From Carnobacterium sp. 17-4 (GTDB lineage Bacteria > Bacillota > Bacilli > Lactobacillales > Carnobacteriaceae): a stretch of DNA of 64,000 nucleotides. Position 1 is the stretch's first letter. Every line of letters begins with the position of its first letter. Location: contig NC_015391.1 in assembly GCF_000195575.1 (NCBI RefSeq), forward strand, positions 1,294,501 through 1,358,500. The letters run 5' to 3'. Position numbers and translations under genes: made by a program. This document shows positions 1 through 64,000 of the stretch, piece after piece. The notes beneath the pieces were generated by a model. The model was not told the origin of the DNA and searched no databases. It saw only the letters and a list, made by a program, of their open reading frames with translations.

Positions 1-327
1 GCTCAATTTAAAGGTGGCAAAGCGGTGGCTACAAGTGCAGGTGTTTTATTAGCCTACAACCCACCATTCTTTATTTACAGTGTGTGTCTATTCTTAGTCT
101 TATTATTCTTAACCAGAATGGTAAGTCTGTCAAGTATGATCTCATTACCACTCATTACCCTTTCGAGTTTATTTATCGGGGATTGGATCTTAACAACAAT
201 TGCGTTTATCTTGACCCTCTTTATTATTTATAGACATCGAGAAAATATTAAACGTATCCGGAATGGTACAGAAAGTAAAGTTCCATTTGGTTTAGGGTAT
301 AAAAAAGACGAGAAAGATTCTTTTTAA
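1..327 (+). CDS. plsY: Glycerol-3-phosphate acyltransferase PlsY, 3' part
   Basis: The open frame runs in from the left window edge and gives the last 108 residues. PlsY is a membrane enzyme that transfers an acyl group from acyl-phosphate to glycerol-3-phosphate, the first acylation of phospholipid synthesis. Seen here: the conserved loop FKGGKAVATSAG at the extreme left, two or three hydrophobic membrane segments, and the C-terminal motif HRENIKRIRNGTE followed by a basic cytosolic tail. The true start lies outside the window; the GTG at position 25 is internal. The gene ends at a strong terminator and converges with the epimerase gene. Confidence 0.9.
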   Translation, partial: AQFKGGKAVATSAGVLLAYNPPFFIYSVCLFLVLLFLTRMVSLSSMISLPLITLSSLFIGDWILTTIAFILTLFIIYRHRENIKRIRNGTESKVPFGLGYKKDEKDSF

Positions 328-342
328 TAGAACGTAACATCA

Positions 343-375
343 AAGGAACTGGGACATCATGTCTCAGTTCCTTTT
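343..375 (+). terminator. Intrinsic terminator of plsY
   Basis: A 13-bp stem (AAGGAACTGGGAC against GTCTCAGTTCCTT, one G-U pair) with a 5-nt loop runs straight into a T-run, 16 bp after the plsY stop codon. Confidence 0.85.
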
Positions 376-384
376 TGTCTGCAT

Positions 385-1260
385 TTAAGTTAGAGAGATC
401 GTATAGTTAGCAGAAAATGACTCTGCACCCTCTAGTTGTTGTATACCAAGTTTGTCATTCAACTCACCTGTAAACTCACTTGAATCTGCAATCCCATACC
501 ACGGCTCAATACAAACAAAAGGAGCCTCTTTTTTAGGAGGGGACCAAATACCTGTATAGGGAAAGCCTTCAAAAGTGATTGATACGGAATGAGTTGTTTT
601 TTCAGAGTTGATTGAAAAAACATTTTTTCCTTTGGTTTCATAAATCAAAGCGTCATTATCAAATAAAGCTCTTTTTAAGTCGATCTCTGTATTGGTTTGA
701 GCTAATGTGGTACTTTCTAAGTCTAAGTATGGACCGACTAATGGAATTTGACGGCGAGATCGTCTAGGTAAGAAAGCTAAATAGTAATCTTCAAACGTGG
801 TATTACTAGTCAGTGGAACATTGAATCCAGGATGGCCTCCAATAGAAAAATACATTACTTCAGATTCGTCTGTGTTTTTTACAAAATAGCTGACGTTAAC
901 CGTGTTTTTTTTCAGGGTATACGTTAACGATAATTGAAAATCAAATGGATAGTGTTCTTTTGTTTGCAATGAAGAAGTGGTCGTTAACCGCACAGTCGTC
1001 TCTGTTTGTTCTTCTACTTGAAAATCACTGTCTCTTGCAAATCCGTGTTGATTTAATGCATAGGTTTTTCCATTGTAACGATATTCATCATTTTTTAAAC
1101 GCCCAACAATTGGAAATAAAACAGGAGCTTTTCTACCCCAAAAATCTGGGTCTCCTTGCCATAAGTATTCTAACCCTTCATCTGTACGTTTGATACTTTG
1201 AAGTTCAGCACCCTTTGTAGAAATAGATACCGTTAACAGCTCATTCTTTAATGTGATCAA
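385..1260 (-). CDS. Aldose 1-epimerase family protein (LacX-like)
   Basis: About 291 residues of the galactose mutarotase-like fold. Visible family features are the N-terminal LKNELLTVSIS strand, GAELQSI, YLWQGDPDFWGRKAPVLFPIVGRL, a central HPGFNVPL and a C-terminal FVCIEPWYG. LacX-like proteins are thought to act on sugar or sugar-phosphate anomers, but the substrate is not known. Start: the frame continues upstream to 1284, but that stretch contains the AGGAGG ribosome binding site, so the TTG at 1260, 9 nt after it, is chosen. It converges with plsY and lies downstream of codY, separated from it by a terminator. The family is clear; the biological role is not. Confidence 0.8.
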   Translation of the reverse strand: MITLKNELLTVSISTKGAELQSIKRTDEGLEYLWQGDPDFWGRKAPVLFPIVGRLKNDEYRYNGKTYALNQHGFARDSDFQVEEQTETTVRLTTTSSLQTKEHYPFDFQLSLTYTLKKNTVNVSYFVKNTDESEVMYFSIGGHPGFNVPLTSNTTFEDYYLAFLPRRSRRQIPLVGPYLDLESTTLAQTNTEIDLKRALFDNDALIYETKGKNVFSINSEKTTHSVSITFEGFPYTGIWSPPKKEAPFVCIEPWYGIADSSEFTGELNDKLGIQQLEGAESFSANYTISLT

Positions 1261-1319
1261 TTTTATCTGCCTCCTCATTTGCAACTCATTCTTTCTATTG
1301 TTACGGAATTATACGGATG

Positions 1320-1361
1320 TAAAAAAGCAATCCTTTAATACTGTTAAGTTAAAGGATTACT
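1320..1361 (-). terminator. Terminator of the dprA-to-codY cluster
   Basis: A hairpin with arms AATCCTTTAA and TTAAAGGATT is followed on the minus strand by a run of six or more T residues. It lies 20 bp after the codY stop codon. Confidence 0.75.
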
Positions 1362-1380
1362 TTTTATACTTTAAAATTCA

Positions 1381-2190
1381 TTAATAGATCGATTCTTTCT
1401 CTAATGCATCAATAAATTTTTCATTCTGTACTTTAATATAGGTGCCTTTCATTCCTAATGATCTGGATTCAATAATGCCGCCAGATTCTAACTTACGCAA
1501 GGCATTAACAATGACCGAACGGGTGATTCCAACTTTATCCGCCACATTAGAAGCTGTTATGCGACCTTCAGTACCATCTAATTCTTCAAAAATAGCCTTG
1601 ATAGCCTTTAGTTCACTATAAGACAGCGTCTTGATCGCCATCTGAACAGTTGCCGTATTGCGAGCAGATTCAGCGATTTGAGTAGACTTCTTAAATAAAA
1701 TCTCTATTCCAACAACCGTTGCTGCATGCTCACCCAAGATTAAATCAGCGTCGTCAAACACTGGTTGCAAACGTGCGAGTAAAAGTGTCCCTAATCGCTG
1801 CCCTGCTACAAAAACAGGAATGACTGTTGTCAAGCCTTCTACAAACATATCTCTTGTTTCAATTGGAAAGACGGTATAGTCACTTTCAATATCAATATTG
1901 GCTCTTGTTTCATAAATTTCTAACATACTGCGTGTATACTTTTCGGAGAATTTTTCATCCACGAGCATTTGTTTCACACGTTCGTTATTGATTTCATGTT
2001 TTTCATGATAGCCGAGCAAGTTTCCAGCGTCATCAATCAAATACGTGTTTGCATTAAGAATATCGCCTAATACAATCGCCATATCAGTGAAAGCTAATTT
2101 TCCATCCGTTGACGAATCCTTCTTTACAACGCCACCCTTTGTTTGTAATAGGTAATTAATTTTGCGCATTTTTTGCAGTAAATCATTCAT
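1381..2190 (-). CDS. codY: GTP- and branched-chain amino acid-sensing repressor CodY
   Basis: 269 residues, close to the usual 259-260 of CodY. The N-terminal half is the GAF-type effector domain that binds isoleucine, leucine and valine. The C-terminal winged helix-turn-helix is visible around ITASNVADKVGITRSVIVNA and NALRKLESGGIIESRSLGMKG, a signature very specific to CodY. CodY is a cytosolic global repressor of nutrient-uptake and amino acid synthesis genes in low-GC Gram-positives. It is the last gene of the conserved xerC-hslV-hslU-codY order, 21 bp after hslU, and ends at its own terminator. Confidence 0.97.
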   Translation of the reverse strand: MNDLLQKMRKINYLLQTKGGVVKKDSSTDGKLAFTDMAIVLGDILNANTYLIDDAGNLLGYHEKHEINNERVKQMLVDEKFSEKYTRSMLEIYETRANIDIESDYTVFPIETRDMFVEGLTTVIPVFVAGQRLGTLLLARLQPVFDDADLILGEHAATVVGIEILFKKSTQIAESARNTATVQMAIKTLSYSELKAIKAIFEELDGTEGRITASNVADKVGITRSVIVNALRKLESGGIIESRSLGMKGTYIKVQNEKFIDALEKESIY

Positions 2191-2211
2191 GAGAAGCCTC
2201 CATCATTCTTT

Positions 2212-3636
2212 TTATAAAATGTAGCGACTTAAATCTTTGTCTTCTACAATGTGTTCAATTTTTTCGTTGACATAATTTTCAGTAATGGTAATGTCTCCCA
2301 TTTGCATATCAGGTGCTTCAAATAATAAATCTTCTAGTAATTTTTCTAAAATCGTATGCAAACGTCTGGCTCCGATATTATCCGTCTCATGGTTTACTTG
2401 ATAAGCAATGTCAGCTAACCGTTCAATCGACTCATACGTAAAAGTGATGTTGACATTTTCAGTCCCTAACATCGCAATATATTGTTTGAGTAACGCATTA
2501 TCTGGTTCTGTTAGAATTTTTACAAAATCTTCTTTAGTTAAATCATCTAACTCTACACGAATAGGGAATCTTCCTTGCAATTCAGGAATTAAATCACTTG
2601 GTTTAGAGACATGGAACGCTCCAGAAGCAATAAATAAGATATGGTCGGTTTGAATTGGACCATATTTTGTGCTAACTTGTGACCCCTCAACGATTGGCAA
2701 TATGTCTCGTTGGACACCTTCTCGAGAGACAGTCCCACTATTTTCATTTTTAGAGGTGATTTTATCAAACTCGTCAATGAAGATAATGCCGGCATTTTGT
2801 GCCAGATCTACAGCCATCGATTGAATGTCTTCTTGATTGACTAATTTAGCTGATTCTTCTTGGATAAACAGTTCAATGGCTTTCTTTACAGTAACCGTAC
2901 GTTTAACTTTTGACTTTGGACGTAAAGCACCTAAAGTTTCATTTAAATCAATACCCATTTGTTCCAATCCGGCACCCATAGGAGAGTTCATTGATTTTTT
3001 TTGACTTTCTACTTGTATCGTCAGTTCCCTTTCATCTAAAAGGCCATTACGAATTTGTTGTTTCATTGTTTCACGGTCTGTCGAAATGGCTTCCGTTACT
3101 TCTTCTTCCTCTTCTTCAGCTTGTGGAGCTAATTGATTAGGATCTACTCCCATATTTTTAAACATCGACTCAAGAGGGTTACTACTAGTGCTTTGTCGTT
3201 TTTCTTTTTTTATCCCCGGTATCAGTATTTTTACAATACGCTCGATTGCATTTTTTTCTGCTCGAGAATAGACTTGTGAGTATTGTTGTTTTTCTACAAT
3301 TTGAATCGAAGCTTCTACTAAATCGCGCACCATAGATTCAACGTCTCGTCCGATGTAGCCGACTTCTGTAAATTTAGTGGCTTCCACTTTTACAAATGGC
3401 GCTCGAACAATGGTAGCTAAACGTCGAGCAATCTCTGTTTTACCAACCCCTGTTGCACCAATCATTAACAAATTTTTAGGTGTGATTTCTTTTTGCATAG
3501 CTTCATCTAATTTTAAACGTCTTTGTCGATTGCGTAAGGCGACAGCAACTGACTTTTTAGCCATTGTTTGTCCAATAATGTATTTATCTAACTCAGCAAC
3601 GATCTCTCTTGGAGTCATGTCTTCTTTAGTCATCAT
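2212..3636 (-). CDS. hslU: ATP-dependent protease ATPase subunit HslU (ClpY)
   Basis: AAA+ unfoldase that feeds substrates to the HslV peptidase. Visible: the N-terminal TPREIVAELDKYIIGQ, Walker A GATGVGKTE near residues 60-68, GYIGRDVESMVRDL, an acidic and variable intermediate domain around residues 150-250, Walker B IIFIDEFDKI, and sensor 2 GARRLHTILEKLLEDLLFE. The C-terminal tail SRYIL is the segment that docks into HslV in this family. 474 residues is slightly longer than the usual 443-470 because of the insert domain. AAGGAG lies 8 nt before the first ATG. It starts 12 bp after hslV. Confidence 0.97.
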   Translation of the reverse strand: MMTKEDMTPREIVAELDKYIIGQTMAKKSVAVALRNRQRRLKLDEAMQKEITPKNLLMIGATGVGKTEIARRLATIVRAPFVKVEATKFTEVGYIGRDVESMVRDLVEASIQIVEKQQYSQVYSRAEKNAIERIVKILIPGIKKEKRQSTSSNPLESMFKNMGVDPNQLAPQAEEEEEEVTEAISTDRETMKQQIRNGLLDERELTIQVESQKKSMNSPMGAGLEQMGIDLNETLGALRPKSKVKRTVTVKKAIELFIQEESAKLVNQEDIQSMAVDLAQNAGIIFIDEFDKITSKNENSGTVSREGVQRDILPIVEGSQVSTKYGPIQTDHILFIASGAFHVSKPSDLIPELQGRFPIRVELDDLTKEDFVKILTEPDNALLKQYIAMLGTENVNITFTYESIERLADIAYQVNHETDNIGARRLHTILEKLLEDLLFEAPDMQMGDITITENYVNEKIEHIVEDKDLSRYIL

Positions 3637-3648
3637 TTAGTTCACTCC

Positions 3649-4188
3649 TTATAGTTCTTCAACAATAATATTGTGATTCGTAAATACACAGATGTCTGCA
3701 GCAGTTGTTAAGCTTTCTTGAGCAATTTGAGCTGCTGTTAAATCTTTCCCAAGTTTTTTTAACGCTCGTCCAGCAGCAAGTGCAAAGTTTCCACCTGACC
3801 CAATGGCTAATATTCCATCGTCTGGCTGGATAACTTCTCCGCCACCTGATACCATCAACATCTCTTCTTTGTTCATTACGATCAGTAACGCTTCAAGTTT
3901 TTGCATTGCACGATCAGAACGCCATTCTTGAGCCAATTCTACAGCTGCACGAGTTAGATTTCCCTTGTATTCATGTAATTTGGCTTCGAATTTTTCTTCT
4001 AGAGTAAAAGCATCCGCAACACTCCCAGCAAACCCGACCAACACTTCATCGTTATAAATGCGACGAACTTTTCGAGCAGTGCCTTTCATGATTACTTGTT
4101 CGCCCATAGTTACTTGACCGTCTCCGGCCATTGCACATTTTCCATTATGCTGAATAGCAAAAATAGTTGTTGCATGAAATTCTGTCAT
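3649..4188 (-). CDS. hslV: ATP-dependent protease peptidase subunit HslV (ClpQ)
   Basis: Proteasome-like peptidase of 179 residues that assembles with HslU. The conserved N-terminus HATTIFAI supplies the nucleophilic threonine (residue 7 or 8 as translated, exposed after processing). Also visible are [36 protein letters not shown] and the C-terminal [17 protein letters not shown]. The start reads [10 protein letters not shown], so, as in Listeria, several residues precede the catalytic threonine. It lies 31 bp after xerC and directly before hslU, the standard order. Confidence 0.97.
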
Positions 4189-4219
4189 TGTTTTTTTCCT
4201 CCAGTCAATTATCCAAACC

Positions 4220-5120
4220 TTAGGCTCTTGGATGAAATTGGCGATAATTTTTTTGTAAAAGATCCTTAGTCACATGAGCATAAATCTGAGTTGAAGATAA
4301 ACTCGCATGGCCCAATAGTTCTTGAACAGTCCGCATATCAGCTCCATTATTCAATAAATGGGTCGCAAAGGAATGACGCAACATATGCGGATGGATATCA
4401 GAAGTTAAGCTGCTTCTTTTAATTACTTGGTTTAGGACATATTCGATACCAGTAGCCGTTATTGGGTCACCATGATGATTAACAAATAAAAAATCATGAA
4501 TCCGTTTGTGTTTTGTCATTAAAGGAGTACGGCTCTTTTCCATATAATCGCGAATAGCAACAGCCGCATAATGGCCAAATGGAACATAACGCTCTTTATT
4601 CCCCTTACCACGGATCAATAAGACACTTAATTCAAAATCAATGTCTTTTAACTTAATGCCACTACATTCGCTCACTCGTATACCAGTACCATACAGCACT
4701 TCGAGGATGGCTTCATTACGAAAATCTAGCGGGCCATCTCCTTTTACTGCTTCAAATAAAGCATCCATTTCTTTTTCATAAAAAAACTTAGGCAAACGAA
4801 GCGTTTTCTTTTTGAGATGGACATAAGAAAACGGATTGTCTTTAACTAGCTGATTTTTTAATAAGAATTGATAAAAATGCGCGTAAGCTCGAAATCTTTC
4901 TTGAAATACTGTTTCGACTTAACCCTTGTTCATTTAATTCACCTAAATAGATACGTACATCCTGAAGAGTCACGCTATTAAAATCCGTATCCCCTGTTTG
5001 ATTTAAAAATAATTCAAAATGAGTGATATCTTCTTGATACGCTTTTTTAGTCAGCTCAGAATAGTGTCTTTCAATAATCAAATACTGTAAGAATGTCTCT
5101 TTAATCGTTTGATCTATCAA
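4220..5120 (-). pseudogene. xerC: Site-specific tyrosine recombinase XerC, frameshifted
   Basis: XerC resolves chromosome dimers at dif with XerD. Two frames together encode a full protein of about 300 residues. The N-terminal SAM-like core-binding part lies at about 4878-5120 and the catalytic domain at 4220 to about 4873. Catalytic residues are all present: R in GTGIRVSE, HxxR in HPHMLRHSF, and H and Y in [16 protein letters not shown]. The break is a run of five T residues (minus strand, 4873-4877): with four, the frame reads [12 protein letters not shown] without interruption; with five it hits a stop 15 codons later. The start is the TTG at 5120 behind GGAGGG. This may be a real pseudogene or a homopolymer sequencing error. 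Confidence 0.85.
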
Positions 5121-5285
5121 GAATAATCCCTCCACTCCTACAACAAAGCTACTTTATCATACAAATATTTAGATTACAATCGATTAAGATTTAAATTAAT
5201 TGAATTTTAAAACAATTCAGCTATTTTTAAACAATCGTTATTAAATATGGATGAATTTATGAAGGACTCTTGACTTAGATGCAAA

Positions 5286-5332
5286 AATACTAGTTAAGTG
5301 AGAGCCATTTCTACTCAAACTTAACTAGTATT
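5286..5332 (-). terminator. Terminator of topA
   Basis: Perfect 14-bp arms (AATACTAGTTAAGT against ACTTAACTAGTATT) enclose a 19-nt loop. On the minus strand the structure is followed by TTTTT. It lies 18 bp after the topA stop codon and separates topA from xerC. Confidence 0.75.
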
Positions 5333-5349
5333 TATTTTATTTAGCTATT

Positions 5350-7427
5350 TTATTTTTGGACTTCTTCTTTATAATCACAATTGCTGCAGATGACTTGCTT
5401 GCTGCCTTTTGCTTTTTTCTCTACTAAATAATGTTCGCATTTCGGACAGCTGCGTCCAACTGGTTTATCCCATGATACAAATTCGCATGTTGGGTAACGG
5501 TCACAGCCATAAAAAATACGATTTTTCTTTGATTTCCGTTCAATTACATGCCCTTCACCACATACTGGACAAGCTACACCTATTTCTTTCACAATGGGTT
5601 TAGTGTTACGGCAATCCGGAAAATTACTGCATGCATAAAATTTTCCATAACGACCCAACTTAATCACCATTGGATGTCCGCAAAGCTCACAGTCAAATCC
5701 GGCTGGCTCATCTTTGATCTGAACTTTTTCCATATTCTCTTCTGCTTTTTCGACTTCCACAGCAAATGGTTGATAGAATTGATCAATAACTTTTTCCCAT
5801 TCTTTATTGCCTTCTTCGACTTCATCCAGATTTTTTTCCATATCTGCAGTAAAGTGAACATCCACGATCTGAGGGAAGAACTCATTAATAAGCCCATTCA
5901 CAATCCCCCCCAGTTCGGTTACTTCAAAACGTTTGTTTTGGAGTTTAACATAATACCTACGTTGAATGGTTTCCAATGTTGGAGCATACGTAGAAGGACG
6001 ACCTACACCGTTATCTTCCAGCACACGAATCAATGTCGATTCAGAGAAGCGAGCAGGTGGTTGAGTGAAATGTTGTTTTGGCTCGATATCGATCGACTTA
6101 ACTTTATCGCCTTTTTCCATCTCTGGTAGCAAGTTATCTTTTTCTTCTTTACCTTCATCATTGCCTTCAATATAGACTTTTTGATAACCAGGAAATTTCA
6201 CTTTAGACCCATTCGCTCTAAAGTAAACATCTTTTTGAGCAATATCGACCTTCATGGTATCAAATACAGCAGGTGTCATTTGACTGGCTACCAATCGTGA
6301 CCAAATCAGATTATACAATTTATACTGGTCTTTTGTCAGATACTTTTCAACTTCTTTTGGTGTCCGTAACACGCTGGAAGGACGAATACCTTCATGAGCA
6401 TCTTGGTCGCCTTCAGCTTTTTTTCCAATTCGAGGTTTAGATGCTGCGTATTCTGGTCCAAATTCTTTGATAATGTATTCCGCGGCTTCATTTTTAGCCG
6501 AAAGAGCGATTCTGGTGGAATCGGTACGCATATACGTAATCAAACCGACAGCCCCACCACGGCCTAACGAAATTCCTTCATAAAGTTGTTGAGCAACCAT
6601 CATTGTTTTACGTGTTCTAAAATTTAATTTTCTTGCGGCTTCTTGTTGCAAACTACTTGTCTTAAACGGAAGCGCCGGATTTCTTAACCGTTCCTTTTTC
6701 GTAACTGACATGACTTCGAACTGATCGCCATCCAATTCTTTAATAATTTTTTGGACATCTTCAGCATTGCTCAAGGCTTGTTTTTTTCCTTTTAAACCAT
6801 AAAAATTAGCTTTGAATTTTTTCTTATCTTTTTTGAAATTAGCACCGATTGACCAATACTCTTCCGGTTCAAATCGATTGATTTCATCTTCTCGTTCACA
6901 AATCAGCTTTAACGCTACAGATTGTACTCTCCCTGCACTTAAACCTTTTTTAACTTTTTCCACAAAATTGGACTGATGGTATATCCAACAAGTCTATCTA
7001 ATATTCTTCGAGCTTGTTGTGAATTTACCAAGTCCATATTAATGGAACGTGGTTCTTTGAAGGCATTTTTTACAGCGTCCTTTGTAATTTCATTAAAAAC
7101 CACACGATTTTTGTCTTCTACATCAAGTCCTAATAAAAAGCTTAGATGCCATGCAATTGCTTCCCCTTCTCTATCCGGGTCAGCTGCGAGAAAAACTTTT
7201 TCAGCTTTTTTTGCGTATTTTTTTAATTCCTTGATTAACGGACCTTTTCCTCGTATAGAAATGTACTCAGGTTGGTAATTATTTTCAACATCCACTGCCA
7301 TACGACTTTTAGGAAGATCACGAATATGTCCTAGGCTAGCTACAACTTTATAATTTCGACCTAAATATTTTTCAATTGTTTTTGCTTTAGCAGGTGATTC
7401 TACAATCACCAGGTATTTATATGCCAA
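5350..7427 (-). CDS. topA: DNA topoisomerase I TopA (apparent one-base frameshift)
   Basis: Type IA topoisomerase that relaxes negative supercoils. The first frame (7427 down to 6939) holds the TOPRIM domain: [17 protein letters not shown] and [16 protein letters not shown]. The second frame (6963 down to 5350) continues with [14 protein letters not shown], the active-site tyrosine in [11 protein letters not shown], and three C-terminal zinc ribbons with CxxC pairs. The frames meet at SPILWKK. Adding one A to the run of five at 6955-6959 gives the family-consensus [15 protein letters not shown]. Because topA is close to essential, a sequencing error is most likely; a minus-one slip on the in-phase AAAAAAG (6951-6945) would also rejoin the frames. 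The start is a TTG, 7 nt after AGGAG. Confidence 0.9.
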
Positions 7428-7503
7428 TGAAATGCTCCTCTCAAATGAGCGTAATTTTTTACTAATTCAGTCGTTCTCTAATCTATAATTGAAATCGTTA
7501 ATC

Positions 7504-7533
7504 ATCTTATGCTATCTTTAGGCACTTTGTCAA
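7504..7533 (-). promoter_or_regulatory. Predicted sigma-A promoter of topA
   Basis: Minus strand: -35 TTGACA (7533-7528), 18-nt spacer, -10 TAAGAT (7509-7504). It lies about 77 bp upstream of the topA start codon, and a terminator separates it from dprA. Confidence 0.55.
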
Positions 7534-7654
7534 CCATCCTTATTTATATTTGTGAAAATAGATGGCATATAATAGAAGAAAAAAACAGTTTTCTCCCATT
7601 GAAAACCTTTCCTTTTTTACCATTTCACACTTTTATTCTTGGCACTAAAAAAAA

Positions 7655-7687
7655 CTTCAAAAAAACAGTTGAGCTGTTTCTTTGAAG
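7655..7687 (-). terminator. Terminator of dprA
   Basis: A 14-bp imperfect stem (CTTCAAAGAAACAG with CTGTTTTTTTGAAG on the minus strand) is followed by eight T residues. It lies just downstream of the dprA stop codon. Confidence 0.8.
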
Positions 7688-7702
7688 CGCGCTTTTACTT
7701 TT

Positions 7703-8572
7703 TTATCTATTTAGTTCTTCTAAGATATGCTGTGGCGTTAAGACGCATTTTGCACCATGTAGGATTAGATCATTGGTACCTTCTGAATAAGGATTTGTGA
7801 TGTTTCCAGGCACAGCAAAAACTTCACGGCCCTCTTGCAGGGCTAAATTAGCTGTGATCAAACTGCCACTGCGATACTTAGCTTCAATGACCAATGTGCC
7901 TAATGAAAGGCCCGCAATAATTCGGTTGCGCATCGGAAAATGGTGTTTCAATGGCTTAGTTCCTAATGGGTACTCAGAGATTAGTAAATGATTCTTAGCG
8001 ATTTCTCTTTGCAGCGATTCATTTTCAAAAGGGTAGTAGTGATCTAACCCCGTCCCTATGATGCCAATCGTCCGTCCGCCTAGTTCAATGGTTTTCTGGT
8101 GAACTGCTTTATCAATTCCTTTAGCTAACCCACTTACCGTTGTAATCTCATGACTAATCAATTCAGGCAATAAAAGTGTTAATGCTTTTTCGCCATACGA
8201 ACTAGTCAAGCGAGATCCAACGATGCCAAGTAATTGCTGATTGAGCAACGAAAGATCTCCTTGATAGAATAACAATGCCGGTGGATTATAGATGTTCTTT
8301 AAGTATTCAGGATACGTTTTATCCAAAATAGAAATCCATTTGATTTGCTTATTATCGTACTCGTCCAAGTTTTTCTCTAAATCAACAGCAGCAAAACTAT
8401 CTATAAATAATCTTGTCTTTGTTGAATTTAGTTGGGCACAACTAGCTAGTTCATAAGCGGTTAAATAAGGGTTATCTATTAAGGCTGAGAGCATACGAAT
8501 GCGGCTCGTTGCACCAATTCCTTTACATAAAGTTAAATGAAATAGCATCTGATTTAGACTTGTTGTTTGCAT
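7703..8572 (-). CDS. dprA: DNA-protecting protein DprA (Smf)
   Basis: 289 residues. DprA loads RecA onto incoming single-stranded DNA during natural transformation. A short N-terminal helical part (LCKGIGATSRIRML) is followed by the Rossmann-like DprA core: LGIVGSRLTSSYGEKAL, VSGLAKGIDKAVHQ, GIIGTGLDHYYPFEN, and FPMRNRIIAGLSLGTLVIEA. AAGGAG lies 9-10 nt before the ATG. It heads the conserved dprA-topA-xerC-hslVU-codY order. Presence of dprA alone does not show that the strain is transformable. Confidence 0.95.
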   Translation of the reverse strand: MQTTSLNQMLFHLTLCKGIGATSRIRMLSALIDNPYLTAYELASCAQLNSTKTRLFIDSFAAVDLEKNLDEYDNKQIKWISILDKTYPEYLKNIYNPPALLFYQGDLSLLNQQLLGIVGSRLTSSYGEKALTLLLPELISHEITTVSGLAKGIDKAVHQKTIELGGRTIGIIGTGLDHYYPFENESLQREIAKNHLLISEYPLGTKPLKHHFPMRNRIIAGLSLGTLVIEAKYRSGSLITANLALQEGREVFAVPGNITNPYSEGTNDLILHGAKCVLTPQHILEELNR

Positions 8573-8673
8573 GTCACACTCTCCTTTTCTATTGCGAAAT
8601 GTTCATATTCTATAGATAATTTCCGCAATTAAAGAAGGATGTCATTTTTTACAAAAAAATAACGCAAAAAAAA

Positions 8674-8696
8674 GGCTGGAACAAAAATCCCAGCCT
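8674..8696 (-). terminator. Terminator of the recJ-apt transcript
   Basis: Stem GGCTGG against CCAGCC, followed on the minus strand by eight T residues. It lies about 165 bp beyond the apt stop, so the transcript carries a long 3' UTR that includes the inverted-repeat element at 8700-8860. Confidence 0.7.
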
Positions 8697-8699
8697 CTT

Positions 8700-8855
8700 C
8701 TCTATATACGAATATCTATTCTAAAACGTGCTCCAAAAAGCAGACCCGACGTCCATTTCACGAATAATGCTCGATGGTCAATGACCATACTGCGCGTATT
8801 CGTTCCAATTATTCGGGCCTAAACGCTTTTTGTACCACTCTCCTTTTTTGCTAAA
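8700..8855. repeat. Inverted-repeat-rich intergenic element
   Basis: The stretch between apt and its terminator is more GC-rich and structured than its surroundings. It holds the palindrome TGGTCAATGACCA (8775-8787). Flanking this, CGAATAAT (8761-8768) can pair either with TATTCG (8797-8802) or fully with ATTATTCG (8808-8815). No convincing ORF is present. The form resembles the small interspersed repeats found between genes in lactic acid bacteria, but no second copy occurs in this window, so repeat status is an inference. Confidence 0.35.
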
Positions 8856-8860
8856 TGGTA

Positions 8861-9373
8861 TTAATACTCCATTAAAGCTAAAATATCGTATCCTTTAATT
8901 TTGTCACGACCATTTAAGTCTTTTAATTCAACTAGAAAAGCAGTTCCAACAACTATTCCACCAAGTTTTTCAATCAACTCGATTGTTGCAGCAATCGTTC
9001 CACCCGTTGCTAATAAATCATCACAAACAAGAACTTTTTGACCAGGTTTGATGGCATCTTGATGGATCTGCAAGGTATCTTTTCCGTATTCTAAACCATA
9101 CGTAACTTCAATTGTTTCACGAGGCAACTTCCCTTTTTTACGTGCAGGAGCGAAGCCGATTCCCATTTCATAAGCTACCGGGCAGCCAACAATAAAGCCG
9201 CGCGCTTCAGGGCCAACGATCATTTCAACGCCTTTGTCTTTAGCATATTTCACAATTTCGTTCGTGGCAAAACGGTATGCCTCTCCATCCGCCATTAAAG
9301 GAGAAATGTCACGAAAAATAATGCCTTTTTCAGGAAAATCAGGGACATCTGCAATATATTTTTTTAAATCCAT
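8861..9373 (-). CDS. apt: Adenine phosphoribosyltransferase
   Basis: 170 residues from the chosen start. It converts adenine and PRPP to AMP in purine salvage. Visible: [33 protein letters not shown], and the PRPP-binding loop [13 protein letters not shown]. An upstream in-frame ATG at 9430 exists, but GGAGG lies 10 nt before the ATG at 9373, and this gives the normal family length. It follows recJ by 23 bp, as in many Bacilli where recJ and apt are adjacent. Confidence 0.96.
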
Positions 9374-9396
9374 TGAAACTTTTCCTCCATTCAATT

Positions 9397-12300
9397 TTAA
9401 GGTGTTGCTTTTATTTGTTGTTTCATCCAATTCTCCAACTCAGAAAAATGACTGTAAACAAAAAAGTTTTCAGATTGAATTTGTTTTAGTCGTTTTTGAT
9501 AAGCTGCTGCTTGCTCTAATTCTTTTTTCTGAACGTCTGTAACGACATTCATAACACCATCTGTTATTGTAACAAATCCAATCTCTAAAAACACTGAAAT
9601 AATAAAAATTAAATTATTTTCTTTTATTTTTAAATGAGAAGCTAATAAATTCAGTTTATTACGAACATCAATATCGACATGTGTTGCCGTGTACTTAAAA
9701 ACTTGTCCAAATTGACTACGATTTGGCATTCCATTTAAATACAATTCTTCTCGGCTATAAAAACAAGCAATAATTTTTTCAGGACTAGACTGAGCTAAAA
9801 GTTCTTTGATCGAATCAATATCAGAAGGACAGTCGACAAAAATCAATTGAGTCGTTCTCATTTCAAATTGTGAAAAGGATTCAGGAGTCGTTAATGCGTG
9901 ACTATAACTCTTCTCTGATAAAAGATGAGCGTATTTTTCAACATTAAGTTGATCAAAAAAGACAAAGTCTGCTTCTTCAATTTTCCATAATGATGATGGT
10001 ATATGAGTACTTCTAGAATCAAAGACTTGTACACCTTCAATGGCTAAATCTTCTAACATTATTTGTGTTTTACGCGAACCATTCCATTCGTTGATAGCTA
10101 ATTTTCCTACTACAGAAATAGCTGAATGTAGTCCTATTTCCTCCGCAACAGGGCCAAATTGAAAACCAATCACGTCTAGAAAAGCGTTATCTTCCGCAAG
10201 TTTCATTTTTAAGTGAGCTTGATCTCCACCAATTCGGCGAACATCTTGAGACTCAACATTTTTAAAAAGAAAGGTTGGTTTAAGATTATCCGTACCAAAT
10301 GGAGCTAAACGGTTCAGTTCTTCCACTACTTCTACAGTTGCTTCTTTGATGCTCAACTGGCCGTCTATTTGTGTTTCTTCACCCAATTCTTGTGAAGCTC
10401 CATTTTCAATAGCATATTGATTGAGTTCACTTTGAATGCGGTCAATATTTTCTAAAGGAACGGTTAAACCAGCGGCCATATGATGTCCACCAAACGTAGT
10501 CGTAAATTCTCGGACATTATCCAACGCATTATACAGATGGAATGCTGGTATACTCCTACCAGAACCTTTAGCCAAACCTTTAGCTGGATCAATGTTCATG
10601 ACTAGAGCAGGTTTTCCAGTTTTGCCTACAATTTTACTAGCTACAATACCTAAGACGCCTTCATGCCAATCTTCTTTTGCTAAAACATAGACATCTGAAT
10701 CTACATCACTTTTTTCAATCATATCAAATGCTTCATTCGTTATAGTAGAAACATATGCTTGACGTTCGATATTTTTTTCTTGGACCAATTGAGCTAATGA
10801 GGCTGCTACATCATCGTCAAATGTTGTCAGCAACTCTACAGCTGGAGAAGCATCCCCTAATCTTCCAACGGCATTCAAGCGAGGTCCTATAATAAATCCA
10901 ACTGTTTCTTCATCAATTTCTTCACGCTTTATTTTTGCTAATTTAAATAAAGCGGATAAGCCGATGCGTTGGGTATTTTGTAAAACAACCAATCCTTGCA
11001 TCACTAAAGCACGATTCTCATCCGTTAACGAGACTAGGTCGGCTATCGTTCCTAACGCAACTAAATCCAATAATTCTACCGGTATTTCTCCTAATAATGC
11101 CGTTGCTAATTTGAAAGCAACGCCCACTCCAGATAGTTCTCCAAAGGGGTAAGAACCTTTCGGGTGTCTAGGGTGAATGACAGCATAAGCCGCGGGCAAA
11201 GTACTTGGCAATTCATGGTGATCCGTTACAATGACATCTATTCCTAATGCTTTCGCCCGTTCGATCGCATCATGTCCAGCAACACCATTGTCACAAGTGA
11301 CAATCAATTGTGTACCTTGTTCAATTAAGCGTTCAAAGGCTGCTACATTAGGTCCGTATCCATCTGTGAAACGATTTGGAATGTAGTAGTTGACTTCTCC
11401 ACCAATCATTTCAATTGTTTCTTTTAACACAGCTGTACTTGTGACACCATATAGTGATAGGTAACCTTTTGAACTGATCTCCAGGTTTTCCCCCACTCCA
11501 CACCGTGCGTGAGACTTTCACCTCACACGGCGTTCCATCGTTCTAGACTGTCTGAACTTAAAGTTGCTATCGCACATTAGATAAAAGGTATAAATGCTAC
11601 AAATTTATCACTAGAAAAAATTTCTTTTAACTGAAATGAAGTTATCTAATTGTTGCTGCTACTCTAGTTTATAAAGACACCCTAAATCGATTTGAGCCCC
11701 TCCCTCCACTATTTATTATCATAGCTTCACTGGTACTATGGCTCTACTTTCACTTAGGTAAATTAGCTTATTGTACTCTTACGAGATTTTCGTCTAAACT
11801 GTTTCGTTTGCTGGTAAAAGCATCCACATCCTAAGCTTCATACGTTCCAATCAAATTATCTTGTTCTATATACCCTTAGGTTTCTTCTATGGGCCGTTGC
11901 ACTTGATTATCCCTTTAAGATAATATGGTATTTCATAACGTCAGATTTTTACTCTACCACATGCAATAAGATTGGCTTAAGGCGCAATCTTAGCGCTGCA
12001 TTTCTACAGCGCCTACGTATCGACTCGTACATTCGAAAATTCGTCAGTTTCCTTTTGAGAAACATTCTAACCATAGATAATTTATAAGACCCCCAGCCTA
12101 TCAAAAGCACAATCCACCTCTGGACTTTTTTCGTGTAAGAAACTTGCCTTACTTACGGCTTTTTTCAGCTGACTTCACCGAGCTTTATACTTTGTTGGAT
12201 TTTTACCTATCCAAAAGCATATCGGAGGATTAGGGGAGTCGTTTCAAGTCGTTACTCTCTCATTCCAACTCTCATTTGATCAGTTCTCCATGTCTTAGTA

Positions 12301-12626
12301 AACTAAAGACATGTGCACAAACTTTTCACTTGTGAACGTATCGCACCTGCATCATAGTCGCCATAAATTGTTATCTGCTCTCCTTGTTCAACGGCATCTG
12401 TGATCCGAGAAACCGCACTTTCCATGCCATATATCAAATAAGGGTCATAGATCCATGATTCATCAGGCTTAATGAATCGTTCTATTTTTTCTTTAGAATC
12501 TAGGCCTCTTTGTAAACACAATTCAATAAACAAGGGAGACAAGCTTAATGCTTTACTTAGATCAGTTGCTACATCAATGTTACTGTTTTGTTCTTTTAAT
12601 TTCCATTTTGTACGTGATTTCAACAA
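9397..12626 (-). CDS. recJ: Single-strand DNA exonuclease RecJ, split by a group II intron
   Basis: RecJ is a 5'-to-3' single-strand exonuclease of the DHH family used in recombination and repair. Exon 1 runs from the TTG at 12626 to 12347 (280 nt) and ends inside the metal-binding motif ITIYGDYDA. Exon 2 runs from 11450 to 9397 (2054 nt) and begins with [15 protein letters not shown]. Joined, they are 2334 nt and exactly in frame, giving 777 residues against about 786 in Bacillus subtilis. Other motifs: [32 protein letters not shown], and [11 protein letters not shown] in the DHHA1 part. Without splicing only a short truncated exon 1 product is possible. AGGAGTGAGG precedes the start. Confidence 0.92.
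11451..12346 (-). mobile_element. Group II intron without ORF, inserted in recJ (896 nt)
   Basis: Minus-strand sequence beginning GTGCGATACG (consensus GUGYG) at 12346 and ending in CACTAT at 11451, in the same orientation as recJ. Domain V is recognisable near the 3' end (11502-11533) with the GTGAAAG-type internal loop and a CGC triad, followed by a plausible domain VI (11453-11490). Removing exactly these 896 nt restores RecJ. No reverse transcriptase or maturase frame is present; the length matches a ribozyme core alone, so splicing would need a maturase from elsewhere. A candidate EBS1, UUGCAU (11966-11961), can pair with the last six exon nucleotides AUGCAG, using one G-U pair. Confidence 0.9.
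11502..11533 (-). ncRNA. Group II intron domain V (catalytic hairpin)
   Basis: A 32-nt hairpin with a CCGTG/CACGG lower stem, an upper stem of TGAG/CTCA type and a GTGAAAGT core. This is the most conserved part of group II introns. The catalytic triad reads CGC instead of the commoner AGC. Confidence 0.85.
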
Positions 12627-12768
12627 AGTACCTCACTCCTAACTGCACCATTATATCAAAAATTATAGGTATAGATATAGTATTTCTTCCTTTTAAAACA
12701 GAACAAAATTGTTATTGAACAACCTCAGCTTAACTCAGTTATCCAATTGGTCATCAATTGAACAGCAA

Positions 12769-12798
12769 AAAAGATCGGACAAGTTGTCCCGATCTTTT
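12769..12798 (-). terminator. Terminator of degV
   Basis: Arms AAAAGATCGG-GAC and GTC-CGATCTTTT with one bulged base and a 5-nt loop, followed by T residues on the minus strand. It lies 23 bp after the degV stop codon. Confidence 0.8.
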
Positions 12799-12820
12799 AA
12801 TTGACTGATTTAACCCAGTA

Positions 12821-13687
12821 TTAACCTTCAATAATATGAACACCAATCCCAATTAATCCAGGACCAGTATGCACTCCTAAAGCTGGACTGACTTGATCTT
12901 CAAATATTGTAACAAAGTTTGGTAATTTCTTTTTAAGTTCTAGTCGAATATCGTCAACTTGAACTTCCGCTGTCTTACCACCATAAGCAATGGCTAAATG
13001 GTATCTTTTGGCATCTCCTGCAAATTCTGTTGCTAAGTCAATAGCTCGTTGAATACTCTTTTTATTTCCACGCACTTTTGCAACTGTATGATAGATCCCA
13101 TTATCATTACAAGAAATAACTGGTTTTAAATTTAAAACATTTCCTAAGATAGAAGATACTAATCCGATTCGTCCGCCTTTTTGCAAGTATTCTAGAGTGG
13201 GTACATGGAAAAATATTTTAGATTTTTTTACATCTTGCTTTAATTTTTCTTTAATAACTTCCCATTCCAACTCTTTTCCAACGTATTCTGCAGCCTGAAT
13301 AGCTAAAAAACCACTGCCGATACCAATGTTCTTGGTATCTAAAGTAAAAACGTCTAGTTCTTCAACATTTTCAGCCATTAAACGAACCATATTGTTTGTG
13401 CCGCTTAGTCCGCTTGAAATGGTAACAGCAATAACCTTTTCATAGCCTTCGTTTTTGAACTCTTGTAACATCTGACTAATTACTTCACCACTTGGTAAAG
13501 AAGTTTTTGGTATCTCTTGTTCTAAACGATCGTATACATCTTGCGCATGAATATCTACTTTATCGGTGTATTCTTTATCCTTATAGATGATTTTTAAAGG
13601 AATGACTTTCATATCAGCTTTATTAATAATCTCTATAGGAACATCCGAACCTGAATCAACTAAGAACCCTATTTTTTGTTTGTTCAT
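12821..13687 (-). CDS. DegV family fatty acid-binding protein
   Basis: 288 residues. DegV proteins (FakB type) bind a fatty acid and can present it to the kinase FakA for phosphorylation. Seen: IGFLVDSGSDVP at the N-terminus, VIPLKIIYKDKEYTD, TSLPSGEVISQ, VIAVTISSGLSGT and near the C-terminus the HTGPGLIGIG motif. GGAGGAG lies just before the ATG. It follows the DUF1836 gene by 3 bp, a pairing seen in other Lactobacillales. Whether it partners a FakA is not visible here. Confidence 0.9.
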   Translation of the reverse strand: MNKQKIGFLVDSGSDVPIEIINKADMKVIPLKIIYKDKEYTDKVDIHAQDVYDRLEQEIPKTSLPSGEVISQMLQEFKNEGYEKVIAVTISSGLSGTNNMVRLMAENVEELDVFTLDTKNIGIGSGFLAIQAAEYVGKELEWEVIKEKLKQDVKKSKIFFHVPTLEYLQKGGRIGLVSSILGNVLNLKPVISCNDNGIYHTVAKVRGNKKSIQRAIDLATEFAGDAKRYHLAIAYGGKTAEVQVDDIRLELKKKLPNFVTIFEDQVSPALGVHTGPGLIGIGVHIIEG

Positions 13688-13690
13688 AAC

Positions 13691-14278
13691 TTACTCCTCC
13701 ACCTTTTTTGTTTTATTTTTTTTCTTTTCACTCTCTTCTTGCTGTATATGAGCAAAATAGAGAACTTTTTCAGTAACAATTTTTGTAGCGACAGCTATTG
13801 TGGCTGTTCGAACGATCAGAGTTGTATTGTCTGTACTATCGGGCAATAATGGCTTCTTATCAACTTGTTTTATATGAGAAGCAACAGCTCTTAATGCATA
13901 CTCTTGCTCGGTACAAAATAAATCATATGCCTCTCTAATCCCACTTATGGATGCTTGATAGAGGATACCTTCTTTTACTTCAGGTATCGTGACAACTTGT
14001 TTTAAAATTGAAATAGCAATTAAATAGGCTAAATGTTTTTTTGTGTATCGTTTCTTCACTGGAGGAGGAATTAACCCTAACTTGACATAGTTATTAATCA
14101 TCGACGAAGTAACAATTTGTTTTTCATCATTTACTTTAAAAATAGCTAAATAGCGTTCAATTAGATTTAACACTTGGTCCATATAAAGATCAAAATCAGG
14201 TAATTCTTCCCATCTTGGAAAAGTATATTGGCTTATTTCATTTGACCACTCTAATAGATCTTCCTCAATTTTATGCAT
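13691..14278 (-). CDS. DUF1836 domain-containing protein
   Basis: 195 residues. The central part has a helix-turn-helix-like pattern typical of DUF1836: SSMINNYVKLGLIPPPVKKR, then YTKKHLAYLIAISILKQVVTI. This resembles the N-terminal wing of MerR regulators, so a DNA-binding role is plausible but unproven. The C-terminus is lysine-rich (KKKNKTKK). It is translationally close to degV (3-bp gap) and likely cotranscribed with it, perhaps regulating it. Confidence 0.75.
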   Translation of the reverse strand: MHKIEEDLLEWSNEISQYTFPRWEELPDFDLYMDQVLNLIERYLAIFKVNDEKQIVTSSMINNYVKLGLIPPPVKKRYTKKHLAYLIAISILKQVVTIPEVKEGILYQASISGIREAYDLFCTEQEYALRAVASHIKQVDKKPLLPDSTDNTTLIVRTATIAVATKIVTEKVLYFAHIQQEESEKKKNKTKKVEE

Positions 14279-14392
14279 ATAATCACCTTTTTATCTCATT
14301 TCTGTTAGTAATAGTTTAACACAATTACATTCACTAGACAAACTAGTTTTACATACTAGATGACGGAATTAAAAATGAATTCAGTACAAATA

Positions 14393-14426
14393 AAAAAAGA
14401 ATAAACCCCAAAGTTTATTCTTTTTT
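14393..14426 (-). terminator. Terminator of lapA, usable on both strands
   Basis: Perfect 14-bp arms (AAAAAAGAATAAAC and GTTTATTCTTTTTT) around a 6-nt loop, 17 bp after the lapA stop codon. Confidence 0.8.
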
Positions 14427-14443
14427 CATCAACATACTATCTT

Positions 14444-14875
14444 TTATTGTTTTGGTACTGAATCAGTCGGTACGTTTGAAGAGGTGACCGTTGTTTGTGT
14501 CATTCGATTGACCAATTCTCTTTCTAGACTGCTTATTTTATCTGTTTTTTCACTAATGATAAAATCTTTTTGAGTTAATTTATCCTCATATTCTGCTTTG
14601 ATTTGAGCAATAGCTTCTTCTTTTCTGTTTTCTGCATTTTCTAATTCTTTTTTACCATTCTTTAACTCTTTTTTGTTTCTATAAGTCGTACTAGTAGAAA
14701 TTAGAACAGTCGTTAAAGCTCCAATAAATAACGATCCTAAAATAATCATAATTAAAGGCCAAGTTACTTCTGTAAAACCAAAACTAACTGGAACGGACTC
14801 AACATTTAAAACAGCAAAAAATGCTACGATCACAATAAGTATAAGTGCTACAATTGTTCCCCATTGTTTTTTCAT
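14444..14875 (-). CDS. LapA/DUF1049 family membrane protein
   Basis: 143 residues from the chosen start. Two hydrophobic segments (about residues 5-25 and 38-60) form the LapA-type hairpin, with the typical NVESVPVSFGF between them and WPLIMIILGSLFIGAL in the second. A basic and acidic coiled-coil segment follows (about 65-125). It is related to YrvD, which lies near recJ in other Bacilli. A TTG-initiated reading from 14896 is possible, but that TTG overlaps the AAAGGGG ribosome binding site, so the ATG at 14875 is preferred. Molecular function is unknown. Confidence 0.75.
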   Translation of the reverse strand: MKKQWGTIVALILIVIVAFFAVLNVESVPVSFGFTEVTWPLIMIILGSLFIGALTTVLISTSTTYRNKKELKNGKKELENAENRKEEAIAQIKAEYEDKLTQKDFIISEKTDKISSLERELVNRMTQTTVTSSNVPTDSVPKQ

Positions 14876-14974
14876 AAAGCGTATATCCCCTTTCAAATAG
14901 ACTCATTCATTCTATTGTATGGTGTTATTTTAACACAATAGTCCGTAAGAACACTATGAAAATGCTTGTGCGCT

Positions 14975-15766
14975 TTATTTATTGTTAAACAAATCTCCAG
15001 CTAAGTAATCTCCAATACGAGGGAAGAGGTTATAAAATCTCCCTGCAATTTCTAATAGTGCAGGCATGTTTAATTCTCTCCTAGGTGTCCCCATTAAAGA
15101 AACAATACGACCTGCAACAACTTCAGCATTTAATACCATATTTCCCACTTTTTCTAAGTAGTCTCCACTTTCATCTGCGATATCAAAAAAGTTTGTTTCA
15201 ATAGGACCTGGGTTGACTGTTGTTACAAAAATATTTAACGGTTTTAATTCTAAACGCAATGCATTTGAATAACCAATAACTGCAAATTTACTTGCAGAAT
15301 AAATAGTTGATTTAGGTGTAGCCATTTTTCCAGCTTGAGAAGCAATATTAATAATGTGACCTTGTTGCCTTTCAGCCATTTCAATTGCAACTAATTGAGT
15401 CACATACATTAGACCTAGAACATTTACACGAAACATTCTTTCTGCTACATCCATATCAAAAGTTAATGCATTTTCAAAATGTCCAAATCCTGCATTGTTG
15501 ACAAGAACATCTACTGTTCCGACAGTCTGATAAATTTCGTTGATCACTTTTTTTACTTGCTCAGGATCTGAAACATCTAACTCAAAAGCAAAAGCTGATT
15601 TATTTGATAGTTGCTCGCAATTTGCTTTAACTTGTAAAAGTAAATCTTTTCTCCTTGCGGTAACGACCACAATAGCCCCTTTTTTTGCAGCTTCATAAGC
15701 GATTTTTTCACCTAATCCAGTTGAAGCACCAGTAATAAAAACAACTTTATCTTTAAGTGTATCCAT
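14975..15766 (-). CDS. Short-chain dehydrogenase/reductase (YqjQ-like)
   Basis: 263 residues with a classical SDR pattern: cofactor motif TGASTGLGEK near the N-terminus, NNAGFGHFENA, catalytic serine in INIASQAGKMATP and the YSASKFAVIGYS Tyr-x-x-x-Lys pair, then VNPGPIETNFF. The C-terminus has a hydrophobic amphipathic part (ALLEIAGRFYNLFPRIGDYL) that may touch the membrane. It sits 29 bp after rnz, the same neighbourhood as yqjQ beside rnz in Bacillus. Substrate unknown. Confidence 0.9.
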   Translation of the reverse strand: MDTLKDKVVFITGASTGLGEKIAYEAAKKGAIVVVTARRKDLLLQVKANCEQLSNKSAFAFELDVSDPEQVKKVINEIYQTVGTVDVLVNNAGFGHFENALTFDMDVAERMFRVNVLGLMYVTQLVAIEMAERQQGHIINIASQAGKMATPKSTIYSASKFAVIGYSNALRLELKPLNIFVTTVNPGPIETNFFDIADESGDYLEKVGNMVLNAEVVAGRIVSLMGTPRRELNMPALLEIAGRFYNLFPRIGDYLAGDLFNNK

Positions 15767-15795
15767 ATTTTTTTCATCATAAGCTCCTTTTTTAT

Positions 15796-16734
15796 TTATT
15801 TATCCGTTCTAATAAGCGGGATATCAATTTCATCAAAATCGTTCGCAATTTGAGTATTAGGAAATACTTTTCGTGCTTCCTTTTCTAATAAATAAACATC
15901 TCTACCTAAATAGCGAGCGCTGATATGAGTCAACACTAATTTAGCAACATTTGCTTCTTTAGCAACTTCTGCAGCGTCTAAATTTGTAGAATGGTTATAA
16001 TCTCTTGCCATTTTACGATTCGCTCCGTCAAATGTACTTTCATGAACCAAAATAGAGGCATTTTCAGCAAGCAATACATTATTTTTTGTTTTCTTAGTGT
16101 CACCTAAAATGGTCACAATACGACCTTTTTGAGTTTCTCCGATGAAATCTTTTCCATTAAATGTTCGACCATCTTTTAAGGTAATCGTTTCACCTTGTTT
16201 TAATTTTCCGTACAACGGACCAAAAGGAATACCGGCTTCTTTTACCTTATCTGCTTGTAACATTCCTTGGTGATCTGCTTCTTCAATACGATAGCCAAAA
16301 GACTGAATCCCATGCTTTAATTTACGGCAAATGACTTTAAAATACCGATCTTCAAAAATCACACCTTCTTCGATAATTTCATGAAAATGCAGCGGATACT
16401 TCAAAACAGTTCCTGAAGTTTTTAAGCACACTTGGACATAATTCTTAATTCCTACAGGACCATAAATGGTTAATGGACCGTCTCCTCCTTGAAAAGAACG
16501 ACTGCTTAAGAAACCAGGCAATCCAAAAATATGATCTCCGTGTAAATGTGTAATAAAGATCTTATCGACTTTACGTGGCTTTAAAGTGGTGTGTAAAATT
16601 TGTTGCTGAGTTGCTTCTCCACAATCAAAAAGCCAAATTGTATTCCGTTCTTCTAATAATTTTAGTGCAATACTAGTTACATTTCGTTGCTTTGCCGGTA
16701 CTCCTGCACCTGTACCTAAAAATAATAATTCCAT
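15796..16734 (-). CDS. rnz: Ribonuclease Z
   Basis: 312 residues, metallo-beta-lactamase fold. It cuts the 3' trailer of tRNA precursors that lack an encoded CCA. Seen: [16 protein letters not shown] at the N-terminus, the zinc motif [13 protein letters not shown] (histidines at residues 63-68), the PxKxR-type loop in the middle, [15 protein letters not shown] and the C-terminal HISARY motif. The tRNA-Arg gene in this window lacks an encoded CCA, consistent with a need for RNase Z. It is the first gene of a run towards recJ. Confidence 0.95.
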
Positions 16735-16846
16735 TTCATCCTGTCCTAACCATTAAAGTATCGTTCATTTAACTCCAAAATTGTACTTGACCGTTCGATA
16801 TATTTTACCAAACTTTTCTCAAATAAGCGATAATGAGGTGAAAAAG

Positions 16847-16886
16847 AAACGACCAAGCAATCAACTTTTTGATTGCTTGGTCGTTT
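16847..16886 (-). terminator. Terminator of obg
   Basis: Perfect 18-bp arms from AAACGACCAAGC to GCTTGGTCGTTT around a 4-nt loop. It lies 12 bp after the obg stop codon. Confidence 0.85.
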
Positions 16887-16897
16887 TAGTTTGATTT

Positions 16898-18259
<1,362 letters not shown>

Positions 18260-18297
18260 TTATTTTCTAGGTTACACAATGGATCTGGCGCTGAATC

Positions 18298-18326
18298 TTA
18301 ATATTACATTTGTTCCAAGATGTAAA
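18298..18326 (-). promoter_or_regulatory. Possible promoter of obg
   Basis: Minus strand: TTTACA (18326-18321), 17-nt spacer, TATTAA (18303-18298), about 78 bp upstream of the obg start. Both hexamers deviate from consensus. Confidence 0.35.
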
Positions 18327-18649
18327 CAAGAAAGCCAATTATCACATATCCTCTAAAAATGAAATACGTTCAGTGTACCCAATTTTAGTCCATTATCTAT
18401 TGTACGTCTAATTGATGCATTTGTCTATTTTTAAATGAGGATACAGTCAGATTTGCTTCTGTATAACTCAAACTACATCTTTTCGGTTCCAATTTACTCA
18501 TTATACCATCATTTCATTTTAACTATTTAATTATTCTCTCATTTGTAGTATGATTTACTAAGACATTTTCTATTTGGATACTCATTTAGATAGAAAGATG
18601 AATTTTTAATATTAAGCGAAACAGCTTAAAGACTAAAAGGGCGTGCACC
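18327..18649. other. Intergenic stretch between divergent obg and PPIase genes
   Basis: About 320 bp of AT-rich sequence with no ORF, no strong hairpin and no clear promoter for the plus-strand gene. TATGAT at 18549-18554 could be a -10 element, but no good -35 precedes it. Confidence 0.4.
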
Positions 18650-19399
18650 ATGAAAAGAAAGAAAAGTTACATTGTCGGATCTACATTATTTATAATTGCA
18701 ATAAGTTTAGTGATTTTCGGAATCCATACTTTATCAAAGAGTACTGGAGCAAGTTTCACGACTATGTTTAATCCTGAAAGTTCTCTTAATCATACTTCTT
18801 CTACTAATGAACATCCGGTAAATTTGCCACAACTGACTAATGAAGTAAGTAAAAATGAGATTGAAGTTCATATCACCACCACTCTTGGTCTGATCAAAGT
18901 TAAAGTCTTTCCGGATTTGGCACCAAAAGCAGTAGAAAATTTTATTACGCATAGTAAAGATGGTTACTATGATGAGACAACCTTCCATCGGGTCTTAGCA
19001 AACTTTATGATTCAAGGCGGTGATCCTAAAGGAGACGGTACTGGTGGGGAGAGTATCTGGGGCGAACCGTTTGAAACAGAAATCTCACCTCAGTTATTCC
19101 ATATCCGTGGTGCTTTAGCAATGGCTAAAACAAATGCTCCCGTTTCAATAGGCAGTCAATTTTACATTGTTCAAAATCCAGTAGATGTGAGCGCGTCGGC
19201 TGACCCTTCTACTACTCCTGATGATATATTAGAGGCCTATACTTCAGGAGGCTATCCTTCCCTTGATCAGCATTACACCGTTTTTGGTCAAGTAATTGAA
19301 GGTATGGATGTAATTGATGCCATAAGTGAAATTGAAACTGATTCACTTGATAAACCTTTGCAAGAGGTTAAAATTGAATCTATTGAAGTAATAGACTAA
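18650..19399 (+). CDS. Membrane-anchored cyclophilin-type peptidyl-prolyl isomerase
   Basis: 249 residues. A basic N-terminus (MKRKKSY) and one hydrophobic segment (about residues 7-28) form an uncleaved anchor or signal sequence without a lipobox cysteine. A serine- and asparagine-rich linker and the cyclophilin domain follow from about residue 65. Motifs: PDLAPKAVENFITH, TTFHRVLANFMIQGGDPKGDGTGG, RGALAMAKT, GSQFYIVQ and HYTVFGQVIEGMDVID. It likely catalyses proline isomerisation outside the membrane to help secreted proteins fold. The ribosome binding site AAAAGGG is moderate and 9 nt from the ATG. It is monocistronic and has its own terminator. Confidence 0.9.
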   Translation: MKRKKSYIVGSTLFIIAISLVIFGIHTLSKSTGASFTTMFNPESSLNHTSSTNEHPVNLPQLTNEVSKNEIEVHITTTLGLIKVKVFPDLAPKAVENFITHSKDGYYDETTFHRVLANFMIQGGDPKGDGTGGESIWGEPFETEISPQLFHIRGALAMAKTNAPVSIGSQFYIVQNPVDVSASADPSTTPDDILEAYTSGGYPSLDQHYTVFGQVIEGMDVIDAISEIETDSLDKPLQEVKIESIEVID

Positions 19400-19444
19400 A
19401 AACTATAGCAATGATAGTTGACACAATTAAACAGTCATTAAGTT

Positions 19445-19473
19445 AAGAAAGGAATCTAAATGATTTCTTTCTT
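19445..19473 (+). terminator. Terminator of the cyclophilin gene
   Basis: 12-bp stem AAGAAAGGAATC with GATTTCTTTCTT (one G-U pair), followed by a T-run, 46 bp after the stop codon. Confidence 0.75.
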
Positions 19474-19650
19474 TTTTTGTGTTGGTTTTTCCCTATCTAC
19501 TTTTGGTAACGCTGAACTGGTATACTAGACTGCATTCTGAAAACACTAGCGTTTTATTTTTATTGCTCTATCTGGTATATGTTGATTATATTTCTCTTTA
19601 ATATTATCCTACTTGCAAAGCAATTAAAAAATGATGAAATCGGTTTACTT

Positions 19651-19680
19651 TTGATTGCTTTTGACTGTTTTTGGTGGTAA
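19651..19680 (+). promoter_or_regulatory. Three 10-bp phased repeats upstream of fruR
   Basis: TTGATTGCTT, TTGACTGTTT and TTGGTGGTAA follow each other at exactly 10-bp spacing, 24 bp before the fruR start codon. Phased TTGA-type repeats are typical operators of DeoR-family sugar repressors, so this is likely the FruR site. Autoregulation by FruR is inferred. Confidence 0.5.
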
Positions 19681-19703
19681 AGTAGCGCTATTGGAGGGAT
19701 ATA

Positions 19704-20456
19704 ATGCTTACTGAAGAACGTTACAACTTCATATTAGAAAAATTAAACCAATATGGAGTTATTAAGTCCCAAGAACTTATGTTAGAAATGGATTGTTCAG
19801 AATCCACTATACGACGTGATCTCGCTTCACTTGAAGAACAAGGCAAACTTGTACGTGTGCACGGTGGCGCAAAAAGAGTTTACACGATTGAACAAGAGCA
19901 ATCTCTTACTGAGAAATCAGTCAAAAACATTCACAACAAAGAAAAAATTGCAAAATTAGCCGCTTCTTTTGTTGAAGATGGAGACACTATTTTCTTAGAT
20001 GCAGGATCAACTACTTTTTTTATGGTCCCTTTTTTAAAAGAAAAAAATATTCGTATTGTAACCAATGCTGTTCAACATGCTCTTTTACTTGCCAATCAAA
20101 ATAATGATGTTTTGCTCATTGGAGGAAAGCTAAAAAACACTACACAAGCGATTGTTGGAACTACCAGTGTTGAACAATTATCTCGTTATCGTTTTAATAA
20201 GTCTTTTTTGGGAATGAATGGTATCGATAAAGATTATGGATTTACTACTCCTGATCCGGAAGAAGCTAACGTTAAACAACAAGCATTTATGAACAGTTCG
20301 AAGACGTATATTCTCGCTGATGAAACAAAATTTAATAAAGTTACTTTTGTAAAGGTTTGTAATATTGATGACGCATTGATTATCACAGATGGTCTATCTA
20401 CAAATAATTATGAAAGTTATTTTAATACAACAACAATATTGGAGGCAAAATCATGA
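19704..20456 (+). CDS. fruR: DeoR-family transcriptional regulator of the fructose operon
   Basis: 250 residues. The N-terminal DeoR helix-turn-helix is seen around SQELMLEMDCSESTIRRDLA and LVRVHGGAKR (residues 18-58). The C-terminal sensor domain has the IFLDAGSTTFFM and LIGGKL motifs that bind a sugar phosphate. In this family the ligand is probably fructose 1-phosphate, the product of the adjacent PTS. A GGAGGG ribosome binding site precedes the ATG. Its stop overlaps the fruK start by 4 bp. Confidence 0.9.
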   Translation: MLTEERYNFILEKLNQYGVIKSQELMLEMDCSESTIRRDLASLEEQGKLVRVHGGAKRVYTIEQEQSLTEKSVKNIHNKEKIAKLAASFVEDGDTIFLDAGSTTFFMVPFLKEKNIRIVTNAVQHALLLANQNNDVLLIGGKLKNTTQAIVGTTSVEQLSRYRFNKSFLGMNGIDKDYGFTTPDPEEANVKQQAFMNSSKTYILADETKFNKVTFVKVCNIDDALIITDGLSTNNYESYFNTTTILEAKS

Positions 20457-21370
20457 TTTATACAGTAACACTAAATCCATCAATCGACTATATTGTACAT
20501 GTCCCGTCCGTACAATTAGGTGAATTGAATCGTATGGATAAAGATATAAAACTTCCTGGTGGAAAAGGAATCAATGTTTCTCGTGTGTTAAATCACATTA
20601 ATCAACCCTCAACGGCTTTAGGTTTTTTAGGCGGTTTCACAGGTGGTTTTATTGCTAATTGGTTAGAAAAAGAAGGCGTTCACACGCAGTTTATTTCTAT
20701 TGAAGGCGATACACGTATCAACGTTAAATTAAAGTCAGATACTGAGACAGAGTTAAATGCTCAAGGTCCGGTTATTACACAAGCCGAAGCAGATCAATTA
20801 ATCAGTCAAGTCGATCTAATAACAGCTGACGACATCATCATTCTTTCAGGAAACAAGCCCCCTTCTCTACCTGAAGATTTTTATCAAAAACTAATTGCAA
20901 AAGTTGTTTTAAAACAAGCAGATTTCGTAATTGATACAACCGGTTCTGAATTATTAAATGCCTTAGTGCATAAACCGTTATTAGTTAAACCAAACCATCA
21001 TGAGTTAGCCGAGTTGTTTAATACTACATTCCATTCATTGGAAGATATTATCGTGCATGGCAAAAAACTAATTGATTTAGGTGCTCAATATGCCTTAGTT
21101 TCAATGGCTGGCGATGGAGCTTTATTCTTTACAAACGAACGAGTTTATCAAGCGACTGTCCCTAAAGGAATCGTAAAAAATTCTGTAGGAGCTGGAGATT
21201 CTATGATTGCCGGTTTTGTTGGAGCATTAGTTGATACGAAAGATCCGTTAAAAGCTTTTCAAAAAAGTGTGGCCACTGGAAGTGCTACAGCATTTTCAGA
21301 TGACCTAGCAACTAAAATGGAAATAGAAGCTTTATTAACCAACGTTACAATTACAGAATTAACTTTATAA
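20453..21370 (+). CDS. fruK: 1-phosphofructokinase
   Basis: 305 residues of the PfkB family. It phosphorylates fructose 1-phosphate to fructose 1,6-bisphosphate. Seen: the N-terminal signature MIYTVTLNPSIDYIV, GGKGINVSRVL, the LSGNKPPSLP segment typical of FruK/LacC enzymes, and the catalytic GAGDSMIAGF. It is translationally coupled to fruR (ATGA overlap) and lies 24 bp before the PTS gene. Confidence 0.95.
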   Translation: MIYTVTLNPSIDYIVHVPSVQLGELNRMDKDIKLPGGKGINVSRVLNHINQPSTALGFLGGFTGGFIANWLEKEGVHTQFISIEGDTRINVKLKSDTETELNAQGPVITQAEADQLISQVDLITADDIIILSGNKPPSLPEDFYQKLIAKVVLKQADFVIDTTGSELLNALVHKPLLVKPNHHELAELFNTTFHSLEDIIVHGKKLIDLGAQYALVSMAGDGALFFTNERVYQATVPKGIVKNSVGAGDSMIAGFVGALVDTKDPLKAFQKSVATGSATAFSDDLATKMEIEALLTNVTITELTL

Positions 21371-21394
21371 AATTAATTTAGGAGGAAAACAACT

Positions 21395-23296
21395 ATGGAT
21401 ATCAACGATTTATTGATTAAAGATGTCATGATAATGGATTTACAATCAACAACTAAAGAAGGTGTTATAGATGAAATGATTGCGAGCTTAAAAGCAAACG
21501 ATCGTATTAATGATGCTGACCTATTTAAGAAAGGAATCATGCACCGTGAATCTCTAACCTCTACAGGTTTAGGAGACGGAATTGCTATGCCACATGCTAA
21601 AACAACTGCTGTAAATGAAGCAACTGTTTTATTCGCTAAAAGTACAAATGGTGTTGACTACGATTCATTAGATGGCCAACCTGCTCATTTGTTCTTTATG
21701 ATCGCAGCTCCTGAAGGCGCAAACGATACTCATTTACAAGCGTTAGCTAACCTTTCTCGTTTATTGATCCACCCAGACTTCGTTCTATCTTTAAAAGAAG
21801 CAAAAACTGCTGAAGAAGTTCGTTCTCTTTTTGCAGCTGCTCAAGAAGTACAAGAAAAAGAAGCTGCAGCTGAAATCAAAGAAACGACTTCTCCATCTCT
21901 AGATCAGGAGGGTAAAAAACCTTTTGTTATAGCTGTAACGGCTTGTCCGACTGGAATTGCACACACATACATGGCTGAGGATGCATTAAAGAAGAAAGCC
22001 GCTGAAATGGGCGTGGAAATTAAAGTTGAAACAAACGGTTCTGACGGAATCAAGAACAAATTAACAGCTGAAGATATTAAAAGAGCTGATGGTGTAATTA
22101 TTGCTGCTGATAAAAAAGTTGAATTAGCTCGTTTTAATGGAAAACCTGTCTTACAACGTCCAGTCAGTGACGGTATTCGTAAAACTGAAGAATTAATTAC
22201 AAAAGCAATGAACAAACAAGCACCAATCTTTTCTTCAAATGGAGAAAAAGATGAATCGACTGAAGAAGAAACAGGAACCTGGGTCAATCGCGTCTATAAA
22301 GATTTAATGAATGGGATATCTACTATGTTGCCATTTGTTATCGGTGGCGGAATATTGATGGCCATCTCTTTCCTAGTAGAAAGCTTTTTAGGTGATACAA
22401 ATGCTCTCTTCTTATTCTTAAATACTGTTGGGTCTAATGCCTTTAATTTCTTAATTCCTATTTTAGCTGGTTACATTGCGTTAAGCATTGCAGATCGACC
22501 TGGTTTAATGCCTGGTATGGTTGGTGGATTACTTGCTGTCAATAGTAATGCTGGTTTCCTAGGCGGTCTTGCTGCAGGTTTCTTAGCTGGTTATACGATT
22601 TTAGCTTTGAAAAAAGCGTTAAATGGATTACCAAAATCACTTAACGGTTTAAAAGCAATTCTCTTCTACCCTATTCTTGGGTTGTTGATTACTGGTGCTC
22701 TTATGTTCTTTATTGTTGGACCTATCTTCGCAACAATTAATCTTGCAATGATTACTTTCTTAGAAAACTTAGGTACGGCTAACGCAGTTATTTTAGGTGC
22801 GTTATTAGGAGGAATGATGGCAATCGATATGGGTGGCCCATTCAATAAAGCAGCTTATGCTTTTTCAATTGGAATTTTTACTGATACTGGAGACGGAAGC
22901 TTGATGGCTGCAGTTATGGCCGGTGGTATGGTTCCACCTTTAGCAATCGCTTTAGCAAGTACTTTCTTTAAAAATAAATTTAACGACAATGAAAAGAAAT
23001 CTGCTCTTACAAATTACGTAATGGGACTGTCATTTATTACTGAAGGAGCTATTCCTTTTGCAGCTGCTGATCCACTTCGTACAATCGGATCATCTGTTGT
23101 GGGAGCAGCAATTGCTGGTGGACTAACTCAATTATGGGGGATTACTATCCCAGCACCACATGGTGGGATATTCGTTGTAGCACTTTCAAATCACTGGTTC
23201 TTATTTTTAGTAGCCTTAGCTATTGGAACAATCATTTCAGCTGTTATCCTTGGTCTTTGGAGAAAGCCTGTTACAACTGAAGGATTGCTTAAATAA
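21395..23296 (+). CDS. fruA: Fructose-specific PTS enzyme IIABC
   Basis: 633 residues, three PTS domains in one chain. IIA comes first (residues 1-150) with phosphorylated His67 in GDGIAMPHAKT. IIB follows (about 173-270) with the active cysteine in VTACPTGIAHTYMAEDAL. The membrane channel IIC (about 300-630) shows MLPFVIGGGILMAISF, IDMGGPFNKAAYAF and SFITEGAIPFAAADP. It imports fructose as fructose 1-phosphate, the FruK substrate. The order A-B-C is the common Firmicutes FruA form. AGGAGG lies before the ATG, and a terminator follows. Confidence 0.96.
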   Translation: MDINDLLIKDVMIMDLQSTTKEGVIDEMIASLKANDRINDADLFKKGIMHRESLTSTGLGDGIAMPHAKTTAVNEATVLFAKSTNGVDYDSLDGQPAHLFFMIAAPEGANDTHLQALANLSRLLIHPDFVLSLKEAKTAEEVRSLFAAAQEVQEKEAAAEIKETTSPSLDQEGKKPFVIAVTACPTGIAHTYMAEDALKKKAAEMGVEIKVETNGSDGIKNKLTAEDIKRADGVIIAADKKVELARFNGKPVLQRPVSDGIRKTEELITKAMNKQAPIFSSNGEKDESTEEETGTWVNRVYKDLMNGISTMLPFVIGGGILMAISFLVESFLGDTNALFLFLNTVGSNAFNFLIPILAGYIALSIADRPGLMPGMVGGLLAVNSNAGFLGGLAAGFLAGYTILALKKALNGLPKSLNGLKAILFYPILGLLITGALMFFIVGPIFATINLAMITFLENLGTANAVILGALLGGMMAIDMGGPFNKAAYAFSIGIFTDTGDGSLMAAVMAGGMVPPLAIALASTFFKNKFNDNEKKSALTNYVMGLSFITEGAIPFAAADPLRTIGSSVVGAAIAGGLTQLWGITIPAPHGGIFVVALSNHWFLFLVALAIGTIISAVILGLWRKPVTTEGLLK

Positions 23297-23340
23297 GCAT
23301 ACTTTTAGAAGCATAGTTTTGAAAAAGTAGTTACATTTTG

Positions 23341-23380
23341 AACTGAGGTTAAGGCGTTATGCCCTAATCTCAGTTTTTTT
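23341..23380 (+). terminator. Terminator of the fruRKA operon
   Basis: AACTGAG and CTCAGTT arms with an inner TTA-GG/CC-TAA stem, ending in seven T residues, 45 bp after the fruA stop. Confidence 0.85.
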
Positions 23381-23469
23381 GTCCAAATAAAAACTAATTG
23401 CTATTCATCTTAACTTTAGGTAAACTAAATGCTATTACTTAATTTCATTTTGAAAGGACGTCGAACAGT

Positions 23470-24348
23470 TTGACGATGATAAAAGATCGTTATGAGGAAT
23501 TAAAACTTGCTGAACGTGGAGCGGTGCTTAGCATTGTGACCTATCTTTTTATTGCTACACTAAAATTAATTATTGCCAACTATTCTGGCTCAAGCGCTTT
23601 GAGAGCGGATGGTTTAAACAATACGACGGACACAATTGCCTCGATTGCTGTTCTGATTGGTTTAAGGCTAGCTAGACGACCGCCAGACGACAATCATCCT
23701 TATGGACATTGGAAAGCTGAAACTGTTGCAAGCATGGTTACTTCATTCATCATGCTAGCTGTTGGACTAGAAGTTCTTATTTCTGCTGTAAAGCATCTTT
23801 TTGCACCCGAAAGAAATTCACCAGACTTAATTGCAGGTTATGTAGGATTATTCTCCAGCATTATCTTGATGGCTATTTATATATACAATAATAAGCTCGC
23901 AAAAAAACAAAAAAGTAAATCATTACAAGCTGCATCTAAAGATACTTTCAATGATAGTCTAATCAGTTTATCAACTGCTATAGCTATTTTTGCTTCTAAT
24001 TTTAATATGCCTTGGTTAGATAGTGTAATGGCTATTATCGTCTCTCTTATCATCTTGAAGACAGCATTTGAAATTTTCAGAGAAAGTGCTTTCGAGTTAT
24101 CTGATGGTTTTAATGAAAATGATTTAAAAGAATTCAAGCAAACGATACTCACTTTGCCTGAAGTTTTGAAAGTTGAATCCATTAAAGGCAGAACTTATGG
24201 GACCATTATTCATGTAGATGTTATTATAAAAACAAACCCAGAGATGACTGTTAAAAGAAGCCATGAATTAACGGAACAGGTCGAACAATTATTAGCAGAT
24301 GATTTTGGCGTCTTCGATACAAAAGTTCATGTTGAACCAAGTGAATAA
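23470..24348 (+). CDS. Cation diffusion facilitator (CDF) family metal exporter
   Basis: 292 residues. N-terminal part with about six membrane segments. Metal-site motifs: SGSSALRADGLNNTTDT in the second segment, DDNHPYGHWKAETVASM, and DSLISLSTAIAIF with the second aspartate site. A cytosolic C-terminal domain contains VDVIIKTNPEMTVKRSHELT. CDF proteins export divalent metals such as Mn, Zn or Fe against protons. The DGxNN-type site resembles the MntE/YdfM-like branch, but the metal cannot be fixed from sequence alone. The start is taken as TTG (23470), 10 nt after AAAGGA; an ATG two codons later is also possible. Confidence 0.9.
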   Translation: MTMIKDRYEELKLAERGAVLSIVTYLFIATLKLIIANYSGSSALRADGLNNTTDTIASIAVLIGLRLARRPPDDNHPYGHWKAETVASMVTSFIMLAVGLEVLISAVKHLFAPERNSPDLIAGYVGLFSSIILMAIYIYNNKLAKKQKSKSLQAASKDTFNDSLISLSTAIAIFASNFNMPWLDSVMAIIVSLIILKTAFEIFRESAFELSDGFNENDLKEFKQTILTLPEVLKVESIKGRTYGTIIHVDVIIKTNPEMTVKRSHELTEQVEQLLADDFGVFDTKVHVEPSE

Positions 24349-24362
24349 GACAATAGACAACT

Positions 24363-24404
24363 CAAAAAGGAACTTACGATAGAATTATCGCAGGTTCCTT
24401 TTTG
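24363..24404. terminator. Bidirectional terminator between the CDF gene and glnQ
   Basis: CAAAAAGGAAC (24363-24373) pairs with GTTCCTTTTTG (24394-24404), with an inner CGATA/TATCG stem. T-runs on both sides serve the two convergent genes. Confidence 0.85.
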
Positions 24405-24439
24405 TATGGCTTTAACTGATAAACACAGTCTCTTATTGG

Positions 24440-25165
24440 TTATAATATTTTAGCTAAAAAGTCTTGTGTTCTTTGATGCTGTGGCTTATTGAACAGCTCA
24501 TCAGGTTTGCCTTCTTCAACGATATAACCGCCATCCATAAAGATTACACGGTCTGCCATTTCTTTAGCAAAGCCCATTTCATGTGTTACAACGACCATCG
24601 TCATACCACTTTCAACTAAGTCTTGCATCACTTTAAGCACTTCACCAACCATTTCAGGATCTAATGCTGAAGTTGGCTCATCAAAAAGCATAACGTCTGG
24701 ATCCATCGCTAAAGCACGAGCAATAGCTACCCTTTGCTGTTGTCCACCTGATAGACTTGATGGATAAGCATCAGCTTTATCGGATAGTCCGACTTGTTGT
24801 AATAGTCGAATGGCTTGTTCTTGAGCTTCTTTATCAGGGACACCTTTAACTTTTACCGGTGCTACTTTTAGGTTTTCTAAGACGGTCATATGAGGGAAAA
24901 GATTAAAACTTTGAAAAACCATTCCCATTTTTTCACGTAGTTGATTTAATTTTGTTTCCTTTAGACCTGTTAAAGCAGTTCCTTCAAAAACGATTTCTCC
25001 ACTAGTTGGCTTTTCTAATAAATTTAAGCAACGAAGCAAAGTGCTCTTACCTGATCCAGAAGGACCTATAATAACCACTACTTCCCCTTTTTTTACTTCC
25101 TGGTTGATATCTGTCAAAACTTCATTGTCACCAAAGACTTTTTTCAAATGATCTATCTTAATCAT
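24440..25165 (-). CDS. glnQ: Glutamine ABC transporter ATP-binding protein
   Basis: 241 residues, polar amino acid uptake ATPase. Walker [10 protein letters not shown] (residues 34-42), Q-loop [12 protein letters not shown], signature LSGGQQQR, Walker [21 protein letters not shown] and the H-loop [16 protein letters not shown]. It energises import by the adjacent fused permease GlnPH. Its ATG overlaps the end of the glnPH gene by 8 bp, so the two are translationally coupled. Confidence 0.95.
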
Positions 25166-26633
25166 GATTCATCTTCCCTTCATAGTGATTTAATAACTTA
25201 GTTAAACTAAATGTTAAGATAAAGTAGATAATCATGGTAACCACTAATGGTGCGATCCCTCTGTATGAAACAGATGTCACAACTTTTGTTTGGAAGATCA
25301 AATCACTTACACCGATAATAGATACGATCGAACTTTCTTTAATAACAGTTATAAACTCATTACCTAATGCTGGCCAAATATTCTTAAGTGCTTGTGGGAA
25401 AATAATTTGACGCATAGAAATCTTTTTACTCATTCCTAAGCTTCTTGCTGCTTCAGCTTGTCCTTTAGGTACAGAGTTTAAACCAGAACGGATAATTTCA
25501 CAAATATAGGCTGCACTGTTTAAGGAAACGGCTATAATCCCAGAAGCTAGTGCTGGAATATTAATAAGGTAACCTACAGCAAAATAGATAAACATTACTT
25601 GAATCATCATAGGTGTTCCACGAACAAATTCAACATAGGCTGTTGCTACAAAATGCATGATTTTATTCTTACTCATTCTCATAAAGGATAAACCAATTCC
25701 TAATATTGAACCAAAAAATACACTCACTACTGAAATAAGAATCGTATATCCTGTACCTCTTAAAAAGTACTGCCAATAATTAAAAATACTATTACTACCT
25801 TCACCACTCGTTTCTTGTTGAGCAGCTTGAAGATGAGTTCCAGCTTCTTCTAAATAGTCAGTAATTAAGTCTTGTTCATTAATTTCTGCTAGTGAAGCAT
25901 TTACAGCATCTACTAACGACTGTGTGTCTTTTTTAAAGGCAATTGCTGATCCCTGCTCACCATCTTCTAAAAGGAAACCTCCATCAAAGGTTACTAATTG
26001 ATCATCATTTCCTATATAAGCTTCTGCACTAGGTTTTTCCATTAAAATAGCTTCAATTTTATTTGTTTTTAAAGCCAGAATTAGATCGGTGATTTTTGAT
26101 AAACTCAACAATTCTGAATCAGGCATTTGTTCCTTAGCAAGTGTTTCTTGTAGAGAGCCTGTTTGGACACCAACTTTCATTCCTGTTAAATCGTCAACGT
26201 TTGTATAAATTTCTTTATCCGCATCTCTTACAACAATATTTTGTCCTCCTGTATAGTAAACATCGGAGAATTCAACGCTTTTTTTACGTTCATCGGTAGG
26301 ACTCATACCTGAAATGACCATATCGACTTTTTCTGATTCTAATGCTGGTAATAGGCTATCGAAACCGATATCTTCAATCTTTAGCTCTACACCAAGATCC
26401 TCTGCAATTTTTTGAGCAATGGAAATATCCATCCCTACAATCGTGTCTTTTCCATCGACCGTACTATGAAATTCGTAAGGTGGAAAATCAGCACTGGTTC
26501 CGATGACTAAGGTTCCTTTTTCTTGAACATCTTCTAAGCCGGTATCTGCGGCTGATACTGTTTCAACTGGTGCAAATAGACCAAATACAGTTAATAAACT
26601 AAGTACAATTAAATAAAATGAGTTCTTTTTCAT
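25158..26633 (-). CDS. Glutamine ABC transporter, fused substrate-binding and permease protein GlnPH
   Basis: 491 residues from the chosen start. Signal peptide and first membrane segment [18 protein letters not shown]. One type-3 solute-binding domain (about residues 40-265) with [31 protein letters not shown] and MKVGVQTGS. The HisM/GlnP-type permease domain follows (about 290-490), with the [11 protein letters not shown] loop that contacts the ATPase. Fusion of receptor and channel is typical of lactic acid bacteria; in Lactococcus GlnP has two receptor domains, here only one. AGAGGAAGAG is placed for the ATG at 26633 and not for the longer frame from 26684. Confidence 0.93.
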
Positions 26634-26738
26634 ATCTCTTCCTCTTTCCTGATGATCTCTTCTTTTTGACTTATAAAACATCATAACAGATTAGGAATAT
26701 TTATACAATATTTTTTACGAATATTTACTTTTTTAGTC

Positions 26739-26786
26739 TTTTAACCTTAATATATACATTTTTAAATGTATATATTAAGGTTAAAA
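26739..26786. repeat. Perfect 23-bp inverted repeat between glnPH and a small ORF
   Basis: Arms at 26739-26761 and 26764-26786 are exactly complementary, starting TTTTAACCTTAATATATACA, with a 2-bp centre. It lies about 105 bp upstream of glnPH and 75 bp upstream of the divergent small ORF. There is no immediate T-run, so it is not a standard terminator. It could be an operator, a cruciform or a remnant of a mobile element end. Confidence 0.6.
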
Positions 26787-26861
26787 TGATTTTTTCTAAG
26801 AAAGAGTTGTTTTATTTGCAGTTTGGGTCTACTATGAGATTACAGAAAAAGGAGGTTTATT

Positions 26862-27005
26862 ATGGGACAAATTCATAAAAATGAAACAAGTTTAGATGAT
26901 TTATTCAGTAAATTTGCGGTTGATCCTGAAGACGAACTTGTTTTTCCAGCACCTGAAAAAGAACAATTGATAGATGATGAAAAGAAAAAAAAGTTTATTC
27001 GATAA
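26862..27005 (+). CDS. Small unknown protein, 47 residues
   Basis: Begins MGQIHKNETSLDDLFSKFAV and ends with a lysine-rich KKKKFIR. An ideal ribosome binding site AAAAAGGAGG lies 7 nt before the ATG, and a strong terminator begins at the stop codon, so it looks like a complete monocistronic gene. The chain is hydrophilic and acidic in the middle (VDPEDELVF), with no membrane segment. I do not recognise its function; short conserved acidic proteins of similar form exist in Lactobacillales. Confidence 0.65.
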   Translation: MGQIHKNETSLDDLFSKFAVDPEDELVFPAPEKEQLIDDEKKKKFIR

Positions 27006-27057
27006 AAAAAATAGAAATGCTGAATAGCACATGTGCTTTCAGCATTTCTATTTTTTT
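27005..27057. terminator. Bidirectional terminator, 20-bp perfect stem
   Basis: AAAAAAATAGAAATGCTGAA (27005-27024) is exactly complementary to 27038-27057. It serves the small ORF on the plus strand and the MazG-like gene on the minus strand, whose stop codon it overlaps. Confidence 0.9.
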
Positions 27058-27373
27058 ATTCAATACGATTGCGACTTCGCTCTGTAGAAAATCCATCTGG
27101 ATAGCGACGTTTCAATTTTTCGATGTTTTGTACTGCTGCTTCTTCAAAAGGAATATCAGCCCACTCCGCAATTTGAGATAAGTACCATAAAACGTCACCC
27201 AGTTCTTTGGTTAGCTCTTTCTTATCTAAATCATGACCATGAAAGGTATACTTTTTAACTAAATCGACCAACTCACCAGCTTCACTGGCTACACCTAAAG
27301 CGCAATTGGTTAAGACTTGTTCATTTCCATATAAAGTACGATTGGCTAATTTTTGATATTCATTAAATTCCAT
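27056..27373 (-). CDS. MazG-like nucleotide pyrophosphohydrolase
   Basis: 105 residues, a single MazG domain. Metal-binding acidic residues are in the pattern GVASEAGELVDLVKK followed by KKELTKELGDVLWYLSQIAE. Such short single-domain enzymes hydrolyse non-canonical or excess NTPs to monophosphates. The substrate is unknown. It lies 24 bp after hemL and is probably the last gene of that transcript; its stop lies in the terminator. Confidence 0.88.
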   Translation of the reverse strand: MEFNEYQKLANRTLYGNEQVLTNCALGVASEAGELVDLVKKYTFHGHDLDKKELTKELGDVLWYLSQIAEWADIPFEEAAVQNIEKLKRRYPDGFSTERSRNRIE

Positions 27374-27397
27374 CTTGAAATAACTCCTTTAGTCTTT

Positions 27398-28693
27398 CTA
27401 TTTTACGTTTTTCAATACTTTAAAGCTCGCTTCCATAGCATCTAAAGTTCGTTCGATATCTTCTATAGTATGAGTAGTGGATAAAAATATTCCTTCGAAT
27501 TGAGACGGAGGCAACAATATACCCTGATTAATCATTTCTTTATAATAGTCAGCAAAAAATAGTGTATCACTTGCTTTACTTTGCGCATAGTTGGTCACGG
27601 GTCCATCATTAAAGAATAAACCGATCATACTCCCCGCACGATTGATCGTAATCGGTACACTGTACAAAGCACTTAATGAAAGAATTCCTTTTTCAAGTGC
27701 ATCCCCTAAAGTCTCAAAGTAAATATAATCTTTTTCTGTTAACTGAGACAGTGTAGCTATCCCAGCAGACATTGCGATTGGATTTCCAGATAAAGTACCT
27801 GCTTGATAAACGCTACCTGCTGGAGCAATTTGTTCCATGATATCTTTTCTTCCACCATAGGCTCCTACAGGTACACCTCCACCAATCACTTTTCCTAAAC
27901 AAGTTAAATCTGGCAATACATTATAGTACCCCTGAGCACTGTGGTAACCTACTCTAAATCCGCTCATTACTTCATCAAAGATTAATAATGCACCGTCATC
28001 TTTTGTAATTGTGCGCAATCCTTCTAAAAATCCTTTTAGTGGTGGAATAACGCCCATATTTCCCGCTACAGGTTCAACAATCACAGCCGCAATCTCTCCA
28101 GGATAAGTTTGAAACAACGCTTTAATCGCTTCTAAATCGTTATAAGGGGCAACTAAAGTATTTGATGTCGTACTTTTTGGAACTCCGGGTGAATCTGGCA
28201 AACCTAACGTTGCAACCCCAGAACCTACTTTTACTAATAGAGCATCGTCATGACCATGATAGCTTCCTTCTAGTTTGACTATTTTATCTCTACTTGTAAA
28301 ACCCCTTGCTAAACGTAAAGCACTCATTGTCGCTTCCGTGCCTGAGTTTACAAAACGAACCATTTCTACAGAAGGTACGCGTTGGATGACCAATTCCGCC
28401 AATTGATTTTCTAAAAGAGTTGGCATTCCAAAACTAGTTCCAAAACTTGCTGTACGCTGAATTTCACTTATTACAAGGTCATTTGCATGACCTAGAATCA
28501 GTGGGCCCCATCCTAAAACATAATCAATGTATTCATTACCATCTATATCATGGATGTGACTACCTTTACCTTTTTGAATAAATACAGGAGGAACGTCAAC
28601 TGATTTAAATGCTCTTACTGGGCTGTTAACTCCTCCCGGCATTAAATGGACGGCTTTTTCAAAAGCCTCCTCAGATCGTGTTGTTATTCTCAA
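27398..28693 (-). CDS. hemL: Glutamate-1-semialdehyde 2,1-aminomutase
   Basis: 431 residues. PLP enzyme that makes 5-aminolevulinate in the C5 route of tetrapyrrole synthesis. Seen: [16 protein letters not shown], the [21 protein letters not shown] segment, [14 protein letters not shown], and the PLP lysine in [17 protein letters not shown]. Start: TTG at 28693 lies 7 nt behind GAGGAGAA; it overlaps the hemA end by 23 bp, so the two are coupled. The frame extends upstream to 28756, but without a suitable ribosome binding site. Confidence 0.95.
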
Positions 28694-30074
28694 CGATATT
28701 CTCCTCACTTTCTGCTGTAAGAACTTCAGTTGTTTCTTCTGTATTTTCAGATTCAACCGAAAAACCTAATGCTTTAGCAAAAAAATTCAATTCTTTCCTT
28801 GAATTTCTTGAAGATTTTTTTCTCGCCAAACCCTTTAATGATTCAATTGGTTTGCGTTTCATTTGGTTAATGACACTTTGAACATGCTTATCGATTAAAA
28901 GCATCTGGTGTTCTGTTAAGTCAGGCAATTTTCTTTCTAAGCTGGAGAGCGTCTTTTCTTTTAGCTCTATCACTTGGTCGTGGAGCTCATGTAAATAGGG
29001 AACAGCTTGTCTTTCCTGGTACCAATGATCAAAGGCCATTACTTCTTCAATTAAATCGGAAGTAATTTTTTTCACGATTTTATCTTTATCTAGATCAACC
29101 TCATCTAAACGAAAACTAATTTGATCCATATCAAAAACTTGAATGCCTTCAATATATTGAAGACTAGGTTCGATATTTCGTGGAACTGCTAAATCCATGA
29201 AAAGTTGTTTTTTCTTTGTTAAACGAATCGTAGCCATTTCCTCAATTGTTTTTTCTGTAACTAGGTAATGTTGCGCTTTGGTAGCAATGATAACTCCATC
29301 AGCAACAGCTAATGACATTGGCAGATGATTGAAGTCTGCAGTAAAGAAACAACGGTTCAGTATATCTGTGTTACGCTTCGTTTTAGCCCATACATTCATT
29401 TCATGGGCTAAATCATTCACTTTTTGTTCATTTCGACCAATGAGCGTTATATGAGTAGCACCTTGATGAAATAACGTTTTTGCTGCTAAACGAATCATTT
29501 TTCCTGATCCAATTAGAAGAAAACGTTTATCACTTATACTTTCCCACTCTTCTTTAAAGAGTTTAACTGCAGCTGATCCAGGATTATAAGATAGTTGATC
29601 TAAGTTTGTTTTAGTATGCATTTTTTTTGAAAAAGAAATAGACTTATGAAATAAAGAATTTAAAATTGGACCAGATGTGTGCTGTTCAATAGCTATTGCA
29701 AGAGCCTGTTTTACTTGACTAAGAATTTGGGTCTCTCCAATGATCAATGAATCAAGTCCCGTAGCTACATTAAAAAGATGTTTTGCAGCATCTAGATTTG
29801 ATTTTCCATAACTTGTTGAAATAACTTCAGATATTTCATATCCTGTATGATTTGAAAGATAACGAAGCATATCCCCATGCATAAATTCATTTTGGTCAAT
29901 GTAAAGATAATATTCTGTTCGATTGCACGTTGAAAGAATAACAGCCTCTTTAACTCCTGAAAAAGAGAGTACTTCAGCAAGTTGTTCTGGTATTTTGTTT
30001 TCTTCAATTGTGTAATGTTCTCTAATTTCTATCGGTGTTGTTTTATGACTAACCCCATATAATAAGATTTTCAA
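28671..30074 (-). CDS. hemA: Glutamyl-tRNA reductase
   Basis: 467 residues from the chosen TTG. It reduces glutamyl-tRNA to glutamate-1-semialdehyde with NADPH. Seen: [16 protein letters not shown], the catalytic cysteine in [30 protein letters not shown], and the NADPH site [16 protein letters not shown]. The C-terminal dimerisation helices are followed by an acidic tail of about 30 residues. AGAGG lies 9 nt before the TTG at 30074. Normally hemX, hemC, hemD and hemB follow in Bacillus; here hemL follows directly. Confidence 0.94.
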
Positions 30075-30200
30075 TAGTACCATCCTCTTATTTTTCATCG
30101 TTCTAACTGATAATAAATAGAAAAGATAGAATAAAACTAACTTTCTACCCTTTCTATGGTTCACTTATCAACTATTTTAAATTTGTATTCGTTAAAACTG

Positions 30201-30788
30201 CTAAAGTTTAATGTAGCTTTCGATTAAACTCCAAGCTTTGTCTTTTCCTTCTCCAGTTTCAGATGAAAAAAGAACAAACTCGTCTTCTTCTCTTAAGTTC
30301 AATTTATCTTTAACAACTTTAATGTGTTTGTTCCATTTGCTTCTAGGAATCTTATCAGCTTTTGTAGCAATTACGATCACAGGAATAGAGTGATATTTTA
30401 AAAACTCGTACATTTGCACATCATCTTCTGTTGGCGGGTGTCTTAAATCTACTACAGAAAGAGCTGCTTTCAATGTATCTCTTTGAGTAAAATAAGTTTC
30501 TAGCATTTGCCCCCATTTGGCACGTTCTGTTTTAGATACCTTAGCATACCCATATCCTGGAACGTCAACAAAATAGAATGTATCTTCTATTATGTAGTAA
30601 TTCAATGTTTGCGTTTTTCCAGGTTTTCCTGAAGTTCTAGCCAGACCTTTTCGGTTAATCATTGTATTGATAAACGATGATTTCCCAACATTTGAACGTC
30701 CAGCTAAAGCAATCTCGGGTAATCCAGTATTTGGATATTGAGCAGGCGAAACCGCACTTATGACAATATCAGCTTTATTTACTTTCAT
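30201..30788 (-). CDS. engB: Ribosome biogenesis GTP-binding protein EngB (YsxC)
   Basis: 195 residues. Small TRAFAC GTPase for 50S assembly. G1 [11 protein letters not shown]2 region [13 protein letters not shown]3 [11 protein letters not shown]4 TKADKI and G5 FSSETGEG. It lies between clpX and hemA, the same order as ysxC in Bacillus, but without lonA and lonB. Confidence 0.95.
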
Positions 30789-30929
30789 GATTTAATCTCC
30801 ATCTCTAATTATAAATTCTTTTATCATTCTAACATATTAAAGCACTCAATGACATTCCAAATTTGAATCCTTCTCGACTTTATCTATAGAGTCTAATGTT
30901 ATTCTTAAAATAAAGCACAAATTAAAAAA

Positions 30930-30968
30930 AATAAACGAAGCTAGGACAGCTGCCCAACTTCGCTTATT
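30930..30968 (-). terminator. Terminator of clpX
   Basis: Stem AATAA-CGAAG with CTTCG-TTATT and an inner GG/CC pair, followed by T residues on the minus strand, 36 bp after the clpX stop. Confidence 0.75.
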
Positions 30969-31003
30969 TTTTTAACTGCTTCAAACTAACTTTTCAATTA
31001 AAA

Positions 31004-32251
31004 TTAGCTGATTTTTTTACCTTCGATATCAAAGAAATCAGGATTTCCTGAACCACTTACTGTATCTTTTGTGATCACACATTTAACAATTTCTGGACGA
31101 CTTGGTAAGTCAAACATAATTTCTAACATAATTGATTCAATGATAGAACGTAAACCACGTGCACCAGTATTGCGCTCAATAGCTTTTTTAGCGATTTCTG
31201 TTAAAGAATCATCTTCAAATTCCAACTCAACCTCATCCAATGCTAACAATTTCTTGTATTGTTTTACAAGAGCATTTTTCGGTTTTGTTAAGATATGAAC
31301 CAAATCATCTTCAGTCAATTTTTCTAACGCAGCCATTACTGGCAAGCGTCCGATGAATTCTGGAATTAAACCAAATTTCAATAGATCTTCTGGGATAATT
31401 TGTTGCATAACACTTTGGCTTTCATCTAATTTTTTCTTAGCAGAACCAAAACCAATTACTTTTTCTCCCATACGATTTTTAACGATCGTTTCAATTCCGT
31501 CAAAAGCACCACCTACAATAAATAAGATATTGCTTGTGTCTAATTGAATGAATTCTTGATGAGGGTGCTTTCTTCCACCTTGTGGAGGAACATTAGCTAC
31601 GGTTCCTTCTAGGATCTTAAGCAAGGCTTGTTGAACGCCTTCTCCACTTACATCACGTGTTATTGATACATTTTCGCCTTTACGCGCAATTTTATCAATT
31701 TCGTCGATATAAATAATTCCTTTTTGAGCTCGTTCTACATCATAATCAGCTGCTTGCATTAGTTTTAGAAGAATATTTTCAACATCTTCTCCAACATAGC
31801 CTGCTTCTGTTAAACTTGTAGCATCTGCTATTGCAAATGGAACATTTAGAATACGAGCCAAACTTTGAGCAAGGAAAGTTTTCCCAGAACCAGTTGGTCC
31901 AATCAAACAAATATTACTTTTTTGCAATTCGATGCCGTCTTTTTCTTCGCCACCCATTTGATTTACACGTTTATAATGATTGTATACTGCTACCGATAGC
32001 GATTTTTTCGCTTGTTCTTGCCCAATAACATAATCATTTAATATTCCTCTGATTTCATGAGGTTTAGGCACTTCTAAAAATTCACCATAGCCTGCATCAT
32101 TGAACTCTTCGTCAATAATCTCTTTACACAAATCAATGCACTCGTTACAAATATATACACCTGGACCAGCAACAATTTTTTTTACTTGGTCTTGTGATTT
32201 GCCACAAAATGAGCAACTCACAGGTCCTTTTGCTTCTTCATCATTAAACAT
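31004..32251 (-). CDS. clpX: ATP-dependent Clp protease ATP-binding subunit ClpX
   Basis: 415 residues. AAA+ unfoldase partner of ClpP. The N-terminal zinc-binding domain has [10 protein letters not shown] and ICNECIDLC. Walker A GPTGSGKT, Walker [13 protein letters not shown], the pore loop GYVGEDVEN, the IGF-type ClpP contact [12 protein letters not shown], and sensor 2 [10 protein letters not shown]. It follows tig as in most Firmicutes but has its own terminator. Confidence 0.97.
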
Positions 32252-32395
32252 TCGTGTCCACCTCTATTCTCATTCATACCACTTATAATAGTAGCAGATT
32301 TGTCACTCATATTACAATGAGAATCGTTCAAATCTTAAATAGCATAGCATAATATTTCCTTTAATGCTAGAATTTAAACTGTTTCTCTTTCATAC

Positions 32396-32444
32396 AAAAA
32401 GAAGGAGCTTCAAAAGATGTTCCTTTTTGAAGTCCTTCCTTTTT
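32396..32444 (-). terminator. Terminator of tig
   Basis: Long imperfect stem (AAAAAG-AAGGA-CTTCAAAA with TTTTGAAG-TCCTT-CTTTTT) followed by T residues on the minus strand, 33 bp after the tig stop. Confidence 0.75.
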
Positions 32445-32476
32445 GTCGGTACTATTTATCATTAGCGGAACAGTGA

Positions 32477-33757
32477 TTATTTTTCTTCAGCTGTTTCAGT
32501 AATTAGATCAATAGCTTTTTTCATTGCAATATCGTGTTTCAACATTTCAGGAGTCAATGCAGCACGGACAGCTTTTTCATCCATACCATATTGTTCGCCC
32601 AAGTTTTTGATTTCTTCGTTTACTTCTTCTTCAGTTGTTTCAAAAGATTCTGCTTCAACGATTGCTTCAAGAACTAAGTTAGTACGAGTTCTTAAATCAG
32701 CATCAGCTTCCATTTGTTTGTGTAGATCTTTTTCTGTCGTACCAGTAATTTGGTAGTACATTTCAGGAGAAACACCTTGACGTTGCATATCGTTTAAGAA
32801 GACATCCATTTGACGGTGAACTTCGTCATGAACCATTGCCCATGGAAGATCTTCAATTTTAGCATTGTCTACTGCTTGACGAATAGCTGATTCTTCAACT
32901 GCTTCATCAGCAGATGCATTTTTAGCTTCTGTTAATTGAGTTTTGATTTTTTCTTTTAATTCTGCTAATGTTTCAACTTCTTCATCAACATCTTTAGCAA
33001 ATTCATCATCTAAAGCTGGTAATTCTTTTGCTTTAACTTCGTGTACTTTAACTTTAAATGTTACAGAAGCACCTTTTAAATCTTCAGCATGGTAGTCTTC
33101 AGGGAAAGTTAAGTCAACATCTAATTCATCTTCAGCTTTAACACCTACAAGTTTTTCTTCAAAACCTGGAATGAATGAGTTTGAACCTAATTCTAATGAA
33201 TGATTTTCGCCTTTGCCGCCTTCGAAAGCAACGCCGTCTTTAAATCCTTCATAATCGATAACAACAGTATCGCCTTCAACTGCAGCATCTTCTTTCAATA
33301 CTAGTTCAGCTTGTGCAGCACGTTTTTCTTCAATATTTTTTTCAACGTCTTCACCTGTTACTTCACGGTCTTGTTTTTCAACTGTTAGGCCTTTGTATTC
33401 CCCTAATTCAACTTCAGGTTTTACAGTAACTTCAGCTTCGACAACCCAAGCTTCGCCTTTTTCCATAGATTTAACATCGATTTTTGGTTGTGCAACTGGA
33501 TCAAGACCAGCTTCTGCTACTGCAGCATCATATGCTTCAGGCAATACAGCATTTAAAGCATCTTCATACAAAGCTTCTTCTCCGTATTGTTTGTTAAAGA
33601 TTGTACGAGGAACCTTCCCTTTACGGAACCCTGGTACACTTAAGGTAGATTTCACTTTGTTGAAAGCTGTATCTAAACCTTCTTTAATTTTTTCTTCTGA
33701 AATTTCAAATGTTAAGACACCATCATTTGTGCCTTTTTTTTCCCATTTTGCAGTCAT
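32477..33757 (-). CDS. tig: Trigger factor
   Basis: 426 residues. Ribosome-bound chaperone with prolyl isomerase activity. N-terminal ribosome-binding motif GFRKGKVPR, central FKBP-like domain with [20 protein letters not shown] and the [12 protein letters not shown] segment, and a C-terminal chaperone arm of helices. The ATG at 33757 lies behind CGGAGGG; the longer frame from 33793 is not supported because it includes this site. Confidence 0.97.
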
Positions 33758-33918
33758 ATTATATTTCCCTCCGAAACACTCTATTTTTCGCAATAAAAAA
33801 GCAATTGCATACTCATTAATAGTACACTAAAGGCTGAAATTTGTAAATAAAAACAACGAATTAAAGGTAAATCTGATTAAACTCTGTCTAAGGTCTCATT
33901 CAATTAACGAATGACTAT

Positions 33919-34878
33919 TTAAACTAAATCTATTAATTCTTGGTCAATCCTTTGCATCCAGACTTCCATCTTTTTACTATCCAAACTAGATTCATTCGTT
34001 TCTGCAAAAGAATTGTCGTAGCGTTTTTGATACAGTTCAACCCATTCTACTGGAGAGGTGATCACGTCATCTATAAAAGGGTACAGTACAAAGAAATGAA
34101 GCGATACTTCTTGGACCATAGCTTGATAAAGAGTCGGATCATTTTGTTCAACACGCTCAGATAATAGCGACAACACTTCTTGAACAATCGTATGATTCTT
34201 GATTGAAGTCAATAAAGTTGGTTGGATAACTTTTTTTTCTTTCATCCAGTAAATATCAAATTCTCCTGATACTTTTTCAATGGCTAACCGTTCTATTGCG
34301 GTCGCCTTAATAATGCCATTCACATAAGGATTAGATAATATTGGTTTTACAGCTTGGATAAACGGTTCTGATGGAATCTCTTCTAATTCTTTCATAATAG
34401 CAGATTGTTCTGTAAAAGATTTATTCCCTAGCGAGTAAGATTCTTTTAGCAAATAGTCGACCTTTTTTTGTTTCTCAAGTTCAATTTTTGTTTGTTCTTC
34501 TTCTAACAATTCTTGAACAGCTGACCAATTTTCTTCAGAAGTTTCGGTTAATGGAAATTTTTTCTTTCGAAACACAATGGCTTGTTCTGCTTGGAGAAAC
34601 AGATGACATTTTATTAAAATGGCTGTATAAAAAAGAGCCAACGACTCTTCTTGTTCATAAAAAGAATATTTATCATCTGCTATCTCTTTGGCTTTTTGAT
34701 AATCTCCAACTTGATATAACGCAGTTGTATAATTTGTATTTAATAACTCATCTTGTTCTAACCGATAAGCTTCCTCGAAAAACGGGATAGCTTCTTCCAT
34801 TCTTCCTGATAAAAAATATTCCATCGCTTCTTTTTTATACCAGTCGTAATTCTTTGGAAAGGGTACTGTTTCTCCCAT
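33919..34878 (-). CDS. Tetratricopeptide-repeat protein of unknown function
   Basis: 319 residues. Two or three degenerate TPR units at the N-terminus (about residues 12-80: WYKKEAMEYFLSGRMEEAIPFFEEAY, and YTTALYQVGDYQKAKEIADD as the clearest pieces). The rest is helical, acidic, with a lysine-rich segment near 140. No catalytic motif. Similar proteins occur upstream of tig in other Lactobacillales. The ATG at 34878 follows AGGAG by 9 nt; the longer frame from 34896 overlaps that site. Confidence 0.7.
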   Translation of the reverse strand: MGETVPFPKNYDWYKKEAMEYFLSGRMEEAIPFFEEAYRLEQDELLNTNYTTALYQVGDYQKAKEIADDKYSFYEQEESLALFYTAILIKCHLFLQAEQAIVFRKKKFPLTETSEENWSAVQELLEEEQTKIELEKQKKVDYLLKESYSLGNKSFTEQSAIMKELEEIPSEPFIQAVKPILSNPYVNGIIKATAIERLAIEKVSGEFDIYWMKEKKVIQPTLLTSIKNHTIVQEVLSLLSERVEQNDPTLYQAMVQEVSLHFFVLYPFIDDVITSPVEWVELYQKRYDNSFAETNESSLDSKKMEVWMQRIDQELIDLV

Positions 34879-35149
34879 ATTGTCACTCTCCTGCATTCAT
34901 GTCATTCAATAAAAAGAAATTCATTTTGTTTTTTTTATTCAGTCTTTATTTTAGCATACATTTGTTCGCTAAAGTTGATTATGTTGAAGCTATTAGTGGA
35001 ATTTAAACAACTAAATTTCCTCTTACACCGGGCTTACAAATTGTGGCCTTATTTTCAAAAAATTATATACTACACGATATAAAATATGGTAAACTATTTC
35101 GGGTGCGCTGATATAAAAAACAAATAAAACTTTTAAGGAGGATCCTTCA

Positions 35150-35458
35150 ATGAATCAAGGTTTTGTAAAAGACCTCACTAGTGAAGAACAAACTGAATTA
35201 CAATCTCTAGCAAATATTATCTTTGTAGAAACGATTGCAAATGGTTTTTATGAATTGAAAAAAGTGACCGTCACATTACCGGAGGATTTTCCTTTAGGAC
35301 GAATCTATTCTAGAGAAATGCTTGGAAAATTACTTTTAGACGATCATCGATACAGTATCTTGATTGAAACAAATGATAGCAAATATCTTTATCAATCTTC
35401 TACAGTAAAAATACCAACAATTAATCTCCCACAACTAGAAAAAGAGCAAGTCAGTTGA
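35150..35458 (+). CDS. Small conserved-looking protein of unknown function
   Basis: 102 residues, preceded by AAGGAGG 9-10 nt from the ATG and followed by an intrinsic terminator whose stem contains the stop codon. The sequence has no signal peptide, membrane segment or known motif that I recognise. It is mixed alpha/beta, with a hydrophobic core around IIFVETIANGFYELKKVTV. It is the only plus-strand gene between 27 and 57 kb and converges with accA. Confidence 0.65.
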   Translation: MNQGFVKDLTSEEQTELQSLANIIFVETIANGFYELKKVTVTLPEDFPLGRIYSREMLGKLLLDDHRYSILIETNDSKYLYQSSTVKIPTINLPQLEKEQVS

Positions 35459-35480
35459 TTTCAACTAACTTGCTCTTTTT
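35440..35480. terminator. Bidirectional terminator between the small gene and accA
   Basis: AAAAGAGCAAGT-AGTTGA pairs with TCAACT-ACTTGCTCTTTT. It overlaps the stop codon of the plus-strand gene and lies 22 bp beyond the accA stop. Confidence 0.85.
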
Positions 35481-35501
35481 TTGTTAATTATTTAGTAGAA
35501 A

Positions 35502-36293
35502 TCAATATTTTCTAAATCGTTGATAGCGTTCTTCAACAAGTTGATCAGGTGTTTTTGTAGAAAGTTCTTTTATGGTCGAACCTATATTATCTTTCATATC
35601 TTTCAGAATTTGCTCTTGAGACAACAAACCTTCTGAATTTGTTTCCGGCAAAATAAAGTCAATTATATCAAGCCCAAATAAATCTTGAGCAGTTAATTTC
35701 ATCAATTCTGCTGCTTCCTTCGATCTTGTTGAATCTTTCCATAAAATAGAAGAAAACCCTTCAGGTGAAAGTACAGAATACATCGTGTGTTCCATCATCC
35801 AGACTTGATTCCCCATAGCCAAAGCTAAAGCTCCTCCACTACCGCCTTCACCGATAATAATGGAAAGAACCGGTACTTTTAATTTACTCATTTCGATTAA
35901 ATTACGAGCAATAGCTTCACCTTGTCCTCTATTTTCAGCCTCGACGCCACAATAAGCACCAGCAGTATTAACAAACGTTATTATCGGTCTATTAAATTTT
36001 TCAGCTTGTTTCATTAAACGCAATGCTTTTCGGTAACCTTCTGGATGAGGAGATCCAAAATTACGCATAATATTTTCTTTAACTTCATGACCTTTTTGAT
36101 TGCCTATCACCGTTACAGGTTGTCCATTTAAGGATGCTATGCCCCCGACAATGGCTTTATCATCATGAAAAGAACGATCGCCATGGAATTCAATAAAATC
36201 GTCAAAAACAGATTTCATTATTTCTAAAGCAGTTAATCGTGATGTTTTCCTTGATAAAGCAACGATTTCCATAGCTTCTTTCAACTCGTTCAC
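35502..36293 (-). CDS. accA: Acetyl-CoA carboxylase carboxyltransferase subunit alpha
   Basis: 263 residues. Transfers CO2 from carboxybiotin to acetyl-CoA, with AccD. Visible: [52 protein letters not shown], and the oxyanion-hole region [20 protein letters not shown] followed by [21 protein letters not shown]. It lacks the longer N-terminus of E. coli AccA, as usual in Lactobacillales. It is the last gene of the fab-acc operon. Confidence 0.95.
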
Positions 36294-36322
36294 CTTCTTT
36301 ATAAAATACTTGCCTGTCTATT

Positions 36323-37171
36323 TTACTGATGCATGTGTAAGATATCGCTTAGAATCTGTTTCAATTCTTTTCTTGGTACAATCTTATCAATAAACCCGTT
36401 CTCTAAAACAGATTCAGCAAGTTGAAAATCATCAGGAAGTTCTTCATTTATCGTCTGCTCAATTACACGTCTGCCAGCAAACCCAACTAGTGCTTGAGGT
36501 TCCGATAAGATGATATCACCTTGCATGGCAAAACTAGCCGTTACCCCACCAGTAGTCGGATCTGTCAAGACCGTTACGTAAAGTAAACCGGCATCACTGT
36601 GACGAGCTACAGCACCACTAATTTTAGCCATCTGCATCAGAGATAAAATACTTTCTTGCATACGAGCTCCACCTGAGGCAGTAAAAATGATGACAGGTAA
36701 TTTTTCTTCTGTTGCTTTTTCAAATGTTCTTGTTATTTTTTCACCAACTATTTTCCCCATGCTTCCCATAATAAAATGAGAATCCATTACACAAATGGCT
36801 GTTTCGATTCCATTGATCGTACCTTTTCCAGTTAAAACAGCTTCATGAAGATCTGTCTTTTTCTGAGCTAATTCTATTTTTTTATCATAGTCTGGGAAAT
36901 TTAAAGGATTTTCAAATGGAATATCGTGATACCACTCTTCAAAACTAGCTTCATCAATGGTTAATTCAATTCGCTTTTGTGCCCGTATTCTAAAGGTATA
37001 GCCACATTCAGGACAGATTTTTTCTGCTCCTAAATCCTTTGTATAAATGGCTTTTTTACAACTTGGACATTGTGCGAACATGCCATCTGGCACCATAGGA
37101 TTATCTGTTTCTTCATCGATTTGTGAGCGTTTCGTAATAGGGATGTAAGCTCTTTTTTTAAATAACTGCAC
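36323..37171 (-). CDS. accD: Acetyl-CoA carboxylase carboxyltransferase subunit beta
   Basis: 282 residues. The N-terminal zinc ribbon has [12 protein letters not shown] and CPECG. The crotonase-like core shows the acetyl-CoA site with [20 protein letters not shown] and [18 protein letters not shown]. It forms the carboxyltransferase with AccA, whose gene starts 29 bp downstream. Confidence 0.95.
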
Positions 37172-37232
37172 GTTGTCACCTCTTTTATTTACTGCATTTT
37201 TAGTAAGATGGTTTTGTTACTTCAAAACAAAC

Positions 37233-38615
37233 TTATTCAATACGAGGTTTCCATTCTTTAAGAAAGACATCTTGTAAAAAGCTTGTATCATACTCTCCAT
37301 TAACAAAGCGTTTATCCATTAACAAATCTTCTTGGAAAAACTGGTTGCTAATAATTCCATCGATTACCATTTCACCTAGAGCACGTTGCATTTTAGCGAT
37401 GGCTTCAGCACGATTGGCACCTTTTGTAATGATTTTTGCAATCATTGCATCATAATAAGGTGGAATATCTGCTCCAGCAAACATGGCACTATCGACTCTC
37501 AAGCCGTTTCCGCCACTCGGCATCATTAAGTATTGAATCGTTCCAGGAGAAGGTGCAAAGTTAAAAGCAGGATTTTCAGCATTGATTCTACATTCAATAG
37601 TGTGTCCAGTCAAACGAACGTCACTTTGTTGAATCGATAACTCTACTCCACTTGCAATCAGTAATTGTTCTTTAACAATATCAAATTCAGTAGCCATCTC
37701 CGTTACTGGATGTTCAACTTGAATACGAGTGTTCATTTCCATGAAATAAAACTCTCCATTTTGATCCAATAAAAACTCAATCGTACCTGCATTTTTATAA
37801 CCGACATACTTTGCAGCACGAATAGCTGTTTCACCAAGATTTTTTCTTTGCTCTTCATTAATCGCTACAGAAGGAGATTCTTCAATTACTTTTTGATTAT
37901 TGCGTTGCAAAGAACAATCGCGTTCTCCTAAATGGATAACATTTCCGTAATGATCACCTAATAATTGTACCTCAATATGGCGTGCATGTTCAATGATTTT
38001 CTCCATATACATTTGATCATCGCCAAAAGCTGCTTTTGCTTCGTTTTTTGCACTATTAAATGCAGCAGTTAGATCTTCGGTTCTTAGGACCTTACGCATC
38101 CCTTTTCCGCCACCACCAGCTGCAGCTTTGACCATTACTGGATAACCTAATTGATCTGCCAGTTGTTTAGCTTCATTAGTATCGGTAATGAAACCTTCAC
38201 TTCCTGGAATAACCGGTACATTTGCTTCAATCATAAGAGCACGCGCATTCGCTTTATTTCCCATTTGATCAATAGTAACCGCATCTGGACCAATGAACGT
38301 AACATTCATTTCCTTACACATGGTCGCAAATGTACTATTTTCAGATAAGAACCCAAAACCTGGGTGAATCGCTTGAGCATTCGTCACAACCGCTGCACTT
38401 AAAATACTTTGCATATTCAAGTAAGAGTCAGTAGCTTTTGCTGGGCCAATACAAATCGCTTCATCTGCTAACTGCATATGCAAAGCATCACGATCCGCTT
38501 CGGAATAAACGGCAACCGTTTTGATTCCCATTTCACGACAAGCTCGAATAATTCGAACAGCAATTTCTCCTCGATTGGCAATTAATATCTTATTAAACAT
38601 AGGCTTATCTACCAA
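37233..38615 (-). CDS. accC: Biotin carboxylase, acetyl-CoA carboxylase subunit
   Basis: 460 residues. ATP-grasp enzyme that carboxylates the biotin on AccB. N-terminal FNKILIANRGEIAVRIIRAC, the glycine loop KAAAGGGGKGMR, ERDCSLQRNNQKVIEE, and catalytic EMNTRIQVEHPVTE. Its start overlaps the end of fabZ by 11 bp. Confidence 0.97.
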   Translation of the reverse strand: MVDKPMFNKILIANRGEIAVRIIRACREMGIKTVAVYSEADRDALHMQLADEAICIGPAKATDSYLNMQSILSAAVVTNAQAIHPGFGFLSENSTFATMCKEMNVTFIGPDAVTIDQMGNKANARALMIEANVPVIPGSEGFITDTNEAKQLADQLGYPVMVKAAAGGGGKGMRKVLRTEDLTAAFNSAKNEAKAAFGDDQMYMEKIIEHARHIEVQLLGDHYGNVIHLGERDCSLQRNNQKVIEESPSVAINEEQRKNLGETAIRAAKYVGYKNAGTIEFLLDQNGEFYFMEMNTRIQVEHPVTEMATEFDIVKEQLLIASGVELSIQQSDVRLTGHTIECRINAENPAFNFAPSPGTIQYLMMPSGGNGLRVDSAMFAGADIPPYYDAMIAKIITKGANRAEAIAKMQRALGEMVIDGIISNQFFQEDLLMDKRFVNGEYDTSFLQDVFLKEWKPRIE

Positions 38616-39036
38616 TGATGAAAGTTAATTCAGCTTCACAAACTTTTTTTCCATCTACGTATGCTACACCTTTTCCGATACCAGCGTAATCTTTCAATTT
38701 AACAATGTCGACTTGCAACATCAATTGGTCACCAGGAACAACCTTTTTACGGAATTTTACTTTGTTCATTCCACCTAAATAAGCTGTTTGTCCTTTAAAA
38801 CGGTCTAGTGTCAATAAAGGAATCGATCCTGCTTGAGCTAGAGCTTCTAAAATGTATACTCCTGGTAATACCGGTTCACCTGGAAAGTGACCTTGGAATA
38901 CTTCTTCATTGATTGTTACATTTTTAAGTGCTACAACATGTTCACCTGGAATCATTTCGTCTACACGGTCAATAAAGTAGATTGGGTAGCGGTTCGGGAT
39001 CAATTCTTGGATTTCTTTAATATTCATTTTTGTCAT
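38605..39036 (-). CDS. fabZ: 3-hydroxyacyl-ACP dehydratase FabZ
   Basis: 143 residues, hot-dog fold. The catalytic histidine is in GHFPGEPVLPGVYILEALAQ, preceded by IPNRYPIYFIDRV. It dehydrates 3-hydroxyacyl-ACP in elongation. Some Lactobacillales carry a second isomerising paralogue elsewhere; only this one is here, and sequence alone does not tell its isomerase activity. 12 bp after accB, overlapping accC. Confidence 0.95.
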   Translation of the reverse strand: MTKMNIKEIQELIPNRYPIYFIDRVDEMIPGEHVVALKNVTINEEVFQGHFPGEPVLPGVYILEALAQAGSIPLLTLDRFKGQTAYLGGMNKVKFRKKVVPGDQLMLQVDIVKLKDYAGIGKGVAYVDGKKVCEAELTFIIGR

Positions 39037-39048
39037 TGGTATTTCCTC

Positions 39049-39537
39049 CTAGGCAATTCTGAACAAAGGTTGATTAAATTCAACAACTTGTTCATCTTCT
39101 ATTAGTATTTCAGTAATCGTTCCATCTACTTCACTTTTAATTTCATTCATCAATTTCATAGCTTCTATAATACAAAGTGTTTCCCCAACAGTTACTTTAT
39201 CGCCCACTTTTTTAAAGGCTGGTTGATCAGGTGAAGGCGCAGTGTAAATTACTCCAACAATTGGAGAATTAACTAGTGCACCATCGGCAACGATCTCTGC
39301 AATTGGAGCAGAATTGGATACTTCTTCGAAAACTGGAGAAGAAGTTTGTATATTCTCTTTACGAACAGGTTCGTTAAATCTAGTTTCTGAATCAGTAAGA
39401 ACCGTTTGATTGCTGATTTGTTGGCTAGATGTATTTTTACTCATACGTAAAGTTACATTATCCATTTGCAAATCAAATTCAGTTAATTCTGATTGATTGA
39501 CTAGATCAAGAATTTCTTTCACTTGACCAAAATCCAT
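39049..39537 (-). CDS. accB: Biotin carboxyl carrier protein of acetyl-CoA carboxylase
   Basis: 162 residues. Disordered linker in the first half, then the biotinyl domain with the biotinylated lysine in IIEAMKLMNEIKSEVDG. The thumb region VIYTAPSPDQPAFKKVG is visible. It carries the carboxyl group between AccC and AccA/AccD. It starts directly after fabF. Confidence 0.96.
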   Translation of the reverse strand: MDFGQVKEILDLVNQSELTEFDLQMDNVTLRMSKNTSSQQISNQTVLTDSETRFNEPVRKENIQTSSPVFEEVSNSAPIAEIVADGALVNSPIVGVIYTAPSPDQPAFKKVGDKVTVGETLCIIEAMKLMNEIKSEVDGTITEILIEDEQVVEFNQPLFRIA

Positions 39538-39538
39538 T

Positions 39539-40780
39539 TTATTGCCCCTCCCATTTCTTAAAGCATGTTACGGCATTGTGTCCGCCAAAGCCTAAAGAAT
39601 TGTTTAGTGTGTATTTAACATCAGCTTCACGTCCAACGTTAGGAATATAATCCAAATCGCACGCTTCATCTGGTACTTGAAGTCCGATAGTCGGAGGTAA
39701 GAAACCATCTTGAAGAGCTTTCACACATGCTACTGCTTCAATGGCTCCTGCAGCACCTAATAAGTGTCCGGTCATACTTTTCGTACTTGAAATTGCAACA
39801 TTTTTAGCCTCATCGCCAAATGCATATTTAATAGCCATTGTCTCAGCAGAATCGTTTGCTCCAGTACTCGTTCCATGAGCATTGATATAGCCCACATCAG
39901 CAGGTGTAATACCGGCTTCAGCCATTGCGTCTTGCATTGCACGACCTGCGCCACTTCCGTCTGGTGTTGGTGCAGTCATATGATACCCGTCACCTGTAGA
40001 ACCGTAACCAACGACCTCAGCGTAGATTGTTGCTCCACGTTCTAAAGCATGGTCTAGACTTTCAAGCATCAGTACAGCTGCGCCTTCACCCATAACAAAA
40101 CCAGTACGCTCTTTATCAAAAGGAATTGAAGCACGGTCAGGATCTGTACTTTTTGATAGAGCCGTTAATGCAGCAAAACCAGCGATACCGATTTCATTGA
40201 TCGTACCTTCTGCTCCTCCAGCAAGAATCACGTCTGAGTAACCGTGTTTAATATTACGGTAAGCTTCTCCAATAGAATTATTTCCAGAAGCACAAGCTGT
40301 TACGATAGATGTGTTGATCCCTTTAGTTCCAATAGCAATTGAAATATTCCCAGCGGCCATATTTCCGATTGCCATCGGCACAAAGAAAGGTGCTACACGT
40401 TGAGGTCCTTTTGTGTTCATCTTAATGATTTGCTCTTGCATAGCGTTCAATCCGCCGATACCAGAACCAACAATAACACCAAAACGGTTCATATCAGTTT
40501 TTTCACGATCAATACCACTTTCTTCTACAGCTTGTACAGCTGCTGCGACACCATATCTTGAAAATTCGTCCATACGTTTTGAAATTTTACGTTGCATATA
40601 GTTTGTTGCATCAAAGTCTTTCAATTCACCAGCAACAGTAATACCTGTCTCTGTTGCATCAAATTTTGTGATAGGAGCAATACCGTTTTTTCCAGCTTTA
40701 AGCCCATTCCAAAATTCATCAACCGTATTTCCTAAAGGTGTCACAGCACCCATTCCAGTAATTACTACACGATTCGTCAT
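39539..40780 (-). CDS. fabF: 3-oxoacyl-ACP synthase II
   Basis: 413 residues, thiolase fold. The catalytic cysteine is in SIVTACASGNNSIGEAYR, histidines in NAHGTSTGANDS and KSMTGHLLGAAGA, and a C-terminal NSLGFGGHNAVTCF motif. It elongates acyl-ACP with malonyl-ACP. A clear GGAGG lies before the ATG. 15 bp after fabG. Confidence 0.97.
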   Translation of the reverse strand: MTNRVVITGMGAVTPLGNTVDEFWNGLKAGKNGIAPITKFDATETGITVAGELKDFDATNYMQRKISKRMDEFSRYGVAAAVQAVEESGIDREKTDMNRFGVIVGSGIGGLNAMQEQIIKMNTKGPQRVAPFFVPMAIGNMAAGNISIAIGTKGINTSIVTACASGNNSIGEAYRNIKHGYSDVILAGGAEGTINEIGIAGFAALTALSKSTDPDRASIPFDKERTGFVMGEGAAVLMLESLDHALERGATIYAEVVGYGSTGDGYHMTAPTPDGSGAGRAMQDAMAEAGITPADVGYINAHGTSTGANDSAETMAIKYAFGDEAKNVAISSTKSMTGHLLGAAGAIEAVACVKALQDGFLPPTIGLQVPDEACDLDYIPNVGREADVKYTLNNSLGFGGHNAVTCFKKWEGQ

Positions 40781-40795
40781 TGTTTTTCCTCCTTT

Positions 40796-41533
40796 TTAAC
40801 CATTCATAACCATTCCGCCATCTACATTGATGACTTGACCTGTAATGTATTTATTTTCGCTTAAGAAAACCGCTGCTCTCGCAACATCTTCTACGTTACC
40901 TAAATGTTTCAAAGGTATCTGACTAACCGCTTGTTCTTTCATCTTATCAGACAATACATCGGTCATTTCTGTATCAATAAAACCTGGAGCAATAGCGTTT
41001 ACCGTAATTCCTCTAGTAGCTAGTTCTCTTGCAGCAGATTTTGTTAACCCTACAACACCGGCTTTACTTGCAGCATAGTTTGCTTGTCCAACGTTTCCAA
41101 CAAGTCCAACTACACTTGCCATGTTAATGATCGTTCCGCTCTTTTGTTTTAACATAACTTTAGATGCATGGCGAATAGTATTAAACGTTCCTTTTAAGTT
41201 AACTGAAATCGTTTGGTCAAAGTCTTCTTCTGACATCCGCATTAAAAGCATATCGTTTGTGATACCAGCATTGTTCACTAAGATATCAACGCTCCCAAAA
41301 ACTTCTTTTGATTCTTCAATCAGTTGTTTAGCAAACTCAAAATCACTAACATCACCTAAAATAGTGTGCGTTTTAACTCCATAACCTTCTATTTCGCTGA
41401 TTAGCTCATCAGAAATAGGTTTACGTCCATTTAAAACAACGTTTGCTCCAGCTTTTGCAAATTCTACAGCTACTGCTTTTCCAATACCTCTTGAACTACC
41501 TGTAACAATAACGGTTTGATCTTTTAAAGTCAT
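40796..41533 (-). CDS. fabG: 3-oxoacyl-ACP reductase
   Basis: 245 residues. SDR fold with NADPH motif VTGSSRGIGKAVA, NNAGITNDMLLMRM, catalytic YAASKAGVVGLTKS, and the C-terminal ITGQVINVDGGMVM typical of FabG. It reduces 3-oxoacyl-ACP. 21 bp after fabD. Confidence 0.96.
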   Translation of the reverse strand: MTLKDQTVIVTGSSRGIGKAVAVEFAKAGANVVLNGRKPISDELISEIEGYGVKTHTILGDVSDFEFAKQLIEESKEVFGSVDILVNNAGITNDMLLMRMSEEDFDQTISVNLKGTFNTIRHASKVMLKQKSGTIINMASVVGLVGNVGQANYAASKAGVVGLTKSAARELATRGITVNAIAPGFIDTEMTDVLSDKMKEQAVSQIPLKHLGNVEDVARAAVFLSENKYITGQVINVDGGMVMNG

Positions 41534-41554
41534 GTGCTCACTCCTTTTAATGTA

Positions 41555-42499
41555 CTAGCCCAGAGCGTTCAGCTCAGCCAGTTTATTTACAGTTTTTTCT
41601 AAGGTCTTTTCATTTTCAACATTTAGAATAGTAACTGTTTTATCGATTTTCTTGATAAAACTGCTTAATGTCTTACCAGGACCTACTTCGATAAAAGTAT
41701 CAACGCCTAAGTCAATCATTGTTCTTACACTGTCTTCCCAGTAAACAGGAGACATCACTTGTTTCACCATCATTGTTCTTATTTGCTCTTTGTCTTCAAA
41801 GACTTTAGCAATGGTGTTGCTAATAACAGGCAGTTCAGAATCATGAATTGAAACAGATTTAAGTGCTTCTTCCAATTGAATCGACGCGGGCTCTAATAGC
41901 TGTGTATGAAATGGTCCACTGACTTGCAAAGGAACAACTCGTTTTGCTCCTCTTTCAAGAAGAAGTTCCCCTGCCTTTTCTACAGCTGCTTTAAGACCAG
42001 CAATAGCAATTTGTCCAGGCATATTATAGTTTGCAGGAGAAACGATACCAAGTACACTTGCTTCATCACAAGCATCAATAATTGTTTGGCGATCTGATCC
42101 CATCACGGCACTCATAGCACCTTTGCCTAAAGGAACAGCATCAGTCATGTATTGCCCTCTTTTTTTAACCAATTTAACAGCATCTTCAAAAGATAGCACA
42201 TTCGCTTTTACAAATGCACTGTACTCTCCTAGACTTAAACCAGCTACAACCTCAGGATGGATCCCTTTTTCTTTTAACAATGCATCAATAGCCAAGCTTA
42301 CAGTAAGGATAGCAGGCTGAGTATAAGTAGTTTGATTCAGCAAGTCATTTTCTTTAAAGCAGAGTTCAGCCATATCTAAATTCAAAGATTGTCCAGCTTG
42401 ATCAAAAACCTCTCGAACTACACTATACTTCTCATACAAGTCTTGCCCCATACCAAAGTATTGAGCGCCTTGTCCACTATATACAAAGGCAATTTTCAT
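41555..42499 (-). CDS. fabD: Malonyl-CoA:ACP transacylase
   Basis: 314 residues. The nucleophile serine is in VAGLSLGEYSAFVKA and the catalytic histidine in SGPFHTQLL. N-terminal IAFVYSGQGAQYFGMGQDLY. It loads malonyl groups onto ACP. The ATG at 42499 lies behind AAAGGAG; the frame reaching back to 42565 is not needed. A gap of about 160 bp separates it from fabK, without a visible terminator. Confidence 0.96.
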   Translation of the reverse strand: MKIAFVYSGQGAQYFGMGQDLYEKYSVVREVFDQAGQSLNLDMAELCFKENDLLNQTTYTQPAILTVSLAIDALLKEKGIHPEVVAGLSLGEYSAFVKANVLSFEDAVKLVKKRGQYMTDAVPLGKGAMSAVMGSDRQTIIDACDEASVLGIVSPANYNMPGQIAIAGLKAAVEKAGELLLERGAKRVVPLQVSGPFHTQLLEPASIQLEEALKSVSIHDSELPVISNTIAKVFEDKEQIRTMMVKQVMSPVYWEDSVRTMIDLGVDTFIEVGPGKTLSSFIKKIDKTVTILNVENEKTLEKTVNKLAELNALG

Positions 42500-42662
42500 A
42501 GGTTTCTTCTCCTTTAACACTGTAATTTGTCTATAAAAAAAATCATCCATTCCATAAACATTCAATCAATAAGAGAAATAATCGAAAAAAAACTAAGAAA
42601 AACTAATCTGAAGCGAAAAGAACTCCTTTTAGCTTTCTAGTTATTTTTCACTTAAGTTCACC

Positions 42663-43622
42663 TTATTTTAAAATGAGGTTGGCTTGTTCTTTTATTACTT
42701 CTTGATATTCATGCATTAATTCTTGGATGATTTCATGACTACTTTGTTCTTTATTTACTAATCCAGCACTTTGACCAGACATAAATGATCCAGTTTCTTT
42801 ATCGCCATCTATGACAGCTCGTCTCAAAGCACCTGTTCCAAGTTCTTCCAAACGATTAAAATCTGGATTTTCATCACTTGTGATGTCTTTTTCAATTTTT
42901 AAGTATTGGCGAGTTAGTTTGTTACGTAGGACACGTACTGGATGACCAGTAATCTGACCAGTAACCACAGTATCAATATCTTTTGCTTTTAATATGGCAT
43001 CTTTGAAATTTTGATGAACAGTACTTTCGTGTGCAACAACAAAACGTGTTCCTAATTGGACAGCTGAAGCGCCTAACATAAACGCAGCTGCAACACCACG
43101 TCCGTCAGCAATACCTCCTGCCGCAATGACTGGAACAGAGACAGTATCAACCACTTGTGGCACTAAGTTCATAGTAGTTGTTTTACCAATATGACCACCA
43201 GCTTCCATACCTTCACAAATGATTGCATCTGCTCCTTCATTTACCATGCGTCGTGCTAAAGCAACTGAAGCAACTACGGGGATAACTACTGTACCCGCAT
43301 TTTTAAATTGGCTCATGTATCTTCCAGGGCTACCAGCACCAGTCGTTACAACTTTAACATGTTCTTCACAGATAACTTTTACAACATCATCTACGTTAGG
43401 TGATGTTAATAGTACGTTGATACCGAAAGGTTTGTCTGTTAAACTTTTTGTTTCTCTAATCAGTTCTCGTACAATTTCACTTGAAGCATATCCACAAGCT
43501 AATATTCCTAGACCGCCAGCATTTGAAACTGCACTCACTAAACTAGGATTAGCAACCCAAGACATTGCGCCTTGTATAATAGGGTATTTGATTCCAAGTT
43601 TTTCAATTAATTCAGACTGCAT
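42663..43622 (-). CDS. fabK: Enoyl-ACP reductase II, FMN-dependent (FabK)
   Basis: 319 residues, TIM-barrel of the nitronate monooxygenase/FabK family. N-terminal YPIIQGAMSWVANPSLVSAV, EGMEAGGHIG, and VIAAGGIADGRGVAAAFMLG with GTRFVVAHEST. It performs the last step of the elongation cycle. FabK is the triclosan-insensitive alternative to FabI; no fabI is in the operon. The ribosome binding site is weak (AGCAGG), so the exact start is slightly uncertain. Confidence 0.94.
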   Translation of the reverse strand: MQSELIEKLGIKYPIIQGAMSWVANPSLVSAVSNAGGLGILACGYASSEIVRELIRETKSLTDKPFGINVLLTSPNVDDVVKVICEEHVKVVTTGAGSPGRYMSQFKNAGTVVIPVVASVALARRMVNEGADAIICEGMEAGGHIGKTTTMNLVPQVVDTVSVPVIAAGGIADGRGVAAAFMLGASAVQLGTRFVVAHESTVHQNFKDAILKAKDIDTVVTGQITGHPVRVLRNKLTRQYLKIEKDITSDENPDFNRLEELGTGALRRAVIDGDKETGSFMSGQSAGLVNKEQSSHEIIQELMHEYQEVIKEQANLILK

Positions 43623-43647
43623 ACAGTACCTGCTTTCTTATGGGTGT

Positions 43648-43878
43648 TTATTTTTTAGCTAATTCAACTTCAACAAATGTTACGATATCTTGAACAGTTG
43701 TTAAACCTTCTTCAGATTCAATTTTAATATCAAATTCGTCTTCAATATCATTGATGATTTGGAATAAGTCTAAGCTATCTGCTTCTAAATCTTCACGGAA
43801 GTTTGTTTCTAATTGTACTTCTTCTTCCTCTTTGTCTAATTGGTCCACGATAATTGCTTGAATTTTTTCGAATGTCAT
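43648..43878 (-). CDS. acpP: Acyl carrier protein
   Basis: 76 residues, acidic, four-helix carrier. The phosphopantetheine serine is in [17 protein letters not shown]. It carries growing acyl chains between the Fab enzymes. Located between fabH and fabK as in other Lactobacillales fab operons. GGAGG precedes the ATG. Confidence 0.95.
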
Positions 43879-43952
43879 TTTGTAATTCCTCCATTATAGT
43901 TGTTTTTTATTTTGCTTATTTTTTTAAGCCTAAGCGGGCTGGTATAACCTCT

Positions 43953-44927
43953 TTAAATTTGAATAAGTATGGAACCCCATGTGAGTCCTCCACCAAATCC
44001 AGTAAGAACGATTTTTTTCTTGCTTCCCAAAACTAAATCTCCATTTGTTATAAGTTCATCTAACAAGATTGGAATACTTGCAGCAGAAGTATTGCCATAT
44101 TCAGCAATATTTGTTGCAAATGTTTCAGCAGGAATTTTCAGTTTTTTTGCAATAGCTTTTAAAATACGGTAATTTGCTTGATGAGCAACAATACAGTCTA
44201 TCTCTTCAAGAGTATAATTTGAAGATTCCACAACAGTTCGAATACTTTCAGGAACACTTCGAATAGCAAAATCAAAAATTGATCTTCCATCCATTTGAAG
44301 ATACTTATTTTTTTCGTCTTCTTTTGTATGAAAATTTGTGACCAAGTGACTGCCCGCTGTGAGAGATTCTCCACGACTTCCGTCAGAATGGATATCTTCT
44401 CCTAAAAAGCTATTTTCTGTTTCTGTTGCACCTAGCAATACGCCTCCAGCACCATCACCGAACAGAACTGCTGTACTACGATCCTGCCAATCAATGATTT
44501 TTGACATGACCTCTCCGCCAAGAACCATTCCGTATTTGAAAGTACCGCTTTGAATTAACTTCTCAGCAATCGATAAAGCATAAATGAAACCAGAACATGC
44601 TGCATTTACGTCAAAAGCCATTATAGGGTTTGCTCCTATATAATCTTGTACTAAACAAGCTGTTGAAGGACTTAATCCATCTGGAGTCATAGTCGCAACG
44701 ATAATAAAATCTATTTCTTTAGCAGAAACACCTGTTTTTTCAAGAATGTCCATTGCGGCTTTACCACAAAGTACTGAAGTATTTTCACCCTCACTAATGT
44801 GACGTGTTTCTATACCTGTACGAGTTCTAATCCATTCATCATTGGTATCCATCATTTTTTCTAGCATCGCATTGGAAACTACTTTATGTGGAGTGTAACT
44901 TCCAGCACCCATAATTTTTGCTTTCAT
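43953..44927 (-). CDS. fabH: 3-oxoacyl-ACP synthase III
   Basis: 324 residues. The catalytic cysteine is in FDVNAACSGFIYALS, histidine in VAHQANYRI, asparagine in YGNTSAASIPI, and C-terminal GFGGGLTWGS. It starts each chain by joining acyl-CoA to malonyl-ACP. It follows fabT by 18 bp and is under FabT control. Confidence 0.96.
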   Translation of the reverse strand: MKAKIMGAGSYTPHKVVSNAMLEKMMDTNDEWIRTRTGIETRHISEGENTSVLCGKAAMDILEKTGVSAKEIDFIIVATMTPDGLSPSTACLVQDYIGANPIMAFDVNAACSGFIYALSIAEKLIQSGTFKYGMVLGGEVMSKIIDWQDRSTAVLFGDGAGGVLLGATETENSFLGEDIHSDGSRGESLTAGSHLVTNFHTKEDEKNKYLQMDGRSIFDFAIRSVPESIRTVVESSNYTLEEIDCIVAHQANYRILKAIAKKLKIPAETFATNIAEYGNTSAASIPILLDELITNGDLVLGSKKKIVLTGFGGGLTWGSILIQI

Positions 44928-44945
44928 TAGAATTCAACTCTGTTC

Positions 44946-45395
44946 TTATAAATTATTTTTTGTGCGGTCTAAGAAAATATGAAGATTTTCTAAGCCTTTA
45001 ATCAACATTTCTGCATCTTCTCGGTTTAAGCCTTCTAACGTCTCTTTAACCATATCTCGGTGAAATTTGTCGTGAAGACGATAAAGTAGCCGCCCTTTTT
45101 TAGTTAAGCCCAACTTAACGACTCTACGATCATTATCATTCCGAATGCGTTCAACGTATCCTTTTTTCACTAAATTATTAACAGAAACAGTTAATGTTCC
45201 CACAGTAACCGAAAGTTTTTTTGAAACTTCAGTTGTCGTATGAACACCATACATGCCGATAGCTTCGATTGTATGCATTTCTTTTATTGAAATATCTTTA
45301 AATGTGCTACTTTGAAGTGCACCTTCTTCAATTATCAGAATTTCATTAAATATCGTTACCAAGTAAGAATTAATTTCAGGAATTAATTCGTCCAC
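44946..45395 (-). CDS. fabT: Fatty-acid biosynthesis repressor FabT, MarR family
   Basis: 149 residues. Winged helix region THTTEVSKKLSV-type core: TTEVSKKLSVTVGTLTVSVN, then KKGYVERIRNDNDRRVVKLG as the wing. FabT uses acyl-ACP as co-repressor to shut the fab operon. It heads the operon. The start is GTG at 45395, 7 nt behind GGAGG. Its own promoter has FabT boxes, so autoregulation is very likely. Confidence 0.93.
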   Translation of the reverse strand: MDELIPEINSYLVTIFNEILIIEEGALQSSTFKDISIKEMHTIEAIGMYGVHTTTEVSKKLSVTVGTLTVSVNNLVKKGYVERIRNDNDRRVVKLGLTKKGRLLYRLHDKFHRDMVKETLEGLNREDAEMLIKGLENLHIFLDRTKNNL

Positions 45396-45438
45396 ACCAA
45401 CTCCTCCGTTCTTTCAAATTAGCAATTAAGTTAATTAC

Positions 45439-45468
45439 TTTGAACATCAAATTGTTTGACCATCAAAC
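45439..45468 (-). promoter_or_regulatory. Two adjacent FabT boxes
   Basis: TTTGAACATCAAA (45439-45451) and GTTTGACCATCAAAC (45454-45468) both fit the FabT palindrome TTTGA-N3-TCAAA. The second overlaps the -10 element of the fabT promoter by two bases. The position just downstream of the -10 suits repression. Confidence 0.75.
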
Positions 45469-45495
45469 TATATTATTTTTTAGTGAATGTGTCAA
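45467..45495 (-). promoter_or_regulatory. Promoter of the fab operon
   Basis: Minus strand: -35 TTGACA (45495-45490), 17-nt spacer, -10 TATAGT (45472-45467). A near-consensus sigma-A promoter about 72 bp upstream of fabT. Confidence 0.75.
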
Positions 45496-45569
45496 GAATA
45501 AATATATTATTATTTTCATCTCATCAATCAAAACCTTTTAATACCAATGTCTATAAGTATTAAAATTAT

Positions 45570-45582
45570 TTTGAATATCAAA
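45570..45582 (-). promoter_or_regulatory. Third FabT-like box
   Basis: TTTGAATATCAAA, the same palindrome, about 75 bp upstream of the -35 element. It may support looping or be a chance match in AT-rich DNA. Confidence 0.45.
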
Positions 45583-45666
45583 GTAGTTTTTCAAAAAAAA
45601 CAAAAAAACTCTCTTTAAAAAATCATGGAAAATTCTTATTTTTAATTTATTTCAGGAAAATTTAGA

Positions 45667-45709
45667 ACAAAAAAAGAGTTGAGACAATTTGCCTCAACTC
45701 TTTTTTTGT
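45667..45709. terminator. Terminator of the DUF2187 gene, usable on both strands
   Basis: ACAAAAAAAGAGTTGAG (45667-45683) is exactly complementary to 45693-45709. It lies directly after the stop of the minus-strand gene. Confidence 0.85.
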
Positions 45710-45713
45710 TCTA

Positions 45714-46058
45714 TTATTCTGTTTCACTAGATACGAATTCTTCTATATCTTTAAAGTTAACAATGGTTTTACTTTCCATTATGTCCTTCATTTTATCAGA
45801 AGATTTATCCCAATAGATTTCTACAACGGCACTATTATTCAATAATTTGATGATTGTTCCAGCCATTTTTTCGTCTCGGAATGAAAAAATAATTTTATCT
45901 CCTACATCTGGTCTAAATGAAGCTTTTATTTCGTCAATGATAACGATTGCTTCGTCATATGGTACGCCTAAAAGGGTCGCAATTCTTGATTTGCTGGCAC
46001 CTTTTCGAAGTTCAACTTCTACTAAAGATTGAATTTCTTCGGTAATAACTTTCCCCAT
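45714..46058 (-). CDS. DUF2187-like small protein
   Basis: 114 residues from the chosen ATG. The N-terminal half is a helix-turn-helix-like segment (EVELRKGASKSRIATLLGV and PYDEAIVIIDEI). The C-terminal half matches the beta-rich DUF2187/YkvS pattern: GDKIIFSFRDEKMAGTIIKL, NSAVVEI and TIVNFKDIEEF. Function is unknown. AGGGG precedes the ATG at 46058; the frame runs further up to 46103, but there it lacks a ribosome binding site. Confidence 0.65.
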   Translation of the reverse strand: MGKVITEEIQSLVEVELRKGASKSRIATLLGVPYDEAIVIIDEIKASFRPDVGDKIIFSFRDEKMAGTIIKLLNNSAVVEIYWDKSSDKMKDIMESKTIVNFKDIEEFVSSETE

Positions 46059-46237
46059 GTAAATCCCCTCATTTCTTTGGTTCTTAATTTGAGCGTATTC
46101 CAATAAAATGTTCTGCTAAAATTGATTATACCATATTTTGGCAATAAAATGAAGCTCTAGTACAAGTGAGTCTTTACATTTGATCCTAAACATGGAAAGG
46201 TCTGCGCTGCTTTCGTATCAATAATCTTATTTATTTT

Positions 46238-46675
46238 TTATTTAAATGAATTAGCATTGTACCCTACTTTTTTTAATAACTCTGTTAAAGTAGTTATTTC
46301 TTCTTCATTAAGTACACCAAACACATTTGAGATCAATCCTTCATGCTCTGGAAAAGCATTTTCCATAAAAGCCGTTCCTTTTTCAGATATTGAAATATTT
46401 GTTACACGTCGATCTTTAACAGAAGGACAGCGTTGTATGAAGCCTTTATTTTCTAACTTGTCTACAACATATGTGATACTGCTGCTGGCTAATAATATTT
46501 TTTTCCCAATATATTGAATCGGCTGATCTCCCTTGCTGTAAAGAAGCTCCAAAACTGAAAATTCGGTCGGATTTAATCCGTATTTTATCATATCTTTTTT
46601 TATAACATCTAGAACGCTTGAAGAAGATTTTAACAATACGGTTAACGCTTTTAATGCTTTAGTTGAGTCTTCCAT
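46238..46675 (-). CDS. MarR-family regulator, MhqR-like
   Basis: 145 residues. Winged helix with IQYIGKKILLASSSITYVVD as recognition part and KGFIQRCPSVKDRRVTNISI as the wing. It resembles MhqR/YusO-type repressors, which control quinone- and electrophile-detoxifying enzymes. The palindrome at 46735-46752 in front of it is very similar to the MhqR operator, supporting autorepression. The flavin reductase gene 850 bp upstream would suit such a regulon, but no operator is seen there. Confidence 0.8.
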   Translation of the reverse strand: MEDSTKALKALTVLLKSSSSVLDVIKKDMIKYGLNPTEFSVLELLYSKGDQPIQYIGKKILLASSSITYVVDKLENKGFIQRCPSVKDRRVTNISISEKGTAFMENAFPEHEGLISNVFGVLNEEEITTLTELLKKVGYNANSFK

Positions 46676-46734
46676 TTTATCGGATCACCTTCCATTATGA
46701 ACTTATCTATAAATACTTTTTTCAAAACTGAAAT

Positions 46735-46752
46735 TATCTTTAATTCGAGATA
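46735..46752 (-). promoter_or_regulatory. MhqR-type operator
   Basis: TATCTTTAATTCGAGATA, an imperfect palindrome close to the known MhqR box (TATCTCGAATTCGAGATA form), 60 bp upstream of the regulator gene. Confidence 0.6.
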
Positions 46753-46807
46753 AATATACCATTAAAAACGAGGAATTGTCAATCTATACAGGCTCAGCTA
46801 AAAAATA

Positions 46808-46849
46808 TAGTAAAAAGAGGAACATCCTAAAAATTAGGATATTCCTCTT
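46808..46849 (-). terminator. Terminator of structured RNA candidate 1
   Basis: A 16-bp stem, AAGAGGAATATCCTAA on the minus strand pairing with TTAGGATGTTCCTCTT (one G-U), with a loop of three T residues, then TTTTT. It points away from the MarR gene promoter, so it closes an independent transcript. Confidence 0.85.
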
Positions 46850-47125
46850 AAAACTGATAGCATGGTTCTAGCGAATCTCTGATATCAACTTCTACAAAGG
46901 TTGATCGTTTCAATTCTTTTAAACTAGAACTACATGCTGAATATATTAGCGCTCATTCATCCAGTACTTCTGATTGGTTTTCATTTAGAATGGTCATGCA
47001 TTAGCAATCAACTAAATGAATGAGCTTGGATAAGATAGCTTTACTCGGCTATCTTTCCTAGAAGCCACTTTCACTAGCTTCTATAAAGAGCGTCATGCTC
47101 TCTTTATATGCATGTCTCTCTTTAC
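46810..47125 (-). ncRNA. Structured RNA candidate 1 (about 315 nt), no known family
   Basis: Between a near-consensus promoter and an intrinsic terminator lies a non-coding stretch made almost only of perfect stems. In order of transcription: AAAGAG-type hairpin 47083-47107 (8 bp), hairpin 47060-47082 (6 bp, abutting the first), hairpin 47032-47055 (8 bp), a branched element closed by a 10-bp stem (46951-46960 with 47016-47025) holding a TGATTG/CAATCA stem, and a second branched element closed by GCATG and GTTCTAG arms (46860-46871 with 46924-46937) holding a 6-bp hairpin 46884-46905. It is not tmRNA, RNase P, 6S, SRP RNA or a T-box by any motif I can see. Confidence 0.65.
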
Positions 47126-47131
47126 ATATAT

Positions 47132-47160
47132 AATATATCATGTAAACGCTAACACGTCAA
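47132..47160 (-). promoter_or_regulatory. Promoter of structured RNA candidate 1
   Basis: Minus strand: -35 TTGACG (47160-47155), 17-nt spacer, -10 TATATT (47137-47132). The predicted start falls near 47125. Confidence 0.65.
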
Positions 47161-47183
47161 TTAATGACTCCTGAAATTTAGAT

Positions 47184-47459
47184 AAAAAAAAGGAGAGCCT
47201 CTTGTTAGAAGCCCTCCATTCATTTTGTAGCTAGTCCCATTTTTGTTTCTATTTTTCTATGCTTTATTTGCTAAATTGTCATTATGCACATGAACTCTAT
47301 TTCCTTCATGTGGGGTTTGAATACTTCAGTCTTGACTTATTCTATTTCAGGAACTTAGCCACTCTATGAAATTGAGTTAATAGCGGTGAATCTACTATTA
47401 ACTTTAGAGTCGATAGTTTATTGACTCTAATAAAGAAGACATTGTACCTTGTCCTTCTT
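47184..47459 (-). ncRNA. Structured RNA candidate 2 (about 276 nt), no known family
   Basis: Non-coding stretch directly upstream of candidate 1 on the same strand. Three hairpins follow each other with no linker: 47431-47461 (TAAAGAAG with CTTCTTTA, plus AC/GT), 47404-47430 (perfect 8 bp, TTAGAGTC with GACTCTAA) and 47375-47403 (perfect 9 bp, AGTTAATAG with CTATTAACT). A 7-bp hairpin CACATGA/TCATGTG at 47287-47312 and a terminator follow. The first 15 nt (GTAAAGAAGGACAAG) match 12 of 15 in the 5' end of candidate 1. No ORF of useful size is present. Confidence 0.6.
47192..47217 (-). terminator. Terminator of structured RNA candidate 2
   Basis: 11-bp stem GGAGGGCTTCT with AGAGGCTCTCC (two G-U pairs), loop AACA, followed by eight T residues on the minus strand. 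Confidence 0.85.
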
Positions 47460-47465
47460 TACACC

Positions 47466-47497
47466 ATTATAATAACAAGAAAACGCTCTTATTTCAA
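47466..47497 (-). promoter_or_regulatory. Possible promoter of structured RNA candidate 2
   Basis: Consensus -10 TATAAT (47471-47466) on the minus strand. The best -35 match, TTGAAA (47497-47492), is 20 nt away, longer than optimal. The RNA could instead be cut from the 3' UTR of the flavin reductase mRNA. Confidence 0.4.
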
Positions 47498-47526
47498 CTT
47501 TAATGATCGGAAATTTATCCTTTATT

Positions 47527-48093
47527 CTAACTTTTATTTCTTATTGGTTGCAGGGCTGTAGCCCAAGTATTTAGTTGAGTTAACATTGTATTTACTGCAT
47601 TTTCATGTAAAGAAGCCGGCTTAAATTCATGCATATTTACAAAATCTGTAAAGATAGACATTGCTGTATGTGAGCGAACATCCGCTACTTGCAATTCAGC
47701 TAAAACAACACGTAAAGCTTCAGTAGCACGTACACCACCCGACGAACCATAACTAACGATTCCTGCTGCTTTGTTGTTCCATTCAGGATAAAGATAATCG
47801 ATTGCATTTTTCAATGCCGCTGTTATGCCATGATTGTATTCAGGAGTAATAAAGATAAAACCATCTAATTCAGTTATTTTTTTAGACCAGGGAATAGCTT
47901 CTGGAGTAACATAATTTTGGCTACTTGATGCAGGAATTGGTTCATTATATAAAGGTAAATGGTATTCTGCAATGTCCACAATTTCGTAATGTGCATCTCC
48001 ATGTTTGTCAGCTAATTCTTTTACCCATTGAGCTACTTGCAAGCTATTACGTCCAGGACGTGTACTACCCGTAATGATTCCAATTTTTATCAT
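47527..48093 (-). CDS. NADPH-dependent FMN reductase / flavodoxin-like quinone reductase
   Basis: 188 residues with flavodoxin-like fold. FMN-phosphate loop GIITGSTRPGRNSLQVAQWV, FITPEYNHGITAALKNAIDY, and SYGSSGGVRATEALR. Such enzymes reduce FMN, azo dyes or quinones and often belong to MhqR-type regulons. GGAGGAG precedes the ATG. No terminator lies between it and structured RNA candidate 2. Confidence 0.88.
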   Translation of the reverse strand: MIKIGIITGSTRPGRNSLQVAQWVKELADKHGDAHYEIVDIAEYHLPLYNEPIPASSSQNYVTPEAIPWSKKITELDGFIFITPEYNHGITAALKNAIDYLYPEWNNKAAGIVSYGSSGGVRATEALRVVLAELQVADVRSHTAMSIFTDFVNMHEFKPASLHENAVNTMLTQLNTWATALQPIRNKS

Positions 48094-48278
48094 TTAGTTC
48101 TCCTCCTTAAATGAATGCGCTTAACCCACTAACTTAAAGTAACTATAGTCCAAACTATTTTACGCTGCAACTAATCTACCTTAACCGAAATTCCTTGTTC
48201 TATTTATCCTTATCCTAACTGTAGAAGAGAGTTTTGCAGCATTTAAGTTTTCATTATACTTTGAAGAAAATTAATCAA

Positions 48279-48836
48279 TCATAAATTAAACCTAACTTTA
48301 ATTATTTCTGCTGCTTCATTAGCACTTAAGGTAGTATTCGTTAGTTTGATATAGTGTTCTCTTTTAATTTCACCTTCAAATGAATTCAAGCGATGTGTTT
48401 TTATTGTTGCCTTTAATTCTTTTTCTGACAAATCAACATTTCTTTTTGTAGGCTTGTGCTCTAAACGATTTGAACTCTTATTTCGTTTTAATCTCTCTTC
48501 AATTTCGGATGCTAATTCAACAAAATAAATCGTTGCTCCTTTTGATTCAAATAGTTCACAAATACTTTCTACGTAGTCCCAATCCCTTTTTTGATCGAAC
48601 GCCCATACATACGTGAATATTAAACCCTCTTGCTGAATATCAGATACTGCTTTAAACAGTTCCCATCTAAATAAATCGGATAGTTTCCACATTTCAGAAC
48701 TAAATCCAAAATAGGGTTCTAGCAATTCAATTGTCATATGATTGTGAAATAATTTTAAATCCGTTTTCTTTTCCAACTCTTGTCCTACAGTCATTTTACC
48801 CACAGCTTGAGGCCCAAATATAAGTACAAATTTCAT
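48279..48836 (-). CDS. P-loop kinase-like ATPase of unknown substrate
   Basis: 185 residues. Walker A FGPQAVGKMTVGQEL at the N-terminus, then NHMTIELLEPYF and a basic lid-like segment (ERLKRNKSSNRLEHKPTKR). The form is that of small nucleoside or shikimate-kinase-like P-loop proteins, but the substrate is not recognisable. GGAGGG lies directly before the ATG at 48836; a longer frame from 48851 overlaps that site. Its monocistronic place beside unrelated genes suggests an accessory gene. Confidence 0.6.
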   Translation of the reverse strand: MKFVLIFGPQAVGKMTVGQELEKKTDLKLFHNHMTIELLEPYFGFSSEMWKLSDLFRWELFKAVSDIQQEGLIFTYVWAFDQKRDWDYVESICELFESKGATIYFVELASEIEERLKRNKSSNRLEHKPTKRNVDLSEKELKATIKTHRLNSFEGEIKREHYIKLTNTTLSANEAAEIIKVRFNL

Positions 48837-48877
48837 GAATTCCCTCCACAAATTTTATTTAATATCTTTTAACTCTC

Positions 48878-49555
48878 TTATAAATCGGAAGGAGTAATAA
48901 TACCTAAAGGTGATTCTGATACTTTGCCATTCTCAGTTATGAGTAAAGCATCCAAACGCCTATCATTTTTCAATAGATCTGCAGCAACGTCAACAGACAT
49001 ATTTTTTTTAATAAACAAATAGTTATTTCTTCTCGTATCTTCTAAGACGATTTCTTCCACCATAGTTTTCTTCAAATAAATAGTTTCATCTTCTAATTGA
49101 TTCGCTAACCACATCGTGATTCCTTTTTCCGTTAATAAACCAATCAATTCCTTATTTTTATACACCGGAAAATGAGTAAATTTTCTTTCACTAATGGTTG
49201 TTAACACTTTTGTAAATAAATCATCGAAATTAAACTGAACGACGTCACGTTTAAATAAAGGATAGACTTTTTCAGGACTTTTTATTTCATCTTCAATTTG
49301 TTCAATATGTTTGACTACATTATCTGTCGGTTGAGCAATATAACTATTCGGAATTAATTTTTTGTGCACCATAACATTTCTAAGATCCGCAAAAATTTGT
49401 AGATCATTCTTATATTTTTTTACGGCAGGATTGCGGTGTTCATTTTCATCTAATAAACGGTAAAATGGCTTTTTATATTCTTTTTCGTTATCTGAAAAAC
49501 TCAAGAAATTATGGATACGATTAAAACTAGCAATAAAACGTTCTGCATTATTCAT
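48878..49555 (-). CDS. CBS-domain protein
   Basis: 225 residues from the chosen ATG. The N-terminal half is helical (FNRIHNFLSF, LQIFADLRNVMVHKKLIP), reminiscent of HEPN-type helical bundles. Two CBS motifs follow: FTHFPVYKNKELIGLLTEKG and RRLDALLITENGKVSESPLG with LGIITPSDL. CBS pairs bind adenine nucleotides and act as energy sensors. Target unknown. GAAAGGAGA precedes the ATG at 49555. Confidence 0.7.
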   Translation of the reverse strand: MNNAERFIASFNRIHNFLSFSDNEKEYKKPFYRLLDENEHRNPAVKKYKNDLQIFADLRNVMVHKKLIPNSYIAQPTDNVVKHIEQIEDEIKSPEKVYPLFKRDVVQFNFDDLFTKVLTTISERKFTHFPVYKNKELIGLLTEKGITMWLANQLEDETIYLKKTMVEEIVLEDTRRNNYLFIKKNMSVDVAADLLKNDRRLDALLITENGKVSESPLGIITPSDL

Positions 49556-49597
49556 TTGGTTCTCCTTTCGTGATTTAATCACACATTAAATTTACTT

Positions 49598-50155
49598 TCA
49601 ATTTTTTTGATACATAGTAAAGAACTCACGCCCATATAAGACAAATGAGAGTGTTAAGAAAAAACCAGTAATAATCATTAGGCTATTTGCAGTCGTTGTT
49701 TGGATACTAGGAAATGCCACCAAAAACGTCATGCACGCATAGAATACTGCGGTAGATACTTTCCCAAACCATTTAGCACCATCAAGTTTCTTACCTTGGC
49801 GATAAAGTAAAAAATTATTCACTGTCATAAATAGTTCTTTGGCTACAAACAAGGAAATAATGATCCACATTTTTTCATAATGAACTAGCAAACAAATAAT
49901 GACGGCTACCTGAGTAAGCTTATCAGCAATCGGGTCGAGTAATTTTCCTAACTCCGTAATTTGATTAAATTTCCGAGCAATATACCCATCTAGCAAGTCC
50001 GTCAATCCTGAAAAAATAATGATTATTCCTGCAATATAGTAATCACCAATCTCTGTAGCTGTCAAGTACTGCATCATAAAGACCGGAATGAGCAATAGAC
50101 GAACATACGATAAAATATTTGGAAGGGTTAGAAAATCTTTTGCTTGTAGTTTCAT
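49598..50155 (-). CDS. pgsA: CDP-diacylglycerol-glycerol-3-phosphate 3-phosphatidyltransferase
   Basis: 185 residues, several membrane segments. CDP-alcohol phosphotransferase motif DGYIARKFNQITELGKLLDP followed by IADKLTQ, with the four metal-binding aspartates. N-terminal LPNILSYVRLLLIPVFM is typical of PgsA. It makes phosphatidylglycerol phosphate from CDP-diacylglycerol. Usually pgsA lies near cinA-recA; here it stands alone behind a terminator. Another CDP-alcohol transferase cannot be fully excluded. Confidence 0.82.
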   Translation of the reverse strand: MKLQAKDFLTLPNILSYVRLLLIPVFMMQYLTATEIGDYYIAGIIIIFSGLTDLLDGYIARKFNQITELGKLLDPIADKLTQVAVIICLLVHYEKMWIIISLFVAKELFMTVNNFLLYRQGKKLDGAKWFGKVSTAVFYACMTFLVAFPSIQTTTANSLMIITGFFLTLSFVLYGREFFTMYQKN

Positions 50156-50268
50156 TTAACATCACCTCTCACATAGCATAATTACTTATGTATTAAGTTA
50201 ATCCTACCACTTTTATTGCCACTTAAACTACTTTTATGAATTTTTTCAAAAAAATTCTGGTCAATAAA

Positions 50269-50317
50269 AAAAGCGCTCGATGGAATGCTGTGTATTTGCA
50301 TTCCATCGGGCGCTTTT
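50269..50317 (-). terminator. Terminator of the lipoprotein gene, usable on both strands
   Basis: AAAAGCGCTCGATGGAATGC pairs with 50298-50317 (one G-U), 9-nt loop, with T residues on both sides. It lies 20 bp after the lipoprotein stop codon. Confidence 0.85.
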
Positions 50318-50336
50318 AGTTTAAAAAAGTAATGAA

Positions 50337-51014
50337 TTATCTTTCTTCAAAATCAAACTCGTCAATTGTGTAAACTAAATTATTGATATCAGATGTACTG
50401 AAAAATGCTTCTTCATTTTCAGGTGGAATATTTAAGTAAATCGGCATCGCTGTATCCGGTTCTAACACTCCAAAAGATTCTTCTGTTAGATGGAAGGCTG
50501 CTTTGTCTAAAATAACATCTCCATCGACAGTACTAAAGCTTATCGTAATCTCGATATTTGTCATGGCTACTTCCATTCTGTTAACGATAATAAAAATGGC
50601 CTGCATCTCGCCAGTCTCACCTAAATACATCCCTGTGAAGTGAATTGCTACATCATTTTCGATACCAATATCTTCTGATTCTGCCATTCTCATTTCTATT
50701 TCTTGCAATACAGAATCACTTTCAAGTGTCAACCCTTGGTCTAATTCCATTTTTTGTGGCACAAGTGGAATAACCATATCTGTTGCTGTCTCACCTGTTG
50801 CACTAGAATCTACCATAGATTCTTCTGTAGCAATACTACTTGATTGAGAAGAAGCAACTGCAGAAGACTCTGAAGACATTTCGGAGCTCATCATACTTTC
50901 ACTCGTTACTGCCGAACTCGTTTCACTAGAAGATGTCGACTCACTACCTCCTCCAATAAAATCACAACCTGCCAACAAAACTACTGCTCCTAGAAGCGTT
51001 AATATTTTTCTCAT
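50337..51014 (-). CDS. Lipoprotein with serine-rich linker, DUF5067-like
   Basis: 225 residues from the second ATG. Signal peptide with lipobox LLAGC (cysteine near residue 17 from this start), then a low-complexity Ser/Glu/Met linker to about residue 75. The C-terminal beta-sandwich-like domain (about 90-225) shows IIVNRMEVAMTNIEITISF and FGVLEPDTAMPIYLNIP. It is anchored outside the membrane; function unknown. GGGGAAGG lies 9 nt before the ATG at 51014; an in-frame ATG at 51023 is too close to it. A decayed paralogue lies directly upstream. Confidence 0.75.
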   Translation of the reverse strand: MRKILTLLGAVVLLAGCDFIGGGSESTSSSETSSAVTSESMMSSEMSSESSAVASSQSSSIATEESMVDSSATGETATDMVIPLVPQKMELDQGLTLESDSVLQEIEMRMAESEDIGIENDVAIHFTGMYLGETGEMQAIFIIVNRMEVAMTNIEITISFSTVDGDVILDKAAFHLTEESFGVLEPDTAMPIYLNIPPENEEAFFSTSDINNLVYTIDEFDFEER

Positions 51015-51077
51015 CTTAATCATCCTTCCCCTTTTTTCACTCTATTACCCTTTAAGTCTAATTTATTCCTACTTGTT

Positions 51078-51554
51078 TTATTCTTCAAAAGTAAATTCAT
51101 CCAACTTAATTGATAGATTCTCATTTGTAATGGACAACAACAAACCTACTTTCCCCTTTGGAATCGTCATAGGAAGAACGGTATTTGGTTTTAACGAACC
51201 GAATATATCTTCTTTCAAAATAACAACATCTTAATCCCATGTCATTTCCCCATCTTTGTTGCTGTAACTCAGTGGATAACGAATATCATTCATAGCGATG
51301 TCTTCAATAGCACTTTCAATTGCGACTGAATCTTCTCCACTAGAAGCAGTTAATTGAGTGCTTGTCTTATCTTGAGTGCTTTCACTGCTCACAGAACTAG
51401 ACATAATTTCTTCTGTTAATTTATCTACCAGTTTTCCAACACCGCATCCGGCCAAAACAACAATGAAAACGAGTAGAAATCCCAACTTTTCATTCTTTCT
51501 TAAGTACTGATTAGCATCAAGAAATGATCTTATGCTAATTAACCTTCCCTCCAT
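51078..51554 (-). pseudogene. Decayed paralogue of the lipoprotein gene
   Basis: The open part (51554 to 51231) has a signal peptide with lipobox VLAGC and a short Ser/Thr linker, then stops at TAA (51233-51231) after KDGEMTWD. Reading on in frame to the next stop at 51078 gives DVVILKEDIFGSLKPNTVLP and ends with KLDEFTFEE. This aligns with VILDKAAFHLTEESFGVLEP and IDEFDFEE of the intact neighbour. The start is also damaged: where the neighbour has AAGATGAGA, this copy has AGCATAAGA, so ATG became ATA. The middle of the domain is missing. Duplication followed by decay is inferred. Confidence 0.75.
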
Positions 51555-51699
51555 TCTCTTTGGATTTTTGAAACTAGAGGATGTAATCTTTAAACATAAA
51601 TATTTGTGAAAACTTATATTTAATTTTATTGTATCCTATCTTCCTTTGATAACAAAAAGATATACTCATAAACAGCGTTATTTATTTTACTATTTAGCA

Positions 51700-51751
51700 A
51701 AAAAACTAGCAAGAAATAATGTTTTTAACATTTATTTCTTGCTAGTTTTTT
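51700..51751 (-). terminator. Terminator of the DUF975 gene
   Basis: AAAAAACTAGCAAGAAATAA pairs with TTATTTCTTGCTAGTTTTTT across an 11-nt loop region; T residues on both sides. Confidence 0.85.
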
Positions 51752-51763
51752 AAATTTTGACTT

Positions 51764-52672
51764 TTAAAAGTCTACGTCATCTAATTGTTTGCCTTCGTAA
51801 TCCTCATTATAGTGATTATCATCCTTATTGTTGTTAGTTGGATGTACAGTGTTGTAAGCATCTCCATCTGTTAACGAGCGATAAAAGACTTGTTGAGAAG
51901 TTATACGGTAAGGTTCAATGTAGAAAGAAATCAGAATAACGAATAGCAAGATGGCTAAAAATGCCAATATAAAACCTAAAATAACAACGATTCCTTCATT
52001 AGGATTGGCTTCTAGTCTCGCATTAATCGTTTGAATACTCCCTAATGTAAACAAACCAAAAAGAACAAACGGTACGATGTACCACCAAATGAATGAGAGT
52101 TGTAATAGGAAAAATTTCCATTTATTACCTTTCATCATTTTACGACTTTGATCTAATGCCTCCATAATACTAATGGAAGGATTATCTTTCATTAGGTTCA
52201 ATGCTTGACTGTAACTATAACTTTTAATAATACCTGGTATGATAAACAATAATGACCATAGCGTGATTAAAATAGTCATTACAATAATCAAACCTGTTGT
52301 TTTAAAGATACGTTCTTTCTTGAATGTTTGAAACATGCCTTCTATAGACAATTTTGCTCCATCTACCATGTCTAAAATATTCCAAGCATAACCAGCAGTC
52401 AGCAACCCAGAAATAAAACTAATCAATATACTAACAAGTGAAGTTAATAAACTTGCTGTAATTGTTGGTTCAACAGCCATTGTTGAATTATCTAAATTCC
52501 CTTGCATGACAGAATCAAGCATTGTAAATGAGCTTCCAGAACCAATCAAAGCAAAAATACCTTGGCTAATTGCACCTGTCAAAACAGAAATAATAATTAA
52601 ATTTAAAATAGCAACTTTCCAATTTCCTTTTAATAATTTCTTCGCGGTTCTCTTTATTTCACGTCTTTCCAT
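51764..52672 (-). CDS. DUF975 family membrane protein
   Basis: 302 residues. N-terminal REIKRTAKKLLKGNWKVAIL is the typical entry of DUF975. Five or six hydrophobic segments follow, with the family features AGYAWNILDMVDG, LLFIIPGIIKSYSYSQALNL and a DNPSISIMEALDQSRKMMKG loop. The C-terminus is asparagine- and aspartate-rich and soluble. Function unknown. Monocistronic. Confidence 0.85.
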   Translation of the reverse strand: MERREIKRTAKKLLKGNWKVAILNLIIISVLTGAISQGIFALIGSGSSFTMLDSVMQGNLDNSTMAVEPTITASLLTSLVSILISFISGLLTAGYAWNILDMVDGAKLSIEGMFQTFKKERIFKTTGLIIVMTILITLWSLLFIIPGIIKSYSYSQALNLMKDNPSISIMEALDQSRKMMKGNKWKFFLLQLSFIWWYIVPFVLFGLFTLGSIQTINARLEANPNEGIVVILGFILAFLAILLFVILISFYIEPYRITSQQVFYRSLTDGDAYNTVHPTNNNKDDNHYNEDYEGKQLDDVDF

Positions 52673-52785
52673 TTTTTCTCCTCCTTTTTACCAATCTTAA
52701 TAACAATCTTATCATAACTGAAACTTTATTTCTTCACAATTATTAACCACCAGTCATTTGTTTGTTTTCATTTCCACAGTAAAAA

Positions 52786-52828
52786 ACACCCTTGTTAAAT
52801 TCATATCAGATGAATTTAACAAAGGTGT
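52786..52828 (-). terminator. Terminator of the nrdHIEF operon
   Basis: 19-bp nearly perfect stem (ACACC-CTTGTTAAATTCAT with ATGAATTTAACAA-AGGTGT), then six T residues on the minus strand, 54 bp after the nrdF stop. Confidence 0.85.
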
Positions 52829-52881
52829 ACTCTATTTAAACCAGTCCATTCGAAAATTCCAAATGAAAGCTTAATTTATTA

Positions 52882-53844
52882 TTAAATAGTCCATTTTTCG
52901 TAATCATCAGTCTCCATAGACTCGACCATACCAAGTAGATACCCATTCCCGACTTGCGAGAAGAAGTCATGATTAGATGTACCTGTAGAAATACCGTTCA
53001 TAATAACTGGATCTACATCATTAGCTGTATCTGGAAATAACGGGTCAAATCCAAGATTCTGCAATGCTTTATTTGCATTGTATCTAAGAAAAACTTTTAC
53101 ACGCTCTGTCCATCCAATTTCATCATACAGATATTCTGCATACTTCACTTCATTTTGATATAGTTTAAAGAGCAATTCATACGTCCAATTTTTTATTTCT
53201 TCTTTTTCGTCATCAGGCAACTGATTAAACGCAATTTGGAACTTGTACCCAATGTATGTTCCATGAACGGATTCATCCCGTAAAATCAATTTAATGATTT
53301 CAGCTACATTCGGCAACTTATTGTTTCCTAAATAATGCAGTGGGGCAAAAAAGCCTGAATAGAATAAGAAAGATTCCAACATGACACTAGCAACTTTTCG
53401 TTGCAAATCTGTTCCATTATGGTAGATATCATTAATGGTTGATGCTTTTAGTTGCAATAACTCGTCTGTATTTGTCCATTGAAAAATTTCATCAATTTCA
53501 AGTTTGCTATTTAGCGTACTAAAAATCGCACTGTAACTTTTCGCATGCATTGATTCCATAAACTGGATATTGTTGTAGACAGCTTCTTCATGTTGAGTAC
53601 GGATAGATTGTTTTAACGACTGCACTCCATCTTGCGATTGAAGTGTGTCCAATAAGGTTAACCCGCCAAATACTTTACCAACCATGTCTTTTTCATTTTT
53701 TGGAAGTCGTGCCCAATCGTCTAAGTCATTCGATAATGGGATACGTGTATCCGTCCAAAATTGTTCTACTAATTTTTCCCATGTTAACTTATCAATCATG
53801 TCTTCAATGTTGTTCCAGTTAATGGCTGTATAGTTCGTTGTCAT
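52882..53844 (-). CDS. nrdF: Class Ib ribonucleotide reductase beta subunit
   Basis: 320 residues, ferritin-like. Carries the Mn or Fe cofactor and tyrosyl radical. Metal-ligand regions FMESMHAKSYSAIFSTLN and LRDESVHGTYIGYKFQ are seen, and the N-terminal AINWNNIEDMIDKLTWEKLV is typical of NrdF. The C-terminal DDYEKWTI docks to NrdE. 15 bp after nrdE. Confidence 0.96.
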   Translation of the reverse strand: MTTNYTAINWNNIEDMIDKLTWEKLVEQFWTDTRIPLSNDLDDWARLPKNEKDMVGKVFGGLTLLDTLQSQDGVQSLKQSIRTQHEEAVYNNIQFMESMHAKSYSAIFSTLNSKLEIDEIFQWTNTDELLQLKASTINDIYHNGTDLQRKVASVMLESFLFYSGFFAPLHYLGNNKLPNVAEIIKLILRDESVHGTYIGYKFQIAFNQLPDDEKEEIKNWTYELLFKLYQNEVKYAEYLYDEIGWTERVKVFLRYNANKALQNLGFDPLFPDTANDVDPVIMNGISTGTSNHDFFSQVGNGYLLGMVESMETDDYEKWTI

Positions 53845-53859
53845 TCTAGTTCTCTCCTT

Positions 53860-56043
53860 TTAGATGGTACAGCTCTCACAAGCATTTGAACCAATTTCTT
53901 CTGAATTTTCGGTAAATGTACGAACGTAGTAAATAGATTTCACACCTTTTTTCCAAGCATAATGACGTAAGATATTTAAATCACGTGTCGTTTGTTTGGT
54001 TGTGCGTCCATTTTTCCACTCATACAACCCTTCAGGAATTTCAGAGCGTAAGAAGAGCGTTAAACTCATACCTTGATCAATGTGTTTTTGGGCTGCTGCA
54101 TAAACATCAATCACTTTACGCATATCCATATCGTAAGCTGATGTGTAATACGGCATTGTGTCATTTGATAAGAAAGGTGCTGGGTAGTAAGTTTTCCCTG
54201 TCTTTTTCTCTTGACGTTCTTCGATTAAACGTGTGATTGGATGCAAACTAGATGATGTTTCATTTACGTAACTAATTGAACCCGTTGGTGCTACAGCTAA
54301 ACGATTCTGATGGTATAAACCATCTCTCATTACAGCTTCTTTTAAAGCTGCCCAATCTTCTATAGTAGGCACTTGGATTCCATCGAATAAGTGTTGAACT
54401 TTTTCACTTGAAAAAACAAAATTTTCATTGATGTACTTATCAAAATAAGTACCATTCGCATACGATGATTTTTCAAAATTATAAAAAGTTGTGTTTCTTT
54501 CTTTCGCCACTTTATTACTAGATACTAACGTATAGTAATTTAATAGTTTAAAGTACACATCCGTAAATTCAACGGATTCTGGTGAACCATAGTGAATTTG
54601 ATTTAATGCTAAATACGTGTGCAGTCCCATTGCGCCAAGACCAATCGTATGGTATTTATCGTTCCCGTTTTTAATTGACGGTACAGCGTCAATACTTGAT
54701 TGATCAGTAACCATTGTTAAAGCCCGTACCATTGTGTCGATTGAGTTTCCAAAATCAGATGATTTCATCAAGTTTACAATATTAGTTGAACCAAGATTGC
54801 AGCTGATATCTGTTCCTAAATGCTCATATGTTTGATCGTTGTTGATCAGTGAAGGTTCTTGGACTTGCAAAATTTCACTACACAAGTTGCTCATTGTGAT
54901 GGTTCCATAAACTGGGTTTTCACGATTTGCTGTATCGACGTTAATAATATAAGGATAACCAGATTCTTGTTGCAATTTAGATATTTCATTTTCTAATTCA
55001 CGGGCACTGATTTTTGATTTGCGTATTTCTTCATTGTTCACCATGTTGTCGTATTCTTTAGTGATATCAATATAAGCAAATGGTTCCCCATAGATACGTT
55101 CAACATCATATGGACTAAACAAATACATTTGCTCATCATGTGCTGCTAATTCATAGAATTTGTCTGGCACAACTAGTCCAAGAGAAAGGGTTTTTACACG
55201 AATTTTTTCATCCGCATTCTCTTTTTTTGTTGAAAGAAACGAAACAATATCTGGATGGAAGACATTTAAATAAACGGCCCCTGCTCCATTACGTTGACCC
55301 AGCTGATTGGAATAGCTGAAACTATCTTCTAGTAATTTCATTACTGGAACGACTCCGCTGGAAGCATTGTCGATTTTTTTGATGGGATCGCCAGAAGCAC
55401 GTAAATTAGATAAATTCACTCCAACTCCGCCTCCAATACGAGACAATTGCAACGCACTATTCACAACGCGACCAATACTGTTCATGTCATCTGTTGCTTG
55501 AATTAAGAAGCAAGAAACCAATTCTCCACGTCTTTTACGTCCAGCATTTAAAAATGTTGGAGTAGCAGGCTGGTATCGTTGGTTTACGATTTCATCCGCA
55601 AGTCTACTCGCCAATTCAGTGTCTCCATCAGCTAAATACAGTGCATTGAAAACGATCCGATCTTCATAGCGTTCTAAGAAACGTTCTCCGTCATTTGTTT
55701 TAAGGGCATATTGAGTATAAAATTTAAATGCAGACATAAATGAACGAAATCTAAACTTACGGCTATAGATGTCATCAAACAACGCACGCACAAATGCTCT
55801 GTCGTATTTTAATAAAAATTCTTCTTCTATATAATCTTCTTCAATTAAATAATTCAATTTTTCATCTAGTGTGTAGAAGAAAACTGTATTCGGATTTACG
55901 TGTTCTAAAAAATAAGCTCGTACAGCTTCACGATCCTTGTTTAAAGGGATTTTTCCATCTACAGGTCTATTCAGTTCATTGTTTAACTTAAAATACGTAA
56001 CTTCTTTTGGCTTTGATGCTAATTTAGGTTTATCCAATTTCAT
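53860..56043 (-). CDS. nrdE: Class Ib ribonucleotide reductase alpha subunit
   Basis: 727 residues, normal for NrdE. It reduces ribonucleoside diphosphates. N-terminal ATP-cone-less domain, LVSCFLIQATDDMNSIGRV and SRIGGGVGVNLSNLRA, the active-site cysteine pair context NLCSEILQVQEP, APTGSISYVNETSSSLHP, and the C-terminal CESCTI redox pair that is reduced by NrdH. It overlaps nrdI by 14 bp. Confidence 0.97.
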   Translation of the reverse strand: MKLDKPKLASKPKEVTYFKLNNELNRPVDGKIPLNKDREAVRAYFLEHVNPNTVFFYTLDEKLNYLIEEDYIEEEFLLKYDRAFVRALFDDIYSRKFRFRSFMSAFKFYTQYALKTNDGERFLERYEDRIVFNALYLADGDTELASRLADEIVNQRYQPATPTFLNAGRKRRGELVSCFLIQATDDMNSIGRVVNSALQLSRIGGGVGVNLSNLRASGDPIKKIDNASSGVVPVMKLLEDSFSYSNQLGQRNGAGAVYLNVFHPDIVSFLSTKKENADEKIRVKTLSLGLVVPDKFYELAAHDEQMYLFSPYDVERIYGEPFAYIDITKEYDNMVNNEEIRKSKISARELENEISKLQQESGYPYIINVDTANRENPVYGTITMSNLCSEILQVQEPSLINNDQTYEHLGTDISCNLGSTNIVNLMKSSDFGNSIDTMVRALTMVTDQSSIDAVPSIKNGNDKYHTIGLGAMGLHTYLALNQIHYGSPESVEFTDVYFKLLNYYTLVSSNKVAKERNTTFYNFEKSSYANGTYFDKYINENFVFSSEKVQHLFDGIQVPTIEDWAALKEAVMRDGLYHQNRLAVAPTGSISYVNETSSSLHPITRLIEERQEKKTGKTYYPAPFLSNDTMPYYTSAYDMDMRKVIDVYAAAQKHIDQGMSLTLFLRSEIPEGLYEWKNGRTTKQTTRDLNILRHYAWKKGVKSIYYVRTFTENSEEIGSNACESCTI

Positions 56044-56395
56044 TCACCGCTTTCTTTAGTTGTGCAACGTCTTCTTCGTTACCTTGGAATTCAAAGGTAT
56101 GTAGCAATGGAACTTGATAATCATGTGCTAGATCTTTGGCTGTAAAAGCGAAAAGCTTACCAAAATTTAAATTCCCACCACCTGCTACTCCTTTAAAATT
56201 GTTTTTATTATCAGCTGTCTCAATAAAATCATTTAATATGTCCGTTGCTTCTTTATCATAGGTAGGGGTGACGATGATAAATGGTTCATTTAAAGCAAGA
56301 TATGGATTCGTTGGCGTCAATTCCAGCGAATCCATATCTAATTTTTTAACAAACTTTCGTGTTTGGCCTGTTAAACTAATGTAAACAACTTTCAT
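56030..56395 (-). CDS. nrdI: NrdI flavodoxin, cofactor maturation of NrdF
   Basis: 121 residues. FMN-binding loop SLTGQTRKFVKKLD and FIIVTPTYDKEAT and GVAGGGNLNFGKLF. NrdI generates the oxidant that assembles the dimanganese tyrosyl radical of NrdF. Start overlaps the nrdH stop by 4 bp. Confidence 0.95.
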   Translation of the reverse strand: MKVVYISLTGQTRKFVKKLDMDSLELTPTNPYLALNEPFIIVTPTYDKEATDILNDFIETADNKNNFKGVAGGGNLNFGKLFAFTAKDLAHDYQVPLLHTFEFQGNEEDVAQLKKAVNEIG

Positions 56396-56625
56396 ACTAA
56401 TTGATCAAGGAGATCTGGGCGAAATCCATTAAATGCTTCTTGTCCTTCAACTGAAATAACCGGAACAGAGCTGAACCCAAGTTCTTTGACTTCATTTAAC
56501 GCTTCTTCTGATTCAAAAATATCTTTTACTTCGTAAGATACACCTTTATCTTCTAAATATTTTTTAGTGAAATTACATTGCATACAGTTTGGTTTAGAGT
56601 AAACAATAATCGTTTTTTGAGCCAT
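56392..56625 (-). CDS. nrdH: Glutaredoxin-like NrdH
   Basis: 77 residues. Redox motif CMQC in YSKPNCMQCNFTKKYL, and SSVPVISVEGQEAFNGFRPD which is the NrdH-type C-terminal signature. It delivers electrons to NrdE. Two ATG codons follow each other; the second (56625) lies 8 nt behind AGGAG and is chosen. Confidence 0.95.
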   Translation of the reverse strand: MAQKTIIVYSKPNCMQCNFTKKYLEDKGVSYEVKDIFESEEALNEVKELGFSSVPVISVEGQEAFNGFRPDLLDQLV

Positions 56626-56720
56626 CATACATTCTCCTTTATGCTTCTTTTTTTAATGATCTTTCTTCTACTTCTCTATTTGTATTCTACACTTATTCTT
56701 CTCTACTGGCAAATAAATAA

Positions 56721-56738
56721 ACCACTATATATAGTGGT
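56721..56738 (-). promoter_or_regulatory. NrdR box 1
   Basis: ACCACTATATATAGTGGT, a perfect palindrome matching the NrdR consensus ACACTATATATAGTGT closely, about 95 bp upstream of nrdH. Confidence 0.75.
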
Positions 56739-56762
56739 TTTCCTATTGACATATTTGTTTTT

Positions 56763-56778
56763 TTCTATATGTAGTGTT
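56763..56778 (-). promoter_or_regulatory. NrdR box 2
   Basis: AACACTACATATAGAA on the minus strand, a less perfect NrdR site. It lies about three helical turns (centre to centre around 41 bp) from box 1, as paired NrdR sites usually do in phase. Confidence 0.55.
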
Positions 56779-57053
56779 CCGCAATATTGTTTGTGAATAA
56801 TAAAGCGTAAAGAACCCTGAGTAGAATTGTATTCAAAAGTAGTTTCGTGTATTTTTCACATTTAAAAAAGAATAAAAAAAAAGATGAGAAAAATTTATTT
56901 TTTTTACCGTAAATTAATCCATCATTTCAAAAAAATATAGAATATTTTTACATTTTTTTGAATAATTCTTTTAAACTGTTTTAGAAATATGTAGATAAGT
57001 GTAACGATTATTTGGTGAATAATTTAAACGATATATTTTTTAATTTCAACATG
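56779..57053. other. AT-rich intergenic stretch without recognised features
   Basis: About 275 bp upstream of the nrd regulatory region, very AT-rich, with no ORF, hairpin or clear promoter that I can support. Confidence 0.4.
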
Positions 57054-57055
57054 AA

Positions 57056-57097
57056 AAAAAGTTAGAAAAGCTGACTGTTCAACTTTTCTAACTTTTT
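57056..57097 (-). terminator. Terminator of the tRNA-Arg gene
   Basis: AAAAAGTTAGAAAAG (57056-57070) is exactly complementary to 57083-57097; T-run on the minus strand. Confidence 0.85.
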
Positions 57098-57103
57098 AAT
57101 CGA

Positions 57104-57177
57104 TGTCTCAGGAGAGATTCGAACTCCCGACCGTCCGCTTAGAAGGCGGATGCTCTATCCAACTGAGCTACTGAGAC
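57104..57177 (-). tRNA. tRNA-Arg, anticodon UCU
   Basis: Cloverleaf on the minus strand: acceptor GTCTCAG/CTGAGAC, D-arm GCTC-AGTTGGATA-GAGC, anticodon arm TCCGC-CTTCTAA-GCGGA with anticodon TCT, T-arm GGGAG-TTCGAAT-CTCTC, discriminator A. No CCA is encoded. It reads AGA/AGG codons. Standing alone with its own terminator. Confidence 0.97.
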
Positions 57178-57336
57178 ATGTACTAGCAACAAAATTAATT
57201 ATAGGTAAAAATGAATAAAAAGTCAACACTTTTTACGAATTAATTTAATTTTTAGCAAAGAATGTTATTTTAATCAGTTGAATTTAGAAAAACCTCGGTT
57301 TACAATGGGTCCATAGAGTAGACAAGGAGGGTTTTC

Positions 57337-57714
57337 ATGGGATTAATTGGTGGCCTTTTAGGAAATGCTGGAAATATCAGTGAGAATGAAGCTAGAAAAA
57401 AATTAGTTGGAGTTATTTTAGAGTCTGAAGAAATTGATTTAGCTTTTAAGTTAGTCCGTGATCTGATCATATTTACAAATAAACGGCTAATCATCATCAA
57501 TAAACAAGGAGTTACGGGTAAGAAAACAACTTACCATTCTTTACCTTATAAATCGATCAGTCGATTTTTAGTCGAAACAACCGGACATTTTGATTTAGAT
57601 GCTGAATTAAAAATTTTTATTTCGAGCGCCAACGAACCAGCTATCACATTACAGTTTACAAACGATAAACACATTACCACTATCCAACAAGCATTGGCTG
57701 TCGCTATTCTTTAG
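57337..57714 (+). CDS. PH domain-containing protein (DUF1696-like)
   Basis: 125 residues, bacterial PH fold. Seen: the N-terminal GLIGGLLGNAG, then LVGVILESEEIDLAFKLVRD, FTNKRLIIINKQGVTGKKTT, YHSLPYKSISRFLVETTGH and FTNDKHITTIQQALAVAIL. This is the YvbH/DUF1696 type, of unknown function. AAGGAGGG lies 6-7 nt before the ATG. Monocistronic, with a terminator shared with glnA. Confidence 0.85.
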   Translation: MGLIGGLLGNAGNISENEARKKLVGVILESEEIDLAFKLVRDLIIFTNKRLIIINKQGVTGKKTTYHSLPYKSISRFLVETTGHFDLDAELKIFISSANEPAITLQFTNDKHITTIQQALAVAIL

Positions 57715-57759
57715 AGTACTGTAGTGTGATAAGAGCGTTTAGACCCAAATCAAATAGGG

Positions 57760-57793
57760 AAAAGGAGCTAGGAAATTTTTCCTAGCTCCTTTT
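57760..57793. terminator. Bidirectional terminator between the PH-domain gene and glnA
   Basis: AAAAGGAGCTAGGAAA pairs perfectly with TTTCCTAGCTCCTTTT, 2-nt loop, T residues on both strands. Confidence 0.9.
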
Positions 57794-57805
57794 TCCTATT
57801 CTATT

Positions 57806-59146
57806 TTAATACATTTTTAAGTACTGATCTCTCTCCCACTCAGTGACTTGCTCACGGAATGCAGACCATTCAATTTTCTTTGCATTCATGAAGTTTTCGT
57901 AGATGTGTCCACCTAATCCATCTTTAATAATGCTGTCATTAGCCAAGTATCCTAATGCCTCTTGCAACGTCCCTGGAAGATCATGAATACCACTTTCATG
58001 ACGATCGTTTTCGCTCATTGCATAAATATTACGGTTAATAGGTTCTGGTGCTTTCATTTCCTTTTTTATGCCATCTAATCCTGCTTTTAATAAAACAGCC
58101 ATAGATAGGTATGGATTTGCACTAGGATCGACGCTACGCAATTCCACTCGTGTAGACAGACCTCTTGATTGCGGCACGCGAATCAGCGGCGAACGATTAC
58201 GACCGCTCCAAGCGATGTAGACGGGCGCTTCATATCCTGGCACAAGACGTTTATATGAGTTCACTGTAGGATTCACAATTGCTGTAAATGCTCTAGCATG
58301 GTCTAAAATTCCAGCTAAGAATTGACGTGCTGTCTCGCTTAATTCCATGTCACCATCTTTATCATAAAAAGCATTTCCCTCTTTAGTAAATAGAGACAAG
58401 TTAAAGTGCATACCTGATCCGTTCACGCCATATAGTGGCTTAGGCATAAATGTAGCGTGTAATCCATGTTTGCGAGCGACTGTTTTAACAATCAATTTAA
58501 ACGTTTGAATGTTGTCACACGCTTCTATTGCACTGGCGTATTTCCAATCGATTTCATGTTGTCCTGGTGCAACTTCATGATGACTCGCTTCGATTTCAAA
58601 ACCTAGATCTTCTAATTGCAATACGATATCGCGACGGCAATTTTCACCTAAGTCTGTCGGAGCTAAATCAAAGTAGCCTCCAGCATCATTCAACTCTAAA
58701 GTTGGTTCATCTTTTTCATTTAATTTAAAAAGGAAAAATTCAGGTTCAGGTCCTAAGTTAAAATCTGTGAACCCTAATTCTTTCATTTCTTTTAGTGTAC
58801 GCTTTAAGTTAGAACGAGGATCTCCAGCAAAAGGAGTGCCATCCGGATTGTAAACATCACAGATTAGTCGAGCGATTTTACCAGCCCCTTCAGTCGTTTC
58901 CCATGGAAAAATCAACCAAGTATCTAGATCGGGTCTTAAATACATATCACTTTCTTCGATCCGTACAAATCCTTCAATTGAAGAGCCGTCAAACATCAAT
59001 TCATTATCCAATACTTTTTTTAATTGACTAATGGGTACCTCAACATTTTTGATAACTCCTAAAATATCAGTAAACATTAGTCTCAAGAAACGGACATTTT
59101 CTTTCTTTGATGCTTCTTCTACTTCTTTTCTCGTAAACTTAACCAT
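57806..59146 (-). CDS. glnA: Glutamine synthetase type I, copy A
   Basis: 446 residues, GSI-alpha type. It makes glutamine from glutamate and ammonia. N-terminal [36 protein letters not shown] (with the arginine that senses glutamine/AMP in Bacillus), the [12 protein letters not shown] signature, the [13 protein letters not shown] loop, [11 protein letters not shown], and [18 protein letters not shown]. It follows its own glnR by 43 bp. A second, very similar copy lies 2 kb upstream. Confidence 0.96.
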
Positions 59147-59189
59147 ACACTTTTTCTCTCCTTTTGATTAACGTTTCCGCTATCTTATT

Positions 59190-59582
59190 TTATCCTATTC
59201 GATTTTGATCTAGAAATGAATGGTGTGTCTTAACACCCAAACCACTTACTGCTAAAAACTCATCGTGCAGTATTTTGCGAACATCATCATCTGTCATCAC
59301 TTTAGACACTTCTTGTTCCCTAGCTTTTTCTTTGTTTTCTTGCAATTCATATATACGTTTGATGCCTGCCATATTGATTCCATCAGATAAATAATCTTTA
59401 ATCTCAAGAAGAACATCAATGTCATTCAAAGAATACATTCGCCGATTTCCTTCATTACGTAATGGATGAATCAAATCTTGCTCTTCGTAGTAACGTATTT
59501 GTCGAGCAGATAAATCAGTCAGTTTCATAACTGTACCAATCGGAAATACCGATTGTGAACGCCGTAGTTCTTTCTCACTCAT
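59190..59582 (-). CDS. glnR: MerR-family nitrogen regulator GlnR, copy A, with a changed C-terminus
   Basis: 130 residues. MerR helix-turn-helix: VMKLTDLSARQIRYYEEQDL and NEGNRRMYSLNDIDVLLEIK. In Bacilli GlnR is activated by feedback-inhibited glutamine synthetase through its C-terminal tail, which ends SRFF or similar. Here the tail ends HHSFLDQNRIG, unlike copy B. The repressor core is otherwise almost the same. Own promoter and a perfect GlnR box precede it. So this copy may sense glutamine status differently; that is an inference. Confidence 0.92.
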   Translation of the reverse strand: MSEKELRRSQSVFPIGTVMKLTDLSARQIRYYEEQDLIHPLRNEGNRRMYSLNDIDVLLEIKDYLSDGINMAGIKRIYELQENKEKAREQEVSKVMTDDDVRKILHDEFLAVSGLGVKTHHSFLDQNRIG

Positions 59583-59609
59583 TCTAGTCCTCCTTTCGAT
59601 TACTTTTAT

Positions 59610-59638
59610 AGAATATCAGTCTTTTTTTTCGATGTCAA
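59610..59638 (-). promoter_or_regulatory. Promoter of glnR-glnA copy A
   Basis: Minus strand: TTGACA (59638-59633), 17-nt spacer, TATTCT (59615-59610). Confidence 0.65.
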
Positions 59639-59655
59639 CAAAAATATGCGTCGAA

Positions 59656-59672
59656 TGTCAGAAAACCTAACA
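59656..59672 (-). promoter_or_regulatory. GlnR/TnrA box of copy A
   Basis: TGTTAGGTTTTCTGACA fits the consensus TGTNA-N7-TNACA at every fixed position. It lies just upstream of the -35 element. Confidence 0.75.
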
Positions 59673-59759
59673 TGATATAACGAACGTTAAAATTATATAA
59701 AATTCTTTCGTTCCGATTAAAAAGAAAGAATCGAACTATACCAATCGTTCGATTGCTAA

Positions 59760-59796
59760 AAAAGAACCTGTGAATAAGCTATTCACAGGTTCTTTT
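59760..59796 (-). terminator. Terminator of glnR-glnA copy B
   Basis: Perfect 17-bp arms (AAAAGAACCTGTGAATA with TATTCACAGGTTCTTTT), 3-nt loop; T residues follow on the minus strand. It separates the two glnRA units. Confidence 0.88.
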
Positions 59797-59814
59797 CGGA
59801 TTTTATTAAATTGA

Positions 59815-61149
59815 TCAATACAACGTTAGGTACTTATCTTTTTCCCACTCAGAAACTTGTTCACGATAAGCAGCCCATTCTACACGTTTGGCGCTAACAA
59901 AACTTTTGTAAATATGATCTCCTAATGCATTTTGCACAACTTTATCTTCTTGCAGATATTTTACAGCATTGTGCAAAGTAGATGGAAGATCTTTGATACC
60001 TTTTTTATATCTTTCTTCTGAAGACATACGGTAGATATTACGGTCAATTGGTTGAGGGACTTTGCTTTCTTTCTTCACGCCATCTAATCCTGATTGTAAT
60101 AATACCGCTACTGCTAAATAAGGATTTGCGCTAGGATCTACGCTTCGTAACTCTATTCTAGTAGAGATTCCTCTTGAACTTGGGATACGTACGAGAGGTG
60201 AACGATTGCGAGCGCTCCACGCAATGTATACAGGCGCTTCATAGCCAGGAATCAATCGCTTATAAGAATTTACAGTCGGGTTACAAATCGCTGTGTATCC
60301 CAAAGCATGATCCAATATACCTGCTAAGAAGTGGTAAGCTGTTTTACTTAAACCTAGGTCATCCGATTCATCACACAAAACATTTCCTTCATTGTTAAAC
60401 AAAGACATATTAAAGTGCATTCCAGAACCACTCACGCCGAATAAAGGTTTCGGCATAAAAGTGGCATGCAGACCATGTTTACGAGCAACAGTTTTAACAA
60501 TCAACTTAAAGGTTTGGATATTGTCACAAGCTTCTATTGCACTCGCGTATTTCCAATCGATCTCATGTTGACCTGGAGCCGTTTCATGATGGCTGGCTTC
60601 AATTTCAAAGCCTAAGTCTTCAAGTTGCAATACAATGTCACGACGACAGTTTTCACCTAGATCTGTTGGTGCAAAATCGAAATAGCCGCCATTATCATTT
60701 AATTCAGTTGTCGGTTTTCCGTTTTCATCTAATTTAAATAAGAAAAATTCCGGTTCAGGCCCTAAGTTAAAATCTGTATAGCCTTGTTCTTCCATTTCTT
60801 TCAGAACACGCTTTAAATTGTTTCTAGGATCTCCTGAAAACGGCGTACCATCGGGATTATAAATATCACAAATCAAACGAGCAACTTTTCCGTTTACTTC
60901 TTCCCAAGGGAAAATCAACCAAGTAGATAAATCAGGGCGTAAAATCATATCACTTTCTTCAATTCTTACGAATCCATCGATAGAAGAACCATCAAACATC
61001 ATTTTATTTTCCATAACTTTTTCTAATTGACTAATTGGAACCTCAACATTTTTGATGGTTCCGTCAATATCTGTAAACATCAATCTTAAATAACGAACAT
61101 TTTGTTCCTTGGCACTAACTTCTATTTCTTTGCGTGTAAAATTCTTCAT
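59815..61149 (-). CDS. glnA: Glutamine synthetase type I, copy B
   Basis: 444 residues. Clearly paralogous to copy A along its full length, with the same motifs: [52 protein letters not shown] and [18 protein letters not shown]. Catalytic and glutamine-sensing residues appear intact in both. This copy sits in the ancestral hflX-ynbB-glnR-glnA order, so it is probably the original and copy A the duplicate. Confidence 0.95.
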
Positions 61150-61205
61150 TTTGGTTATCTTTACTCCCTTTTATAATAGTTTTTTTATACTTTACTATGA
61201 AAAAA

Positions 61206-61592
61206 TTAAAAGAAACGTGAAGGACCTTTTGGATTCATTCCTCGTAGAGCTAAAAATTCATCTTGTAAAATTCGACGAACGTCTTCATCTGTTAAAACAG
61301 ATTGCTCTTCGTTTTCAACTTCTTTTTCTTTTAATTCATAGATACGTTTTATTCCTGCCATATTGATGCCATCTGCTAAATAGTCTTTGATTTCCAGAAG
61401 AACATCTATATCATTTAAAGAATACATTCTTCTATTCCCCTCATTACGTTCAGGAGAAATCAATTCTTGTTCTTCGTAATACCGAATTTGACGTGCAGAT
61501 AAGTCCGTCAATGTCATGACTGTTCCAATTGGAAATACAGACATGGAACGCCTTAGCTCTTTCTCGTTCATGAGGATCCTCCCATCTAGCAT
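61206..61592 (-). CDS. glnR: MerR-family nitrogen regulator GlnR, copy B
   Basis: 128 residues from an ATG at 61574 or 61592; the ATG at 61568 (MNEKELRRSMSVFP) behind GGGAGG also fits. MerR core with VMTLTDLSARQIRYYEEQEL and NEGNRRMYSLNDIDVLLEIK. The C-terminus ends NPKGPSRFF, like the SRFF-type tail of Bacillus GlnR that contacts feedback-inhibited glutamine synthetase. It directly precedes glnA copy B (56-bp gap). Confidence 0.93.
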   Translation of the reverse strand: MLDGRILMNEKELRRSMSVFPIGTVMTLTDLSARQIRYYEEQELISPERNEGNRRMYSLNDIDVLLEIKDYLADGINMAGIKRIYELKEKEVENEEQSVLTDEDVRRILQDEFLALRGMNPKGPSRFF

Positions 61593-61598
61593 ATTACT

Positions 61599-61627
61599 AC
61601 AGTAACAATCTCTTTTTAAAATGTCAA
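61599..61627 (-). promoter_or_regulatory. Promoter of glnR-glnA copy B
   Basis: Minus strand: TTGACA (61627-61622), 17-nt spacer, TACTGT (61604-61599). No complete GlnR box is seen here, only a half-site overlapping the -35. Confidence 0.55.
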
Positions 61628-61679
61628 AAATCTTATATCTTTAGAGCCCGATTTTCAGCATAACAAATGATTATTTTTT

Positions 61680-62936
61680 TTATAATTGGAAAAATAATTC
61701 TTCTACAGCAGAACTGACCGCTAACTTGACGTGCTCATACGTCAAACCACCTTGGACATATAAGGTATATGGCGCACGAATAGGGCCATCAGCCGTTAAT
61801 TCCATACTTGAACCCTGGATAAAGGTTCCTGCTGCCATAATGACATCATCTTCATAACCAGGCATATAGGCACCAATAGGAGAAACATGTGCATTGATAG
61901 GAGAATATTTTTGAATCGTCTGCGCAAATTTAACCATTTTTTCTTTGTCATTCAACGAAATCATTTGAATTAAATCCGTTCGCTTATCATCCCACTTTGG
62001 TGTACTTTCAATACCACAAGCATCTAAAAGTGCAGCTGTATAAACAGCTCCTTTTATGGCTTCACCAACAGTATGAGGAGCCATGAAAAATCCTTGATAC
62101 ATTTCTTGTAAGCTATATAAAGAGGCACCAGCTTCTCTACCAATACCGGGCGTTGTCAAGCGATACCCACAAGCATCAATCAGTTCTGTTTTTCCGACAA
62201 TATACCCACCTGTTTTAGCTAAACCTCCGCCTGGATTCTTGATTAATGATCCCGCCATCAAGTCTGCTCCAACTTCGATTGGTTCTTGCCCTTCCACGAA
62301 TTCCCCATAACAATTATCAACAAAGACAATGATTTCTGGATCGATCCCTTTAACAAATTGAATCATTTCTTCAATTTGGCTTATCGTAAATGACGGTCTG
62401 CTTGCATAACCTCTAGAACGTTGGATAGCTACCATTTTTGTTTTCGCATTTATTTTTTCTTTTACTGCTTCAAAATCCACTGTTCCATCCGACAATAAAT
62501 CTACCTGATCAAATCCCATCTGGTATTCTTTAAATGATCCAATGCCATTTCCAGTAGCACCCACAATTTCAAGCAGTGTATCATAAGGAGTCCCCGTGAT
62601 GTACAATAAATCATCTCCAGGGCGCATCACACCAAATAAAGCCGTCGAGATAGCGTGTGTCCCAGAAATGATCTGCGGTCGAACTAAACCCGCTTCAGCT
62701 CCAAAGACTTCAGCATATACTTCTTCTAAAGCGTCTCTTCCAAAATCATCGTACCCATATCCTGTAGAGGGGGTAAAATGTTGTTCCGTGATTTTTTTAT
62801 TTCTAAAACTTTGCAAGACTTTATTTTGATTGAATAATGCTATTTCATGAATCTGATCATGGATAGGCTTGATTTTTTCTTCTACTGCTTTAATTTTTTC
62901 AATTAATTCGGGTGCATAGTTTTTGTTCCAACTCAT
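61680..62936 (-). CDS. ynbB: YnbB-type PLP enzyme (aluminium resistance / methionine gamma-lyase family)
   Basis: 418 residues. PLP-dependent Cys/Met metabolism fold of the YnbB type. Seen: [67 protein letters not shown] and the PLP lysine in [19 protein letters not shown]. Substrate unproven; the aluminium-resistance name is historical. Start ATG at 62936 overlaps the hflX stop (ATGA), so the genes are coupled. The order hflX-ynbB-glnR is conserved in Bacilli. Confidence 0.9.
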
Positions 62937-64000
62937 GACGTTTGATTCTCTCCATTCCATTTCGACTCTACTTTCGCATAGCCTTTTACTACATAAACAT
63001 TTTTTTCTTCATCGTATTCTTCTGATTCAACAAGCGTTTCTCTTTTTAAGCGAACCAACTGTTCTCCACGACTAACTTCAACTTCAATCCGGTAAGGGAC
63101 CATCAATTCTTTCATTTTGTTCATGATCTCAGACAGCAATTGATTGATATCTTCAGGATCATTCGCCGAGATAAAAACATTAGGGAAAAGCGATGGATAG
63201 AATGCATCCTCGACGAGATCTTTTTTATTGTACACTGTGATCATTGGAATAGATTCCATACCTAATTCTTTCAACAGTTGAACTACTGTCTGTTCATGTC
63301 CAGCCATATTTTCAGCAGAAGCATCTACTACATGCAGCAACAGGTCGACGCCCTTCGTTTCTTCTAAAGTTGATTTAAAGGATTCAATTAATTGGGTTGG
63401 CAAATCTTGAATAAAGCCAACGGTATCTGTTAATGTAACCGTCATTCCACTTGGCAACAATAATTGCCGAGTCAAGGGATCTAAGGTCGCAAACAATTGG
63501 TTTTCTTCGTACGTATCTGCTTGAGTCAACTTATTTAACAAGGTAGATTTCCCAGCATTTGTATACCCCATTAAACCAATTTGAAAAGTTCCGCTCTCCT
63601 TGCGTTGTTCACGCGTACGGCTTCGGTGTTTTTCGGTTTCAGCAAGATCTCGTTTGATATCAGTAATTTGATCACGAATATGACGACGATCCGTTTCCAA
63701 TTTTGTTTCCCCTGGACCACGTGTTCCAATTCCTCCACCTAACCGTGACAAATTGATTCCTTGACCGGCTAATCGCGGCAACAAGTATTGCAATTGAGCT
63801 AACTCAACTTGTAATTTACCTTCTTTACTTTTAGCCCTCATTGCAAAAATATCTAAAATCAATTGAATACGGTCAATCACTTTTACGTCATCCAAAAGAA
63901 GTTTTTGAATGTTTCTTGTTTGTCCAGGTGTTAAACCTTGATTAAAGATAACAGTGTCTGCTTCTAGTTCATCCACTAAAGAAATCAACTCTTCCATTTT
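62933..64000 (-). CDS. hflX: GTPase HflX, 5' end outside the window
   Basis: 355 residues seen. HflX splits stalled or hibernating ribosomes. N-terminal HflX domain part with [18 protein letters not shown], the glycine loop [20 protein letters not shown], then the G domain: G1 [10 protein letters not shown]3 [16 protein letters not shown]4 NKKD. The Met near the edge is probably internal, as the family is about 410-430 residues; the start lies beyond 64000. Confidence 0.93.

Follow-up and report, generated by a model that had tools for sequence, protein, structure and literature searches.

The single recJ gene of Carnobacterium sp. 17-4 is split within a codon of its catalytic motif by a group II intron of 896 nt that carries no open reading frame (ORF), and taking the intron out leaves one stop-free frame of 777 aa that reads GDYDADGVT across the junction. 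The gene lies in a window of 64,000 nt (the whole stretch of DNA analysed here), and an intron occupies the identical base of recJ in 28 genomes from ten genera and two families of Bacilli. We consider it likely that the intron is a self-excising ribozyme, derived from a recJ-homing retroelement that lost its RT/maturase, and that it is spliced without a group II maturase.

The intron and its place in recJ

12347..12626, minus strand: recJ exon 1, starting with TTG at 12626 and ending in GDYDA and base 1 of the following Asp codon
11451..12346, minus strand: ORF-less group II intron of 896 nt, with GTGCG and CTAT as its ends
9397..11450, minus strand: recJ exon 2, stop codon included (683 complete codons following the split Asp codon; TIGR00644)

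The earlier note on this DNA had claimed an ORF-less, sense-oriented group II intron in the catalytic motif of recJ, whose excision joins GDYDA to DG in a 777-residue RecJ. Our analysis confirmed this with coordinates exact to the base and a restored frame without stops, and found the GTGCG start, domain V and CACTAT end that the note had named, with the Rfam model RF00029 above its gathering threshold. On the minus strand, exon 1 ends with ...GACTATGATGCAG (at 12347), the intron runs from GTGCGAT (from 12346) to CACTAT (up to 11451), and exon 2 begins with ATGGTGTCACA (at 11450). The covariance-model search that the note had proposed placed both RF00029 and RF02004 on the same strand as recJ, and the longest sense open frame in the intron interior has 67 codons. 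Exon 2 alone matches the TIGR00644 recJ profile with 514 bits (cut-off 397), and motif I of the DHH family, which we take to be DYDAD in RecJ, is whole only in the joined exons. The note had named an intact second recJ elsewhere in the genome as evidence against its reading; no second copy was found at E 0.001 in any of 18 genomes, and the window's genome has one recJ.

Conservation of the ribozyme and of RecJ

11451..11535, minus strand: domains V and VI, matched by RF00029 with 62 bits (gathering 40, E 8.7e-10); D5 has a GAAA tetraloop and a bulge of 2 nt, and the D6 stem is long
11458, minus strand: putative branch point, an unpaired A of D6 located 8 nt before the 3' splice site
11543..11687, minus strand: domain IV spacer, 145 nt, unconserved; relatives carry the IEP ORF at this place
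12082..12288, minus strand: 5' ribozyme domain (RF02004 group-II-D1D4-5, 167 bits, gathering 34.5, E 1.2e-37)
11961..11966, minus strand: putative EBS1, TTGCAT, pairing with IBS1 ATGCAG
12347..12352, minus strand: IBS1, the last 6 nt of exon 1
12021..12025, minus strand: tentative EBS2, AGTCG, pairing with exon positions -14 to -10
12356..12360, minus strand: tentative IBS2, CGACT, exon 1 positions -14 to -10

RF00029 and RF02004 each score above gathering in 18 of the 18 related loci scanned (of 27). All 27 delimited copies have the GTGCG 5' and CTAT 3' ends; outside the genus search the 5' end reflects selection, GTGYG having belonged to the search pattern. The branch-point A of group II introns is expected 7-8 nt from the intron 3' end, and the A at -8 is present in 8 of 8 sequences and unpaired in the consensus structure; D6 holds another unpaired A, at -12. 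D5 begins with ACGCC, which we read as the CGC catalytic triad (triad types of domain V are described in PMC12350094), and the 29 predicted pairs of D5/D6 are all standard in all eight sequences (100% of cells paired). For D1-D3 we counted 191 pairs, 8 exon-touching pairs having been dropped beforehand from the 199 given by RNAalifold; 96.8% of their cells are paired and 56 pairs are changed on both sides, versus 25.9 in shuffles (reached in 0 of 500) and 6-12 in slid controls. The covariation measure of further pair types is not above shuffles, being reached by 96 of 500 for D1-D3 and 302 of 500 for D5/D6. Among the six genus members the D4 spacer varies from 20 to 145 nt with a mean identity of 0.30 (shuffled 0.24), and the ribozyme parts on its two sides have identities of 0.87 and 0.92.

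In the home family (f1), the putative EBS1 is the alignment window that pairs best with exon positions -6 to -1 (96% of positions; pairing is complete in 7 of 8 sequences); when the 27 copies are pooled it reaches 0.76 versus 0.78 for the best window. A different f1 window pairs equally with exon -5 to -1, so the EBS1 candidate is not unique, and RNAalifold puts its bases inside a helix (helix 20). The tentative EBS2 is the best window for exon -14 to -10, both in f1 (97%, complete in 7 of 8) and across the 27 copies (93%, complete in 18); it is likewise not unique, as TGGTT elsewhere pairs at 98% with exon -13 to -9. In genome G017 the pairing judged by eye covers 4 of 6 positions of EBS1-IBS1 and 4 of 5 of EBS2-IBS2. 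The gap of G885 across the EBS1 region was rejected as an alignment artefact, its sequence containing TTGTATGTGTGGG.

RecJ is under purifying selection, with an exon 2 dN/dS of about 0.1 as in intronless relatives: 0.076-0.101 in six intron-bearing pairs of the genus versus 0.067-0.118 in three intronless pairs. The exon 2 dS of 0.96-1.16 for four of five pairs with the window indicates that the intron is old in the genus. These data bear on the proposal that the intron no longer splices, so that recJ is either dead or expressed as two polypeptides, the exon 1 product and a 699-aa protein starting at GTG 11496. That frame does exist, all eight home-family genomes with the intron likewise have an open frame 5' of exon 2 (705-708 aa), and two introns without an IEP evolve fast. 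Nevertheless, the unspliced exon 1 product breaks motif I, RecJ dN/dS is low on either side of the junction, ribozyme pairs covary and 27 joined frames are open, and we regard a dead or divided recJ as very improbable.

Distribution of the intron and probable loss of its maturase

All six genomes of the home genus have the intron at this recJ site. The identical junction occurs in 8 of 395 Lactobacillales genomes (these six plus two from other genera of the family), and a second Bacilli family (f11) has it in 20 of 261 genomes. Both counts are lower bounds because recJ genes with GDYDS (as in G012) or other codons are missed; a reversed control pattern gave 0 matches among the genomes listed for both sets. 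The frame is restored in 8 of 8 home-family copies and in all 27 copies whose contig contains exon 2, leaving out G761, whose exon 2 ends at the contig edge after 296 codons. An assembly artefact or a one-off insertion in one strain, for which we found no supporting point, is hardly conceivable with 28 genomes of two families sharing one base, several of them in contigs of more than 2 million bases. The earlier note, which interpreted a single case, was right about the reality of the intron; the locus belongs, however, to a multi-genus family at one site that includes members with an intact IEP.

Of the 28 copies, 10 contain an intact RT/maturase ORF of 637-639 aa, 2 a disrupted one, 5 pieces and 11 none, and the best intron tree (27 copies) requires eight changes of IEP state. 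We read this as a recJ-homing group II intron repeatedly turned splicing-only; with the maturase lost several times, the cells of this group of lactic acid bacteria must probably splice recJ in the absence of that helper protein. The introns of G771 and G885 sit on long branches, so decay may be under way in part of the IEP-less copies. The intron tree places G825 with G919, G935, G671 and G734 (99/97) and the RecJ tree places it with G819 (100/100), a conflict that rejects one vertical origin for all copies and indicates that the element moved between genera. When related strains were checked for an empty recJ site, as the earlier note had proposed, the sisters of G010 and G017 proved to be without the intron; one insertion and separate homing events both remain candidates in the home family. 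A plasmid or phage source of this intron was rejected, as none of the 227 plasmid and 13 phage records that match covers 80% of the query; the matched 5' parts are 66-70% identical among the 20 plasmid matches listed, and the D5/D6 matches in phages are 81-87% identical.

The earlier note had proposed that RecJ is made only after splicing and depends on the maturase of another intron. The first part stands, in that RecJ should need splicing; the second does not, since the window's genome (99.98% complete) has 0 matches to TIGR04416 (group II maturase), 0 to PF00078 (RVT_1) and exactly 1 to RF00029, so that the genome search called for by the note turned up neither a related intron nor an LtrA-type protein. 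As in C.te.I1, the IEP is absent from the window intron and an IEP-related gene from the genome; the intact intron-encoded RT/maturase of a mobile retrohoming element is lacking in the window copy. Nine of the 16 IEP-less or IEP-deleted copies sit in genomes without a TIGR04416 match, namely the window's genome, G001, G002, G004, G017, G761 (only 90% complete), G771, G819 and G950. A weak TIGR04416 match in a tenth genome, G005, was rejected as a maturase and is instead a Drt2-like defence RT. These counts make it quite improbable that recJ splicing needs a maturase in trans, supplied by another intron or by a transient mobile element, even though PMC4424553 presents a trans-acting maturase as the usual state of ORF-less bacterial introns and four genomes do have above-cut-off group II maturases elsewhere: G003 of the home genus, where they are split over two frames and may or may not be kin to the recJ-intron IEP, and G768, G783 and G796, IEP-less members of the second family.

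Splicing, its efficiency and the part played by helper proteins we infer from sequence. The ancestor would have been a recJ-specific homing retroelement with an RT/maturase in domain IV, which homed into recJ in the ancestor of this Carnobacterium group and then lost the RT/maturase gene. The ribozyme core and exon-binding sites would since have been held, because the intron splits an active-site codon of a selected gene, with domain IV left to drift. A catalytically competent ribozyme would leave the recJ mRNA by the usual branching pathway and join ...GCAG to ATGG to give an intact RecJ, either unaided or helped by general RNA chaperones or helicases. One point against this is that bacterial group II introns usually require an IEP or another splicing factor in vivo, according to PMC3919590.

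Intron retention could instead act as a regulatory switch (responding, for example, to temperature or Mg2+) that sets the RecJ level, the retained RNA giving no active RecJ. The insertion splits the catalytic motif and is kept in six of six genus members, and the Carnobacterium strains described in PMC5341603 come from permafrost, from sea ice and from an oceanic trench, though they may not belong to this genus group. We find such a switch unlikely, since condition-dependence has no support in the present analysis and the patchy occurrence elsewhere resembles that of a homing element rather than a regulator.

Known systems and wider bearing

Among the comparable systems are the IEP-bearing recJ introns of the second family, such as that of G508 (L075), which shares the insertion base, D5/D6 at 91% identity and the same Rfam models, but is 2.77 kb long with a 638-aa RT/maturase and is presumably still mobile. 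The C-terminal part of its IEP is HNH-like in appearance, the one match there being to IscB and below the cut-off (19 bits). The recA gene of Geobacillus kaustophilus is reportedly interrupted by a group II intron, a similar case in a repair/recombination gene of a Firmicute, although in another gene. ORF-less bacterial group II introns are also found in a thermophilic cyanobacterium, said to be Thermosynechococcus. There, according to PMC4424553, a related IEP acts in trans, whereas none was found in the window's genome. Plant organellar ORF-less introns (PMC4424553) are likewise vertically kept, splicing-only elements in housekeeping genes, but the recJ intron is bacterial, single and without nuclear splicing factors. 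The printed precedent we found for an IEP-independent bacterial group II intron is C.te.I1 of Clostridium tetani (PMC3919590 and PMC4424553), which also has an unrelated spacer in domain IV. C.te.I1 has been shown to splice; its host locus is an array of surface-layer genes, where splicing is alternative and the 5' splice site is shifted. The recJ intron, known here from its sequence, interrupts a conserved single-copy repair gene with a simple in-frame junction, spans several genera and has same-site relatives with an intact IEP. The open-licence literature on group II introns with recJ contained, by title or start of abstract, nothing on an interrupted recJ, and nothing in it combined a group II intron with Carnobacterium. 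In the main text of a 2022 survey that includes ORF-less introns (PMC8919778), neither "recJ" nor "Carnobacteri" occurs; its supplements could contain these loci.

RecJ is a reported host factor for retrohoming, so the element would interrupt a gene that serves its own mobility, and splicing, repair and spread would be coupled. This invites a broader reading, on which we are almost evenly divided and lean slightly against: that a retrohoming intron specialised on the catalytic codons of recJ was repeatedly domesticated as in organelles, losing its maturase, that its ribozyme goes on splicing unaided (at low temperature in the case of Carnobacterium), and that RecJ has become permanently dependent on it. 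Independently of that, intact retroelements, broken or partly deleted protein genes and bare ribozymes form a graded series at one insertion site, across ten genera and two families, and nine of the genomes show no match to a group II maturase; this makes the shift from maturase-dependent to maturase-independent splicing directly testable. This step bears on the origin of organellar and spliceosomal introns, and the recJ introns may yield ribozymes that work in cold cells. We also predict that genome annotation labels working recJ genes as broken. In the region 11400-12800, promoter-like sites show no excess (4 versus 4.7 in shuffles). Terminator-like sites number three against 0.7 expected; all are at 12769-12798, a position upstream of the recJ start, and none falls within the intron.

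The intron in recJ and the frame it interrupts

In the window, recJ is divided by a group II intron of the same orientation:

12347, minus strand: 3' end of recJ exon 1, which ends ...GACTATGATGCAG
12346 (GTGCGAT) to 11451 (CACTAT), minus strand: group II intron, with RF02004 and RF00029 within it on the same strand
From 11450, minus strand: recJ exon 2, which starts ATGGTGTCACA

The intron coordinates proposed in an earlier note are exact to the sequence (12346–11451, minus strand), and its claim that removal of the intron restores RecJ in frame holds, as the joined exons form a single 777-aa frame with GDYDADGVT across the junction. The covariance-model search suggested in the same note found both the 5' ribozyme domain (RF02004, 167 bits) and domains V/VI (RF00029, 62 bits) in the insert, on the strand of recJ, and the exon 2 product was identified as RecJ by its match to TIGR00644 (514 bits). 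The longest sense frame within the intron is 67 codons. In unspliced RNA of the copies from the home family (Carnobacteriaceae), RecJ would be terminated inside the intron, after 5 or 14 codons, with catalytic motif I broken. Within D5-D6 there is also a GTG (11496) from which a frame of 699 aa runs into exon 2; its product would lack motif I, and annotation pipelines may report it as a truncated RecJ.

The RecJ gene is under purifying selection, as judged from thirteen pairs (six from the genus, four from f11, a second family of Bacilli with an intron at this site, and three intronless). Exon 2 dN/dS is 0.076–0.101 in the genus, 0.030–0.069 in f11 and 0.067–0.118 in the intronless pairs; for exon 1 (92 codons) the values are 0.087–0.192 in the genus and 0.058–0.188 in f11. 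Exon 2 dS is 0.96–1.16 in four of the five pairs that include the window, and the intron has therefore been retained over about one synonymous change per site. One named relative, Carnobacterium jeotgali MS3, was found (84% over exon 2). GDYDA and DG are brought back in frame in all 27 copies that have exon 2 on the contig, including genome G761, where the contig ends after 296 codons of exon 2; the contig of G806 carries no exon 2.

Conservation of the ribozyme and candidate exon-binding sites

The ribozyme is complete and under selection. RNAalifold predicted 199 pairs for the eight home-family introns, of which 191 were counted after removal of 8 that touch the exon, and these are standard in 96.8% of cells. 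Both sides have changed in 56 of the 191 pairs, a number that none of 500 shuffles attains (shuffled value 25.9). With partners slid the count is 6–12, a comparison biased in favour of a structure built from the same eight sequences; further pair types show no excess over shuffles (110 vs 106.6, reached in 96 of 500). The 29 pairs of D5/D6 are standard in 100% of cells, with both-side changes in 3 (0.9 in shuffles; 5/500) and 7 further pair types (6.7 in shuffles; 302/500). An A located 8 nt from the intron 3' end is present in 8/8 sequences and unpaired in the consensus structure. Among the six genus members identity reaches 0.87 in the 5' core and 0.92 in D5/D6, and it is 0.30 in the domain IV spacer (0.24 shuffled). 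Both Rfam models score above gathering in all 18 loci scanned, out of 27 related ones.

The likely EBS1 is TTGCAT (11961–11966), which in the home family is the best alignment window against the last six exon bases (96% of positions, 7/8 sequences fully), equalled by another window that pairs with exon -5 to -1. The best f11 window lies two columns away (88%, 7 sequences fully); pooled over 27 copies, the TTGCAT window scores 0.76 and is not the best (0.78). Inspection by eye shows A at exon -2 in 7/8 home-family copies, with U opposite, and G in 13/19 f11 copies, with C opposite in most of them; in the remaining 6 (A or C) the pair fails or differs. AGTCG (12021–12025) is tentatively assigned as EBS2, being the best window for exon -14 to -10 (home family 97%, 7/8; all copies 93%, 18 fully), with competition from a TGGTT elsewhere in the intron that pairs at 98% with exon -13 to -9. 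The copy of G017 fits just 4/6 EBS1 and 4/5 EBS2 positions.

Distribution of the intron and loss of its reading frame

Bacterial group II introns are described as seldom interrupting housekeeping genes (PMC6003770), and literature searches on recJ and group II introns turned up no report of a recJ-interrupting case. Intron DNA matches occur in 6/6 genus genomes and 11/18 family genomes; those in G008, G014 and G015 are short pieces only, mostly domain V, and lie away from this site. A degenerate recJ/intron junction pattern was found in 8/395 genomes of the order (the six genus members, G010 and G017), 5/398 of the class (three new: G508, G671 and G734, all from f11) and 20/261 of f11, in 7/19 genera; these counts are lower bounds because the pattern misses other codon choices. 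In total there are 28 recJ-site copies across ten genera. Elsewhere recJ without the intron is the rule, and the empty site that the earlier note proposed to look for in relatives was found in the home family, where 10/18 genomes read straight through.

Stretches around the intron were obtained for all 28 copies. Ten (G508, G671, G734, G769, G779, G784, G806, G919, G935, G946) carry in domain IV an uninterrupted frame of 637–639 aa for the intron-encoded RT/maturase (IEP); that of G508, the one scanned, matches TIGR04416 (347 bits) and RVT_1 (147 bits). The IEP is disrupted in G010 (one in-frame TAA) and G792 (two frames), and only pieces persist in G768, G796, G819, G825 and G950. No IEP match was found in eleven copies: G761, G771, G783, G885, G017 and all six genus members (G000–G005); for G017 and the genus members this is judged from intron length (767–896 nt) and from no TIGR04416 match falling in the intron. 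The genus thus has the intron in 6/6 genomes and the IEP in none. On the best tree of the introns, built from 27 copies without G806, where the contig ends, at least 8 switches are needed between having the IEP (intact or disrupted) and having lost it, a soft count because only 9/24 inner branches are starred. The shortest copy (L097, from G771; 664 nt) has a long branch in the tree (0.56), yet it scores above gathering for the two Rfam models and leaves RecJ in frame. The ORF-less intron of G885 (L106, 1033 nt) contains, by eye, a nested insertion of ~300 nt near its 5' end, with no Rfam family at gathering score.

The IEP piece of G010 is 58% identical to the IEP of G508, and therefore these introns belong to one element family. 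In f11 the intron and RecJ trees are in supported conflict (G825), and the introns resemble each other more than their hosts do, so the element moves between genera. The copies of G010, G017 and the window's genus may reflect one shared insertion or three homing events. RecJ mutants are reported as deficient in retrohoming by genetic assays; for mutant extracts the same source gives full-length bottom-strand synthesis of 37%, with no decrease by qPCR (PMC3636086). Carnobacterium strains are known from permafrost, sea ice and an oceanic trench (PMC5341603).

D5/D6 (11451–11540) is 81–87% identical to stretches in phage records (e.g. AR9, PBS1, LPJP1, S6, PALS_2), hinting at phages as possible carriers of such introns; group II introns that are ORF-less or bear a homing endonuclease are reported from phages (PMC12350094).

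Maturases in genomes with IEP-deficient copies

According to the earlier note, RecJ in this cell could depend on the maturase of another intron, and a related intron with an LtrA-type ORF was to be sought. Genome-wide searches (2.69 Mb, two contigs, 99.98% complete) found RF00029 at this single place and no match to TIGR04416 or PF00078, and dependence on a maturase in trans is therefore unsupported. The same note raised an intact second recJ elsewhere, which was looked for; recJ occupies one place only. We infer that the intron splices without an IEP, well enough to supply RecJ. Bacterial ORF-less introns, also gathered in a 2022 survey (PMC8919778), are described as rare and nearly always found alongside related IEPs, with C.te.I1 as the sole known exception (PMC4424553); its splicing is reported to occur without any IEP in the genome (PMC3919590).

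Sixteen copies lack a complete IEP coding region (five with pieces, eleven with none). TIGR04416 is wholly absent from nine of these genomes (G000, G001, G002, G004, G017, G761, which is 90% complete, G771, G819, G950), gives only sub-cut-off matches in three (G825, G885, G005) and identifies above-cut-off maturases outside recJ in four (G768, G783, G796, G003). The G005 match is Drt2-like (PADLOC 434 bits; NCBIfam 343 bits, below the cut-off of 390); this Drt2-like antiviral reverse transcriptase (L012, 1129–2535) could be mistaken for a maturase in a general RT search.

The above-cut-off maturases of G003 are each divided over two overlapping frames. Such multi-copy split maturases (L011, L013, L014 and L037 in G003, L035 in G009, L036 in G012) consist of an RT part of 307–349 aa and a C-terminal part of 152–181 aa in overlapping frames, with an additional stop in L014. 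A similar split common to three genomes of two genera suggests, as possibilities, a frameshift-expressed IEP or shared decay.
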